From: Phallus indusiatus
Taxonomy: Eukaryota; Basidiomycota; Agaricomycetes; Phallales; Phallaceae
Direction: 5' to 3'
Assembly (NCBI GenBank): GCA_027605045.1
Contig: JAQFWX010000164.1
Coordinates: 1-64,000 of the forward strand
Length of the DNA stretch: 64,000 nucleotides
In this document: piece after piece, positions 1-64,000 of the stretch
Layout of the letters: the number at the start of each line of letters is the position of its first letter
How positions within the stretch are numbered: position 1 is the stretch's first letter
Translations under genes and position numbers: made by a program
The notes under the pieces: generated by a model
Database searches by the model: none
What the model was told of the DNA's origin: nothing
Seen by the model: the letters and a program-made list of their open reading frames with translations, nothing else

Positions 1-1445
1 CTGAAACAGGTCGTTGCTGCCGATAAGAGCCCAACACACGACAGGGCGTACATCGTGATTGACGAATCTAAGAGTATACTGTGTAGCGGGCCAGCATATA
101 GCTTGGAGCGCAAGAAGTCGGATGAGGGTTGCATGGGAAGGATAGTATGCACGCCAGCGTAACTGGAGTCCGGTTGTGAGAGCGAGACATTGATGAGCAG
201 TCAACAGTGTCTGTTAAAAAGGTCACCACCAGTTAAAAATACAAACGTATAGAGAAACGTACCCATAATATACACACAAGATGATCAAATGGAGTATGAA
301 TTGTGAATTTAAATTCAGCAAATTCAGAAACATCTCGTGTAATCTCTCTCAAGCGTGAATCGCCGTCACGTCCAGTAAAAGATTGTACAGCACAAATGAA
401 GCACCACAGATGCCATACGAATCCTAAACCTGCAGGTACAACTGACAACAGTCTAAATAATTCGAAAAGAACAGGTGTAAATTGTGATTTTGAGAGTTGG
501 GCAAGTATTGGAGGAGTCGGAGGATTGCGTGATAAAGGCGATGTTGGGGATGGACCTGAGATGAAATCCAAGAGTAGCTGGGGTTGCAAAGGCGGGATTT
601 TACGAGATGTCGAAAGCTTTTGAGACTTTATCAACCGGATAAATTATTTTGTTTGACGAAGGGTTTATACGACGTACCTGTTCCTCTACTTCCGTTTCCG
701 TCTCTCCTGTACCATTTTCCAATCCAGGAGAGATGGGAGTCAAGTGAACATAATCTGGCTCGTCGTAATCGTGATCGGAGGAAATATAGGTATATAAGCG
801 TTCGTCGTATTGATGTTCATTTACAATTGGTCTCGCGCTATCTTGGATTTCTCCGTCTGAATACATCGCGTACTCTTCCCGAAGCCCATCATTACTATCA
901 TAGCCACCAACTGCATTGGAACAGCTTCTTCCATTTCTTCGCCTTAATCGATGTCTTCTTTTGTCAGTCCAAAGGATATCTTCCGAAGAGGATGCCTTTC
1001 TCAAAGGAGCACTCGTTTCAGCACGAGCGGACGACCCTGACACAGGGTCAGTCCCCGGACTTGCAGATCCAGATCCAGAAGTGGAAATGACAGCGGATGG
1101 GCATTTAGATGCGAATAGGTTTGAATTCTCTTTTCGATTGTTTCTAAGGCTCGGGTTTGAACTTGGATTGGGTATGGCGGTAAAATTGCTAAGGTTGACG
1201 TCATTGGATGAGTGAGCACGAGGTGGGACGTATGGAGGGGGAGGGTCCAGTATTAAAGTGGAATTGGAGGAGGAGGATGATGCATTGGAAGTGGACGTTA
1301 TTGTGCTTGCAGGTACCGAAACAAAGGATGGAGTGGTATTGGATGGTAGTATGCCATGCACGAATTGTTGTCGCTTTTGGATTGGGTGAATAGGCCTACG
1401 TTGTGCGTTCTTTTCTTTATTCAACTGACCATCATGTTGGTTCAT
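1..1445 (-). CDS. EOS1-like multi-pass membrane protein, 3' end beyond window
   Basis: Three exons can be joined: 1445-678, 616-268 and about 216 to the window edge. The first intron (677-617, 61 nt) has a clean GTACGT donor after a CAG codon, and the second runs from GTACGT to TTTTTAACAG; both joins keep the frame. The first ~255 residues are disordered, rich in Ser, Pro and Asn. Then come hydrophobic segments (for example LFRLLSVVPAGLGFVWHLW) and, in exon 3, a conserved-looking stretch LRWRAYYPSHATLIRLLALQ followed by AICWPAT. That layout and the RLLxLQAIxW pattern recall fungal EOS1, an ER membrane protein linked to N-glycosylation and stress tolerance, but the family name is from memory of its pattern. 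The first ATG of the frame (1445) is taken as start. The gene is real with good confidence; the EOS1 assignment is moderate. Confidence 0.6.
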
Positions 1446-1998
1446 CTTAAGGAAAGCTAAGGAAATCGGTAAGTATTTTTCCTCCGGGTAATCCGTCGGA
1501 GAGGCTTTGTCTGAGAGACCATACAGCCAGGTACGAAGTCAAAACCAGAAGAAATTTACACTTTAAGCAAGAGTAGGTGCTAAAAAAACAAAAAAAAAGA
1601 GGACACAACAAGACCAGAGACGAACAAAACAGCAACGTGGAACGCTGGACGATTCAAATAACCGTTTGATCGGAGTTTCCGAATTAGCGCCTATGCAGTT
1701 TGAAACACCGACACCTTTTCGTTGTTGTTATCAGGTTGCCATCTCACCCAAGCTTGTCCAGCCATCCCTTAGAACACTCCCTTGACAAAAGTACTTAAAA
1801 AGAGTGCAGGATTCAAGAGAGGCAAATTGCTTATATTCAAACTAGCGTAGTCCTGTATTTTGTTTCTCTTGTGTGTAGTATAGAGGCACACAGCCTATCC
1901 CAACCGCACAAAAACTGAGCACAAAAACACTACAAAAAAGTGCAGCGCGTGCAATATCGACACTAACGAGAACGAACCCGTAAATTGCAATCGAAAAC
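1446..1998. promoter_or_regulatory. Divergent intergenic region between EOS1-like gene and TFIIS
   Basis: This 553 bp stretch separates two genes transcribed away from each other, so it must hold both promoters. An A-rich run near 1590 and pyrimidine tracts are visible, but I see no clear TATA box. No coding frame with an ATG and splice logic was found. Confidence 0.5.
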
Positions 1999-3355
1999 AT
2001 GCCGACAAGTGGTGTAGATTCGTTTGAGTTGAAAGGGCGTGTCAAAACGTTGCAGGGTATGGTAAACGAACAGGTATGGGGTATCCATTCACCCTTTATT
2101 TTTTGCGTTTTCGATGTTTCTGACGATGCTTTGATTATTCTTTTCAGGAAATCGGTGAGATGCTTGTCTGGTTGAAGAAGAATGTCGTTGCAACAGAGCC
2201 GCTGTTGAGAGTATGTGCCCACCATCCTTTGTCCCTATTCTACTCACCCAAACGTTGACTGGACCAATTCTGCAGGAGACAAAAGCGGGTTTGGCTGTTG
2301 GAAAACTCCGAACCCATTCCAACAAGACGGTGTCCGACTTGGCCAAAGAGTTGGTCAAGAAATGGAAGGGCGAGGTGGACAGCGCCAAATCCAAAACCTC
2401 CAGTAGCGCGGCAAGCACTAGAACCTCTGAAGCTGGAACACCTCAGCCACGTCCCACAGGTAACTTTTTCCAACACAGCAATTTCAAATATTCACACTTC
2501 TAAACTCAGTTGACACCGCCGCACGTGGGCCATCATCTGTCCAATCACCCAGCGCTGCCTCACCAATAACTCCCTCAGCAAACGGAACTGGCGTAGCACG
2601 CTCCGCAAAGATAGATGGTATCAAAGGCGTTCACGGGGATACTGTTCGCGACAAATGTATTGAAATGTTCTATGATGCACTTTGTATCGACTCGTCTGCT
2701 CGTACGTCAGTCTACAAGCTTCAACTCTGTAGACGCTCACTAACCACCAATTCTTTATACAGCACCTACTCACATACATAATCTCTCAATTCAGATCGAG
2801 AAAGAGCTATTCGCTCAACATGATTTCCAAACCACCGCTAATTACCGTACCAAATTTCGGTCCCTGTATCTCAATCTTAAAGATAAATCAAACCCGCGTC
2901 TGCGACAGGACGTCGTCAGCAGTGTTATAACACCAGAAAAGCTCACCAAAATGTCTACTAAAGAAATGGCCTCCGATCAGAGGAAGCAAGAAGACAAAAA
3001 ACTGAGCGAGGCCAATTTCCACCAAGCTTTGGGCTCTGAAGAGCTCGCCGCCGAAACCGATGCCTTCCAATGTTCGAGATGTAAACAGGTGTGTGCATTG
3101 TCTGAGTAATTTATATATCACACTAACACATTTTATCAAGCGCAAGACTAGGTATTATCAACAGCAAACTCGTAGTGCTGATGAGCCTATGACCGTACGT
3201 TTTTTCCCCCTTCATATTTTGCACCTAGGTTCTAATATGGCCTGTCTTTTAGACATTCGTGACGTACGCCTTCAATTTTATATTCCACGTCGTTCCCAAT
3301 TAATTATTTTCTTTCTAGATGCACCAACTGTGGACACAAGTGGAAGTTTTCCTAA
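1999..3355 (+). CDS. Transcription elongation factor TFIIS (S-II)
   Basis: Eight exons (1999-2073, 2148-2210, 2276-2459, 2510-2701, 2763-3088, 3141-3194, 3253-3263, 3319-3355) give a 313-residue protein, normal for TFIIS. The N-terminal helical LW domain (about residues 1-80) is followed by a Ser/Thr-rich linker. The central Pol II-binding domain includes RDKCIEMFYDAL and YRTKFRSLYLNLKD. The C-terminal zinc ribbon has two CxxC pairs (CSRC and CTNC), with the acidic hairpin RSADEPMT between them; Asp-Glu there stimulates transcript cleavage by stalled RNA polymerase II in the nucleus. The protein ends GHKWKFS. Exon 7 is only 11 nt and lies inside the zinc ribbon; without it the ribbon frame is lost. 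The start is the first ATG of the frame, and all junctions use GT-AG. Confidence 0.95.
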
Positions 3356-4628
3356 ATCCCGCCAAGTTTTATTTACGTTTCGTTGAATTCGACGTTCCGC
3401 TGGCCGTTTGCCGGAGAACCATGCAAGACATGATATCCAACATCCTCTTTTCATTTTCTATATGTTCATGTTCTATTCTTTCTGTTCTATTCTCGTTCTT
3501 CTTATGTATCACCAATCCAATGAATCCCTCCGTTTGCTTCTGTCCCGTTTATCGCTCTCTTTTCTTTCCATCTGAGTAGATACGTTAAAGATTTATATAA
3601 TTTGTGGTAGCTCGTTCAAAGAAGTAACAACACAATCAAACGCTCAGATCGTACGATCAATCTGAGATCACTGTAGCTTGCTGCGGGCGACGTTCTTGTC
3701 GTCAAATCAAGCGCATTGCATTTTGTAATGTCATCATAGGAATTACTTAGGTTCGTCGATATCCGTTTGAAGATATTATAATATTTGATTATCTCTGATA
3801 ATACGAAACTTTATGCTTGAAGAGTCAGGATTAATATCCGTCGGTGAGAACACCTGTCACTCTTACATACGTAACGATTTCTTCTGTCAAACTTGAATGA
3901 GTAGTAATCTTAATCTTTAGTGTTTAGCTACCTAATTTTTGGATTTTTTTTTTTCAGACTGCGTTGTGTCAACATTTGGGATTATATTGACAGCAAGGCA
4001 AAAAAGACGCACGTTACGTAATTGACAAAATGTTTGAAACGTCGCTTCAAGTTTCAAGTTTCGTCTCAGACCAATCCACGCCAGAATTGAAATGATTATA
4101 TCGATTAGTCTGATTAATCTGCGGAGGAGACGCTACGAGAAATACTTCTCGTAGTCAAGTTCAAGTGGAGGAGGCTACCAGTATCAGATTTCTGAGGGGC
4201 TGTGGGGTAATTCCAAGTGCGCATGTCAAGGCAATTTTCAAACCATTTTTTTCAATGTCAGCTGAGAATCTTATTCAATAGACCTTAGCAAGCTCTCCCA
4301 TCCAAGGACTTGAGTCATGCTACATGAACACGATTATCGCCTTGACTTTCCGCGCACATCGCGTCTGACCTAATGAAAAATTACTCAGATGAGCTTCTAC
4401 GGCACATCAAACAGCCTTTGCTTTGTAATTGGATTGGTCCAAGAATCAGAATGTCCTGCCGAACATCGACGAAGAACGCATACGTATGCACCGGCGCGTC
4501 CGAAAGTAAACGAAGGATTAAGAGTTCTCGTTAGAAAATTCACCAAGGACGTCGTTTATTATAAAAGGCGATACATTTGTACCCAATGTTTAGAGACTCA
4601 TACGATTCAACTGCTAGAGCAAATATCT
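3356..4628. other. Intergenic region downstream of TFIIS, upstream of the SDR gene
   Basis: About 1.27 kb without a recognisable gene. A short frame begins at an ATG near 4389 (91 codons), but it overlaps the SDR start, has no similarity I recognise and no splice support. The sequence is AT-rich with pyrimidine tracts near 3440-3560, likely TFIIS 3' UTR. Confidence 0.5.
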
Positions 4629-5595
4629 ATGGCGACCCCTTCGACTTGGTTGGTAACAGGGTGAGTCTTGGATACTACTCTAGCAGAGGTCATTATGCTA
4701 ACAAATTTTCTGAATGGCAGTGCTTCCCGTGGCATTGGCTTAGAATATGTCCGACAAATTCTCGCCAGAGGCGATATAGTCTTTGCGACCGCTCGCTCCC
4801 CAGAAAAAGCAGTTGAGCTTCGGCGGCTTCAAACAGCGAGTGCTGCAGGCTCGATTGAGATAGTCGAATTGGACGTTCGTAATCCGAAAAGCGTGGCAAA
4901 TGCAGTAAAAGTTGTAGAGTCTATCCTTCAAAATCGAGGTTTGGATTATCTCATTAGCAATGCTGGTATAGTTGTGCGCAAGCAAGTTTTGAGGTGAAAA
5001 ATTAGAGTCTGATATTATTAGACCAATCCTACCGAGACACCATCTACAATCAAACTGGTCGATTTAATGGACGTTTTTCAAACCAATGTCATAGGAAGTA
5101 TTTTCGTCTATCAGAACTTCCTACCTCTGCTTGAACGAAGTAAAAGACCTGGCGGACCTGTCCTTGTTAACATGAGTAGCGGTTTAGGAAGCATTGCAAG
5201 ATTATCAGATCCTGCGTATCGAACACGTCCGGCCGCCGCGGGCTATTCTATCAGTAAAGCCGCTCTGAATATGCTGGTATGTATCCATCACATACCTACT
5301 TTTGTTTTTAAAACATGTTGTTGTTTAGACTGCGAAGCAAGCCTGCGAAAAACCCAACATTATCGTATTGGCAATAGGACCTGGATGGCTGAAGACTGGT
5401 GAGTTGCCTCTGTTGCAGGCTTGAATATCCTTTTAAAAAATTTTTGGTAATACAGACTCCGGTGGTCCAAATGCTTTATATGACGTTGATTTTAGTGTTA
5501 ACTTGCAACTCAATTTGATAGTCGCCGCTACTCCTGCGGACAGTGGGAAATTCAAGGCGTTTAACGGAACTGAGATCACTGAACATCCCTGGTAA
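4629..5595 (+). CDS. Short-chain dehydrogenase/reductase (classical SDR)
   Basis: Five exons (4629-4660, 4721-4973, 5022-5276, 5329-5398, 5456-5595) encode 249 residues, the usual size of a classical SDR. The cofactor-binding motif TGASRGIG is created across the first intron, where GG joins T. The protein continues with LDYLISNAG (the NAG motif), a catalytic-Ser region NMSSGLGSI, and the active site YSISK (Tyr and Lys). It ends with a PGW motif in IGPGWLKTDSGG, as in C-factor-like fungal SDRs. It should act as an NAD(P)H-dependent oxidoreductase in the cytosol; the substrate cannot be read from sequence. The exon 2 donor is chosen as GTGCGC (4974) because it gives the needed phase and a 48 nt intron; that junction is the least certain. 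No partner genes are obvious nearby. Confidence 0.88.
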
Positions 5596-6105
5596 TTGAT
5601 GAATTGATATTGAGGACATAAAGTCGCAACTGTTGATAAAATAGTCCTGGCGTTTTGGTCACTTTGTTTCATGTTCATCATGTAATGCTTTCTGGAAGAT
5701 GGGCAATACATTAGTGTCATGATGAACATCACTACAAAAGGCGTGAAATTGTTGTCTCCGTACATCACACTTTCTCGGCCTCCACTCCTTTTGCTGCAAT
5801 TCCCTCCGTCCAGTTGATTGACTCGGCCTCTATTTTATTTCTGATATAGCACATCTTAGAATATCTCCTCTTTTTTTAGAAAACAGCGCACATCTTTTCT
5901 TAAAAGCCCAGATATGCATTTGCCGATGCAATGCCGGTGACTGCTCTTGACTCCACTATGGGTAATTTGATGCGTGATGTGACTACGCGCTGACGCCACC
6001 TGTGACATCTGTAACACCTTTTTGGGCGTAAGCAAATGGGTGGTGTGATCACGGAATTCTTTGGGTAGAAGCCCACAGACCACATCGACCTCTGTCCTCA
6101 TCTAT
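5596..6105. other. Intergenic region between SDR and DHHC genes
   Basis: Roughly 510 bp; only short antisense frames without ATG-plus-intron logic are present. It should contain the SDR 3' UTR and the DHHC gene promoter; no TATA box is obvious. Confidence 0.4.
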
Positions 6106-8099
6106 ATGCCCACCGCTGGGGGTCGGTCGTCAAGAAGCGTATGTCCCAATTTCTCGGAGGTCGTTCATGAAGCGAGAGAAAGAAGTGCTCGGAGGAGGAA
6201 TGGACCTCAGCCGTGGATTGTGCGTAAGCTCGCCGTTGGGATAGTTATTGGTATTTTGGGATACGCTGTATGTTCTTTCAACCATTTTTTGAATCTGATA
6301 CTGATTTTGAATATGATAACTAGTATTATGTCTATGTTGTAACGTTCTGTATACCTATGATACAAGAGCATCACAATGCTTTAGGCAAGAAACGGATCGG
6401 AAGTGAGTTTTTCATCTTTGCTTGTATCCCAATGCCAAATCTGAGTATTGGATATGTTTTCTTCTCATTAGTTGCTTTCTTGGTTACATTCAACATCCTG
6501 TTCTTGCTGTTGGTTTGGGCCTATGCCAAAGTGCGTATGACTTGTTACACCATCTCGACCATTCTTTTCTGATCCTCACATCAAGGCGGTATTCACATCT
6601 CCGGGCTACGCACTTGAAGTAAGGCATCTTTCTTTTTTAAACTACTTTAATTGACCTTGCTCATTTCTGTGTCTTCTTTTGATGACAGCATACGCATCAG
6701 GCGCCGCCTCCTGTTCCTCGAAGTCCGGAGCCTTTCCAAGGCGAGAATGACAATTCAGGATCGGACTTTCTTCGCGGGTATACGACGACGACGACGACGT
6801 TGGCGATTCACATCATTTCTCAACGGAAAGCAGTGGTGGTGGTAACCAGAACGGAGGCTTACACCAAACCACGGATATCAACATGATCGAAGCGGGTCGG
6901 CACCCCCGACCTTCTTTTAGCAGACAGTATTCTGCACAGCAACGCGAAGTAGAACCTGTTGTGCCTGCACCTGCAGTCGTTGCTGATCCCCAAATGTCTC
7001 TGGCCGATGTTCTGCCTCCTGTTATGACCGGACGAGCAGCCCGAGAGGAAAGAAGTGCCAGAAACATCGAAGATGGCTTGCCGCCTCCGGTATATTCCAG
7101 AAGACCGCCTACTCACCCTGTTCTGTCACCTGAGTTTCGGTATTGTCCCCGTGATGGGATTGTCAAACCTATGAGGTCGCATCATTGTAGAGCTTGTGGA
7201 ACGGTATGTCCTCTATGTCCTCTTTCCTAGCTGATATCTAATGACCGGGCAGTGCGTTTTGAAATACGACCACCATTGTCCTTGTATGTCCCCTATTTCT
7301 GCCCATCTACCCTATTTGAACTGACCACGCGGATTTGGATCAGGGATCGGCCAATGCGTTGGAGCACACAACCAGAAGTTCTTTATCAACTTCCTGCAAT
7401 GGGCGTCCCTCTTCACCTTCTTCGTCTTCACCAGCGTCTTAGTGATGTACGCCCGTCTAGGCACGCTTAACCCTGAACCTCCAATCAATGCTCAACATCT
7501 CGTCATCCTCGGTCTTTCATTCATTTTCGTCCTTTTCCCGCTATTACTACTTATGACTCAGATTTATCTGACGGTCTATAACCTGACAACTGTAGAGCAT
7601 CTTCACTTGCAACGAATGCAAGAGCGAGAGAAGAGTATGCTCAGCGAGATGATTGGCCTCGGAATACCCTGTTCTTCTGCTTCTCCTGTCTTCGCTTCCG
7701 TCGGCTCTGCACGTCGGGGTCGCAGATCTCGGCCCGATATTGTTAATTTTAAACGACCGCGGTGGCCGTGGCAAGCGATTCTTCTGCGCAGTGAAATACG
7801 TAGGAGGTGGGACCAGGAATGGGGTAGATTGGGAACGGAGGGTAATTTGTGGTGGTTGGGAAGCAAGCGTGCTAATTGGGAAGCGGTTATGGGCAAATCC
7901 AAGTGGGGTTGGTTTTGTGAGAGTTGTTTTTCTTTGCTGTGCTTAGTGACTTGTGTCGTTCTGATCTTTTTCTCTTCTGTTCGCTGCAGTACCTATTGGT
8001 CATAGTTTAGGTGATGGGTTAAGTTATCCTCGTAATCCTCGATTCGACCCCGACGGCCGATGGAGAAGAAGATCACAGTGGCCCGATGGATTACGGTAG
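6106..8099 (+). CDS. DHHC-type protein S-palmitoyltransferase
   Basis: Nine exons (6106-6267, 6324-6402, 6472-6530, 6586-6618, 6689-6777, 6834-7203, 7253-7283, 7344-7916, 7990-8099) encode 501 residues. Two membrane segments precede the cysteine-rich domain (one in exon 1 around VGIVIGILGY, one around FLVTFNILFLLLVW). The domain reads [20 protein letters not shown], with the catalytic DHHC cysteine, and two further membrane segments follow (FTFFVFTSVLVMY; LSFIFVLFPLLLLMTQIYL). A TTVE motif, close to the TTxE signature of the family, follows. It attaches palmitate to cysteines of membrane-associated proteins in the ER, Golgi or vacuole. Between the second segment and the zinc domain lies a ~140-residue Pro-rich, disordered insert. 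Layout resembles yeast Pfa3/Swf1-type enzymes, but I cannot assign the orthologue. The start at 6106 is the only ATG in the exon 1 frame. Confidence 0.92.
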
Positions 8100-8649
8100 A
8101 AGCTCGGGATTATATTTATTGTTTCCTTCATGCTTCATTTTTGGAGATTATAATTTTTAGTTAAGGATACTCGATCGTGATATATTTCCATCCATCTCAT
8201 ACCACTGGTTTTAATTGTGGGCTACCTCACTTCTACAAGCTTTTTGGGTATTGCGGAGACTGCGCGTCATTTTGTATTGTTACGGACGGTATGGTTGTCG
8301 GCGTGATGCAAGTATAATAGGTGCTTCTTTTAGGTGCTGGAAAACCTTGGGAGCTTACGTCGAACAACAGATACCTCCTCTAGTAGCCTTTACGCTTCAT
8401 GTTATGAATTTTACAATTTCATTTAAACCCGTTTCAAATCTAATGACTAAGTCGTTACCTGACACTTCATGAAAGTCGTTGATATATCAGTGACTAATGC
8501 TTTCGACCAACTTATTCATTCAATAGAACTGGACAAGATTTTTTTCTTAGAATTAGTTTATGAGAGGTGTGTTAAAGCATATGTATGCTAAGCTCGATGG
8601 TAGCAATAAACTAGTGTCTTTAAGGACTAATAATAAACCAAAGCTTTCA
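8100..8649. other. Intergenic region between convergent DHHC and PAXX-like A genes
   Basis: About 550 bp of AT-rich sequence between two convergent 3' ends. I see no gene here. Several AATAAA-like stretches occur near the right end and could serve 3' end formation of the minus-strand gene. Confidence 0.4.
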
Positions 8650-9744
8650 TCAATCACTTTCGAATTCAGCTTCGACAATTTTTCTTTTCTGTTTCGTCGG
8701 ATTTGCTCGAGAGGAGCCGGGAGGTGGTTGAGGGGCTACGCGTCCTAAGTTGGTTTGAAATAGATTAATGGTATACGGAGCGAGCTTGGGGATGTAGAAA
8801 ACATACTTGTCGTTTCCCTTTCAGCTACGATCATGTGTTGAACGAGCGAGATTTGACCTTCTAATTCTTTAATGCGTTTCTAAGGAAATAGGTCATTAAT
8901 AGGGTGTAAAATATTAGGGTCATACTCACTTGAGCTTCTTCCAGCTCGTGCTTTCTCTCCTCAAACAATTCAACGGAGACTCCAGCTTCTCCATTAGTTT
9001 GGCCATGCTTCGTACTATTGATTTCGCTGGACGCCGACCCAGAAACGCTTGATTTAAATAGCTGGCAATTATGTGGCTGAGCACGTAAAGCTATCTATTC
9101 GAAAGCGTAAATTCAGAATAATGTTTAAGAAGCGAATACCGGCCGTGATCTACCTTTTTTAGAAGCCTTATTCCACGCATAGAACCTTCGTCTTCGGGCA
9201 AACTTTGAAGATTGATTTCGACGTCCGCTCCAATCGTTAACTTTATGAGGATATCTTGAGAAAAGTAGACGGATGATAGAAAGGGGACAAACTGAACGTA
9301 TATTTTTTGGCTGGCTATTGTCCGACCATCCTTTTATTGACAGTTCTCCGGAAATAATAAGACCAGCCAGCTTTTGAGCAAGGTTCTCAACATCTCTTGC
9401 TGTTGTTGGTTTTTTCTATAGAAATAATAAATCCCAGACGCGGCGACAGACATTAATACGTACAACCCGGCGAATCACATCTTCCGTAGACCATGATGCT
9501 TTCCACCATTGGTTTTCTTCAACGAGTCCCAGCTGAACATCCCAGTTTGCAACTCCAACTTCGCTTATGAGAACGAAAGAATTGAACGAATGATAAATGA
9601 CTAAGAAAAAAAAGAGGGAAATAGGTAAGTCTCAAAGTCGGTACTCTTTGGGATCCGTCGGCCTTACAGAGGCACTCCAATGCACTCGCCTTGTATTAAG
9701 CTGTCTAAAGCTCCGAAATTGTCAAATACTTCGATATGAGCCAT
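8650..9744 (-). CDS. PAXX-like protein, copy A (candidate XRCC4-superfamily end-joining factor)
   Basis: Read on the minus strand from ATG 9744, about seven exons can be joined, and each junction has the same phase as in copy B at 14819-15878. The start is MAHIEVFDNFGALDS. Later segments include GVANWDVQLGLVEENQWWK, LTIGADVEINLQSLPEDEG, a short heptad-like helix KRIKELEGQISLVQHMIVAE, and the tail NPTKQKRKIVEAEFESD. A ~125-residue head, a coiled coil and a basic/acidic C-terminal peptide match PAXX of the XRCC4/XLF superfamily. The tail has the NP, KK, V and F-acidic spacing of the Ku-binding peptide of animal PAXX. If so, it would act in nuclear non-homologous end joining. The gene and its paralogy are read from sequence; the PAXX identity is an inference. 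It could instead be an unrelated small coiled-coil protein. Confidence 0.72.
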
Positions 9745-10040
9745 TTTTGTAGTATTGTATAATTCAGACTTAGATCACTTTGAGTGGGGAAAAGAGGTCG
9801 AGCTGATCATGGCTTGAAAGTAAAATCTTTTTAACCTGCGCACGTGATGGACATTGGACATGGAGGACCGTCGATCGACGATGACATCGATGACAATGGA
9901 CACCGACAACGGCTCGGGCGTTTCTTTCGGACCTTGTTTCCTTTTTGTGAAGAAAAGCAGTTAAAAGGATACATTAGGTGTTCTTATTACAATTTGTCTG
10001 ATTACCCCTTTGAGCAATTACTACTTTAGCGATGGATTCG

Positions 10041-10998
10041 CTATAGCTTCAATCCCGCCGTATGCCAGAGCTGATGAAACTCCGCTGAATCATTGAGGAG
10101 GGGATACGGAACGTCTGGTTTAGGTCTACAAAGTCGTAGTTATTTTCATGATGACTCGTTCACCACCATCATCATCTAAACTTACACTCCCAAAAATTCG
10201 GCGAGAGGGCCCCAGCCCTCCTTCGCGTCAAAAATGAGAAGTTGGTCTGCAGGGATGACGCTCTTGACGTATTCATTATGTTTTTGCAGCTCCTCTTTGC
10301 AATGCGTGGCTAGACGGTCACCATGGTACAGATCTAAACCCTCCGTCTTTATCTTTGGCCGAAAATCCAGAGAAAAATGATACGTTACGAATGTAAGCAT
10401 CAGCCCAACGGAGGAAATGCTTATATTCTGGCTTGGATTCAAGTTGGTGCTTCTGGCCGTAAGCTACTAAAAGGGTCGTCTTCACGCTATGTTCCCATTT
10501 TTCTGGATCTCGATCGGTCTGTGGTATGTACATGTGAGTTTGAGAGTATGATATAAAGTCAAGAGTTTAGCACCAACCAGAATATATTTGGCTTTAGGGT
10601 ACGCAGCATAGATTTCCTTGGCCATTACTCCAATCGGCACATCAACTGCCGACCTGTGTCCGCGCAATATCTTGTCAAAGGTTTCGGGAGAGGTGTTCTT
10701 TCCTGGGATATAGATGTCGTGGTCTCACCAAAACATAAATTAGCGAAACAAACCTTCGATCATATCCGCCCACGTGGAGAAATCCTCGTGCATAGTGGGA
10801 CTTTGCATAGGATGATAGGCTGGCCCGAAACCTAGAATATCAAGCGCTTTCCATAAACTTGTCATCTGTTCGAAAGATTAATTAATTAATCTGTTGATTT
10901 TTGATTGGATAACATACCCCAGTTCGCCCGAGGCCGACCCCTATCACTTGGACGGATGCGGCGTTGGCTCTGCTTTCGCTGGAAGGTGTTGCCGACAT
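10041..10998 (-). CDS. Sulfotransfer_4-type P-loop protein, copy A
   Basis: Exons on the minus strand include 10998-10918, 10865-10754, 10702-10578, 10518 to about 10384, about 10352-10186 and 10125-10041. The nucleotide or PAPS-binding loop VIGVGLGRTG closes exon 1. MTSLWKALDILGFGPAYH follows, then VDVPIGVMAKEIYAAYPKAK, the TDRDPEKWEHS motif, and DQLLIFDAKEGWGPLAEFLG, ending VPKPDVPYPLLND. This order is typical of the large basidiomycete family annotated as sulfotransferase (Sulfotransfer_4) or, misleadingly, NAD-dependent epimerase. Substrate is unknown. The fourth intron must be only about 31-43 nt to restore frame, which is short, so mild decay or a misplaced junction is possible. Copy B at 12380-13327 is closely similar. 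Confidence 0.8.
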
Positions 10999-11537
10999 AC
11001 TTGGAATACTCGTTACTGAAATTGTACAGGACAGAGAGGCTTTTACACAAAGAGCAGCTTTTTATTACCCGGGCATTTATTTCCGAGGGGAAAGCACAGG
11101 ATGGGCTTTTTCTCCCGTTATCCCCATTCCCAGTCGACCGATTCTGTATCTCATTCTCGGCGTCACGGTCACTGATCACAATATCGATAGGGAGAAACGA
11201 ATGACATTGACATAAGATATTGAATGTATATGAAATGTGCTAGCAAGATGAAGACGGCTAGCGTATTCGATTGGTGCGCTACATAATTCAAGTCAGTGGG
11301 TCGGAATTGAAAATGAAGGTGAATTATTACTTGGCCTCGAGCTCATTGCTCTTACATTGTCTATATGACAAACTCGTCCATTTCAGTTGATACTCCGTAC
11401 TTACTTTCAAGTGCTCGGCGGAGACTCCACAGCGAGCGACACAGGCATGTGTTAATTTATACGAATTTTGCTCTAATTGATTCACCAGTGCATGAGGATT
11501 GATATACCGAAGCATGTTTCGCATTAGCACTTGTGAG

Positions 11538-11595
11538 ACTCACAGCGGGATTTGATCCGAGGACCTCTGGTTAGTGTGATTTGGGTATTTATAGG
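11538..11595 (-). repeat. tRNA-like fragment, copy 1
   Basis: On the minus strand this matches the element at 14487-14570 over about 55 bases, including the sequence around the possible pol III B box (GATCAAATCC region). The A-box half is degraded here. It is too short and diverged to be a functional tRNA. Confidence 0.45.
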
Positions 11596-11610
11596 TCCTC
11601 CACGGCAATG

Positions 11611-11815
11611 ACGGGCTATTGGACCATCCCTTTATTGACAGAACTCCCAGAACGATCAAATTGCGAGTTTTTCAGCAAAACTTCAGGTTTATTTTTCAAA
11701 AGGACCGTTGAGATAATTCAATGATTACAAAAGAGATTTATACCAGCTTCAAGTTGGCGTATAACATCCTCCTTGGACCATAATCATGCCCGATCGATTG
11801 ATCCTTTCCACCCAT
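11611..11815 (-). pseudogene. Eroded third PAXX-like copy (exon 2/3 remnant)
   Basis: About 205 bp are clearly homologous to the end of exon 2, the intron and exon 3 of PAXX-like copy B (about 15480-15690). The match includes the shared string ggctattggaccatccctt and the intron segment gagataattcaatgattaca. The flanking exons are absent and small indels break the reading frame. It is a gene fragment, not a functional gene. Confidence 0.8.
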
Positions 11816-12340
11816 AGCTTCACTCACTGGGAGGTTTCATGGATATCTATTAACGGTTGACGATACATCGGAAAAACTAATACTGATTCACCTGATTCAG
11901 AGACCTTGAATAACCCTTCAGACTATTTCTTTCTATTTCTTTGGTCTGATAGTCAGCGATTGATCGCGAGTAGAAGCGACAGCGTATCCCTGTTGAGAGG
12001 ATATATTCGAAAGACTTGAAAAGCATGCCTCTCACAGATTTCTCATCTGGTTCAGCGCAATAAGCTTAAATCCCAACCCTAGCTGATAACTCAGTGAGAA
12101 TCACTAGCAGGGAAGGCGAAGACGAATGGAATGGGGCCTCGATGAACATGGGCTCTCAACGTCAACTTTTCAACCAGCTCTCCGATCTGACAGAGATATG
12201 CGATTGCTGAGATCCAAATACATAAATAACCACCTTTTGATTCAAGTGGACATGGGTCTCGACTTATTAACACACATTTGTATCCACTGATCACAGCATG
12301 CTGCCATGACGAGGAAGTCAACCTTTACTTTATTACAATC
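11816..12340 (+). repeat. Diverged ~500 bp repeat R1, copy 1
   Basis: This segment aligns in the same orientation with 16935-17430. Conserved blocks are actgggag-tttcatggatat, cgcgagtagaagcgacagcg, a cacagattt-tcat block, agcgcaata, and tgatcacagcatgctg. No intact reading frame is shared by both copies, so it looks like a non-coding or eroded part of the duplicated unit. Confidence 0.7.
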
Positions 12341-12379
12341 CATCTGATTATCCCTTCGAATAGTTAACATTTTGGGCAA

Positions 12380-13327
12380 TCAGTCTGCTATTGTATCGCT
12401 CTCTTTATACTCGTGAAACGCCACTGAATCATTGAGGTGAGGGAACGGAACATCTGGTTTGGGCCTGCGAAGTGGTTATTTCATGATGATTCCTTCATCA
12501 ACATAAACTGTTTGTAACTCACACTCCCAAAAATTCTGCAAGAGGACCCCAGCCCTCCTTAACGTCGAAAATGAGAAGTTGGTCTGCAGGGATAACGCTC
12601 TTAACGTATTCATTATGTTTGTGCAGCTCCTCTTTGCAATGTGTAGCTAGACGACCGCCGTGGTACAGATCTAAATACTCGATCTCTATTTTTGGTGAAA
12701 ATCCAGAGAGAGGAAAACAAGTTACCAAAGTATCCATCAGCCCAACGGAGGAAATCCTTAAATTTTGGTATGGATTCAATTTCGCTCTTCTGGCTATGCG
12801 TCACTAGAACGGTCGTCTTTACGCTATGTTCCCATTTTCCTGGATCACGAACGGTCTATGATATGTGATATGAGTTTGAGAATATAATAATACATCAAGA
12901 ATTTTACACCAACCAAAATATATTTGGCTTTAGGGTACGCAGTGTAGATCTCCTTGGCCATTACTCCAATCGGCGCATCCATTGCCGCCCTATATCCGTG
13001 CAATACCTTGTCAAAAGCTTCGGGAGAGATGTTCTTTCCTGGGATAGATGTCACAGTCTTACTAAAACATAAATTAGTGAAACAAACCTTCGATCATATC
13101 CGCCCACGTGGAAAAATCCTCGTGCATAGTGGGACTTTGCATAGGATGATAGGCTGGCCCGAAACCTAGTATATCAAGCGCTTTCCAGAGACTCGTCGTC
13201 TGATTAAAAGAATAAATAACGTGTTGATTTTCATAGGATAACATACCCCAGTTCTCCCGAGGCCGACCCCTATCACTTCGATAGATGCAGACTTGGGTCT
13301 GCTTTCGCTGGAAGGTGTTGCCAACAT
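12380..13327 (-). CDS. Sulfotransfer_4-type P-loop protein, copy B
   Basis: Minus-strand gene with the same exon plan as copy A at 10041-10998. The start reads MLATPSSESRPKSASIEV and runs into the P-loop IGVGLGRTG at the end of exon 1. Then come TSLWKALDILGFGPAYH, DAPIGVMAKEIYTAYPKAK, TVRDPGKWEHSVKTTVL, RLATHCKEELHKHNEYVK and DQLLIFDVKEGWGPLAEF. The last exon gives VPKPDVPFPHLND. The intron after the WADGY segment uses GTAACT and is about 40 nt. The family is usually annotated as a sulfotransferase-fold protein; the substrate is unknown. The C-terminus after the shared VPKPDVP motif differs from copy A, ending in a short charged tail. Confidence 0.8.
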
Positions 13328-14486
13328 ACCTGGAATGTTCATTACTGAAAGTCGGAGTTCGTATGGAGCAAAAATTTACACAAAGAACAGCTTTATACTG
13401 TATCACCCCGGCATTCATGTCCGAGGGGAAAGTACGGCTTTCTCTCCCATTATCATGATCCTGATTTGGTCAGTTTTATATCATGTGAAGACGGTTGGCG
13501 TATTCCAGGCACTACATAATTTCACTCAGCGGGTCGGAACAGAGTGTTGGTGAGCATAAAGGTGAACTATTACTTGGCCTCATTGCTCTTACGTATGATA
13601 AACTCATCCATTTGGGTTAATTACGCCCGGATACGCCGTAACTACTTGCAAGCGCTCGGTGAGGACTCCGCAGCGAGCGACATGCGTGTTATTTATCTCT
13701 AAATGGCATAGTATAGCATCGCGCCGTCTATATATCAATCAAATAAGATTGATCTGTTTTTTATAGATAGAAGATTTCATATACGTACTACATACACTGG
13801 CAAGGATTTTCTTCGCTTTCCCCATGATTGAATCAAAAACCCGCGGAACTTCTCCAGCGCTGTCGTTCGGTAGATTTACAATAACAGTGTCATGTGCAGT
13901 CCAGTGTGGAAAATTGAGTGCGGGGGATTCAATTGTTCTATGGCTTCGAAAAAAAAAATTGGAAAAGTTTCAAAAGAGCTAGTAGCGCAAGTATGACCTG
14001 GACGTGACTGAGCTCCGGGTGACGGGCCGGTTATCCTTTTCAATGCGATGCAGAACATTAGTTGCTAAATATACCAGTAGTAAGACCGACCCGCGAACGT
14101 TTTTCAGCTTTTCTTTTCTATTATCATTGATCATAAAAGTTGACGGAGGCTTTTTGTAGACAATTTCTCCAAACTAACTAGTAACACAGTACGTATCACG
14201 ATCCTGTTCTACCAGGTAACCAAATCTTTTAATTTCTTTGTAAAAAAACATATTCTTAATGACACGTCCGTTGCTTTTGATGGCGTTATTCATGGGGCAG
14301 TAGAATACAACTTGGTAAGATTTTGATTGATAGTGAGTTTTCAGCGAAGAAATTGGGAGTGCAATGTCACGCTTTTATTCATTCGTTTGGTGACAGATAT
14401 TCGACCTCTCCGAACTCTCCGTTGGTTCATCCTGCTACCAATACGACAAATGGGGCTGTTGTATCGATATTCTTCACAACTTAGAG
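13328..14486. other. Intergenic part of the duplicated array
   Basis: The first ~370 bp (to about 13700) are homologous to 10999-11450, the upstream part of copy A, including the shared agcgctcgg / agcgagcgaca sequences. The remaining ~780 bp have no counterpart between copy A and its tRNA-like fragment and could be an insertion. No gene is seen. Confidence 0.5.
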
Positions 14487-14570
14487 GGACTCACAGCGTG
14501 ATTCGATCAAAGGACCTTTGGTTTGTGTGATTTGGGCATTTATCCCGCTGCGCCATTGCACAGTGCATAG
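14487..14570 (-). repeat. tRNA-like fragment, copy 2 (possible tRNA-derived SINE)
   Basis: On the minus strand the sequence tggcgcagcggga fits the pol III A box (TRGCNNAGYNGG) and gatcgaatcac about 35 bases on resembles a B box. An anticodon arm cannot be closed convincingly, so I do not call a tRNA. A diverged copy lies at 11538-11595 in the same position relative to the PAXX-like sequence. Confidence 0.5.
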
Positions 14571-14818
14571 CTAGTGAATTTTGTCTAATACCTATGATTG
14601 ATCGTCGTTATCACTGATTGTCCGACGGACACAAAGCACTTGAGCGCAATTGGAATTAGAACATTTTATAATTATTGTGCAGCTAAAGAGCACGAAAAAA
14701 AGTGGGGATCTTCAAGCTCAGATACATAATTTATATTCAGGTGGTCAATTATTATGTTATGTAAGTATAAACACTCTATTTGCATTTGTGAAATCTTGAC
14801 TTGGTATGTATATTGTGA

Positions 14819-15878
14819 TTAGTCACTTTCAAATTCGGCTTCAACTATTTTTCTTTTTTGTCTTGTCGGGTTTGCTCGTGAAACGCCACGAGGTGTTTTG
14901 GGAGCTACCGGTCCTACGACGTACGTGTAATTCATTGGTCACACAAGGAAAGGTATAAACAGAACATGACAGAATCATACTTTTTATTTCTCTTTCAGCG
15001 AAGATCATTTCTTTTACCGCGGAAACTTGACTTTCCAGTTCTTTAATGCGTTTCTAAAAATACTTTGACTAGCTCGATCGAATACTGAGTCATCGGGTAT
15101 TTACCTGTGCTTCTCCTAATCCTTGTCCTTTTTCCTCGAGCGTTTCGGCATTCGAGGGAGCCCCAAGTTGTACATCTCGTTGCTTATTGACTTTACTCAA
15201 CACAGGCTCGGCAGCGCCTGATTTGAATAATTGACAGCCATGAGGTTGAGCACGAAGAGCTATCTATACTAGAAGGCTCAATACAACATCGTTTCGAGGA
15301 GCTCGCCCAAGACTTGCTTTTTTCAAAAGCTCTATTGCACGCGTGGCACTCTCATCATCCGGTAATCTTTGTAAATCGACCTCAATTTCCGGACCAATCG
15401 TTAACTGTTCATAAGTAATTATCAAAGGATGAAAGAGTAACACAGGCAAACAGACCTAACCTGTAGATCTTTTGACCGGCTATTGGACCATCCCTTTATT
15501 AACAGATCTCCCGAAACGACCAAACTTGTCAGTTTTTCAGCAAGATCTTCAATATCCCTCTCCACTACAGGTTTACTCTTCAAAAGGACCGCTGAGATAA
15601 TTCAATGATTACAAAAAATTCATACGTACAACGTGGCGTATGACATCTTCCTTGGACCATGATCCTTTCCACCATTGATTTTCTTCGACGAGTCCTAGCT
15701 CAACGCTCCAATCCGCAATCCCAACCTCACTTATCAAAACAAAACAGGATATAGAGTGGTAGACGACTGAAAATACCCCGGTCCATAAAGTCGGCGCGTT
15801 TGTAAAACCGACCTGACACTCGCCTTGCATTAACCCGTCCAAAGCTCCAAAGTTGTCAAATACTTCAATACTGGCCAT
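14819..15878 (-). CDS. PAXX-like protein, copy B (candidate XRCC4-superfamily end-joining factor)
   Basis: Seven minus-strand exons from ATG 15878 to TAA 14821-14819 give about 230 residues. Segments in order: MASIEVFDNFGALDGLMQG; EVGIADWSVELGLVEENQWW; RDIEDLAEKLTSLVVSGDLL; LTIGPEIEVDLQRLPDDES; IALRAQPHGCQLFKSG; the coiled coil KRIKELESQVSAVKEMIFAE; and the tail NPTRQKRKIVEAEFESD. Exon phases equal those of copy A at 8650-9744, which fixes the model. The intron after LLKK (15317-15264) starts GCAAGT, a GC-AG intron, where copy A has GT. Head plus short coiled coil plus a Ku-binding-like tail suggests a PAXX-type non-homologous end-joining factor. The first and last exons are the most conserved between the copies. 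Function is inferred; the gene structure is well supported. Confidence 0.75.
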
Positions 15879-16934
15879 AGAATAATATTCAAAAAATGCC
15901 TAGAGTTTGAATGAAGAACACGGATTGAAACCTGGTGGTACAAACTAGATCTGATCAGAACGTTGGAGTCTATGGACTCCCGAGAGTATTGACATCAGTT
16001 TCCACTAGTGTGTGACGTATGTGACGCGTGACGCGTGACGGACTTGTGTTCCAGCCTTACTAAGACTATTCATAAACATTAAACCCTAACATCATCCAAA
16101 CTCAACCCACGAAAATACAAATCTCACATTTCACCTAAGTATTTTAGGTTTTGCATATAACAACAAAACGCTAGACGATGTTGTAGTGCAAAAGAATTCC
16201 AAGGGCTTGCTCATGGAACAGCGAACAGACCAACGGATAGATTGACGAGATCGACAAACGAACCAACCAGACCAACGAAAAACGAACCAACCAAGCCAAT
16301 GAACGAATGAACCAACCAACCGAGACCAAACAAAGGGATCAACGAGCACTCAGCAGACTAACGCAAATAGACCAACGAAAAGAAAAACGGCGTTAAGGCT
16401 GTAACTGAAGAATCCCACCCACGAAAACTTCGACGAAACAGAAACAAGTCGGGTAATAGGCGATTTGGGCTGGTTGTATGCGCGAGTTTTTGTGGAGAAT
16501 GTCTCAGGAACGATCTGGTATTGAACTTCCCTACCCTGATTCCCCTTCTGATCGTTCCTTGGTGCCAGCGGATTCCAACAAGAATGAAAGTTGGAGAATG
16601 TGTCATAATTTTCGCGCGTTAAACAAGTACACATAGTACCCAGCTTCCCCAACGCTGATCTGAAAGCAAAACAAAATAAGTTAGCAGGACACCAATGGTA
16701 TGTTGGTCTCAACCTCGCCCCCGCATACCACGCTCAGGCTATTCCGATGAGACGATCCAATTGGGGGCCGGGCCTTACTGCATTCGACGTCCCAGACAAG
16801 GGCTTGCCCATGGAACGGCGAACAGACCAGTAGATAGATCGACAGTGGTGTATTCATGTGCTGATACGCTGATAGCTTTATAGATTAATCCTGCCAAACT
16901 ACCTTGTATATTTCTGAATTCCTTATTTCCTAAT
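15879..16934. other. Intergenic stretch with low-complexity ACCAACGA-type repeats
   Basis: About 1.05 kb without a convincing gene. Positions 16218-16380 are filled with irregular repeats of (gaacc)aaccaacga type, so the long antisense frame there is a by-product of low complexity. A ~50 bp imperfect direct repeat (agggcttgc-catggaac-gcgaacagacc) occurs at 16199-16254 and again at 16796-16846. Confidence 0.5.
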
Positions 16935-17430
16935 GACGATATAGCTCTTTCTCACTGGGAGATTTCATGGATATTTACGTTGATCATATTAGAGAAAAGC
17001 TTGGTTTGCCTTCATGCTAGATCACTGAACAATAACGAGATCTTTGCGGGGGTAATCCATCAGAAACCATCTCTTTGGTCAGGGATTAATTTGGTGAATT
17101 TAAACTACAGTGGTGTCGCGAGTAGAAGCGACAGCGTATTCTGTTGAAAGGATATGACACGACAAAGATGCCTTTCACAGATTTTTCATTTATATCAGCG
17201 CAATATATTGGAACTAAGATTGCACGAGGGGCCATGGTTAATAGCTTTTCCACAGTGGGTAACACTAACGAGGAGACCAATTGCAATGTGATGGGACACC
17301 GAACATGGGCTCCCAACTTTCGAAGACAGTAGGTATCACTCACAGATTAAAATACATAGCCACTCTTTGATTCCACAGTGAACATAGATCTTCGACATAT
17401 TTGTATTGTGATCACAGCATGCTGTGACGG
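16935..17430 (+). repeat. Diverged ~500 bp repeat R1, copy 2
   Basis: Second copy of the segment at 11816-12340, same orientation, with the conserved block gtcgcgagtagaagcgac, which can itself fold as a GTCGC/GCGAC hairpin, and the palindrome cagcatgctg. It carries no frame in common with copy 1. Confidence 0.7.
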
Positions 17431-17823
17431 GGAAGTCGACCTCAACGGCCTTGGGAGGCCGCGAAGAGTTGCTCAATTCTACTTTGAGCTTCGAGCAAGG
17501 TGCGAAGCTTGTTGTACAACAAGCAAACATAAAAAGGAATGAAGGGTCTTTTCTCTCTTTCCTTCCTTGTCCGTCATCAACTTTACGGTAAGTACCAATT
17601 GTTCAACAACGCAGCCCTTCATCGTGCAACAAAGACTGTATTTACAATACCAACGGCCTTTGTTCGTTTTTCAATTGTTATTTTTTGTCCTTGCTGTTTT
17701 CCATACTGGTCATGGTGACCGTCTCCTTGGAGTCTTCTTTTAGTGAATTCATCTCTTATAAAGCTTATGATGTTACCTTCAAGACTGAAACAAAAGTCAT
17801 TTGTATACTTGCAGCCCATCACC

Positions 17824-18553
17824 ATGTCTCTTCTTGCCTCGCCTCACCTTCCTTATTCTAACGTCGATGAGAGTCTTCACTCGCTCTTTCAACCTTCTTC
17901 GTTGCCTTACACGTGCGAAGACTACGCTCCGCAGATCCTCAATGCGCCTCGACTCAAAACCGTAGAACTGCCCGCTTTTGATGAAGGAGACATTATCAGC
18001 TATGTTCAAATACAACGCAACAATGACTCCTACGTTAAGGAATATTGGGAGGTATATCTTCAACGTCAAGTAAACTTCGGAAGTCCTAATAGCATCGGTG
18101 TTCATTATCAGCTTCAACCTTGTTCATTGCTTGTTGATTTGGGGGATAAGAACCTCGCGACGCAATCAATGTACGACCGACAAGCTGGCTTGGCATTTTG
18201 TTAGTTCTTTCAAACCCCATACTCCTGTCCTCAAATTGACCCACCGCCTTAGCAGAAACCACTACACCGCCTTCCTCGCCGGAGAGACACTATGTCTCTT
18301 TACCTTGCCTCGGACTGGAAGCACATTGAAGTTCCCATCTCTACATCGAGTCTTCCGGATGATCCTTAACTGTGTCGTTTTTTCCGAGATTAATGAACAA
18401 ATATCTGGCTCAGGTATGCGTCTCAAACTGAAATGTTCTCTTTTAGCGCCTAACTGACATAGTATGTTAGCCAATCAACTCCAACTCAATCTCACGATAG
18501 CCACGACAATCACGCTTGCTCTCTGTACTATGTACTTTTACTTGTGTCAGTAA
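17824..18553 (+). CDS. Hypothetical protein with C-terminal membrane anchor
   Basis: Four exons are proposed, starting at ATG 17824 directly after a likely 5' UTR intron acceptor (cttgcag at about 17808-17814; donor ggtaagt near 17586). Introns: after KEYWE (GTATAT to TATCAG), a 41 nt intron GTACGA to TGTTAG, and one near 18413 (GTATGC to TGTTAG). The product has about 190 residues: MSLLASPHLPYSNVDESLHS at the start, an RTGSTLKFPSLHRVFR segment, and a C-terminal hydrophobic helix LTIATTITLALCTMYFYL, which suggests a tail anchor. The 5' region has an AT-rich cataaaaagg element and a long CT tract near 17550, as in expressed basidiomycete genes. I do not recognise the family. Confidence 0.55.
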
Positions 18554-18720
18554 ACGCTAGAGACCGACTTTTCTTGAATCTGAATTGAACAAATATCATA
18601 TTGCAATCATATCAAATGAACATGTAAACTTATTGAATTCCATATGAAAAAACTAGTGCATGTACGGAAAATGCAAGAAGAATTGGCATGGGGACATAGT
18701 GGAACGAAACCAAAGAGAAC

Positions 18721-21700
18721 CTAATTACAACATGTAACGGTCCCATTAACGGCCCCATTAGTTCTGTTAGTTTCATGATCATCGGCATTTGAATTTGATG
18801 ACGTCTCATCGAAAGCCGTTACACTTGCAACATCCTTCGTACCGGCGACGTCAATGGAAGGATTTTGCCCGAAAAAGTTTATGGGCCTCATCGTGAACCG
18901 CACATGTTCGACAGGCATGCTGGAGAGATCAATTAGGTCTTTGAACAAGCAACAAACGGAATGAGAGTACTTACACAGGCCAGTCTTCAGGCCTCGTGAT
19001 GTGGTTGATGCCTGCCAAAACAGATACATCAGCTAATACGCCTTCGGATAAAGTACCATCGTTTACGAACCTAACGTAGCAAACAAGACGACATCCTCGT
19101 TCTCAATGCTGTCCTCTCCTTGCGCCCATCTCTCAACTGAATCCTCCGGCGCACTTCTCGTCTGCGGGACATACCTCCCAGCAGGCCATAACCTCCCTCC
19201 TGTGTTATCTTCAACATCTTTTACAACCCACAAACTCTTCTTTGCAAACCCGGCACGAGTAGCCACCCACGAATCCGGCTGACTGAGCAACGTCGTCGAG
19301 AATCCACGGTAGCCCAGGACATACCCAGGATACTTCCCGCTCGCATAATGTTTCTTCATGTTGGGATTCACAACTGTCCACCTGCGGTCTTTTGAGAAGT
19401 CGTAATCTCGCCCACCTTCGTTTGCGAAACGAAGCGTGTGCGATGTGGTTGTGAACGCATTTCCAGCCCAGTTCTCTTTTGACCCTGTCGGTGCTGGCAA
19501 GGCGACGACATCTGATTCTACGACGCTATTTTGAAGGCCATCGAACATGGGGTCTATACGCAGGGAAAAGAGATGCTGGTGATACTGAGCATTAATACGG
19601 GGCGCGACGACAGTTGAAAACGGCGTGGAAGTTTCGTCCTCAGCAAGGGGGTAGACGTTCAATATCCCGGTCAATTTGACCTCGAATTCTATGGTACCGT
19701 CTTGGTAGAAGTAATAGTAGAAGCAGTATTCTACAAAGGCGTGTCAATGACTGAAAGAATGATAAACAAACGGAGACGACAGACCATAGTTAGCAACAGT
19801 GCATATCATGCTAATCACAAGTCTACGGCTTCGTACCGACATGGCAAGTCCTGTACGAAAATCTGTATGCTTCCATAGCAACCCGTTATCTTCTTCGTGT
19901 ATACATATAGCACGTTTGATGTGGAATGGCGTGCCATCTTTCCCGATGAAAGATCCGGGCTAATGGTACTAATCATGAAACAATCAACAAAGGAAGGGCA
20001 TCCTGAGACGTACAAGATAGTGAATCTTTCCTAAACAGTCGCATCCAAGAGTTAAATCATTAGCCTGTGTTCCAATTCCATATTCGCCTACGTCGAAAGC
20101 AAATTTGCGAGGATGGGGATGTTCTGGCGCAGCGTATGGAACAACCATCTGAAGATTGGAGAATCAACAAGCTATCTCTAGCTTTATCTAGCCCACAACA
20201 ATACCTCAACTAAGCTTAATCGATAAATCATAGGCCTTAATGTTCCGTTATCGTCATATGTGATGGTTGATAAAGCAATGCCCTCTCGATGATTGAAAGC
20301 TATATCGACGGTTAACGCTTACGTCTTCAAACAATAGAGGGGTATTACCGATATGCATCTTCCAATTCTGCCACTCTATCTCGTTCCCATTCATCTTGAA
20401 ACTGACTCCTTCAGGCTGAACAACATGCAAAGGTTTCAAAGGCTCTCTTGTGCTAGGCTTATAATCTGACTGCTTCTCTCGATATTCTGGAAGATATTCA
20501 TATGGCACATTCGGGTAGGGTATTCTGTCGCGTCCAGAGGCTTTCAAGGAATCTTCTTCAAGTGAAGGAGGCTCGGAGCTTGAGCTTGTGAGCTTGTCAT
20601 TACCCTCCTCGTCTTTGGCTATACGATGTGACGAGAAGTCGATGTGAATTACTTCGAGGCTATTTGAATCCAACACGGGAATAAAATCCTAGATTCCTAT
20701 CAGCATCAACAACGCCAAGCGTCAAACCGTAGCAGGGTTTATGTACCAAAGGATAGGCATAGAGGTTGTCATGCTCGTGGAACCGAGCAAACATCAGAGC
20801 TTGTTGAAGACGTTTTCTAGTTGGGAATCTGGAATCCCATCCTATTGACCAACCATCGGCGTAGATGTTCTCGGGTTTGAGTCCTTAAGAAGAAATGTAT
20901 TTGCATTAAGGTTGGAACACGAAAATCGAAGGGTTGTGACAAACCTTGTTCAGCCGCGAGTTTTTGCACCCTTGGGTCATTGCGAACCGTCGCTTCAGCT
21001 GCAAGTAGCTCATCGACACTAATCTGAGGCTGGGTCCCTTCAGGTAGTTTCGTGATGGTTTCGGTGACCCATGACCCATCGATGAAGGCTACGACAGCGT
21101 CATATGCGTCTCTAATTGAATGGAGTCAAAATACATCGGTTATATAAAGCCGGGTCGGCATACCCAGTAACCAGATCAATGAACTAAATATAACCAGCTT
21201 GCTGTCAGATTAAGATAACCAGCTAAAACAGAATTGAGACGTACATCAATGTCGGCTCTGCGAACGATTGGGTGTTGAAGCGTCTCAGGCTGTTCATTAG
21301 TTGCCAAAGGTATACCCAGGAAGGCAAGAACATCGCGTTTGGGAGGATCTGCGGTGGAACACGTGATAAATTTGATCGCTTTGACGGGGGTGTGCTCTAC
21401 AATGTGTCTTCGAACAGCCACAGATATTGCAGAAATCTATATAAAGTGGAAAGAAAAAGCCAAGGAGGCAAATTCGAAGAAAAGGTATAGGTTAAGTTTT
21501 TGAACATGAAATGAATCGGTAAAGGCATTATTCGGTCCCAATACCCGACTCTTAAAGGAAGCTGGAAAGGTGACTCCGACCGAACATGCTTCGATTCTTA
21601 CTGACCTCTCGGGAACACGATACGCACAGGAGCATGGCCAGTCAAATAGATTCACGAGATGCGGAATTGCTTTCATTAGAAAGAACAAGCATCAGGCTAC

Positions 21701-21992
21701 AACCATCGACCGACCTCGATGCCATGAAGTGGTACATGCGTGCACGGAGGAAGAGAAAAGATCTACAGTCATGTACGGGAAAGCACACATTCCCAGCTGT
21801 ACTCACCTCTTCCGGAGTTAGGGGATCGAGAGGATGAATGTAGCCGGACTTTGTAGTAACCACATTGCTAGTTGTAGTTGTCGTCAAAGTCTCGAAGTTA
21901 GGGTCGACAGTGATGGGCTTAATTGGCTTTTGAACTTCTTCAACAGCCTCTTGAGCAATCGAATTTGAAATTCCAACGGGTACTGGAGACAT
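18721..21992 (-). CDS. Copper amine oxidase (TPQ-dependent)
   Basis: A minus-strand multi-exon gene starting at ATG 21992 ([19 protein letters not shown]). [10 protein letters not shown] and [20 protein letters not shown] form the N-terminal domains. The catalytic barrel contains FDVGEYGIG (catalytic Asp), the cofactor motif NYEY (first Tyr becomes topaquinone, codon 19786-19788), [11 protein letters not shown] (copper His-x-His) and [11 protein letters not shown] (third copper His). It oxidises primary amines to aldehydes with release of hydrogen peroxide and ammonia. The protein ends VTCCN without a peroxisomal SKL-type signal. The first intron (21806 to about 21439) is ~370 nt, far longer than the others. 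The Glu codon of NYEY is split by an intron (19784-19731). Exon edges in the middle are approximate. Paralogues are common in mushrooms, so I give no gene symbol. Confidence 0.9.
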
Positions 21993-22785
21993 GGTACGAT
22001 GAATGATTCTGACAGTGGGTGAGAGGCTGCATTTATAAGGTGAAGGATCCACAAGATAAGGACGGCGTCAATCAACATTACGCAGGGTCACGTGAATAGC
22101 CGGCGAACATGCTTGAAGTTTTAATAAGGTTTTTTAGGCATAAAATCTTCCAATTGCCGCTGTGACCTTTGAAATTGAAACGAAGTTTTGGGGAGATATA
22201 AGAGTTCGAAACCCCTGGCTCGGCCTTCCGGAAGAATCAAGACATTGGAATGCTTTACGTACATTTCCATCCCAGTGCGTCCTCAGGTGACCGGTGACAA
22301 GATTTCCTATTGATCGGCAAGAAAGAGAGTGAATATCATGGGGTACGCCGAAATCGCACGAAGTTGATAATGGGAATTTTAACCGCGGGGCCAGATAAAG
22401 ATTATATCTCGAAAAGGGTAACTTACACAATGCATTAATTCCATCCGATAGAACTATCAGTTATTGCATGATTCGCACTAGCCGTTATCACGATATGCAG
22501 ATGATGAAATAATGTGCCACAATCAAAACGTGTTGTCTTCATATCCACTTCTTCCACAAACGTATGCACGAGTATGGAAAACCTGAGGTTGAATTGAACT
22601 TGTTAGCCCGTGAAAGGTCTCCTTGTACCCTACCGAGGTTCAAGGGTGGTATGCATGACAATGATATTAATATTGGAACAATAGAAGGCGCATAACTCGT
22701 TAAAGGTTGCCACCTCGCCTTATTCGTTGAAACCAACAAAAAGTACCTTATATTTCTTGGGTTTAAAGACCGAGCACATACAGGG
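21993..22785. other. Intergenic region upstream of the amine oxidase
   Basis: About 790 bp between the amine oxidase start and the DIM1 stop. Short antisense frames exist, but none has an ATG with coherent splice sites. I see no RNA gene or repeat. Confidence 0.4.
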
Positions 22786-23478
22786 TTAATATCTATATCT
22801 CGTAGAATAATCTACGATAGGTGTTAATGGTCTAGAAATCTCTCATAATGCCAGCACTTACCTTTAGGAGACACAACAAGACCACGTCCTTTCGAAGCTC
22901 CCCGATAGACAGTTTCAATAATATCAATCATCTTAAACGCATAAGTATAATCAGACGGGAGACCGAATGAACTTGGCGTACTTCTTGTTTATTATCCATC
23001 GGCCAGTTTCTATAACATGTCAGACGAGAACGAATGAGGAAAAAATGGATCGAAAATCACATACATCTTGTTATTATTCCCGGTGCCCAAGTCAATCATA
23101 ATGTGTTTATTACTATTAATTTTGGCCAGAATTAATTAGAAATGTCATGCCTGAAATTAAACCATAGACGCACCGGTAAAAGAACATAACAGTGCAAGGA
23201 TCATACAACTCATACATCTAAAACCGAGTTTTAATAACAATGCTTGACCTTTCACATTGGCTTACTTTATTAAAATCAGGGACTTGAGTGATATCGACTA
23301 GGTAAATTACTGCGAAATTCTGAACACGCTCTGCAACGCTGTAAAGCGTTTCATCCATAGTCATGCATTGCGTATCCCAGTCGTGACCAAACCGAATGAC
23401 GACAATCCTGTCTTCTTCAGACTTGATCGCTTCATCGACGTGCCAGCCCGAGGGCAAATGAGGAAGGAAATAGGACAT
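22786..23478 (-). CDS. DIB1: U5 snRNP protein DIM1/Dib1 (thioredoxin-fold splicing factor)
   Basis: Minus-strand exons join into the full 142-residue protein. It runs MSYFLPHLPSGWHVDEAI, VIRFGHDWDTQCMTMDETLY, FAVIYLVDITQVPDFNK, MYELYDPCTVMFFYR, NKHIMIDLGTGNNNKINWP, MIDIIETVYRGASKGRG, and ends DYSTRYRY. This is the very conserved family of human TXNL4A and yeast Dib1, a thioredoxin-fold component of the U5 snRNP and U4/U6.U5 tri-snRNP needed for pre-mRNA splicing. Exon 1 is 23478-23266 and exon 2 is 23217-23174; the last exon supplies only the DYSTRYRY end, with TAA at 22788-22786. The junctions GT-AG restore the family sequence exactly, so the model is secure. It is divergent to cyclophilin H at 23748. 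Confidence 0.96.
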
Positions 23479-23747
23479 GGTGGCGGTAAGACTGAACCTG
23501 GTGAAAAAACCAGTGGGCGGAACCAAATTGGGCAGATCAAAATAGACGCCCAAATTTCATAGATACCGCAGTATGGGTGATAGCATTAGAAAGACTTCAA
23601 AGGAGGAATTGAAGTATCCTTGTCAAATAAACCAAATGACAATTAACCAAAAAAAATTTTCTGAGCACCAGGCAAGCGGATTTGGAATTAGCGAATGGTG
23701 TGACAACTGTGACATTCCGTTTTGAGCCTTTCTACCCCTGCCACACG
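23479..23747. promoter_or_regulatory. Bidirectional promoter of DIM1 and cyclophilin H
   Basis: Only 269 bp separate the two start codons of divergently transcribed genes, so both promoters and 5' UTRs must lie here. No TATA box is obvious, which fits housekeeping genes. An A-run followed by atttt lies near 23648. Confidence 0.7.
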
Positions 23748-24822
23748 ATGGCACCTACTAGACCTGTAGTATTTTTCGATGTCAACATTGGTGAGACTCC
23801 AGCTGGTCGGATAAAGATGGAGCTCTACAGTGATATTGTGCCAAAGTGCGTGTCTCTCGCGTTGTTTGAGATTCAATCCTCAGCTGTCTTGTTTATGAAG
23901 AACTGCCGAGAATTTCCGTCAACTGTGCACAGGAGAATATCGGTATTTATCTTCTCTTTTTTCGCTGAAACATTCCAGAATTAGGATGGCTTATTGTCTC
24001 AGGGTAAACTCTCGACCTCAGGGATACAAAAATGCCACATTTCACCGGTGTGTTTGCCAACAATTCTCAAAAAACTTGGCATTAAACAGTTGAACAGGGT
24101 GTAACGGCATAGCATTTCTTATTTGTTTTATTTGACTGATGTTACTCTCAAGCGTACGTGACTTCATGTGCCAAGGCGAGCATGACTGATTAGTATATGG
24201 TTGAACCCTACTAATTCAAATTATGCGTCATGTCAAACAGGCGGCGATTTTCTCAAAGGAGACGGAACTGGTTCTTTTTCGATCTATGGCGATAAATTCC
24301 CTGTTCGTTAAATATCTCGATTTTGCGGAAGCTGTTGTTTTATTGGCTGATTACCTTAGGACGAAAATTTCACTGTGAAACACGATGCGCCGGGCCTCCT
24401 GTCGATGGTCAGGCTTGTCTTTTCCAGTATATAAACAAAATGCAATTTCGCTGATATTTGATATCTAGGCTAATTCTGGTCCTAACACGAATGGATGCCA
24501 GGTATTGTCAGGCAAGCGTCGCCTCCTTTAGCGGACGACTTACATCATTTAGTTTTTTATTACAACTCAACCATGTGAGTTCCTGGACGGAAAGCATGTT
24601 GTTTTTGGAAAAGTTACAGATGGCATGTTGACCGTGCGCAAGGTTTGTCGCTTCCTATAGAAAAGAAAACCATTGTCTTTTTCTCATTGCATTACCAGAT
24701 AGAAAATGTCCCGACGGGACCTAACAACAGACCCAAGCTAGCAGTTAAGATTACAGGTTAGGGCTTTTATCCGAAATTACATCATGAGTTAACATCTTTA
24801 AACAGAATGCGGTGAAATGTAA
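23748..24822 (+). CDS. Cyclophilin H-type peptidyl-prolyl isomerase (spliceosomal)
   Basis: Ten exons (23748-23845, 23901-23942, 24003-24047, 24153-24175, 24241-24302, 24360-24407, 24469-24501, 24553-24642, 24699-24756, 24806-24822) encode 171 residues. Cyclophilin motifs appear in order: [75 protein letters not shown] and the C-terminal [21 protein letters not shown] near the end is characteristic of cyclophilin H (USA-CYP), which binds the U4/U6 snRNP through PRP4. Exon 4 is only 23 nt, and the intron after it (24176-24240) begins GC rather than GT. In this model one residue is missing from the usual FHRVIxDFM loop. The next gene upstream, in the other direction, is the tri-snRNP protein DIM1. 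Confidence 0.95.
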
Positions 24823-24890
24823 TTGTAATATTTGGATCATACATCATCAAATGTTTTACTATATAAATAATCTCTCCCTCTTACAAATAA

Positions 24891-25945
24891 TCATACCGTG
24901 ATTCGCACAAACCTGACAATATCCTCCGCTCCTTCTTCCCCATCCCCTGAAGAAGGGGCTAATTCTGGAGTAAAATGATTATGACCTTTGAGTATAGTTT
25001 TCTCAAACTGAATGTCTTTCTCCTTTAACTTCGCCTCAAATTCGTTACCGGCATCCAAGAGAAAAGGATCATTATCTCCAATCTGGATCAAAATTCTGGG
25101 TGACAACAATTGCTGACACTGACGCACAAAATGTTCAAAAGGGATACAAATATGAAACTTGATAAAACTTTATCTCGACATACCTTCTCAGGCGTCTTAG
25201 AATCCAGTAGACCGATAGGTGATTTCGAAACTTTGTCTCCCTCGCCATAATACGGTCCGGAAACCGGGTTGACTGAATAACCTCCCGCTATCAAAATAAT
25301 TCCTTTGATACGAGCTCGATATTCATCGGTCAAGATATCTTCTTTCAAAAGCATCCCCGAAACATGTGTCGCACCGGCGGAATGCCCAACGAAAAACACC
25401 CGATTTGTATTCACTCCTTTTCTGGCTTCGTCAAACTCTGTAGACGTAATGACGAATTTGAGAGCATCTCGAATATCCTCGATAGGAGCGGGATAAGTGA
25501 ATGTCGGAGCGAGTCGATAATCGGCCACGACTGTCAGTATGCCCTGTCTAGCGAAGTAGGATCCCATATTGTCGTAAATGATACCGGGAACTTTATTCCG
25601 TTCACCTGATACAAAACCCCCTCCGTAAACCCAGAATAGAATGGGGGCATTAGTCGTTCCCTCAGGTGGGTAATATACATCAAGCTACATCCTAGTTTTT
25701 CAAACAAGATAGCTGACATTGATCTCCAACACATGCCTTGTGTCGTTCCGTGAGTCCATATTGAAACGTTTCCTTCTTGGTTCCAGCTATGAGCGAAAGT
25801 TTGGATTTGAGGATTGGGATATATATCTCTTGGCCTTGGCGTAAATGGGTCAGTTATTGGGTCAAAGTCCTATACATTATCTCCACTCACTTTTCCCCAA
25901 GATCGCATAGAAATCGGTTTCTGTAATTTGAGAAATCGCTTGCAT
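24891..25945 (-). CDS. Alpha/beta hydrolase (esterase/formamidase-like), copy A
   Basis: Minus-strand exons start at ATG 25945 (MQAISQITETDFYAILGK) and reach TGA at 24893-24891. Landmarks: ETFQYGLTERHK then LDVYYPPEG; oxyanion loop YGGGFVSGER; VVADYRLAP; IEDIRDALKFV; nucleophile elbow GHSAG (catalytic Ser); the acid in IGDNDPFLLDAG; and the catalytic His in KGHNHFTPEL. This is the alpha/beta hydrolase_3 type, close to kynurenine formamidase-like and fungal esterase proteins of about 300 residues. It should cleave an ester, amide or lactone; the substrate is unknown. One intron (25736-25685, 52 nt) has a GC donor (AAG|GCATGT) and is required for frame. A paralogue with the same first-exon layout lies at 30151-31190, with a glycosyltransferase between them. 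Confidence 0.88.
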
Positions 25946-27891
25946 TATAGTCGGTGGGAACGTTCTGTGAAGTGGAGAAGGATTGCGTGATCCAGTAAGC
26001 AACTAGTAACCGTGACCTTTATACCTGAGTCTTCAAGTTTAGCCAGGGAAATTAATAACGTTAAACGATTATACTGTGCGTATGATTGGTTCAAGCATGA
26101 AACCAGTGAAAAAATCAAAGCCATGATGAGCTTTGGCTATTAGATTAGATTCGGTATTGGAGTCCGGTCCAGATCGGCCCCTCGCCGGCGCGATTGACAG
26201 CCGCCGTCTAGAAGCGGCATGATGCAAGCGGAATTCGTCACTGAGAGTCAAAAAATTTAACTTCCGTGGCTGTCTTCTTGGCCAACTTTGAAATGCGGGA
26301 GTCAAGGTCGTAGAATACGACGAGCCCAGCTCTGGTTGCTACAGCTCCAGTACGAAAGAAACCAAATACGGCGTTCAATGCTCAAAACCCTTACGATAGA
26401 CATCGTTGGGATGCATGATAATAGAACGTCCTGGATGCAGAACACCAGCCATTTTTTTGTTGGCGAAGTTCGTCGTTCGCACTAGACACAAACCAAAACA
26501 GTGATGTGCGACCCTCCAAGGTTATCAATTTACAATTGCCATAAAGAGAAGCTGACCAGAATTGGTCGTACAGTTAGGTACCTGACGCCCGATATCCATC
26601 TGTCGGTGAGTTGCATACCCCTTCGCGTTATCGTTTTGTGATTGCGGCGATTCATTAAAAACTGGATTTTCCCCTTCCGTTCTGAACAATCGGGGAATTT
26701 TTACTTTCCAAATAACGCGGGTTAGCGCTGTTAGTGTACCTCACATGATACTTAGCATCGTGCTATGATAATCTACTGGGCATGCTGGAAATTCGGGATT
26801 CGGCCTTGGCTTGGAGTTCCTTCCTTCACTAACGGTCAAAGCCTTCCCCTTCTCAAAAATGAATCCACCGGACTCCCACGTGGGCACTGGACTCAAAGGT
26901 AGCGTAATTGCATAAATTAACCCGAATTTTGCGTTTATGCGTGCAGATTCTGAAAATGCTCCGGTGTGGCTTGTGCATAATCAATTAGTAATGCTTCGTA
27001 ATTCCGACTCAACGCGTCTAACAGGTTTTATTTCCGCGGGTTGCGACAATTATCATCCTGTTGTAGTACAAAACAGGGCTTCAAAACTGAAGACCTCGGA
27101 GTGCGCTTGCCTGGCAATGGCTAAGCGAAATGTTACCCCCGGATATAGAATTTCAGACGATCTGAAAGGGAAGAGAAGAACTTGAACTTGTGAAGTAGAA
27201 CAGCAGGGACTCCAGGTATTTGATGGTGGATTCAAGGCAAATTTGCTACATACTAACTGAGACTGTTGGATAAAATTCAAGACGCTCTTCGTCTTTACTC
27301 AAAGATATTCCAGTGACCAACAGCCGAATCGGCAAAAAAACGGCCGTAGTCCGTAATGGGAATTCCGCCCGAAAGCCTATCAATGATCCGCGTCAGTTGC
27401 TCCGGATGTCATGCCGTGTCATCCCAGAATGAAACCCGAAAGGCCGCGAAACTTGAAAAACTTCAGGTTTTGTTACAAAGTCATTCGAATTTAACCTACA
27501 CAATTGCCGTTGCCATCTAATGAAACTCAAACAGTGGTCCTAGGGTTGCAACCCCGGATAACCTACCGGTCTCTAGAGCCCACCAGAGCTCTGGCAAGTC
27601 ATCCGGCTTTGGAACTAGATCACTGAGGAATTTCATTAGGTGCGTTTCTTTTTGGGTCAAACCTTTTTAAAAGCTAGGATTACCTTATATTGAAACTATA
27701 AACCCTTTTACATATTATGTATAGCCCTGGAAAAGATAAAGTTTCGAGCGGCATATACATGTCGGGTCGCGAACAGCCATGTTTGTTATTTAAGCTAATC
27801 CGATCATCGGTCTCCTAGTGCATCGGGCCTAAATAACTGGAGTATAAAACTCAAAACCTTATAGGGAAAAAATAGCATTATACCTGCATAG
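25946..27891. other. Intergenic region without recognisable gene
   Basis: Nearly 2 kb. Short open frames near 26290, 26940 and on the minus strand near 26300 and 27280 have no ATG-intron logic or familiar motif. A pair of short inverted ccggat/atccgg boxes occurs near 27553-27600. The last part should hold the glycosyltransferase promoter. Confidence 0.4.
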
Positions 27892-30019
27892 ATGCCCTCA
27901 CGAACTTTCAAACATCATTTTGTGTTTTTCTGCTTGCCAGCCTGGGGTAAACAACTCTCGCAGTTCGTAGGATTTTATGCTAACTTACCCAAAATTGTAG
28001 GACATATCCGACCAGCTGCACCAGTATTATCTAAACTCGTTCAAGAGAGGCCCGATATTTTAATTACAGTACCTGTCATCGGGCGATTCAAAGACAAACT
28101 GGATAAAGAAATCGCAAGGTATTTTGATGAAGAAAACAGAGCTCTTCAAGAGCATATAAGGTAATTAGGAACAATTTCAATATCTATATTTTATTTAATC
28201 GAGTACATCCAGAGCGGTTCAATTGTCCAACTTTGATGGACTTGAAATGCAATGCTGGGAGCTTCTCATGAAGATGTACCCTGTTCTTATGGACCGATTG
28301 TTGTCGTGCGAACCTATCGTATCTTGTATTGGCCTAACCTATCCCAGCGCCCCTAAGCCGAGCTTATGCGTTGTAGATGTGTGTCTTTATCAGAACCGAC
28401 TTGAAAATTCGTTAAAATTTTAAATTAGACAAGTTTGGGAAGTCTTGGAGCAAGTCTTCTCAGCGCGAAGAAGCTCAAGGTATTATGCTGGAGCCCTACC
28501 GGTCTTGCTGCTGGATTGAGCATCTCTGCACCTCCAGAATATGGAGGGTTTGGTAATTTGGAAGAAGAAGCTGAAGCACTGGCAAAGAAAAAGAATATTC
28601 CCATCCGAGCTGCAACAGTTGAGGTCAGTACGCCTTTCGACTTGAAGCGAAGCGACATGTTTATAATGTTTGAGGTAGATTCTTCTCAGTGCCAACGACA
28701 CAACAAGGAACATAGCAGGTCTTCCAACGGCATATGGATATGAATTTAACGGAGATCTTGATACTGTGAGCGATGTTGTTCTTTTTGGTTCAGCCCGGGC
28801 AATAATATTGATTTCTTCCCGGAAAGCCCGGATGCCGAGATCGGTGGGTCGATTTGGCCAGAAAAATGTCAACGTAATGTTTCGACCAAAATTTAAGTCT
28901 TCTTGTCTTGAATTGAGAGTTTCTTTGCAGATTTGTTAGAAATTGCGATGGTGCAATCCTGGCCAATTCGTCCATTCTTGAAGAAGGGAGTCTCAAAGCA
29001 TACAGGCAATGGTTTAAGGACCTCGGAAAGTCATGTTATGCCGTCGGTCCTTGCATGATTCCAGATCAAGCAGCAACAGATCACGAAGAATATACAAGAG
29101 GACGAGGAGTAATAGATTTCGTGGATAATATATATCGCAGCCATGGGAAACACTCTCTCGTTTACGTCGGTTTGATTTTTTTGTCATTTCATCGAGAGAT
29201 TTTCCTAAATTTATTGATTCATTCATTAGATGTCTTTCGGGACCGTAGAATTTCCCAGCGGGGAGACACCGTGGCTGTTAATCGACATCATCCTAGACAT
29301 GAAAATACCATTGGTAAGCTAACAAATTTATGAGAATATTACCATCGTCTTCTGCTTACGTTTTTGTCAGGTATTTGCGATGCCACATGGCGATACATAT
29401 GAAAATCGACTTCCGAAAGATCTTCAAATTAGGCTGAATTCATCAGATTTAGCCGTGGTTGTCAAGTGGGCACCACAGCACACGATATTGAAACATCCTG
29501 TTTGTACCTCTAATTTGGACTGCGATGTTTTGTGTCTTATTCCTTTCAATAATCATTAGGCCACGGGAATATTCTTCACGCATGGAGGTCACGGAAGTCT
29601 TACTGAAGCACTCGTCTCTGGTGTACCAATGTACGAGGACTTTTTTTATCCTGAAATCACTTGTTTCATCGCAGGACTAATATCACTTTGTATTCTACAT
29701 CAGGATCGTATGGCCGCTTCAATCCGACCAACCATTTAACTGTATGAACTTGACGTTAAACTTGAAAGTCGCCTATCAGCTCCTCGAAGTTCAAAATCGA
29801 CAAAGTTTAAAACCTTTGTATCGGGGTCATCAACCGACGGGTACGAAGACAGCCATCGACTGTGAGTTCCGACAAGTCCTGAAGGACGCATTTGGAGAGG
29901 ATGGTGCAGTCAAAAGGAAAATTGCTCAAGAGTTGGGCAGGAGGTTGAAGGAGACGTGGCAAGAAAACGGGGAAGCTTTATCTGAATTACGCAGATTCTC
30001 AAGAGAGAACTTTTGTTGA
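27892..30019 (+). CDS. UDP-glycosyltransferase (GT1 family)
   Basis: Plus-strand multi-exon gene from ATG 27892 to TGA 30017-30019. The N-terminal acceptor domain begins HHFVFFCLPAWG. A 54 nt in-frame intron (27947-28000) then joins to HIRPAAPVLSKLVQERPDI, giving the usual AWGHxRP start of the family. Middle segments include CDGAILANSSILEEGSLKAY and SLVYMSFGTVEFPSGETPWL. The donor-binding site reads VVKWAPQHTILKHPATGIFF, THGGHGSLTEALVSGVPMIV, WPLQSDQPFN, the fungal equivalent of the PSPG box. It would transfer a sugar from a UDP-sugar to a small hydrophobic acceptor. Exons between 28430 and 28900 are uncertain because more than one phase stays open. It sits between two hydrolase paralogues read from the other strand. 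Confidence 0.88.
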
Positions 30020-30150
30020 ATATTTATCATTTTTGTCCAAAAAGAGACGTTTATGCTATATAAATATTTTATTAAATGGTTGAAGTTGTATTTCGCCCTT
30101 GCAAACTCGCATATATACAAAATATATGTGTCAATCTTGGCTTGTAAATA

Positions 30151-31190
30151 TCAGCTTTTGATAAAATCGGCAATAAACTGTCCAAACTCTTCTCCTTCGC
30201 CGCTTGACAAAGCACACTCAGGACTAACATGATTGTGACCCTTCATGACTTTCCAGTGAAAATCGATATCCCTTTTTCGCAACTCTTTGCGAAAGTTGGA
30301 ATCCCAGTTGACAAGGGGGGTTGGTTCGTGCTCGCCGCGTAATAACAATATCCTTCCGGGGAGGAGGGCCTCGGGCTATTGAAAAGGACATCAACGGTGG
30401 TAATTCGGAATTAGATTAAGCGAAACCAACCTTTCTCGCTGCCTTCAATAGTGCGAGAGGGGTTCTCGCATCGGCCTTGACTGGATCTGACCCAAAATAC
30501 GCAGGAAAAAAACTTCCACCCTCATATGCCGCGGCCATAATAATCGCGCCTGCTACGTGTAACCTGTCTTTCCCCGTTTGTACTTTCTCCTCTAGGAAGA
30601 AATTCAAAACATGGGCACCGCCTGCAGATTGACCTTGAATATAAATCTCGTTTTTATTGACCCTGTCCTTGGGTAATTCTTTATCGGGTAATGATAGGAC
30701 GAAAGTAACGGCATCCCGAATGTCCTCCGAACCACCTGGATATTGAGTGTCTGGTGCTAATCGATAGTCGATAATGACAGTCAAAATTCCGCGTTTGGCG
30801 TAAAAAGCACCAATATGATCGAGATGATTTTTGCTTCCGCTAACAAAGCCTCCTCCGTGCACGAAAAACATGATAGGGGCGCGCCTAACATCAGCAGGCG
30901 GATAGTAGATATCAAGCTGAAGATCGTCAGAGCCTTAAGAGGGAAACAAACACACGGAAGCAAGTTTTCCAACGAACCTGTTGCAAATAGTGAGATCCAT
31001 ACGCAAAGGTTTTCTTGGGTGTTCGATTTATTTCGTTTCGTTTCGCCAACAGCAACGGCTCAAAAATTTTTCTAGCTGCATTTATTTAGCTTACGATCAG
31101 TTCGCAACCATATACGGGATAGAAAACCATACTGGGTTCCACAGTAGCCATGACATCTTCTTTTTCAGTAATTCTAGCCAAGGCCTCCAT
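30151..31190 (-). CDS. Alpha/beta hydrolase (esterase/formamidase-like), copy B
   Basis: Minus-strand gene starting at ATG 31190 (MEALARITEKEDVMATVEP), with a GTATGG donor joined to a gcag acceptor in phase 1, exactly as in copy A. It continues KIFEPLLLAKRNEINRTPKK, TFAYGSHYLQQ, LQLDIYYPPAD, oxyanion loop HGGGFVSGSK, VIIDYRLAPDTQYPGG, the nucleophile elbow GQSAGG, and KVMKGHNHVSPECALSSGEG with the catalytic His, ending at TGA 30153-30151. At the place of the catalytic Asp copy A has IGDNDPF; here the sequence is RGEHEPT, so the acid would be Glu. The enzyme class is hydrolase of esters or amides; substrate unknown. The exon 2 end near 30960 is uncertain by one codon. Confidence 0.86.
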
Positions 31191-31929
31191 TGAAATAAGG
31201 TGACAGAGTAGTCAGGATCTAGGAAGGTCGTGAATGAGGAAAACGCCACCGCACGAAAATTGAATGTAGTTTGGGGTTCGGGTTCGGGTCTCACCACCGG
31301 ATGGGGTACTTCATTTAAGTATCTCATAATCCCATGCAAGCCGGAAACCAGAGCTGTCATCAATAAAATCGTTGCGTGCCTATGCATCACGGCTAGACAA
31401 GCATTTCCAATTTATCGTGGGGTATCTTGATGAGTACAAACTTGCATACTCTTACATACCTTCGCCGATTTCACACATGTAATGATGCGGTAAGATTGCC
31501 GAAGGGAGCCAACTTCTCAGGAAATGAGGGTCAGATCGTAATTCTTGCTTTTTGAAGTTATAAGGACTCGTGATCAGTATAAATTAACAATGTATAAGGC
31601 TTGATCCATCGATCAAGCTATGTACGTGTCTGAGTCCGTTGAGGCCAGGATCTTCTTGATGGAGTATTGGTGCCGCCAACCTTGTGCTTAGCGCTGACTC
31701 TGAGTCGGACACGCTGTCAGATACATCGGAAAGAAGCTGAAGACCTTGCTCATATGTTCTAATTGTGCCGGTTTGGATGAATGATACTCATCATTCCCGT
31801 GTCCGTCACATCATGGCTTCTTTTATGTAAGTTGCAAGTGAAGATTGAGCAAGTAGATAACACCTACACCCTCCGAATGGATTACTTCACTTCCAAGTAT
31901 TCGAAGCACCAATTTGAGATGAAATCGAG

Positions 31930-33240
31930 GCGACGTTATCCGAGCTTACCGAGCAGATATCGAAGAATCTTTGGCACAAAAGCTGGCTTCCACAGAGCCC
32001 GAAAAGTTTGTCGATAAGGTAACTCGAGAACTGCGATTGCTGTCCGAAGTCGTCTCCTCTTTCAAGTGGGATACTTGGTTACTATCACCCTGAGAAATTA
32101 TGAGAACTTGAGATCATAATAGAGAATTCAAGCTCGTAAGAAAAAAGCTTCAAAGAGAATCCCTGATTCACGCACGAAGCCGCAGCAAACAGATTCAAAC
32201 TCCGACGGTGTGTTACGCAAGCTCGTCAGAACACGAAGGGCTTGCAAAATGATATCCGTTCTTTCTTCGTTGATGTTCAATGGTGACGCAAATCCAGGAA
32301 AACTAAGATATGTGACAAATGATGAGCTATCTGAGTGGAAACAGGTGGAAACCCTCGAAGAAGAGAAACATCACCAAATTTTCCTCTTCTCCACTTGTTT
32401 TCATTCGATTCAGAATGCTGCAACTTTGCCAGGCCCGGGTGTGCCTCCCGAGAAGCTGATTTATTACGTGTTAGGAGAAGAAGTTCAGAGAAGAAACATT
32501 TACAAAACGAAAAATGCGTGGAAGGACTATGAGCATTTTCTTGTCGCTGTTACCGTTTTATAAGATCCACATCACTATTAGTACACTTTTGCTAATTTGG
32601 CCATGATCGTTTGTTCCAGGTGTCAAGTTTAAAGGTCATCTTGCAAGGTTAGTGACGAACACTTAGAGTGACCATTGACCCTACGCTGGTATGTGCAATA
32701 TTGTCCAGTGTGATCTAACAGTGCACGACGAAAGATTTCATCCTATTGACGATTTTGACTTGACATTTGATTCATTCCTACATTGTTCATTGAAGCTCAA
32801 AACGCAGGTACACTAACCAGCTTGGCAGAGGCTTTTTCAGCCGCTTTTTTGGTCCGAAGATGTTTATGGTTTGGCCCCCAAGCTAAAGCACTAGTTTGGA
32901 GATTTTGTTATCTTGATATTGGCAAGTCTGGTGGCTATCCGGGTAAAATGTGTGGCAACGCTTCTCGCAAAACTCGTTTGTTTCAAAAGTGGTGCGAAAA
33001 TTATTGCGGAAAATAAGACAGTCCCGATCAAAAGTTTTCCCTATTAACACTGGTACTTCAAGCAGCCAAGATCCAGGCTGGACCACCTGATTTAATGAGA
33101 ATGAGGGCTACAGTGGACCATAAACCTTCCGGAGAGGACTTTTATAAAAATACCCGCGGATTTGAATTTACTGTTGTTATTCAACGGTTTTCAACCGCCA
33201 GTATATTTGCGCGTGGTGTATTGCAGTGAGTACCTCAGTA
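31930..33240 (+). CDS. Unidentified gene, model incomplete
   Basis: Several plus-strand exon-like blocks follow one another with splice signals between them. Near 31933-32014 a frame reads DVIRAYRADIEESLAQKL and STEPEKFVDK, then a GTAACT donor. At 32121-32563 there is a 147-codon open frame after a TAG acceptor, including KLIYYVLGEEVQRRNIYK. Near 32720-32806 comes VHDERFHPIDDFDLTFDSF, and near 33063-33225 LMRMRATVDHKPSGEDFYK and RGFEFTVVIQRFSTA. I recognise no family and could not find a start codon that fits every phase. It may be a lineage-specific gene or a decaying one. The coordinates are outer limits of the coding-like blocks. Confidence 0.35.
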
Positions 33241-33491
33241 ATGTGTGTAATGTGATCAGACGAATAATTAATTGCTTGTCTCCGTCAACAGCAACTGAGA
33301 CATCTTTGTGTGAAAGTTGTTATTATTTACCTCATAAACACAGGACTCACTCCGATCGCCACGATCGTCCTTGTTGTTTTCCTGTGTCCGGCTTTGGAAA
33401 GGTCCAGTAGCCTTGCCTCTCCGGGCAGTGATTCGGTCAAAGTATATGCGTACATTGTCCAATATATGGACGTGATCGATCTTCCTCACCC

Positions 33492-33670
33492 TATATAAGC
33501 CCGGGCTCTAAGCTCACTCCAGACATCAACTCATCCCCCTCACTTTCCAATCCCCCAGTTCTCTTGATCTCACACGGGGCTTACCTCTCTCGAGCTGCAG
33601 CAGCTTCGTCAACATGACTTCGCTTGAGGAGCTGGGAATCGTGACTAGCGCAAAGTCCCTCGCTAGTTGA
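33492..33670 (+). pseudogene. Promoter and truncated 5' end of a gene next to a foldback repeat
   Basis: A TATA box (tatataagccc, about 33492-33502) is followed by a CT-rich leader with ctcatccccctcactttcc. Then comes a well-placed ATG at 33614 in the context gtcaacATGac. The frame gives MTSLEELGIVTSAKSLAS and stops at 33668-33670. The inverted repeat begins about 140 bp downstream. The start resembles the N-terminus of fungal flavoprotein monooxygenases (SLEELGI...), but that is only an impression from a short peptide. I see no 3' part of such a gene in the window. Confidence 0.4.
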
Positions 33671-33807
33671 GTCATTTCATTACGGATAGAGATAGGCCGC
33701 ATACTCGAGGCTTTCGCATGTGTCTGTGTCGTCGTCGGCGCAAGGTTCTTCAAGAACAAGCCCGAGGCATGCAGTTTCCTCTTTTTGCGTCACTGATACC
33801 AGAATGC

Positions 33808-34165
33808 ATGTTTTTACAGCTCGGGCTTCCCTGGAGGCTTGCTTGTTGTGGAAGTAACTGTCATGCACCTGCTGCCCCCCTGACAGTAAACGCGAAGAGC
33901 TTTCGCGGGAGTCAAAATTGGATGACGGGACGTGTTCAGATGAAAAGGCTTTTGGATGAGATAGAGTGCTTCCAATTTGTTGGAAGGTAGTTGGGACTGT
34001 GTGGTTCTGAATGGCTCGGGTGCCAGACATAATGCTCCTTAATTAGACAAGCAAGTTATATGACGCTTGGTTAATCAAGGAGGAATACGATGCGTCTTAT
34101 AAGTAAATGACTCGTAACCGGAGAACTTGGGGGGTAGTGAAATTACTGGTAAACGAATAGAAGCA
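33808..34165 (+). repeat. Left arm of ~360 bp inverted repeat
   Basis: The reverse complement of this arm matches 34441-34804 along its whole length with scattered substitutions and a few indels; I estimate roughly 85-90 percent identity by eye. The inner ends are ggtaaacgaatagaagca here and its complement at 34441. A frame of ~116 codons on the minus strand runs through the arm (MSGTRAIQNHTVPTTFQQIG). Confidence 0.85.
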
Positions 34166-34440
34166 TTGAAGGTTTGTATATGCGAGGACAGAGGTGAAGA
34201 TGAACTTCGCACTGGTTTGGCACGCGAGGGCACGAGCACATTGCATTAGCATATGTGACGGTCACGTGTCTGTCCAACGCGCCTCGATTTTGGACAAGAT
34301 GGTCGTCCTGGTCCACAACGTCGCGTCCAAGTTGCAAGTTTTATCAGCTTTTCGACGATGGACAAGCACTCTAACTATTCTTCCCTCTACTCCCACGTCG
34401 TTGCGTGCAAAGCATCCACAACCCGCCTCTCAGCGACATC
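34166..34440. other. Spacer of the inverted repeat
   Basis: This 275 bp spacer is unrelated to the arms and would form the loop of a long hairpin. It contains a gcatatgtgacggtcacgtgtc segment with a palindromic gtgac/gtcac core. No gene is seen. Confidence 0.6.
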
Positions 34441-34804
34441 TGCTTCTATTCGTTTACCCGTAATTTCACTATCCCCAAGTTCCCCAGTTACGAGTCATTT
34501 ACTCATTCCTCGTAAGACGCGTCATATTTCCCCTTGATTAACCAGCCGTCTTATAACTTGTTTGTCTGACTAAGGAGCGTTATGTCTGGAACCCGGGCCA
34601 TTCAGAACCACACAATCCCAACCACCTTCCAACAAATTGGGAGCACTATATCTAATCCAAAGGCCTTTTCATCTGAATACGTCTCGTCATCCAATTTTGG
34701 TTCCCGCGAAAGCTCTTCGCGTTTACTGTCAGGGGGACGGCAGATACATGTCAGTTACTTCCCCAACAACCAAGCCTCCACGGAAACCCGAGTTGTAAAA
34801 ACAT
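34441..34804 (-). repeat. Right arm of ~360 bp inverted repeat
   Basis: Mirror copy of 33808-34165. The plus strand here carries the matching frame MSGTRAIQNHTIPTTFQQIG, which keeps 78 codons before a stop, so the frame is shared but not the same length. No transposase is encoded in either arm. Confidence 0.85.
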
Positions 34805-35064
34805 TTATTTCGTGATGAATCAGAGCTGAATGTATTAACAACTTTTTTCCTATCAGAAGGAAAATCGATCGCGGTTGCCTTTGAAGTTTGGTTCTTCAAG
34901 CCTGCAACAACACGGGCGTTAATGTTGCTCCGTTCCAGGATGCGAACTCAATCGCACCGAGATAGATCGACATCTTCGACATTTAATAGCGCACGCCGTC
35001 ATGGTATACGACCGAAAACGAGCACCTCAGGTTTTTCGCGTAAAAGGACGCGTTCCGTGACTTG

Positions 35065-35331
35065 TCAAACGAAGTGTATCGACAAAGCCGTCAAAAGATC
35101 GCGGAATCTCCAGGGCCCCTGCACGGAAATGATGATATTCGTGAAGAAGATGGAACGATAGTTTATTCCAGCAATCGAAGGGTCTCTCGAACCCCCATAT
35201 TCCTCCAAAGGTACATGACGCGTAATTAAAATCCTTATATATACCTCAGGCTGTATAACGCGTTCAAAACCAGAGTTATCATGCTCGTAATACAATTCCG
35301 ATTCCCACTCAATACCGCTTGATAGAGACAT
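35065..35331 (-). CDS. Hypothetical short gene beside the inverted repeat
   Basis: From ATG 35331 the minus strand reads MSLSSGIEWESELYYEHDNS and continues to FERVIQPE, followed by a GTATAT donor. A possible acceptor near 35205 (ttggag) leads to EYGGSRDPSIAG and an open frame to the stop at 35065. No motif is recognised. It may be the surviving 5' part of a gene that was broken when the foldback element moved in, or a small orphan gene. Confidence 0.3.
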   Translation of the reverse strand: MSLSSGIEWESELYYEHDNSGFERVIQPEVYIRILITRHVPLEEYGGSRDPSIAGINYRSIFFTNIIISVQGPWRFRDLLTALSIHFV

Positions 35332-35634
35332 TGTACAGTGACGCAACAGATGTTATTGGCTCGATAATTAACGCGTCTCGTCTATATTGTTTTTAATTAT
35401 TTTATGTCTGCAATCAGTTAGACCGCCGCGGAGTGTCAAACCATAACGAACTACGCGGGAAGAAATTTCACAGATAGAAAGCTTGATTGGAATTACAGTA
35501 TTCGCGAGGTTTTCCAGTAGTATACAACTGCAACTGCGACGACCGTGACGAAGAGCAAATGTGTTGTATTTAAGAAATCAAATACTAAATCAGTCTCAGT
35601 CGAGTTGACAGACCATTGTTTCACATCTCAATCA

Positions 35635-36386
35635 TCAGCCCCAGTCGGTGCGATTCCACTCGTGTAACGTTTTCAATACAGCACAATTATGCTTATGCTT
35701 TGTCCAATCAGCTTTCTGACATTCCTGGGACGTGGTTAAAAAAAATGCAGTCATCCAACATATTTATACGCATACCTTTGAACAGTAACGCGTCTTGCAT
35801 TTCGAGCACCCGTGTTTTGAACGAGTATTGCACTTTGTACACATTGACAAACGCCCAGCGGACGAGCGGTCCAGTAGTTCAGTGTTAAGTTGTCGCAATT
35901 CCTTCATTGAGCACGGCAGAACCTAAAACCAAGTCAGAAAAAAAACAGCTAAAAAATTATTTGCGATTATGATACCAGAGCGTCTGATGAGTTTTCAATT
36001 CTATATCCAACCTGACCATCTAAGAATTGGCGCGGCTGTCCGTTCCTGATGCACAAAAGAGCGCCGGGATAGCAGCCCTTCGCATCTTCAGCAGGATTAT
36101 CCGTATAGAATGCTACCATCCAATAATTTCCAGGTATCTTGTCTTCCACTTTGTAAACTGGGCGCATTAATGATCTGTCCTCGACAATCTAGAAGCATAG
36201 TGCTTAGTCAAGGTTCTTTGTTCTGTTCCGCTCAAGATAGCGTGATAATTGATTGTCGCATACCTCCGTGATAACGTACCAACTTTCACCTTCCTTGGGA
36301 GGAAGAACTGGTACATGACCAATATCTGGGAAAACAATGACGTCGTCGAGGTCCAGAGTATACCGGTTTTTTCGAGAGCTAGTCAT
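35635..36386 (-). CDS. MYND-type zinc finger protein
   Basis: Four minus-strand exons (36386-36264, 36188-35976, 35922-35776, 35724-35635) encode 190 residues in consistent phase 0. The N-terminal ~145 residues (MTSSRKNRYTLDLDDVIVFP; GHVPVLPPKEGESWYVITE; VYKVEDKIPGNYWMVAFYTD) are a compact domain I do not recognise. The C-terminus is a MYND finger: CTKCNTRSKHGCSKCKTRYC, then SKECQKADWTKHKHNC, with the C-C-C-C-C-C-H-C order of the family. MYND fingers bind proline-rich partners. The last intron interrupts the finger between SK and EC. Many single-MYND proteins of unknown function occur in mushrooms. Confidence 0.85.
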
Positions 36387-37772
36387 TGGCAATTGCTGTT
36401 TGCTTTGTTCTTGTCTCAGACTTCTTTTTCACTTTCGACTACGACAAATGCAAGGCTTGCAATCGATTGAGCTATTTTTTAGTTGATAAAGTATCCAGGA
36501 TAAGCAATGGAATGCTTAGGGCCCTAGGGGTGCTAGTGACTGGAAAAGGAGCTTGAGGGTCAAAACAGACACTGCACGCTTCGGCGGGTGTTTTAGTTTG
36601 CCGATTTGCCGAACTCAAAGACAAAGAACTCACATAATCTGCCTTGCTAAGTAAAATTAGCGCCGATTCGCTCACCGTGAGCAAACTTGAAACCGCGCAG
36701 ACCGCACTGACTGGTAAGACTTGAGAACAGTCAGAACTCTAAAACTCACACAATACCACAATTTATAGTCAAGATTCAAAGTATTAAACGGTGAAATCTA
36801 ACCGCCGGAAATTATGATGTTCGCCATCATAGGCGACGCAGTATTAATTTCCGACTCTTCCTTCAAGTTGCTCACTGACTCTGATACGAACCAGTAAATC
36901 ATTTCAAGGATAAAAGCACCTATTGGAGGTTTTCATTATTTTGCAGAACCCGAGAACTAATGAGGCCCTACTTGCTTTTCTCGGCGGAGGTATAGCATGA
37001 TTATCAATTGTATAATGACTCATGCAAGTGGATGCAACTACAGGGGATGAAACGGCGAAAAGTAAAGAGCAAAACGACACTGTTAGCTTTGCTGTTCATT
37101 TCACTACCGGCCACCATTGGTCAGCTCGGTGAATTTTTGAAAATGAAAACGGACACCGAAACGGTCTATTTTGACATTTAATATACCCTCGATATTAAAT
37201 GTTCATTTTATTACCAAAACTGTAGTCGCTCTACATCAACTCCGAAAGGTGATATCTCATCGTGAAAGCACTGCTTACCTTGCTCATCTGGCTTCGCAGT
37301 CGCTAAAAAAATCGGATCTCGTTCGGAACCTTTGGTTTATTTCGGGCCATGCGGACTTGTCGAGTTCGAGTCCAACGAATCCAACAACGTCCGGCTGAGC
37401 TCGATGCTAGCGTTATCGACATATGTGGATTCTGACGTCGCGTATTCGTCAATATCCACTGTAGGAATTGAAGCCGAGCCATGGAACGCTATGGAGTTAC
37501 TTGGAGTTGACAGGATGACATTGACAGAAGCTGACAGAAACCCGCATGCGTCGAGTGCGGGTCTTACGCAATTTTTCTGATGTAAGATTGTTGACTGTTT
37601 CCGATAGATTTTCTCATTGAGTCACGGATAGACGATTTTCACTGCTTTGATTGGTCAACGGTCGTTCGGCATTTAACTGTGTGATACTGATCGGGTTTCG
37701 GCCCTTATTCCTCGGAGAGTGCCGCGAGGGCCGGATAATTAATCGTGTGCTACTGAGAAGACTGGGAGCGGA
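36387..37772. other. Intergenic region between MYND and MFS genes
   Basis: About 1.4 kb. Small open frames (minus 36472-36684, plus 37171-37580) show no family features or consistent splice sites, and I do not call them genes. Two plus frames near 37300 overlap with unrelated readings, typical of non-coding DNA. Confidence 0.4.
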
Positions 37773-37780
37773 TATATAAA
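37773..37780 (+). promoter_or_regulatory. TATA box of the MFS transporter gene
   Basis: The sequence tatataaa lies 45 bp upstream of the ATG at 37825, close to the usual distance for a strong fungal promoter with a short leader. Confidence 0.6.
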
Positions 37781-37824
37781 GTCGCCCGTCTACCTTGTGT
37801 CAATGTGACCCTTTTGCAACGAAC

Positions 37825-40330
37825 ATGGGATACAACGAAGAAAAACATTCTCAGACCCATGAAACGACCTCACAGGAGACAGCGATCGCTGCTCCTAGCC
37901 CTACTCCGAAGGAGCTAGAGGAAAGTTTAGATAGGAGCAAAGAGCACGATGGTGATCAGTCGAAGCACCAGGAAATCATCGTGAATTGGGAAGGGCCGGA
38001 TGACCCCATGAACCCTCAGAAGTGAGCACACATTTTCTATGTGCTTTTCGCCATTCAACTTATGACTCTCCTAGTTGGCCTAAACGAAAGAAATGGGCTG
38101 CTGTCCTTGTCGTTTCGTCTTACACATTTTTATCTCCTATCGCATCTTCTATGGTAGCTCCTGCTGCTGAAGCTCTTGCACGTGACTTTCACATATCAAA
38201 TAGCGTGATATTATCCATGGTTGTCTCTATCTTTGTTCTAGCCTACGGTAGGTATCTCTGGTAGACTACAATTTGGCGAGTTCCTTAATCATAATTTTAG
38301 CATTTGGTCCTCTTTTATTGGGACCGTTAAGCGAAATATTTGGCCGGGTGCGAGTAATACAAGGCGCAAATTTGTTCTTCTTAGTTTTCAATACCGCTTG
38401 TGGTTTTTCTAAAAACACCCATCAATTTCTGGCATTTCGTTTTTTAGCTGGATTTGGTGGAAGTGCACCCCTAGCTGTAAGTTCGTGGAATATCTTTTAA
38501 CACGTTTGATCTGAACTTCGATGTTCACAGATTGGTGGTGGTGTATTAGGAGACTGTTTCTCACCTAAAGAACGGGGACGTGCCGTGGCAATCTATAGTT
38601 TGGCTCCTGTTTTAGGACCGGCAATCGGTATGATGATGATTTCAAGTCCTGATAAATTTACATATAATTTACACTGACGTAGGTCCCGTTGCCGGGGGAT
38701 TTATCGCCGAAAAGACGACATGGAGATGGGTTTTTTGGTCTTCCAGTTTGGTGTGCTGTGTCGTCCAAATAGTTGGCTTATTTGCCTTACGTGAAAGTGC
38801 GCACGTCTGCTGAATATATTAATTTTGTGCACTAATGAGTATGCTTCGTTTAGCTTTTCATCCGCTTCTGCTTGAAGGCAAAGCTCAACAGATCCGGAAA
38901 GATATGGGTATGGATCCCAAGGATAACTCAGTGGTTCATACAGTCTTCGATAATCCCGATCGGCAGTACGATTCTTTGCCTCTCTTGGTTTTTTATAAGC
39001 TCATTCATTATATTATTACAGTTGGCAACAAATATTCAGTCGAGCACTCATTCGACCATTCAGACTATTTTTCTATGAACCTATCATTCAGCTACTTGGC
39101 TTATATATGGCATTTATGTGAGTCTCTTGGTTCAGGTACCTCACTGCAATTTCTAATTGCATTTCTTATCCCAGATATGGCAAGTCATGATTAGTTACAC
39201 GTGGCACGCACAATGACACTAAACCATTCGTTCAATCCATACAGGCCTCGTTTATTGTGCGTATTCTGACACATATTTGCTCTTTTCTTATCTAATATTA
39301 TCTGTGTAGTGGTATTGGTTATCATTCCCAATGTATTCCAAATCACATATGGGGAAAGCGTCGGAATCGCCGGTTTACATTATATCGCCCTTGGCATCGG
39401 GCTAACCTTGGGTTCTCAGGTGAGTCTAGATTCCAATTCAATGTCAGTAGAAGTCTAACGTTTATTCTGTAGGCCAACGCAAGAATTTTGGATTATGCTT
39501 ACAGGAAACTTAGCGCAAAAAACGATGGTGTTGGGAAACCCGAGTATCGCCTTCGTAAGTTTTATGTTCAGGTTGTTGTGCGTTTTACACAGGAATACTG
39601 ACCACGGCACAGCTTCTCTATTTGTTGGAGTCATCATATTGCCTATCGGTTTACTTCTTATGGGTAAGATTTGTCCTCTCCTCAGTTTTTGAGTAAATGT
39701 TAAATAGTATGTCGCAGGTTGGAGCGCGCAGAAGCACCTCTCATGGGTCGCCACGGATTTCGTAAGTATCAATAGCCGAAGTTATCCCGATAGTCCATTC
39801 ATAATCGATTTTTTTAGGGTCTTTTACTAATAGGGTAGGTTATATGAAAACAATCTTCTAAACTTCTGCTGAGAAGTTGGACAGCCTAGGCATGATGCCA
39901 ATTTTTCAGGGTGTACAGAACTACGTTATTGACGCTTTCACCCTATATGCTGCCTCAGGTAATCAGTCATTATTTATTTGTTCGCGATTGATTCTCATGC
40001 GATCAATTAGCATTGGCGTCCGTTGCATTCATACGAGCGCTCGCTGGTTTCGGATTCCCTCTCTTTGCCCCAGCCATGTGAGTACTCAAAAAAGTAATCA
40101 AGTTCATCACTGTTCTGATGTGCTTTACTTTAGGTATAATGCCTTAGGCTATGGAAAGGGTAATACTATTTTGGCGGCATGCGCCATAGCAATTGGCTGG
40201 CCAGCGTAAGTCTCGAGTTTACCTGCTCTCTTTGTGAATAGGCTCATTGACAAATATGCATCCTGATAGTTCCATTTGCTTCTTGTTATACGGTGAAAAA
40301 ATTCGCCAACGAAGCCGTCACGCCACTTGA
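37825..40330 (+). CDS. MFS drug/H+ antiporter of DHA1 type
   Basis: A plus-strand gene with more than ten exons begins at ATG 37825 with a ~65-residue hydrophilic tail ending in VNWEGPDDPMNPQNWPKRKK, the hallmark of fungal DHA1 multidrug transporters. Then come SSYTFLSPIASSMVAPAAEA (helix 1), FGPLLLGPLSEIFGRVRVIQ (motif A), LAFRFLAGFGGSAPLA, and LGDCFSPKERGRAVAIYSL with LGPAIGPVAGGFIAE (motif C). WRWVFWSSS and a cytosolic loop LLEGKAQQIRKDMG follow. The last exon gives SICFLLYGEKIRQRSRHAT with TGA at 40328-40330. It should sit in the plasma membrane and export toxic compounds or metabolites against protons. Exons between 38800 and 40200 are short and only partly resolved. No biosynthetic genes lie next to it. 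Confidence 0.9.
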
Positions 40331-43012
40331 GCTTATGCCAACCAACGCGATTATCGTCTTGACATTGTTACGAATTTTATTCCCGAGCACATGATTTTTA
40401 CTGGTCACGAGCATCTCTGCAAACACAGCATTTCCAAAACACGTTACGTTGACGACGACTTGAGCAACTTTTTCATTTGTTTATTGCCATCACCTCGCAA
40501 TTAGCATTGTCATAACAATCAGCATTGGATAGATAATAGCACGAATAGCATACCACCTGATTAATTATATCTACTTTATAATATAAATGATTATTTGCGA
40601 ATGCAAAGACGTTAAGGAAAAATAAACATGGTCAATGGTCACGATGTCACTGTGGAAAAAACCGCCGCCAAAAATTTACTGGAACTAACGGGAAAACCAG
40701 ACATCCAGTAGATTCGGCATGGTTCAACCATTCTCAGAAGTACCGGTTTTGACTGGTGAAAACATTATTGGGTTTAGCCTCATAAAATATAATGGGAAGT
40801 TCCAATGATTTAAGTCAGGGATGTTTCCGATACTTATTTGAATGGAGATTTGTGTAAGTTTTTACCGGACTTCTCCAACAAATTAGTTCTGAACCCAGCC
40901 CACTGCCATAATAGTGGCAAATCCATTTTTATTCAATAGGTTGATTCCACATTGGTTTTCAAGTTGAGCTTGAATAAACCACCATGCTTTGAAGTTCCAA
41001 TAAACAGTGGCATTGTACTGTAAGTAGTTCCGTTTAAAACCCGATTTTTTTTACTGAATAATTATATAATCTCAAAGAAAGACATATAAACCCACACTTC
41101 TTCGTAAAAATCCATAAGTCCTTTCTCCCCCCTCCTCCCATCAACTCCGTACTAGTAAACTCCGGGCTCCCTTTGATTGTGTCCTGTCTACTCTTTCGGT
41201 TATTGGTGCGTGGGGGCCTGTTTTTTCTTTTAGATCATCCTACTGACACCTTGAATGTGCATAAGAACCACAGGGCTCCAAGTTTCAGCAAAGCGGACTT
41301 AGCGTGGACTCAAGCTCCTTGCTAGAGGTGAGTGTATCATTCGCTTTATCTAACCGTCACACTGATGAAACCATAGGCAATGTAGTTAACCAATTTTTTA
41401 TTTAGTTTTTTATTCATGTATTTAATTTAATTTAATAAAATAAAACTTTATCATAAAAAGCTGATAAGTGAGCTAAAAGACAACTAATAAGGTACTTATG
41501 GTTACCACTAAACAAGTGTTCCAATTCAAATTGTGTTTTCCAACTGAAAAACACTGGAAAAGGAGCGAAGAACCACTGATATATTAGTGGGTCAGTCACT
41601 GAATTTATATTAGGGTTTCCGGGTGGGCCTTTTGGGAGTACCACTGGTAATTCATATGGGAATCCCAGATTAATTCCTGCGCGGTTTTTTCCACAGTGTG
41701 TAGTGCGGGCTTCCTCCAGGAATTGACTTTTGAAACAGGTGGCACAGTAACTCTTGTGAATGAATTATTGATAATTGGTTATTATGGCACATACACAGCT
41801 AATCTGACTCTGTAGTAGCTTTCTGTCTTTGGTGACTGAAAACGTCCGGATACGGAACTATCAAATGCGTCCCAAACTCGACGACCTGGCTGACATGGAC
41901 CTCTGGGTTTTAAAAAATGTTGCCATCATTTGCAGCTGTCACTGTCTACCGACATAATGGCTGGAATTCATTGGGGTCAAATCAATTTGAGTTGGGAGTA
42001 TAAGGCGAACTAAAGCGCTTGAGTCTTTCAACGCTGTCACCGGCGGTTATTCAGTTTGCCTTTCTTTCGCCTTCATCATCACGAGTTGCTCCTTAGTCTG
42101 TACGCTGTCAATAAACTTGGTTTCAAATGGAACACGGATCATCAGAAGGGTCTGATCTCCGTTCCTCCAACCATTCGCATACTTAGGACAAACTCAGTTA
42201 CCAGTTGCCAAAGTTTGTTCCTGGGACGCTTGGTACATAATTCGCTTCCGGTTGTAGATGCCAATGCCACGTATACTATGGGGCTTCTTTTTGAGCCTAT
42301 CTCGTTGAAGTGCTCCTCTACGCTTCAAGAGAGAAATACGCGTAGTGCATTCACTAACTGAATTGGTAAAGGACCTGTGCTACGCTTAGACAATGCGTTG
42401 ACATTTCCGACAGTGTTACATATTGTCAAATGACTTGTCTTCTAGTTTCTCATGAAACAAACACTTTTGGTCCCGTTATATCAAGAGTTTCACGGACAGC
42501 ACAAATTTTGGCAGGTTCTGAACATCAGATGCGGGATTTTCTTCATCAAGGTCTAGGTCGTTTTTGAATGGTCACTTGGCTCATCATACCTAGCTGCCAA
42601 CGCAATTATTGTACGGTACCTGCGCATTCTGAAGTGTGCTGCTCCATGATGTCCTTTCTCTTTAGCTTTCTCTCTGAAAAATTGTGAGGAAAGTCTTAAA
42701 GTGCAGACATTGGATGTATAGAAAAACCGTGATTGGAATGTGAACTTAGTACGGGGATCGGCCTAGTATTGAAGCTAGTTCAAAGTCTAGCCCATGTTAT
42801 GCGCCGGATATGGAAAAAAATCTGGAACTACGTTGCGATGTTCCGAGGCTGTCTGATATTTTGAAAGGCTGCCCCTGCCTTTACCGAATTCGTAGCAGCT
42901 TATTGTCGGTCTAAGCACATCGCCGACGCGCTGTCTATTCGTTAATTGGTATGTTGCCTTGATCCCTTTGTGGTTTTTTTTTTCGAGGTTAAGTGACATA
43001 TACTGTTGTTGG
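40331..43012. other. 2.7 kb region without recognisable gene
   Basis: Only scattered short frames are present (for example minus 41432-41644 and plus 42056-42361), with no motif or splice logic. An AT-only palindromic stretch lies near 41398-41450 (tttaatttaataaaataaaa). A pyrimidine-rich patch and tccgtactag near 41100-41170 could be a promoter without a surviving gene. The right end holds the promoter of the next gene. Confidence 0.4.
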
Positions 43013-43020
43013 TATAAAAG
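43013..43020 (+). promoter_or_regulatory. TATA box of the 1065-residue protein gene
   Basis: The sequence tataaaag is followed by a CT-rich leader (catcttccccatctcgaac) and, 97 bp later, the ATG at 43117. This is a strong-promoter layout. Confidence 0.65.
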
Positions 43021-43116
43021 CAGGTAGAAAGGCCCTCATAAGTCTCCATCTTCCCCATCTCGAACATTCCTTCCTCAGCAAGCTCAGCTTCACTCTCATA
43101 TCTATAATATCCACAA

Positions 43117-46100
43117 ATGTGTCTCGGTGAAAACTCTGCACACCACGCTGTTCACTACGTGAACGCACAACTAACAGCGCTTTGGCAAAACTCTGTCGAG
43201 TGCAGCAAACATGCCGGCAAGAATCTGAAGCATTTGGAGCGCGTCCGCTATGATTTTGCTCTTCGTGAATTCCATGTTGGGAGCAAACATGTTTCCAAGA
43301 CCACCGGCGAACCGGAATCGATGTTTAGTGCTGTTTTTGACAGACCTCACATCGATTTTGTTTGCAACCATGAAGCTGTTCTGTACTTGAAGATTAAAGA
43401 TGGTCATTTCAATCGCGACTTTGCGAAGATCGATGTTCCCACTTTTACACCCACCCGGTATGTTGGAGTGATAACTGTCTAATGCTTTCTTTAGATTTTT
43501 TAACACCTTTGTTTAGGGCTCATAACGTTCATATCAAGGACTTGGAATTGGCTTTCCGACTGGACTTTGCTATCGACACGATTAGAGGAACTACCAATCA
43601 CATCGGAAATGGACTCCATCTCATTAAATTATTAGTTTTGGACTTAGCGAGTATGTGGATTATGCACAAACATCCTCAACATCACATTAATTATTTAACT
43701 ATCTTTAGGTGCCAGTCTTGCTTCAAAAGTCGATATTGCCGATGCCAAAGAAGCCCTGTCCTTCTATCTCAAACAATACCTCGGATTCTTGCGCCAAGCA
43801 GGCCATCACGTTCTCTTCTCTTTACCCGACTTTGATGATGACGGTCATCAAGTTCAAGTCGAATTCTCGCTCCTTCCCCATTTTGTCCGTAATATGGAAC
43901 GCGACATTACCGAAATCTTTGGTGTCACTCTTGAGACTATCAACCATGGGCTGTCTTCTAAATGGCTCAAGGCTATTATGGAATCCGAAGAAGAGGAGCA
44001 CCACCACCATCACCACCACCACCACCATCATCATCATCATAAGAAGGAAGACATATGTCTGGCTGAGTACCGTAGTACTTGGACCACCATTGGCGACAGA
44101 AAAGATATCCAATTCTGGGTCAAGTTTGGTGCGCCTAAATTGAAGATACTTTGCAAGCGTGAAGCCATCCTTTCTTTCGTCATCGAGGAGTTAATTGTAT
44201 ATGACGGAAACGACTTCAATGTGTAAGTTACATGCTTCACACCTGCACTGGTATTGACAAATTATTCGTAGCCCTCCGAAACATACCTATAAGGACTGGG
44301 AGGTCGTTACAGTTGTTGATCTTATTAAGAAGGTTGAGGGTTCCGTCACCCTAATTGAGCTCGACTTGAAAAGTAAGTATGGTTGTTGACGTTTGTCGAC
44401 GGCGACTTATTCTATATATTCTCTATTAGCTCTTCGCGTGTGTGAGACGCTTTGCGCCTTTACCGGCTTGGATATAGCTATAACCTGGGCCGCTACCCTA
44501 CGAGCAACCATCTTCGAGTTTTTCCAGGTACATTACACCGCCGTACTTAAGAAAATCCATGCCCATATTCTTTATCGCCACGACGACCGTGCTCGCACTG
44601 GCTCACATCCTGACAAACCTACCACGCCCGGCGGACCTGTACCCCATCCCCCCAAGCCTAGAGAAATCACCCTCGGAGAAACTAGCATGGGCGAGTACGA
44701 CTTCATTCAAGTAATAACTGTTGAAGGTATTCTCCAACACTTCAAGACCTTATGGCAAACCTATCATAACAAGACTGAGAACTATGCTCGCTGTCTGACC
44801 AAGTGGTCTCACCAGGAAGACATCACTGCTTCATTTGGTGCCATTACTTTGAAGTTCTTGTCTCACAAAAAGGCCTTAGTTTGGATTCATTTGGAAGAGG
44901 GCTCGTTGCTTCCTTTGAAAGGGTACGTGACACCATCTCGTAATTGCTTTTCTGAAGACAGCAACACTAACATCTGAGTCTAGTGATAAACGGTGCAGCT
45001 TCTTCGATTGGTCTATCGCTTTTGAAGTTGATGTTACCGTCACTGAACACGAGAAGGTGGTCAAGAAGTCGAAATCTTGGTTTGATCGTTTCAAGGAATC
45101 AGTTGCTTGGAAGTCGCACGGTAACCAGGAATCTCGCACCCTTCATCACCTTGGGCTAGACTTTTCGTGTAAGTATTGACATGGACATGTTTGTTACCTC
45201 ACGCTCAAACTAATGTTAATGTCAACCAGCTGCTAAATTCGTATATGACAAGTCCAGATTCGATGGCCTCGCTCTTGGCAGTCGCTCAGCCATAGGCTAT
45301 GTTCGTGCAGTCGTGCACTACCTCACCAAACACTACTTCGATGAGCTGATTTCACATGGACACCACATCCTCTATAGTGCTCCAGTTTGGAAATCTGGTA
45401 CCAAACCGCCATCGTGGGGCTTAACGAGCTTGTCCTTTCAGATCTATTCCGAACACGATTACACGCGCGAGACGGCGGAAATCTCGAATGCCGTCCTCAT
45501 TCTCCTCGGAATGACGTCATTTCGCAAACATCCCACTCAAGACCTACCATACAGCGCTCAATGGGGTGTCGGTGCTATCGGTAGTTGCGCTGGGACTGTT
45601 TGTTTGTCTCGTAGGGTATTCTTTGAAGACCGTCTCCTCAAGTCTTTGGCAGATGTTAACGGAACAACAACCGTTGTTCCTAACTTCTGTCCTAACAGCG
45701 CTAGCACTACTGCCGCTATCTATACTGGCGATGAGGATAGTGAATGGGGATTGGCACTTGCCACCTGGGTTGAGCGTTCTTGCGCCCACAAAAGGACCGT
45801 CAAACCTGATTGGAAATTGAATACCGACAAGTCGGAAAGTGATTATAAATGGCAATTCAAGAACAAATGGAGTTTCGAGCACGACGACTTCAATGATGTT
45901 TCCCGAAACGGCACGTACAAGGTGTCTTGTGAGTGAGATTTGTTGTTTGGGTAACGACCAAGTTTGACATTTCCATTCAGGTATGACGAAGAACTTGCTA
46001 TCTTTCCCCGAATCTCACAACGGTACACTTGACATTGTCTTGCGTGGCGACGTCCAAGTCGAGTTAGAATTCCAAGGAAAAGAGAGTTGGTCGTAAGTAA

Positions 46101-46840
46101 CTTGTTCATCTATCGGAGACAGACCATTGAACTGAACACTTCACATTTCAGCACTCATTTGCAGTCGACTTGGGCTTCCACTTTGTCCATCAAGACCCTT
46201 TTCCCTGGAAACGGCTTGTCCATTGAGGTTACTGGAGATACCCAACCTCACTTCCAGACCGTTCCACCGAATGTCTCTATTGAAAAACTCTTCGATGTTA
46301 AGGCTCTTCAGGGATTGCTTCACGTTGAGCTTTCCAGTCTCGCTTCTGAGCTTCGTCAGTCATTCGGTGGTGTTTGGGAACATTGTTTCGCCGGCATGGG
46401 TGGTCTTGCACTGAGCCATCCGCTCTTTAACAAGCACGGTGACATTGTATTCGATATGCTGAATTACATCCCACGCACCCAAGCTGTTCCATTGCCTCAA
46501 ATCCCTCGTTCTCCCATAGAACACAAGCGATCTTGTACGTTTTTTTTTCTGCCAGTCTCGCTTGTATTATATTCACCATACTTATGCGATATTTACATCC
46601 TTAGTCTTATCTCGTGCCGTGGATTTCATTGGAGATGTCCTGGATGACGGAAAGATCAACCATAGCAACAGGAAACATGAAAAGACTCCTTCGCTCGTGC
46701 ATAACTCCTCCCCCACCTCCACAACCAAGAAAGTCGAATCACCAACTGCTGTTGCAGCCCCGCAGCACCCGAGTTCTCCAAAAGTCGCGACACACGCCAA
46801 CGGCAACGGGACGAACGGTGTAGCTTCACCTAAACATTAG
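43117..46840 (+). CDS. Large unknown protein (1065 aa) with polyhistidine tract
   Basis: Ten exons (43117-43457, 43517-43650, 43709-44222, 44272-44372, 44430-44922, 44984-45168, 45230-45928, 45981-46092, 46152-46534, 46605-46840) join in perfect phase to 1065 residues. It starts MCLGENSAHHAVHYVNAQLT without a clear signal peptide. Near residue 290 an EEEE run is followed by 14 consecutive histidines. The two halves look related: SFYLKQYLGFLRQAGHHVLF in the first and VHYLTKHYFDELISHGHHIL in the second. The C-terminal ~70 residues are Ser/Thr/Pro-rich and disordered. It has no motif I know; the sequence is rich in beta-like alternation and aromatic residues. A TATA box and pyrimidine leader suggest good expression. 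Function unknown. Confidence 0.85.
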
Positions 46841-47216
46841 GGCCAGTTTGGTTGGCTCAGTTTTCTGCCGCAGCAAAATGTACAATTCAAACACAGGTTG
46901 CCTCTTTAAACCTGACGAACTAATTCCATTCATTTATCTTTTCAAATTCTCCTCATCTTCTATTTATTTCATCTGGGCTTCTGTTAGGGTTGTTGTCTGA
47001 TTTAATCTTAATCTCTAATAGCCAAGCCATGTTTTGTACAAAGACCTTGGTAATATAACTGTAATAAAAAAAATGTTTTATTACACATCTCAACGCCAGT
47101 GCGCCTTCAGGCTATTCTTGCCGATCTGTATTACAAACCGTGGGAACACGCTTTCTTATCGTAGTTTTGCACGTTTTGCGTTATGTGTGCACACACTTTC
47201 GTACCCTTCTTCTGCC

Positions 47217-48765
47217 ATGTCCTCTGAGCAGCAGGCGTTGCTCTCCGGCGGGAACGCAACTTACTCTTATACCCAAGGACACGATACCGAGGAGCGCCAG
47301 CTTCATGATCATTCTGCGAAGAGTGCATGGACGACGAAAAGGATCATTTGGTATGCCTTCTGGACGATCCTCGCCGCAATCGGATTAGGTTTCTTTATTA
47401 AAGGATGGATCGACGCTGATGACCTTGACGTATGTCATAGTCTATATAAATGAAAATATGCAGAATTGAATTTATTTGCATAGTTTGATCTTGGGTATGC
47501 GCTGAAAAGTGCTCTCGGGGGAGGTGTTAGTGGTGCTGCCGGTACATCTCAGTTTCGAATGTCCTTGTATACGAACTGCAGTGCTTATGATGTCTTCAAG
47601 CTATGGTTTTACAAGTTTTGCTTTTGATGGTGTGCTCTCTTTTTTCGATGGTTTTTCGCTCTTCTTATTTGATGACGTGTGTTAGCCTCTCAGAACGGTG
47701 ATGAATTATCAATACCGTAAGTTTTAACTAATGACATCACTTAATAAAGTATGCTAATTTCCAAACAGGATTTGGAACCACTACGACAGTCGCTATCAAA
47801 ACACTGTACGATGATGGTGGATATGGCAGATACTATCAAGGTTTAGCAGCGGCTTTAGTTCAAGGTCCCGTCGCTCGATTTGGAGATACGGCCGCGAACG
47901 CTGGCATATTAGCACTCTTATCGACAAACTCTTACTTCAAAAATCTTCCCATCTGGTTCAAGACCATCTTTGCTAGTTTAGCCGCTGCTGGTTTTCGTAT
48001 CATTCTGACTCCCATTGATACTTTGAAGGTGACGTTGTCCTTATCTCTTTACTACCTTTCGACTAATTGCAGTCTCTTTAGACTACGCTTCAGGCTCAAG
48101 GTGCTTCTGGCTGGGAAGTCTTGAGAAAGCGGGTAAGGCACACCGCTATAACTCACTCTTATCCCGCCTGTAACTTTCTTCTTTAGATAAAGAAATATGG
48201 TATCACAACGCTGTGGTATGGCGCAATCGCTACAGCCGCCGCCACTTTTGTCGGCAACTATCCCTGGTAATTGGCAATTTACTCAGTAATTAGTAACTTC
48301 TGGCTCATTGACATAACCAACGTTTTATAGGTTCAGCACATTCAATACTCTACAGGAAAATCTTCCACCAGGCCGCAATTTCGTAGAGAAGTTGTCTCGC
48401 GACGCCATTATTGGATTTGTTGCCAGCGTTGTTAGCGATACTGTCAGCAACAGTCTTCGGGTTGTTAAGACTTACAGACAGGTCGATGAAGAACGTGTCG
48501 GTTACTGTAAGTTCTTGCAGTTCATTTGAAAAAAAAATAATCAAGTTTTATTTCTCACAGTCGAGTCTGCCCGTCGGGTTATACATGTAGACGGTTTACG
48601 TGGTCTGTTTGGTCGTGGATTAAAGACAAGGATTATCGCCAATGGGTTGCAAGGGTTATTATTCTCCGTCTTATGGAAATTGTTCCTTGATTTGTAAGTT
48701 AATCGAGTTCGTCCTTCCATATCCTTTTACTGACACATTTTAGATGGAACGAGAAAACCAAGTGA
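47217..48765 (+). CDS. Mitochondrial carrier-like membrane protein
   Basis: Plus-strand multi-exon gene from ATG 47217 to TGA 48763-48765, about 340 residues. An N-terminal cytosolic tail (MSSEQQALLSGGNATYSY) precedes a membrane segment, TKRIIWYAFWTILAAIGLGF. Then come PLRTVMNYQYR, LYDDGGYGRYYQGLAAALVQ, GPVARFGDTAANAGILALL, the signature PIDTLKTTLQAQGASGWEVL, YGITTLWYGAIATAAATFVG, and VDGLRGLFGRGLKTRIIANG. The carrier signature PxDxxK occurs clearly once (PIDTLK); the first and third repeats are degenerate (PLRTVM; SNSLRVVK). GxxGLxxG-type motifs are present. It belongs to the SLC25 fold, likely in mitochondria or another organelle; the solute is unknown. The extra N-terminal membrane helix is unusual for SLC25. 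Confidence 0.82.
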
Positions 48766-49060
48766 TGTTTTGTAACATATACTTAAGCCTCATCTTGAAT
48801 ATACAATGAAATAAAAGAATTAAGTGGTGGATTCAAATCGTGCAAGTAACAGACAAGATGTAATACATAATGCGGTTTCCAAAGCGTCCGAGACACAAAC
48901 AAAGTGCAGAACTGTCCGTGCGACAAAACAAATAACTGCAAAAGCATCGCATACTCAAAAGTATGTGACCACTTCATTGCATTCTCTTGTGATGTTTCCT
49001 TCTAATAAAAAGAAACGGGATTAACCGATCGTGAGGGCAAAGAATGAGCGTTTTATAGAC

Positions 49061-50883
49061 TTACATCTTATGCCAAAACTTCCACCTCGATCTCTTTTCC
49101 AATTTCCCAATTTCCATGTCAAACCCTAAGTCGAAAAAGCTTTTAGGCTGAGTCATTTCATCGTCATAGGCACGACTTCTACGAGGACGCGGACGCGGAC
49201 GTCCTTCCAAAAAGATAGTTTCGTCGGGGCTGATAGGACTTCTCATAGCGTCGAGCGGATCAGACATGTATGACTGAGCATCATCGTCATCGCCATCACC
49301 CATATCTGGTTCGGGATCGGAGCGCGACATGGACATTTCTGAAAAGACGGATGGCGAAGATGGTCCGCGGTGGTACTGGTTGAACTGAGCAGGTTGAGCG
49401 GGATGATCATGTTGAATATAACGATCATCATTGTCATACGGTCTGGGAGGCGGATATATATTCTGTTCGTTGCGTTGTTGGTTAAAGTTGGGACGCGGCG
49501 TTGATACAGATGGATACTCTTCTTGTTGTCCTACCACTGGCCCAGGGGATGATATAGAGAAGTGAGTTTTCCCTGAAGAATCCTTTAGAATGCTTCTACA
49601 AATATAATCATTGTTTCAAACATACCTGGAGGCGACGTATACGGTAGAGCACCAAGACGTGGGTCCTTTCTTGAAAAACCGGATGATGACGTTGGATGTT
49701 GTTCATCAACATGGAATTCTGTCAGAGGTCTCGGCTTGTCATTTAGATCATTGAAGGGAGTTGGACGATTAGCAAGAGGTCGACGGAGGGTTCCCTGCGA
49801 TAGCTGATATCTCAACTGGGAAGGAAGAAGTCTCATGCTGGGTTGACGTGATGGAGACTGCATGATTCCTTCCGGTGTTGGCGGTACAGGCGGGGGCGAT
49901 CGAGGCACCGGAGGTAGAGGGAAAAGGTCAATCATTGATTTAACATTGTCCGCCGCCTGGAGAGGTTCAGGACGTCCCGGGCGGGGGCGAGCTTGCGGGG
50001 TTTTCTGTCCAGCAAGCAAACTTGGAGGAAGTTGGTTAAGATTGTTGATGGGTGCACTTCGTGTGCGTGAATGCGTTCCAAAAAGGGCTGGTCTTGACTC
50101 GTATAGCCTGGAGAACTCGCGAAGGTTTCTAACTACTGGTGACTCGGATACCGTCGCTGCGTCGTCGTCGCTATGTGACTCGAAGCGCTTTGGGTGTGGT
50201 CTATCTTCCTCTGGGAGAGGAACTATCGCTAGCTTAGAGCTAGAGCTAGGCGATGATCTTGAGCTTGATGCTGCATATGAAACATTCAAAGCTGTTTCTG
50301 GAGACGTTTGAACCGGTCTTTGACTCGCTATTCCAACAGCATCCGGTATAGTGGGGGAATCAAGTGGTAACACCTGAGAACTGCGGGCGGACATGATATG
50401 CTTTTCAATGTGAAGACGATCCAGGACCGGGAACGAATCATCTTCGAACAGAGCCACGGTGGAAGACGAGATCGGCGACACCGAGTCATCATGAGATGAT
50501 GGTGGTTGTGGTGTTAATAAGTCCGCGTCGCCGCCAGCTCGCTTGCGGTCGCTATGTGCGGAATCTTCAGAACTGGTTGAAAATGGACTGGCTGACTCCT
50601 GGTCCGAAAACCGCTTCGGAAGATCGAGACGCAAGAGAACGGGGGTTACGGATGGTGATGGTGGACATGATTCTTCTTCTATGCCGTGGGGTACGTCGCA
50701 TGGTATGTCTTTGTCGTGAGCTGTTGGCGTTGATGGAAGTGGAAGTGCTGGTGTTCTGGGAGACTTGCCAATGATAGCTATGTCTCGAGGTCTCTTGGTT
50801 TCATCAACTATGGAAGATAGGAGTCCAATGGAAGCAATTAGTAGGTCGATATCCTCAGTGAGGCTGTCGACTGGCGAGGTCAT
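49061..50883 (-). CDS. Disordered protein with C-terminal RWKFW motif (first of two)
   Basis: Two minus-strand exons (50883-49626 and 49572-49061) give 589 residues. The start MTSPVDSLTEDIDLLIASIG has a short helix; the rest is very rich in Ser, Pro, Arg and Asp, with many SP/TP sites that suggest phosphorylation by proline-directed kinases. The C-terminus is folded-looking and basic: PKSFFDLGFDMEIGKLEKRS then RWKFWHKM. The neighbouring gene at 51861-53774 is also disordered and has GRWKFWSRNK near its own end. I know no family with this motif. A basic aromatic tail could bind membranes or a partner. Confidence 0.8.
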
Positions 50884-51350
50884 TAGTGATAATTATTAAG
50901 AAGAATATAGAATAATAAAAGTAAAGAAAAAGAAAGAATATAAAGGAAAAGAAAAGCAAGGTGCGAAAAAAAAAGTGCCCGAACAATGTCGCACGTACTC
51001 TTTATACAAATCCAATTCGCTCATTCCGTTCCTTTCTTTGCCCCAATCAACACGTGCGATCAACTTATAATCTTTTTCAAGAACGAATCGCATTACAAAG
51101 TCAGATTAACGAGTGAATGGCGCAAAGGATCCGACGTAACGCTTGCCCATCATTGGATTTAACGAGCCAGCGCGGCAAACCGCCTCCTGTACGCTCAGAT
51201 TGATGCACAACCGCAGTTCTCTTAGGAGCGATTAAATTTCAAGTTACGCGAACGAGGGGTGTCGTCCTATGGAAGACGTCGATCCTCCAAGTGTTTTTTT
51301 CCCCTCATTCTTTCTCAAGACTTTCCAAGAAACCTCGACGCCTATTTGAA
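50884..51350. other. Upstream region of the RWKFW gene at 49061-50883
   Basis: The first 100 bp upstream of 50883 are purine-rich on the plus strand, i.e. a pyrimidine-rich leader for the minus-strand gene. The rest shows no gene. Confidence 0.4.
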
Positions 51351-51569
51351 ATGACTGGGACTAGTGGTGCCAAGTGGTATCGCTTTGATTTTAATTGCCC
51401 AATGAATGTGCATAGCGTCAAGTCTTTCGAAACGCCCCGAGTGGAACGTCCGGCATCGGACAAGGAGGACATCATGTTCATCAACGAGAGGTGGAAACGA
51501 AATGACATGCCGAGACGGATAACCGTCGAATTCAGGCTGTGTTCTGGTGTGTCAGCGTCTTCTCGCTGA
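51351..51569 (+). CDS. Possible small ORF of 72 codons
   Basis: From ATG 51351 the frame reads MTGTSGAKWYRFDFNCPMNV and ends LCSGVSASSR. The opposite strand is also open over most of this stretch but lacks an ATG. There is no motif and no splice evidence, so this may be chance. It lies between two minus-strand genes. Confidence 0.2.
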   Translation: MTGTSGAKWYRFDFNCPMNVHSVKSFETPRVERPASDKEDIMFINERWKRNDMPRRITVEFRLCSGVSASSR

Positions 51570-51860
51570 CAGGTCAAGCCATTGTGAGATCATCGTTGCC
51601 ATTGTCACATATGATGTAAGGGGGAAATAAACATGCACATAAGTATGTAAGTATTACTGAGTATAGGTGAATACACGTTGTAAAAGCATGATAAAAAAGG
51701 AGGAGTTATGTAAGTGATTTGAATGTCCATGGCAAACTGAGTGTATTGTATTGTCCAAGGTGGTATATTATAGATAAAGATGCATGATGCATGGAATGGG
51801 AAGGAAGTGTGGTGATGAAAAGCAGAGCATAGTCCGTTAAAAATAACGACAAAAACCCAA

Positions 51861-53774
51861 TCAATGAGTTCTTTTAAGGAGAGTGCGTGAGAGACGCTTT
51901 TTTATTTTCTTCCGAGATGCTGCGCCAGAGGGCGATGGACTTGTCATTTCTGTCTTTTCTGTCTGATCGCTTATGGTGAAAAGAAAGAGGGTATAAATAT
52001 TAGACGAGGAGTAATTCAGTGACAGCAAAATGGAAAACCATACTTGGAACATGGGACGGGCTGCTTATTACGAGACCAGAACTTCCAGCGGCCTTTACTA
52101 CTTTGGTCAGGACAAGGTGGCTTCGTCATGTCATCGGCTGTTTCCGTCATGTTACTTTCAATTCCTTGCTCATTAACAGTTTCTGATATTGGTTCTGGTT
52201 CCGGTTCCGTTTCTAATTCAGCCTCGCTTTCATCCACTGGAGGTATAGCAGGAACAGTCTCTGGGGCCAATGGTTCGTCGTCGCTTCGTTCCGGTTCCCG
52301 ATCCCATTGCTCACTGCCTTGTCTTGAATACGAGTAATAACCCATCTCCGGTGTATGAGATCTATGCAAATCCGGGAAAGAATTGCTTCCGCCCGAGAAG
52401 TACGAAGGTTGTGAATTGAGTCTTTGATGATTATTATGATAACCGTAACCATAGCCGTTACTGATAGTTTCGACGTAAACCGGTTGAGAATTAACCCGGT
52501 GATATTGGGGGTACCCTAAATCATAGGTAAACGTCAGTCAGTGGTTTGAGCACAGAAAAAAAGTTTAACTACATGAAGCAGATGACTGAGGCCGCGATGG
52601 TAAATGGTGGGGTTCCTGTCTTGCGCTCAAGCCCTGCAAACTAATCCTTCGATCCCTTGGGGAATATTGACCCACAGGAGAATATGTTGTAGGTGTCACT
52701 GGGAGTATAGGTGGCGCAAAGTCCCATCCGGCAACCATGGACGCTCTCCGACTGCCTTCTGTGTCAAAGTGATGTCGATTGGCGGGTCGTAAAACAGATG
52801 GCAGTCTCTGGACTCTCCCGTTGGTGCGGCTGGGTAAGCTACTTGCACTACGCGGTGATGGCTGGGACGGGTCATACCAGGGAAGCGAGACGGGAGGAAG
52901 GAATTCGAAAGGATTGGGAAGAGTGTCGTCGGCGACAGTCGAGTCGGGTACCACCCTCAATTTAACAACGCCATTCTTGTCTTTCGATGGTCCTACGCCA
53001 ACATCGTTTTGAGCGGTCGCCATCTGATCTAGACTATCAGGCGTATTGGGGTTCGATGCCGTTGGTGAACTAGTCAACTTGTCGTCGGAGGATGTCATTA
53101 AATGGTGAGGACTTGTCTCCACTGGAGAAAGTCCTGGTGGGCGCGCTGGCCCTTGTTCTTGTTGCGCGTCCTTAAATTGCTCGTCCTGTGCTCTTGGGCT
53201 TTCGGCTATTATCAATCGTTGGTCATCATGTGTTGGCACGAGTTCCGCCTCAGTGACTAGTCCCTCCTGGGACTCGGCTCTCTTGAGAATAATTGCCTGT
53301 TCATTAATATGGACGCGCGCGTCGCCAGCTTGAGAGTTAATAGGATCGGGCGCCGAGGGTTCATCTTGCTTGTCAATGCTGTCAATGTCTCCCGTTTTCA
53401 CTGGTAACGATTGAGGCGCTTCGGTTTCTAGCATTACTTCTTCGGGAACTTCGAGCGAATCTAAAAATACAGGAGAGTCTTGAAGGGTAAGGGGTTTGTC
53501 TATTGTCATGGCACTTGCGGTGGGACTAGTTTTAATGGTGGAGCTTTGAATGTCTTGAAGAAAGAAAACAGTTTGTTTAATTCAAATCTTCAAAAGGACT
53601 GGACGATAACCACATACTTTTAGATGATGATGCTTCTTCAAGCTCAGTACTAGGTTTATATCCACTAAGGTGGGTAGGATCCACAGGTGGAGCTGTGGGG
53701 TCGCTGGGGTCGACTGGACCAGAATCCACAGTCAATTTGCTAACCGATGAGAGGTTTATGACTGAGTCCGTCAT
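51861..53774 (-). CDS. Disordered protein with RWKFW motif (second of two)
   Basis: Minus-strand gene with several exons. It starts at ATG 53774 (MTDSVINLSSVSKLTVDSGP); after SSSK a GTATGT donor joins to the acceptor cttcaag, giving NIQSSTIKTSPTASAMTIDK. A long acidic, Ser/Pro-rich exon follows (53520-52570), then a Tyr/Asn/His-rich part, an acidic run (ELETEPEPEPISE), SKGRWKFWSRNKQPVP, and a last exon DQTEKTEMTSPSPSG ending in a basic tail, KKIKKRLSRTLLKRTH. The product is about 560 residues and almost wholly disordered. It shares the RWKFW motif and general composition with the gene at 49061-50883, so the two may be old duplicates or partners. Function unknown. Confidence 0.75.
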
Positions 53775-53939
53775 CGATAGCACTTAGCGGGAGGCTACTT
53801 GGTCGATAAAGTTGAGGGAAAAAGGAGTAAACAAGGCAAACCTGTTTAGAGCAACAGAAGCCACATGTTACTTATAATTGGCACATAAGTGGTTTCCCAA
53901 AAAAAAAACATGCCGACATCTGCCGGGGTGGAAAAAAAA

Positions 53940-54211
53940 ATATACAAAATCTTTTGTTGCATTGCATCAGGCATTGGTTGAGGAAAGACGCCGTGTCGTT
54001 GTTCGAAGAGGAGGTTTGGTTGCGCAGCTGGAGGCGGGTGTTGCGGTGCCTTCGCTTCTGGCTTTGTAAGCGGACATTGATGCCGTGGCTCAACGGCTTG
54101 CGGCTGCTTTGTCCGATCTGGCTTTGCGGCGTCGTGATCAGTGCACCGGTTTACTCATTCTCCTGCACGATCAATTGATGCCACCTCGTTCCCCCAAGTG
54201 ATCGTCGTGTA
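53940..54211 (+). pseudogene. GC-richer coding-like fragment, frame broken by a stop
   Basis: After a cag acceptor-like site the frame reads ALVEERRRVVVRRGGLVAQL, meets TAA at about 54067, and continues in the same frame as DIDAVAQRLAAALSDLALRR. This gives a helical, Ala/Leu/Arg-rich peptide unlike the neighbours in base composition. No start codon or upstream exon is found. It looks like a fragment of a longer gene, though an intron starting at gtaagc (54066) could also remove the stop. Confidence 0.3.
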
Positions 54212-54395
54212 TGTATTAAGCTTATTGTATTTTAATGTTACGTTAGGGAAGAGCTGTATCCGATATGAACTAATTTATATTTACTAATCTGCTTCTAGGC
54301 TCATGAAATGCTTTTTACTATAATACAGCGCCCCATCTTTACTTGATGGGATTGATATTAGACGTATATATGAATAGAACTGGCACTTAGGCTAA

Positions 54396-54877
54396 TTAGT
54401 AACGATGTGATTCCATAGGACCAAAGTTAGGGATACTTAACACAAAGGGTTCATAGCACGTATTGTGAAACGAAGCGCCAGCGTAGAGGTTGACAGTCTC
54501 AAATACGACCGGAGAGTTTCTGCGTGGCGGAACTTTCTCCAACCACATGGCAGGCGCAGTGGCAAGGTGAGCAGAAAGTATCATTGGTGCTCTATTTGAA
54601 TCGTCGTCAGTGTACATTGATGTATCAGGATCTTGGTTAGAAACAGATAGAGAAAGTTCCGGAAAATCGAGATGAATGATCTACGACATTGAGATCACCC
54701 GGGACTTGGTCCTGTTCAAGCCAATGCCGTCCCAATTCGGCCGATGGGAGTATTCAGTAAGACCTCAACTGCGTTTTTATTTATTAAACCTGGTAACGCT
54801 GCTCCAAAAGAAGACGTAGGGAACGAGTTGCACTTGTTCGCTGGTTCTTCAGATCCAGGGTTTGCGAGGGTTTGCAT
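54396..54877 (-). CDS. Hypothetical small protein
   Basis: A two-exon minus-strand model fits: ATG 54877 gives MQTLANPGSEEPANKCNSFP and continues to KNAVE. A GTCTTA to cgtag intron of about 80 nt follows, then IIHLDFPELSLSVSNQDPDT and a frame ending YEPFVLSIPNFGPMESHRY with TAA at 54398-54396. The second exon is the more convincing. The plus strand also has an 86-codon frame from 54744, so strand is not certain. No family recognised. Confidence 0.35.
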
Positions 54878-55368
54878 TACCAACTTCTCAGAGATGATCA
54901 AAACCTGTAGTCTCAATATGTACTATGAGATAGAAGTAGAGACTAACAAGAGCAAAAACTCGTACCTTAGAAACAATGTCAAGTTGTGGGACAAAAGACC
55001 TTGACTTGGCCTTGACTACTCTTCAATGACACCGGATAGTCGTGCCCAATGTAATCTAGAACCTTTTTGGAGTAAGTTCAAGTAAACAATGCATGGATCC
55101 GAATGCAAATCTCGTACTTTCAGCCACCTATGCCTTCCTATGCCATGGTTTCGCGATCTCCCCGGAGTGACACAGGATATTTCGAGAAGATTAGTCCTAA
55201 GCTCCTGGCAGAGTCAACACCCAGCGCAGCATTATTCCGTCATGGCTCAATGAAATAATTTCATACAGAAAAGACCGAGTCTGGAATTCATAAATTTGGC
55301 CATGGACTTGGCACTAAGCGAGCGAATATTTCCTTACATAATCAATCGAGGAAAGACACGTACACATC
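54878..55368. other. Region upstream of STE24
   Basis: About 490 bp without a convincing frame; it should contain the STE24 promoter. No TATA box is obvious. Confidence 0.35.
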
Positions 55369-57231
55369 ATGGACGTTCTCCATTCTGTTCTTGCAAAGCT
55401 TCACCGAAAGCTATCATGGATATCTACTGATTACAATGTTCCATGGAAAAAGTAGGCGATAAATGAACGATTGCTCTCTAACAAGTTCTGATTGTTGTTA
55501 CATTAGATACGTTTTAGCTTTTTCATGGGGTAACGCTCTCTTTGAGATTTACCTTACGTGAGTCATTTTTCTACTATATACGCCAAGTTATTTATTCTTT
55601 TCATTCTACAAGATTGCGCCAATATCCCAATTTCTCGAAACCCGCGCCACCTCCTGTTCTCGCAAAACACATTACAGATGAAGAATTCAAAAAGTCCCAG
55701 TCTTACGGCCGTGATAAAGCCGTGTTTTCAATCTTCTCGACTCTTTACGGCCAATTACTAGAAACAGCTATTATTTATTATGGTGGTTACGCCTGGGCTT
55801 GGGATATAGCCGGCATTCTTCTAAGCAAACTTGGTTATGGTCCTGCATACGAGGTTTGTGACCCCCTTTGTACAAATTAAAAAGAGGAAAGTTTAACTGT
55901 CTTCTGAAGATACCTCAAAGTATTATATTTGCTGCAGTATTAGGATTAATGAGCTCCATTCCGACTTTACCTCTCGAAATTTATCAGACCTTTGTTATTG
56001 AAGAACGCCACGGGTTCAACAAAACCACCCCAATGTTATTCATCACAGATCTCATCAAAGGCTGGGCTGTAGCGCTTGCAATTGGGACACCCTTTTTATC
56101 GGCTTTTCTCGCTATTGTACGCTGGGCTGGTGACAGACTTGCGCCATGGCTAATGGCATTTCTGTAAGCAGCAATGCAGTACTTCTTTCTTCCTACCTTT
56201 GACTGAACTCCTCTTTAGGTTTGTCTTCCAAATGCTAATGATATTCATATATCCAAGCTGGATTCAACCCCTTTTCAATAAGCTCTCACCTTTACCTGAG
56301 GGAACCCTCCGCAGCAAGATTGAAGCCCTGGCATCAGGTCTCAAATTCCCGCTAAAACACCTCTACGAGATCGACGGTTCTAAAAGAAGCTCTCACAGCA
56401 ATGCTTACTTCTTTGGATTGCCATGGGTATATTCTGACTCTTCTCCATGGCTTCGTTTGCTGACACTATATTATCACTCCCTTTGCTGTAGAGCAAGCAT
56501 ATCGTCATCTTTGATACCCTTATCAAGCAAAGTTCTCCCGAGGAAGTCGAAGCTGTTCTTGGTCTGTCATTCCGTATCTCTCTATCTCATGGCTCTGACT
56601 GGTTTTTTTTTAGCACATGAACTTGGACACTGGTACTACATGCACCCTACCAAACTTCTTTTAGTCTCTCAACTCAATATCTTCTCAATCTTGGCTGCAT
56701 TTCCACCATTCTTAAAATCGCCGCCCTTGTTAAAATCCTTCGGTTTCCCATCCAAAGTTGCTTCCACTCCACCTATCCTCGTTTCATTCATTCTCTTCCA
56801 AGTAATTATCATTATCTGGTTTGATTTGTTCATATAGGTGCTGAATTTGTTTTTCTTTCTTCAGATGATCTTATCACCCATTGAAGCCGTGATCAGTATG
56901 ATCATGAACGCTATCTCCCGCAAGTTTGAATGGGAAGCCGACGCGTTCGCTTGTGAACTAAACGAGAAACTTCCGAATCAAGTTGATGTGGAGACCATGG
57001 GGGATCGTTTAGCGCAAGCGTTGATTGTCATTCACGTCAAGAACCTTAGCACAGTTTGGGTAGATTGGCTGTACGAAGTTTACTTTCTCTGATTGAGCGT
57101 TCTTTGACTAACCCTTTGCCACACACAGATACTCCGCAGTTCATCACTCGCATCCAACATTGACTGAAAGGTTAAAGGCTTTAGATGAATTTAAAGCCAA
57201 CAAGGGTAAATCCCAAAAGAAGGAGCTTTAA
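55369..57231 (+). CDS. STE24: CAAX prenyl protease STE24 (zinc metalloprotease)
   Basis: Plus-strand multi-exon gene from ATG 55369 (MDVLHSVLAKLHRKLSWIST) to TAA 57229-57231, about 460 residues. It has several membrane segments. The conserved EERHGFNKTT loop is followed by YPSWIQPLFNKLSPLPEGTL and EIDGSKRSSHSNAYFFGLPW, then the zinc site HELGHW (HExxH) and the second zinc ligand region RKFEWEADAFAC. The Ala before HELGH is rebuilt across an intron (G joined to CA). Ste24 cleaves the C-terminal AAX of farnesylated proteins and trims a-factor-type pheromone precursors in the ER membrane. In mushrooms this matters for lipopeptide pheromones. The C-terminal KANKGKSQKKEL is lysine-rich and could be an ER-retention tail. 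Confidence 0.95.
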
Positions 57232-57312
57232 AAATGGGGTACTAGTCAAGATTCTAGTCGTCTAGTCTTATATATACGTGTATGATAATACATTTCGCTA
57301 CAAATAATAGTA

Positions 57313-60300
57313 CTAAACTGCGCTTGCATCTGTTGGATTCAGGGTATGATCTTGTGGGTGTACAGCTAGCTCCGTAGGGAGCAAAATCGAACGATCGATG
57401 GCAAGAGGGAGACCACGATGCCGACCGCGAACCATAATGACGATAATGACAAGCTTCGATGACGGTCTTAATGCACCCGAAAAAGAGAAATTCTCCTGTT
57501 CGCACAACTGTTAGCCAAACCATGTCAGGAAGGGAAGCTAAAAACATCCTTACTGTCGGGATCCCGAGACTCAATCCTATCCCACCAAAAGCCGAGACAA
57601 GTTCGAAGATGATCCTGAAGACGTCAAACCACTTTTTATTTTGATCTAGAATGTTGGCCCGCTCGATGATACAGACGAGGAAGATGCCCCACACGATCCA
57701 CCAGATGTCTAATTTGAGAATGTATGTATGAGCGAACAAAACGGTATGATATGACTAGGACCAACCTATAGACAATTGTCGACGGAGATGCCAATTCAGA
57801 TATTTACCGATCCGTTCCCTAGGTGTACCGGACAGCTCTGGTTCTTCATGTTGGTCTTCAAGGTGATCATAGATACCCAAAGAGCGCTCTTCATAACTAA
57901 ATGATAGGTGTATTTTGAGGTTGCATGTAAGAAAAACTGAAGTGCTTACACGTTTGTTGCACGAATGGTAAGAGCCACCTGTAAAAAACTCAGCAAGATG
58001 AATATCCCAACCACGGAGAAACTCACGGGATAAATCTAAGGGCATATTAGTAACGTGTTCAAAGGTAGATTGGTATTGATTACTCACTGCAATATACATC
58101 AAGACGACGTATAGGAATCTAGATTCAGGCATTCGAGATTGAACATGAGGCGAATTGACCTTAAAGATATGCTTACTGCACAGCAGGTGCCAGATCAGCT
58201 ACCGATACAATAGAAAACCCAGAAGCTCGCGCAGCCAAGCCTTGAAATACACCCAGAACGATACGGTTGCCAATAGGCAAACTTTGCGTCACCGGTAGCC
58301 CAATGTCTAGTTACATGTTTAGTCATGTTAAATTGATAATTCTCGTAAAAGAAATTACCAAGGACGAGAAAACAAACCAGCTCGATGATGCTACGATTTT
58401 GGGAGTCAGTTTCATGTAAACCAACATTTCGCAAACATACCTAAATAAGATAAGGCATACGAAGAGGAACCATGTCTGATGCATCGGAAAGCTATGCAAA
58501 TGGTTATGAAATGATATAGCTTAGGAAGAAATAACATACAGGTATATGAAACATCTGCAGAAATGTTAGCAAGCGCAAGCCTGTGAGTTTATATGATCAA
58601 ACCTTCTAGGATGATGCAACAAGAATCGCAATGTCTCGTATATCTCCGAATCGCGAGAAACGCATCTGGAATAGATCCATCTTACAATGGTGTTAGCGAG
58701 AGCTGGCGTAAAAAGGGTATCATTCAAAGAAATACATTAAAAATCTCATCCTTTGGTTGCATGTTAGACACTGGTTTAAAGCAATTATATACGGTGAGAG
58801 CATACAGAATCGGCTACAGTTGGATCAGAATCGAGCACTGTCTATGAGAGTGCATATAACCTACCAAAGCCTGAGTGCCAGCTAAAATAACGAAAGCCAT
58901 GCTAACTGTCTTTTGATATCAAAATCTAGTTATCCGGGAATTGGCGGAAAACTAACAGATCATAAGATAGGCCCGTTGAAATGGGACCATTCCTCTGCGT
59001 TACAGGTCAATACGTGACAAGGAAGTCAGTATAGACAGAACCCACGTATCGACCAGACTTAACCCCCCTCCTGTGTATGCCGACATAACTTGGAATAGGG
59101 CAAACCTACCAAAATGAAAAGGGGTCCAAGATGATCGATGGATTACTTACCAGGGTTTCGCCACAATACGGGGTTGAGAATCAAACACATCATTGTATCG
59201 ACCTGCCGAGCTCAGCCACGGAGCTATAAGTATATATGCTAGTAATTGAGTCCCGATGAAGTACTGTTCAATCGAATATCACGTTATGTCATATAGTTTT
59301 TTGGCCGACGACGAAAAGAACGCACGATTATGACAAAATAACTCAAAAACCTCAAGGCCCTATACTCTACTCCACCAATTACTTCCAGTTGTTCGTCTGT
59401 GAGTCTATCTGTGTGAAAGAAAGAGTTCCGACGGACTATTAGTCCGTCGAACGATAGCCAGGGAGCTCGACGGGTGTCCTCTCGAGTCCCAGCGAAGTGC
59501 GAAGACATCAAGGTCGTTGTGTGAGGGAGTGTGAGTTTTCTTGTCAGCTTTTTGTATGTTCCAGGGAACACATGACGGAATAGGTCTATTGGTCCCGGGA
59601 ACCCTCCGAAGTTTGAAAACTTTGTGGGCAGGACATGGTGGTGATCATCATCTTCGCTAGGAGATCTGGGTATTATTACGGGGCGACCATTATATGGAAT
59701 AGATTCTGAACAAGTATCACAAGGATTAGAAACGGTAATACTGATAATGGACTTGATTTTTAGTTACCTGAGATCGTTGTTAATCGTCTACGGATAGACG
59801 TTGTGGTAGGGACTCGGAACTCTATTGTTGGCTTTGACCGGATAGGAGAATGTCGAATTGAGGACATCTCCGCAATAGGCGACGCATGTAAGTCCTTAGC
59901 GTAATGGGTATTACTCGAGGAAGCGACCGGATCATCTTGAGACTCTCGTTTGGGTAAGGACTGACTGGTATCATCACTGTTAGAAATGACGTCGTCTCCG
60001 TCAGCATCCCTGGATATTTTCTGCGAAAGTTGCAGTTTTTCGATTTGTTCGGAGGTAAGATTTGAATTGGGAACGGCTTCGTTCAGCGGAGAGACTGATA
60101 CTGGACCGGATATAGCGTTGAGGAGGGCGGTGCGAGTTCGATATTGCGGTCTGCTGCTTCTTGCTGTCTTGGCGACAATGTGCTGGCATTTTACTCGAAA
60201 AAAACGTCTACCATAATTAAGATGATGAAGAGGAGTATATATGTTATAACAAAACAGCATACTTTCTGACCAGTACCACAATCCAAGAGCTGACTGTTGT

Positions 60301-60692
60301 ATTGCCCTATATGACATGTTCATTAGGGAAAGAACCAGCGAAGGATATTACGGTCACGAACTATGGTCATAAGAAAGAAAAGTATAATTTGCTGAAATGC
60401 CGTAAGAGTCGATCCGTTGATAGTCGTCAGACCTAATAATAAATCCAAGATTGTCAGTTCGACTGGCGTGATGCGTACAAGTGTCTTCCCAAATACCTGT
60501 TACGGTCATAGCGGAATAGCACAAAAATAAAGAATCCAAGAAAGAGATACGAAACCGACCATTCACAGCGTAGAATATCCCAGAGAAAATCAAAGGTATG
60601 AATATAAAACAGAGCATATGCACGCGAAAGAATGTTGCCTCGGCCTCCAAAAATATCGCCAATCGCGAAAACCTTTTCCTAATTGCTGTCAT
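57313..60692 (-). CDS. TRK1: High-affinity potassium transporter of fungal TRK type
   Basis: A minus-strand gene with about twenty exons from ATG 60692 to TAG 57315-57313. The N-terminus has RVHMLCFIFIPLIFSGIFYA and FLDSLFLCYSAMTVTGLTTI (first pore unit). A long Ser-rich cytosolic loop, the linker TDEQLEVIGGVEYRALRFLS and AGRYNDVFDSQPRIVAKPW follow. Then come SAYTGGGLSLVD with MVPFQRAYLMIC, LGVFQGLAARASGFSIVSVA, MYIAIYPVALTIRATNVYEE, DIWWIVWGIFLVCIIERANI and the final pore unit. It takes up potassium at the plasma membrane. A 9 nt exon (58027-58035, encoding IYP) is needed to restore the conserved MYIAIYPVAL stretch. The C-terminus HPQDHTLNPTDASAV is typical in length. Some central exon borders are approximate. 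Confidence 0.93.
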
Positions 60693-61067
60693 GGCTTAAG
60701 CGCACTGTGCAACGTGCAACAGCCAGACAGCCAGAGAAATAATTCGAAGCCACTGTTAGGATGTGTTAAAGCAATAAATCATGGAGACTGTCAGTAGGTT
60801 CAAACCAGCAACGGCGGATTCAAATAGTAAATATTTCGTCACAAGATGGTCGGACTCCGTGGAGCGTGGGCTGTTGTGGATCCAATGTGGAACACGCTGG
60901 ATTCCGTGACAAACAAAACAGTACGGCGTGGTTCTCGCCCGGTGTTTGCTAATTCTCCCTTCTTGTTCTTTATATTGGCTTTCATATAAAAACATTGTGT
61001 ATAAGGTATTCTATGTATTCCGACTTCTTTTCCTATTTCACAACAAAGTTTAAACTCCCGTCTCAGA
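60693..61067. promoter_or_regulatory. Divergent intergenic region between TRK1 and SUMO
   Basis: 375 bp between two divergent start codons, holding both promoters. A cttttatattggc-like AT-rich element (60968-60980) lies ~90 bp upstream of the SUMO ATG and could act as a weak TATA. Confidence 0.45.
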
Positions 61068-61712
61068 ATGTCAGAAACCAAGCCCGACATAAAGGGGAAA
61101 CCAGAAGCCGGGGAGGAAAAGCCCAAGCTAAACTTGACATTTGTATTCAATGATCTGAGTATGTGTTTCCTCTGTGGCATACACACGGTTTCCTTACGCG
61201 TTTGACGCGTTTTTGTTCTTCAAGCTATGAGGATCCAGATGAAATCAACTACTGCTTTCAAGAAGGTGCGTGCTTATTGGCTGCGTTTTGTTCCGTTTAG
61301 ATTTTTTTTGGTTTCATTTTAGGCTTTTGACTCAGCATACGTATGTCCCGTCAATTGTAGGGAACGAAGCTTAATTTATGAATCATGCAATTTAGGAAAG
61401 ATTCAAACAAAGCGCGAAAACAGTGCGGTTTATGTTCGAGGGACAAAGAGTGCGGGAGACAGATACGCCTGCCGACGTCAGTATGTTTCTGTAATTGCAG
61501 CTGAATGGTCTTTTGACGGCTTTTGCACCTCAAGTACGACATGGAAGACGGTTGGTTCAATCCCCCCATCATCGATAATCACTTCTCTCTAAATATTTAT
61601 TATTCTAGGCGACCAAATAGATGTTCAAGTTGAACAAGTGAGTTGTCCTCTTCATTTTTTAAAATTCACATTCACTGTTTAATAGCTTGGCGGCGGAGAA
61701 ATCGTGTTTTGA
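61068..61712 (+). CDS. SMT3: SUMO (small ubiquitin-like modifier, SMT3)
   Basis: Seven exons (61068-61158, 61225-61265, 61323-61340, 61396-61476, 61535-61550, 61609-61637, 61686-61712) give 100 residues. A flexible acidic/Lys-rich tail (MSETKPDIKGKPEAGEEKPK) leads into the ubiquitin-like fold, with MRIQMKSTTAFKKAFDSAY, VRFMFEGQRVRETDTPAD and MEDGDQIDVQVEQLGG. The di-glycine is followed by GEIVF, which a Ulp-type protease must remove before conjugation. Two exons are tiny (18 and 16 nt). SUMO is joined to lysines of nuclear proteins. The sequence YDMEDGD has Tyr where Leu is usual (PADLxMEDGD), possibly real, possibly a slightly misplaced acceptor. The gene is convergent with ATG22, 104 bp away. 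Confidence 0.95.
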
Positions 61713-61816
61713 TCTAGACCCTCACAGTAACGAGAAGCGTGGTATAATAAACAACTGTGCAGCATTGTAAAACATTCGGCAAAACTGTAATGAACTATCA
61801 TGAACTGTCATGCACG

Positions 61817-63824
61817 TCATGATTCTTGGGGTATTAGTGTATACTGTCCATTCGTGGGAGCAGGATTTGATACTCTTTCTTCGATGTATACTTTTGCATC
61901 CTCCTTTCCTTTTAATACATCCACTCTTGCCAAAAGTGGTAAAGAAATCCACATCACCGCTGTCAAAAAGTAAAATCCATTTCGAATGCTCCCGGTTGCA
62001 TCGGCTATTAATCCGACTAGTAAAGGTCCTATGAATGAAGAAGATTTATCTACCAAAAAAAATGAGATTCATATTGTTGGTAGTTGGTTATTTGTACACT
62101 AATACCTGTTATTGAATACAATCCATACCACCGGGACTCTTCTCCGGGAGGAATTAAGAAGCTAAATAAACTACGCGAATAACCCTGGAAGGGTCCATAT
62201 AATAATCCTACCAAACCGATCGAACCAGCTATACAACTTAAAGACAAGAATAATGCTTACCGTATACAAACGCCAATGCGTACATTTCTCCCGGTGCTGT
62301 TAAACCGCCAAATGGCAAATCACGGAAAACATCCAAGATACCAAGTGTGCCATATAAAGGTATCAGGCTGACAAGAGCAACGAAGAGTTTGACCATTTGA
62401 ATGTCGGTCCACCCGATTTTTCGCTGAATTAGAGGCCATGTCAGGGAGCCAATCACACCGCCGATTGGTGCAAGGGCGCCAACGATGATCAGTTTGGATG
62501 AGGGCATGTTAAGAACAGTCTTTCCGAATAAAACAGCCGTAGAAGAAATGGTGGCAAACCCTGACGTACAAGTTTACCACACTAACTTATTGAGATAGGT
62601 AGAAGAACGCACCATCAGAAAGCAAAAACCACGCGCTTAAATACCAGAAGGTATTCCTGAGTCGTTTGATTTCCGACCACCTCAGCATTTCCCCAAGTCG
62701 TTTCCATGCGTTAAATACTTCCCGACTGAAACTCCAAGGTCGTTTATCAACCTCCTCAACAACAAGATTGGCACCTTCGACGAGTTTTAAAGCAGAGGCA
62801 CCAGGTAACCATATACCAGCGGGAATACTTCCCAGGGCCCACCATAATCCAATACCTCCGATCGCCAGTCGTAGTGAAAGTGTTGAAGAATGAAGCGCAG
62901 CCACCGGTACGATCGTGGCTATCAGTAACAAAATCCCAGCAACGTAACCCATAGCAATCCCGAGGGACGATATTCTAGCTGTAGCGGTAGCCAAAGTAGC
63001 ATTGTAAACCTGTTCTGGTGTTCTTTCGATGAAAGGGGCAATGAGGTCCACAGACGTGCCTTCAGCCTGTTGATTTCGGAATAACACTAGTTCGTCCCAT
63101 GCCTCTCGGACTTCTCGAGTTTCGCGTGCAAGACTGGGTAAATAGGAGTTTAAGGCGACAAAGCTTGCACCAAATCCAACGTTTGCTCCGCAGGCGAGTA
63201 GTCCGACTATGGGCCATATAGCTGATGAAGAAGGGATGGCGAAGAATAATATGGCAGAGATGGCACCTAAGTATGCAAACGTCAAAAGGAGAGGTTTGCG
63301 GTGCGGGGCTAAGTAATACGCAAAGCTTAATAGAAGTTCCGAATAGTCTAAATGGGAGAAACACACGGTGATCTGCAATGCCGCCCATTGATATCACTGT
63401 CAACGCTTGTAAGGCAACCGACAGCGAGAAGACGTATAAACTAATGACACAGGCTCAATGTGCTTAACATTAGGAGAGAGACCAAGAAGGCTTGCCTGAA
63501 ACTGGCTGTATCAATCCATACTCCTCCAATCTTAACTACGCATCTCCGTTCGGGCTCATCAGGTCCAGCCAACGCTTTGGCATCCATACATCGTTCAGTC
63601 TTTTCAGGATAAATGAACCCATTGTCTCGGGCGAATTGCTCAAGGCACAATGGCAAAAAGACGGCAATGCCTACAACTGCAAAAACCTCGCTAGAAATTC
63701 AAGACTTGTTTTCAGGAACGAGACCATGCCAAGTTGTTTTCAGGGTCTGAACGACGAACCAGGCAAAGGCATACGTCAGCCATCCTCTAACGTGTCTCGC
63801 TGCTTTCTTATCTTCTGCGGACAT
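61817..63824 (-). CDS. ATG22: Autophagy-related vacuolar amino-acid effluxer ATG22
   Basis: Minus-strand multi-exon gene from ATG 63824 to TGA 61819-61817, about 590 residues. It starts MSAEDKKAARHVRGWLTYAF. A GTTCGT donor joins to tttctag, giving EVFAVVGIAVFLPLCLEQFA and RDNGFIYP, which is the ATG22 signature region. Twelve membrane segments of the MFS type can be seen, with VGFGASFVALNSYLPSLA, a ~90-residue central loop (REAWDELVLFRNQQAEGTSV...), NTFWYLSAWFLLSD, YSRSLFSFLIPPGEESRWYG, and the C-terminus YIEERVSNPAPTNGQYTLIP. It exports amino acids released by autophagic breakdown from the vacuole. Known family length and motifs agree. Confidence 0.95.
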
Positions 63825-64000
63825 TTGAATATCCAATGAATTTTGAGGGAAGGGAGTGGGAGTTATACACGTTTGAGCATCCGGTAATGGCTATGCGTTG
63901 AGGTGCACAGGCTAAACGGGCTTGAACGACGGCTTGAAATTTTGATCCCGCCACTCGCTTTCGCTAGCGCCGTCGCAAATGATCTCAAGTTAAATGGCAC
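63825..64000. promoter_or_regulatory. ATG22 upstream region to window edge
   Basis: Only 176 bp are visible. They should contain part of the ATG22 promoter and perhaps the start of a neighbour; no gene can be called. Confidence 0.35.

Follow-up and report, generated by a model that had tools for sequence, protein, structure and literature searches.

PAXX is described in vertebrates and as absent from yeast and most invertebrates, its co-evolution with DNA-PKcs and Artemis has been suggested, and the human protein is said not to associate stably with ligase IV (PMC4339890, in the sections drawn on here). Human PAXX binds Ku70 via residues 177-204; S184A, N187E and the V199A+F201A double mutant each abolish peptide binding, and all tail mutations tested lower recruitment (as given in the excerpts of PMC10413649). 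A coral PAXX (as XLS) has been modelled (PMC4423191, in extract), and one has been reported from Arabidopsis (PDB 8p26; Khan and Ochi 2023, cited through the accessible portion of PMC12707071). The head that defines the XRCC4 superfamily has seven strands with a helix-turn-helix between strands 4 and 5, and in CCDC61 an additional helix separates strands 5 and 6 (PMC7267773). No report of a fungal PAXX surfaced among the openly licensed papers listed, and a mention in other papers is possible.

Here we describe two genes, A and B, from the basidiomycete Phallus indusiatus, whose products are candidates for such a protein. They lie in a window of 64,000 nucleotides (contig JAQFWX010000164.1, positions 1 to 64,000), the whole stretch of DNA that was analysed:

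8650..9744, minus strand: gene A, putative PAXX-type protein of 244 aa, open spliced frame (735 nt with stop)
9744-9690, 9600-9464, 9415-9293, 9240-9154, 9094-8930, 8879-8807, 8744-8650, minus strand: exons of gene A
14819..15878, minus strand: gene B, putative PAXX-type protein of 246 aa, open spliced frame (741 nt with stop)
15878-15824, 15766-15626, 15591-15461, 15404-15318, 15263-15105, 15053-14981, 14913-14819, minus strand: exons of gene B

Both genes sit on the minus strand where a preliminary description had placed them; its estimate of ~230 residues was somewhat short of our corrected models, which have seven exons each, and its claim of identical intron phases holds for five of the six introns (1,0,0,0,0,1 in A; 1,1,0,0,0,1 in B) and fails for intron 2, the sole mismatch (phase 0 in A, 1 in B). 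All six acceptors of gene A are AG and its donors are GT save that of intron 1; the first introns of both genes are GC-AG with the donor GCGAGT, and gene B has a second GC donor, at intron 4. Relatives from the database, with LIQ-V-(I/L)-Y at this place, served to fix the exon 1/2 junction of both genes. In total, these two small genes hold three GC-AG introns, with donors at 9689 (A, intron 1), 15823 (B, intron 1) and 15317 (B, intron 4).

The two proteins are paralogs, with 154 of 240 aligned residues identical, a sequence likeness beyond chance. The duplication that had been claimed is thereby confirmed, and only the word 'tandem' is loose, as two Sulfotransfer_4 (PF17784) genes (10179-11021 and 12516-13350) and a truncated third copy intervene:

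11609..11785, minus strand: truncated third copy, a relic that spans the end of exon 2, intron 2 and part of exon 3, from its alignment to gene B 15473-15664

Relative to gene B the relic shows an 18-base gap, and AA stands where the AG acceptor of exon 3 is expected. Between A and B, dS is 1.37 (near saturation) and dN 0.24; the ratio of 0.175 implies that both genes have mostly been maintained under constraint. A tree built from 19 rows joins A and B as sisters (95/86) and places Clathrus, whose entry is without its N-terminus, next to them (100/98), so that the pair arose by a duplication post-dating the split from Clathrus; both copies are apparently under constraint. The Sulfotransfer_4 blocks are more alike at the DNA level (82-90%) than the A and B blocks (71-84%), and their duplication therefore looks younger. 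A DHHC palmitoyltransferase (PF01529) reading frame adjoins gene A on the plus strand (7325-8005), and a 47-base direct repeat, 87% identical, lies at 16200-16246 and 16797-16843 near ACCAAC-like low-complexity sequence; ARAGORN found no tRNA genes in the window.

The genome spans 67 Mb in 206 contigs, and searching it at both the DNA and the protein level gave family matches solely at three versions of this locus (12 each), on C81, on C111 and on the contig of the window (C73). All three versions hold A, B and the third-copy relic (11609-11785 in the window; C81:65321-65497; C111:1376278-1376454). In the two genes, C73 (~75 kb) and C81 (~72 kb) are >99% identical, and the 2.7 Mb contig C111 differs by 2-4% (6% for B in the genome search); the three look like haplotype contigs of a dikaryon. 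At about 9293-9300, the window copy of gene A has two bases fewer at the exon 3 donor than the C81 and C111 copies, which probably shifts the donor by a few bases, to GTTTGT. We considered whether gene A is a pseudogene on this account and rejected the idea because the frame is restorable (with GTTTGT as the next donor, gene A is open in all three copies), the other copies are open, and the differences between copies of A are nearly all silent (one replacement against 5 silent changes in one comparison and against 6 in the other). Gene B is an open frame in all three copies, with the same exon layout in C81 and C111; its differences comprise 1 silent and 1 replacement between C73 and C81, and 6 silent and 12 replacement between C73 and C111 (ratio 0.56). 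On these sequence counts gene B may be under weaker constraint than A between copies, the changes being too few for a conclusion.

The genes belong to a conserved and anonymous fungal family. A sequence search with the gene B protein found five proteins, from Clathrus, Sphaerobolus, Hysterangium, Ramaria and Gautieria, and a family profile search (E up to 10) extended this to at least 56 proteins, all with E < 1e-17; the count is a lower bound, as scoring was confined to the 7994 candidates with the most words in common, and further fungi may carry members. The named organisms among the 56 are all, we take it, mushroom-forming fungi (e.g. Suillus, Mycena, Trametes, Coprinopsis, Hydnum; the Coprinopsis cinerea member is CC1G_03291). 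Where a protein name is given it is 'hypothetical' or 'uncharacterized', and none of the 56 rows has a Pfam domain. One relative, P0055, which is 94% identical to the Hydnum relative, carries an extra C-terminal stretch ending VKAVDFASDAE, like a second copy of a motif with F and acidic residues.

The fold was read from AF2 models of two relatives, one of them from Ramaria, the window proteins themselves being known here from sequence alone. Both models have a seven-stranded head with a helix-turn-helix between strands 4 and 5, from which a helix emerges (residues 122-142 in the Ramaria model, then a stretch with pLDDT < 50; residues 104-124 in the second, then a break); the head domain and short coiled coil of the preliminary description, guesses at first, are thus backed by these models. 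A second predicted helix (175-202) lies within the linker of the Ramaria model. The architecture bears on a rival reading, in which A and B would be a mushroom XRCC4 (Lif1-type) whose coiled coil wraps the BRCT linker of ligase IV and whose tail has some other role; as no other gene was identified as XRCC4, it is the strongest competitor. XRCC4 has a long continuous coiled-coil stalk, whereas in both models the helix from the head ends after ~20 residues and is followed by a low-confidence linker; moreover, neither A nor B matches the XRCC4 family model PF06632, and their tails carry the features of PAXX. We consider an XRCC4 identity unlikely.

Structural comparison by VIA gave Arabidopsis PAXX (PDB 8p26) as the top match of both models, with XRCC4 1.5 Z units below it for the first model, yet above human PAXX, and 1.2-1.4 Z below it for the second. 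Raw Foldseek was less favorable: chains of CCDC61 (E 1.5e-4), XLF and SAS-6 lead, and PAXX follows from rank 12 (9cq3_H, judged to be PAXX) and rank 16 (8p26). That CCDC61 leads in Foldseek, and that the tail likeness to PAXX is short, would suit some other XRCC4-superfamily scaffold (SAS-6/CCDC61-like or new) with a tail that binds a partner other than Ku. Such a scaffold seems to us quite improbable: both models join strands 5 and 6 by a loop, without the extra helix of CCDC61, for either model VIA places its top SAS-6 and CCDC61 rows lower than its top PAXX rows, the alignment of the C-terminus with mammalian PAXX outscores shuffled controls, and mushrooms, to our knowledge, have no centrioles.

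By sequence, the relationship to PAXX is remote. The Pfam model PF15384 (PAXX), which was trained to detect PAXX sequences and does not describe a mechanism, gave 299.5 bits with human PAXX as the positive control, and it matched neither A nor B, nor seven aligned members, nor the relatives P0055 and P0056; for 47 relatives it was not among the families listed (25 of 47 weak families). The single-sequence Pfam search likewise found nothing of value. Among PDB sequences, single-sequence searches with the window proteins found nothing of value and did not match PAXX, and profile searches (7-row, 47-row and tail alignments; E up to 10) did not retrieve it. We then aligned profiles with each other (hhalign), setting 76 of 120 listed PAXX rows (195-212 residues) against all 56 fungal proteins; the 120, mammals where named, were the listed ones of 411 proteins found with human PAXX. 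At full length the untrimmed profiles gave P 0.018-0.027 (global mode, P 0.62, was uninformative), and with gappy columns removed P 0.0036, a score that none of 200 column shuffles reached; reversed profiles, as controls, gave P 0.15 and 0.11. The heads alone gave P 0.0063, with 0/150 shuffles as high and the best of them close (21.4 vs 22.4), in an alignment that pairs the fungal RWWRGSW with the ELWSTCF stretch of PAXX. The unanchored C-terminal 60 residues gave P 0.015 (0/200 shuffles as high) over 20 aligned columns that cover the S-NP-basic half, without the F. Tails cut by their own NP...F motif (56/56 fungal, 94/120 listed PAXX) gave P 0.00086 (0/300 shuffles as high), a value that is partly circular owing to the anchoring.

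The tails of the two genes are as follows:

8650..8712, minus strand: tail of gene A, SRANPTKQKRKIVEAEFESD plus stop, candidate Ku70-binding motif, from the sequence
14819..14881, minus strand: tail of gene B, SRANPTRQKRKIVEAEFESD plus stop, candidate Ku70-binding motif, from the sequence

Both C-terminal peptides had been given exactly in the preliminary description and are indeed conserved, and the tail, for which it claimed a PAXX-like order (NP, paired Lys/Arg, V, then F with acidic residues), aligns to mammalian PAXX tails. The tails of A and B share S, N, P and F with S184, N187, P188 and F201 of human PAXX; the place of V199 is taken by Ala in both, and the spacing from N to F is 13 vs 14 in the human protein. 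Across the 56 fungal proteins, S is kept in 55 and N, P, F and the Glu before F in every one, and the V199 position holds Ile, Leu, Val or Met in 49/56 and Ala in the other 7/56. A tail pattern derived from PAXX, written after both families had been seen, fits 45/56 relatives in its strict form and 52/56 when relaxed (Ala allowed), 86 of the 120 listed PAXX entries, and 10 (strict) or 15 (relaxed) of 1,120,000 shuffled fungal C-termini.

Potential partners of such a tail are encoded in the same genome. Ku family matches lie on contigs C165/C195 and C13/C179/C180. The joined frames of C13 match XRCC6 (Ku70) chains (E 3.6e-23 to 9.7e-21), and those of C165 look, by eye, like Ku80. The C13 Ku70 has Arg at human R165 and R517, Leu at H163 and, by eye, Met at F471, in segments that match weakly alone (domain E 0.13 and 21 for the two that hold the aligned H163/F471 residues). 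A gene at C127:15700-17000 matches XLF (PF09302) with 31.4 bits when its exons are joined (cut-off 24.6; one exon alone, 20.2 bits), so that the PAXX-type family coexists with XLF in this fungus. A frame further downstream ends in the basic GGKRF. The XLF matches in Foldseek could suggest that A and B are a fungal XLF (Nej1-type); given the separate XLF gene the window family is not simply that, PF09302 matches neither A nor B, and we regard this reading as very unlikely. Genome searches with PF15384, PF06632, PF08163 (DNA-PKcs) and PF11411 (ligase IV) were matchless with no control positive, a result from which absence is not inferable. The statement that mushrooms, like other Dikarya, are without DNA-PKcs therefore rests on PMC8549938, in the passages drawn on, and not on our search.

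Taking as directly established the gene structures, the conservation across mushrooms, the predicted fold of the relatives, the tail similarity and the fact that the genome encodes Ku70 and XLF, we think that A and B are probably fungal PAXX-type proteins of the XRCC4 superfamily, with a tail that docks onto Ku70 in end joining beside XLF. The mushroom PAXX that had been proposed thus gains from the fold, the short coiled coil and the order of tail features, and loses from the lack of a PF15384 or PDB sequence match, the Foldseek ranking and the Ala at the V199 place; because PF15384 does not recognize them and the window copies have a substitution at one motif residue, we do not file the proteins formally as PAXX. 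In a PAXX-type protein, an N-terminal seven-stranded head and short coiled coil would be expected to dimerize, and a presumably disordered linker would join them to the conserved C-terminal tail. By analogy with human PAXX, the tail probably docks between the von Willebrand domain of Ku70 and the Ku core, and the dimer may then bridge or stabilize two Ku-bound DNA ends in non-homologous end joining, alongside XLF. There is, in our judgment, an even chance that PAXX began as an ancient Ku tether with a role independent of DNA-PKcs. With a conserved PAXX in mushrooms, which are reported to be without DNA-PKcs, a DNA-PKcs-independent function of PAXX would be testable in laboratory fungi, and an anonymous gene family (e.g. 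CC1G_03291), itself with a possible effect on gene-targeting efficiency in mushrooms, would receive a name.

Among the known systems, XRCC4 differs in its long continuous stalk, which the models are without, and in the family model PF06632, which the window proteins do not match. XLF/Nej1 shares the superfamily fold, and like PAXX it is known to carry a Ku-binding motif at its C-terminus (PMC10413649, in the excerpts cited); it differs in having its own gene in the same genome and in ending in a basic stretch with a final Phe, whereas the fungal PAXX-type tail ends acidic. Arabidopsis PAXX (8p26), the best VIA match of both models, likewise occurs in an organism without DNA-PKcs (PMC8549938, in the passages drawn on); the structural alignments show 8-10% identity, the likeness is known here from the head structure, and plants are said to lack XLF (the accessible portion of PMC12707071), unlike this fungus. 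Human PAXX (C9orf142; PF15384; PDB 3wtd, 3wtf, 4wja, 7zwa) differs in that its family model misses the fungal proteins, its N-to-F spacing is one residue longer, and it has V199 where the window copies have Ala; it shares with them the head fold, the coiled coil and, at the C-terminus, the motif of S, NP, basic residues and an F beside acidic ones.
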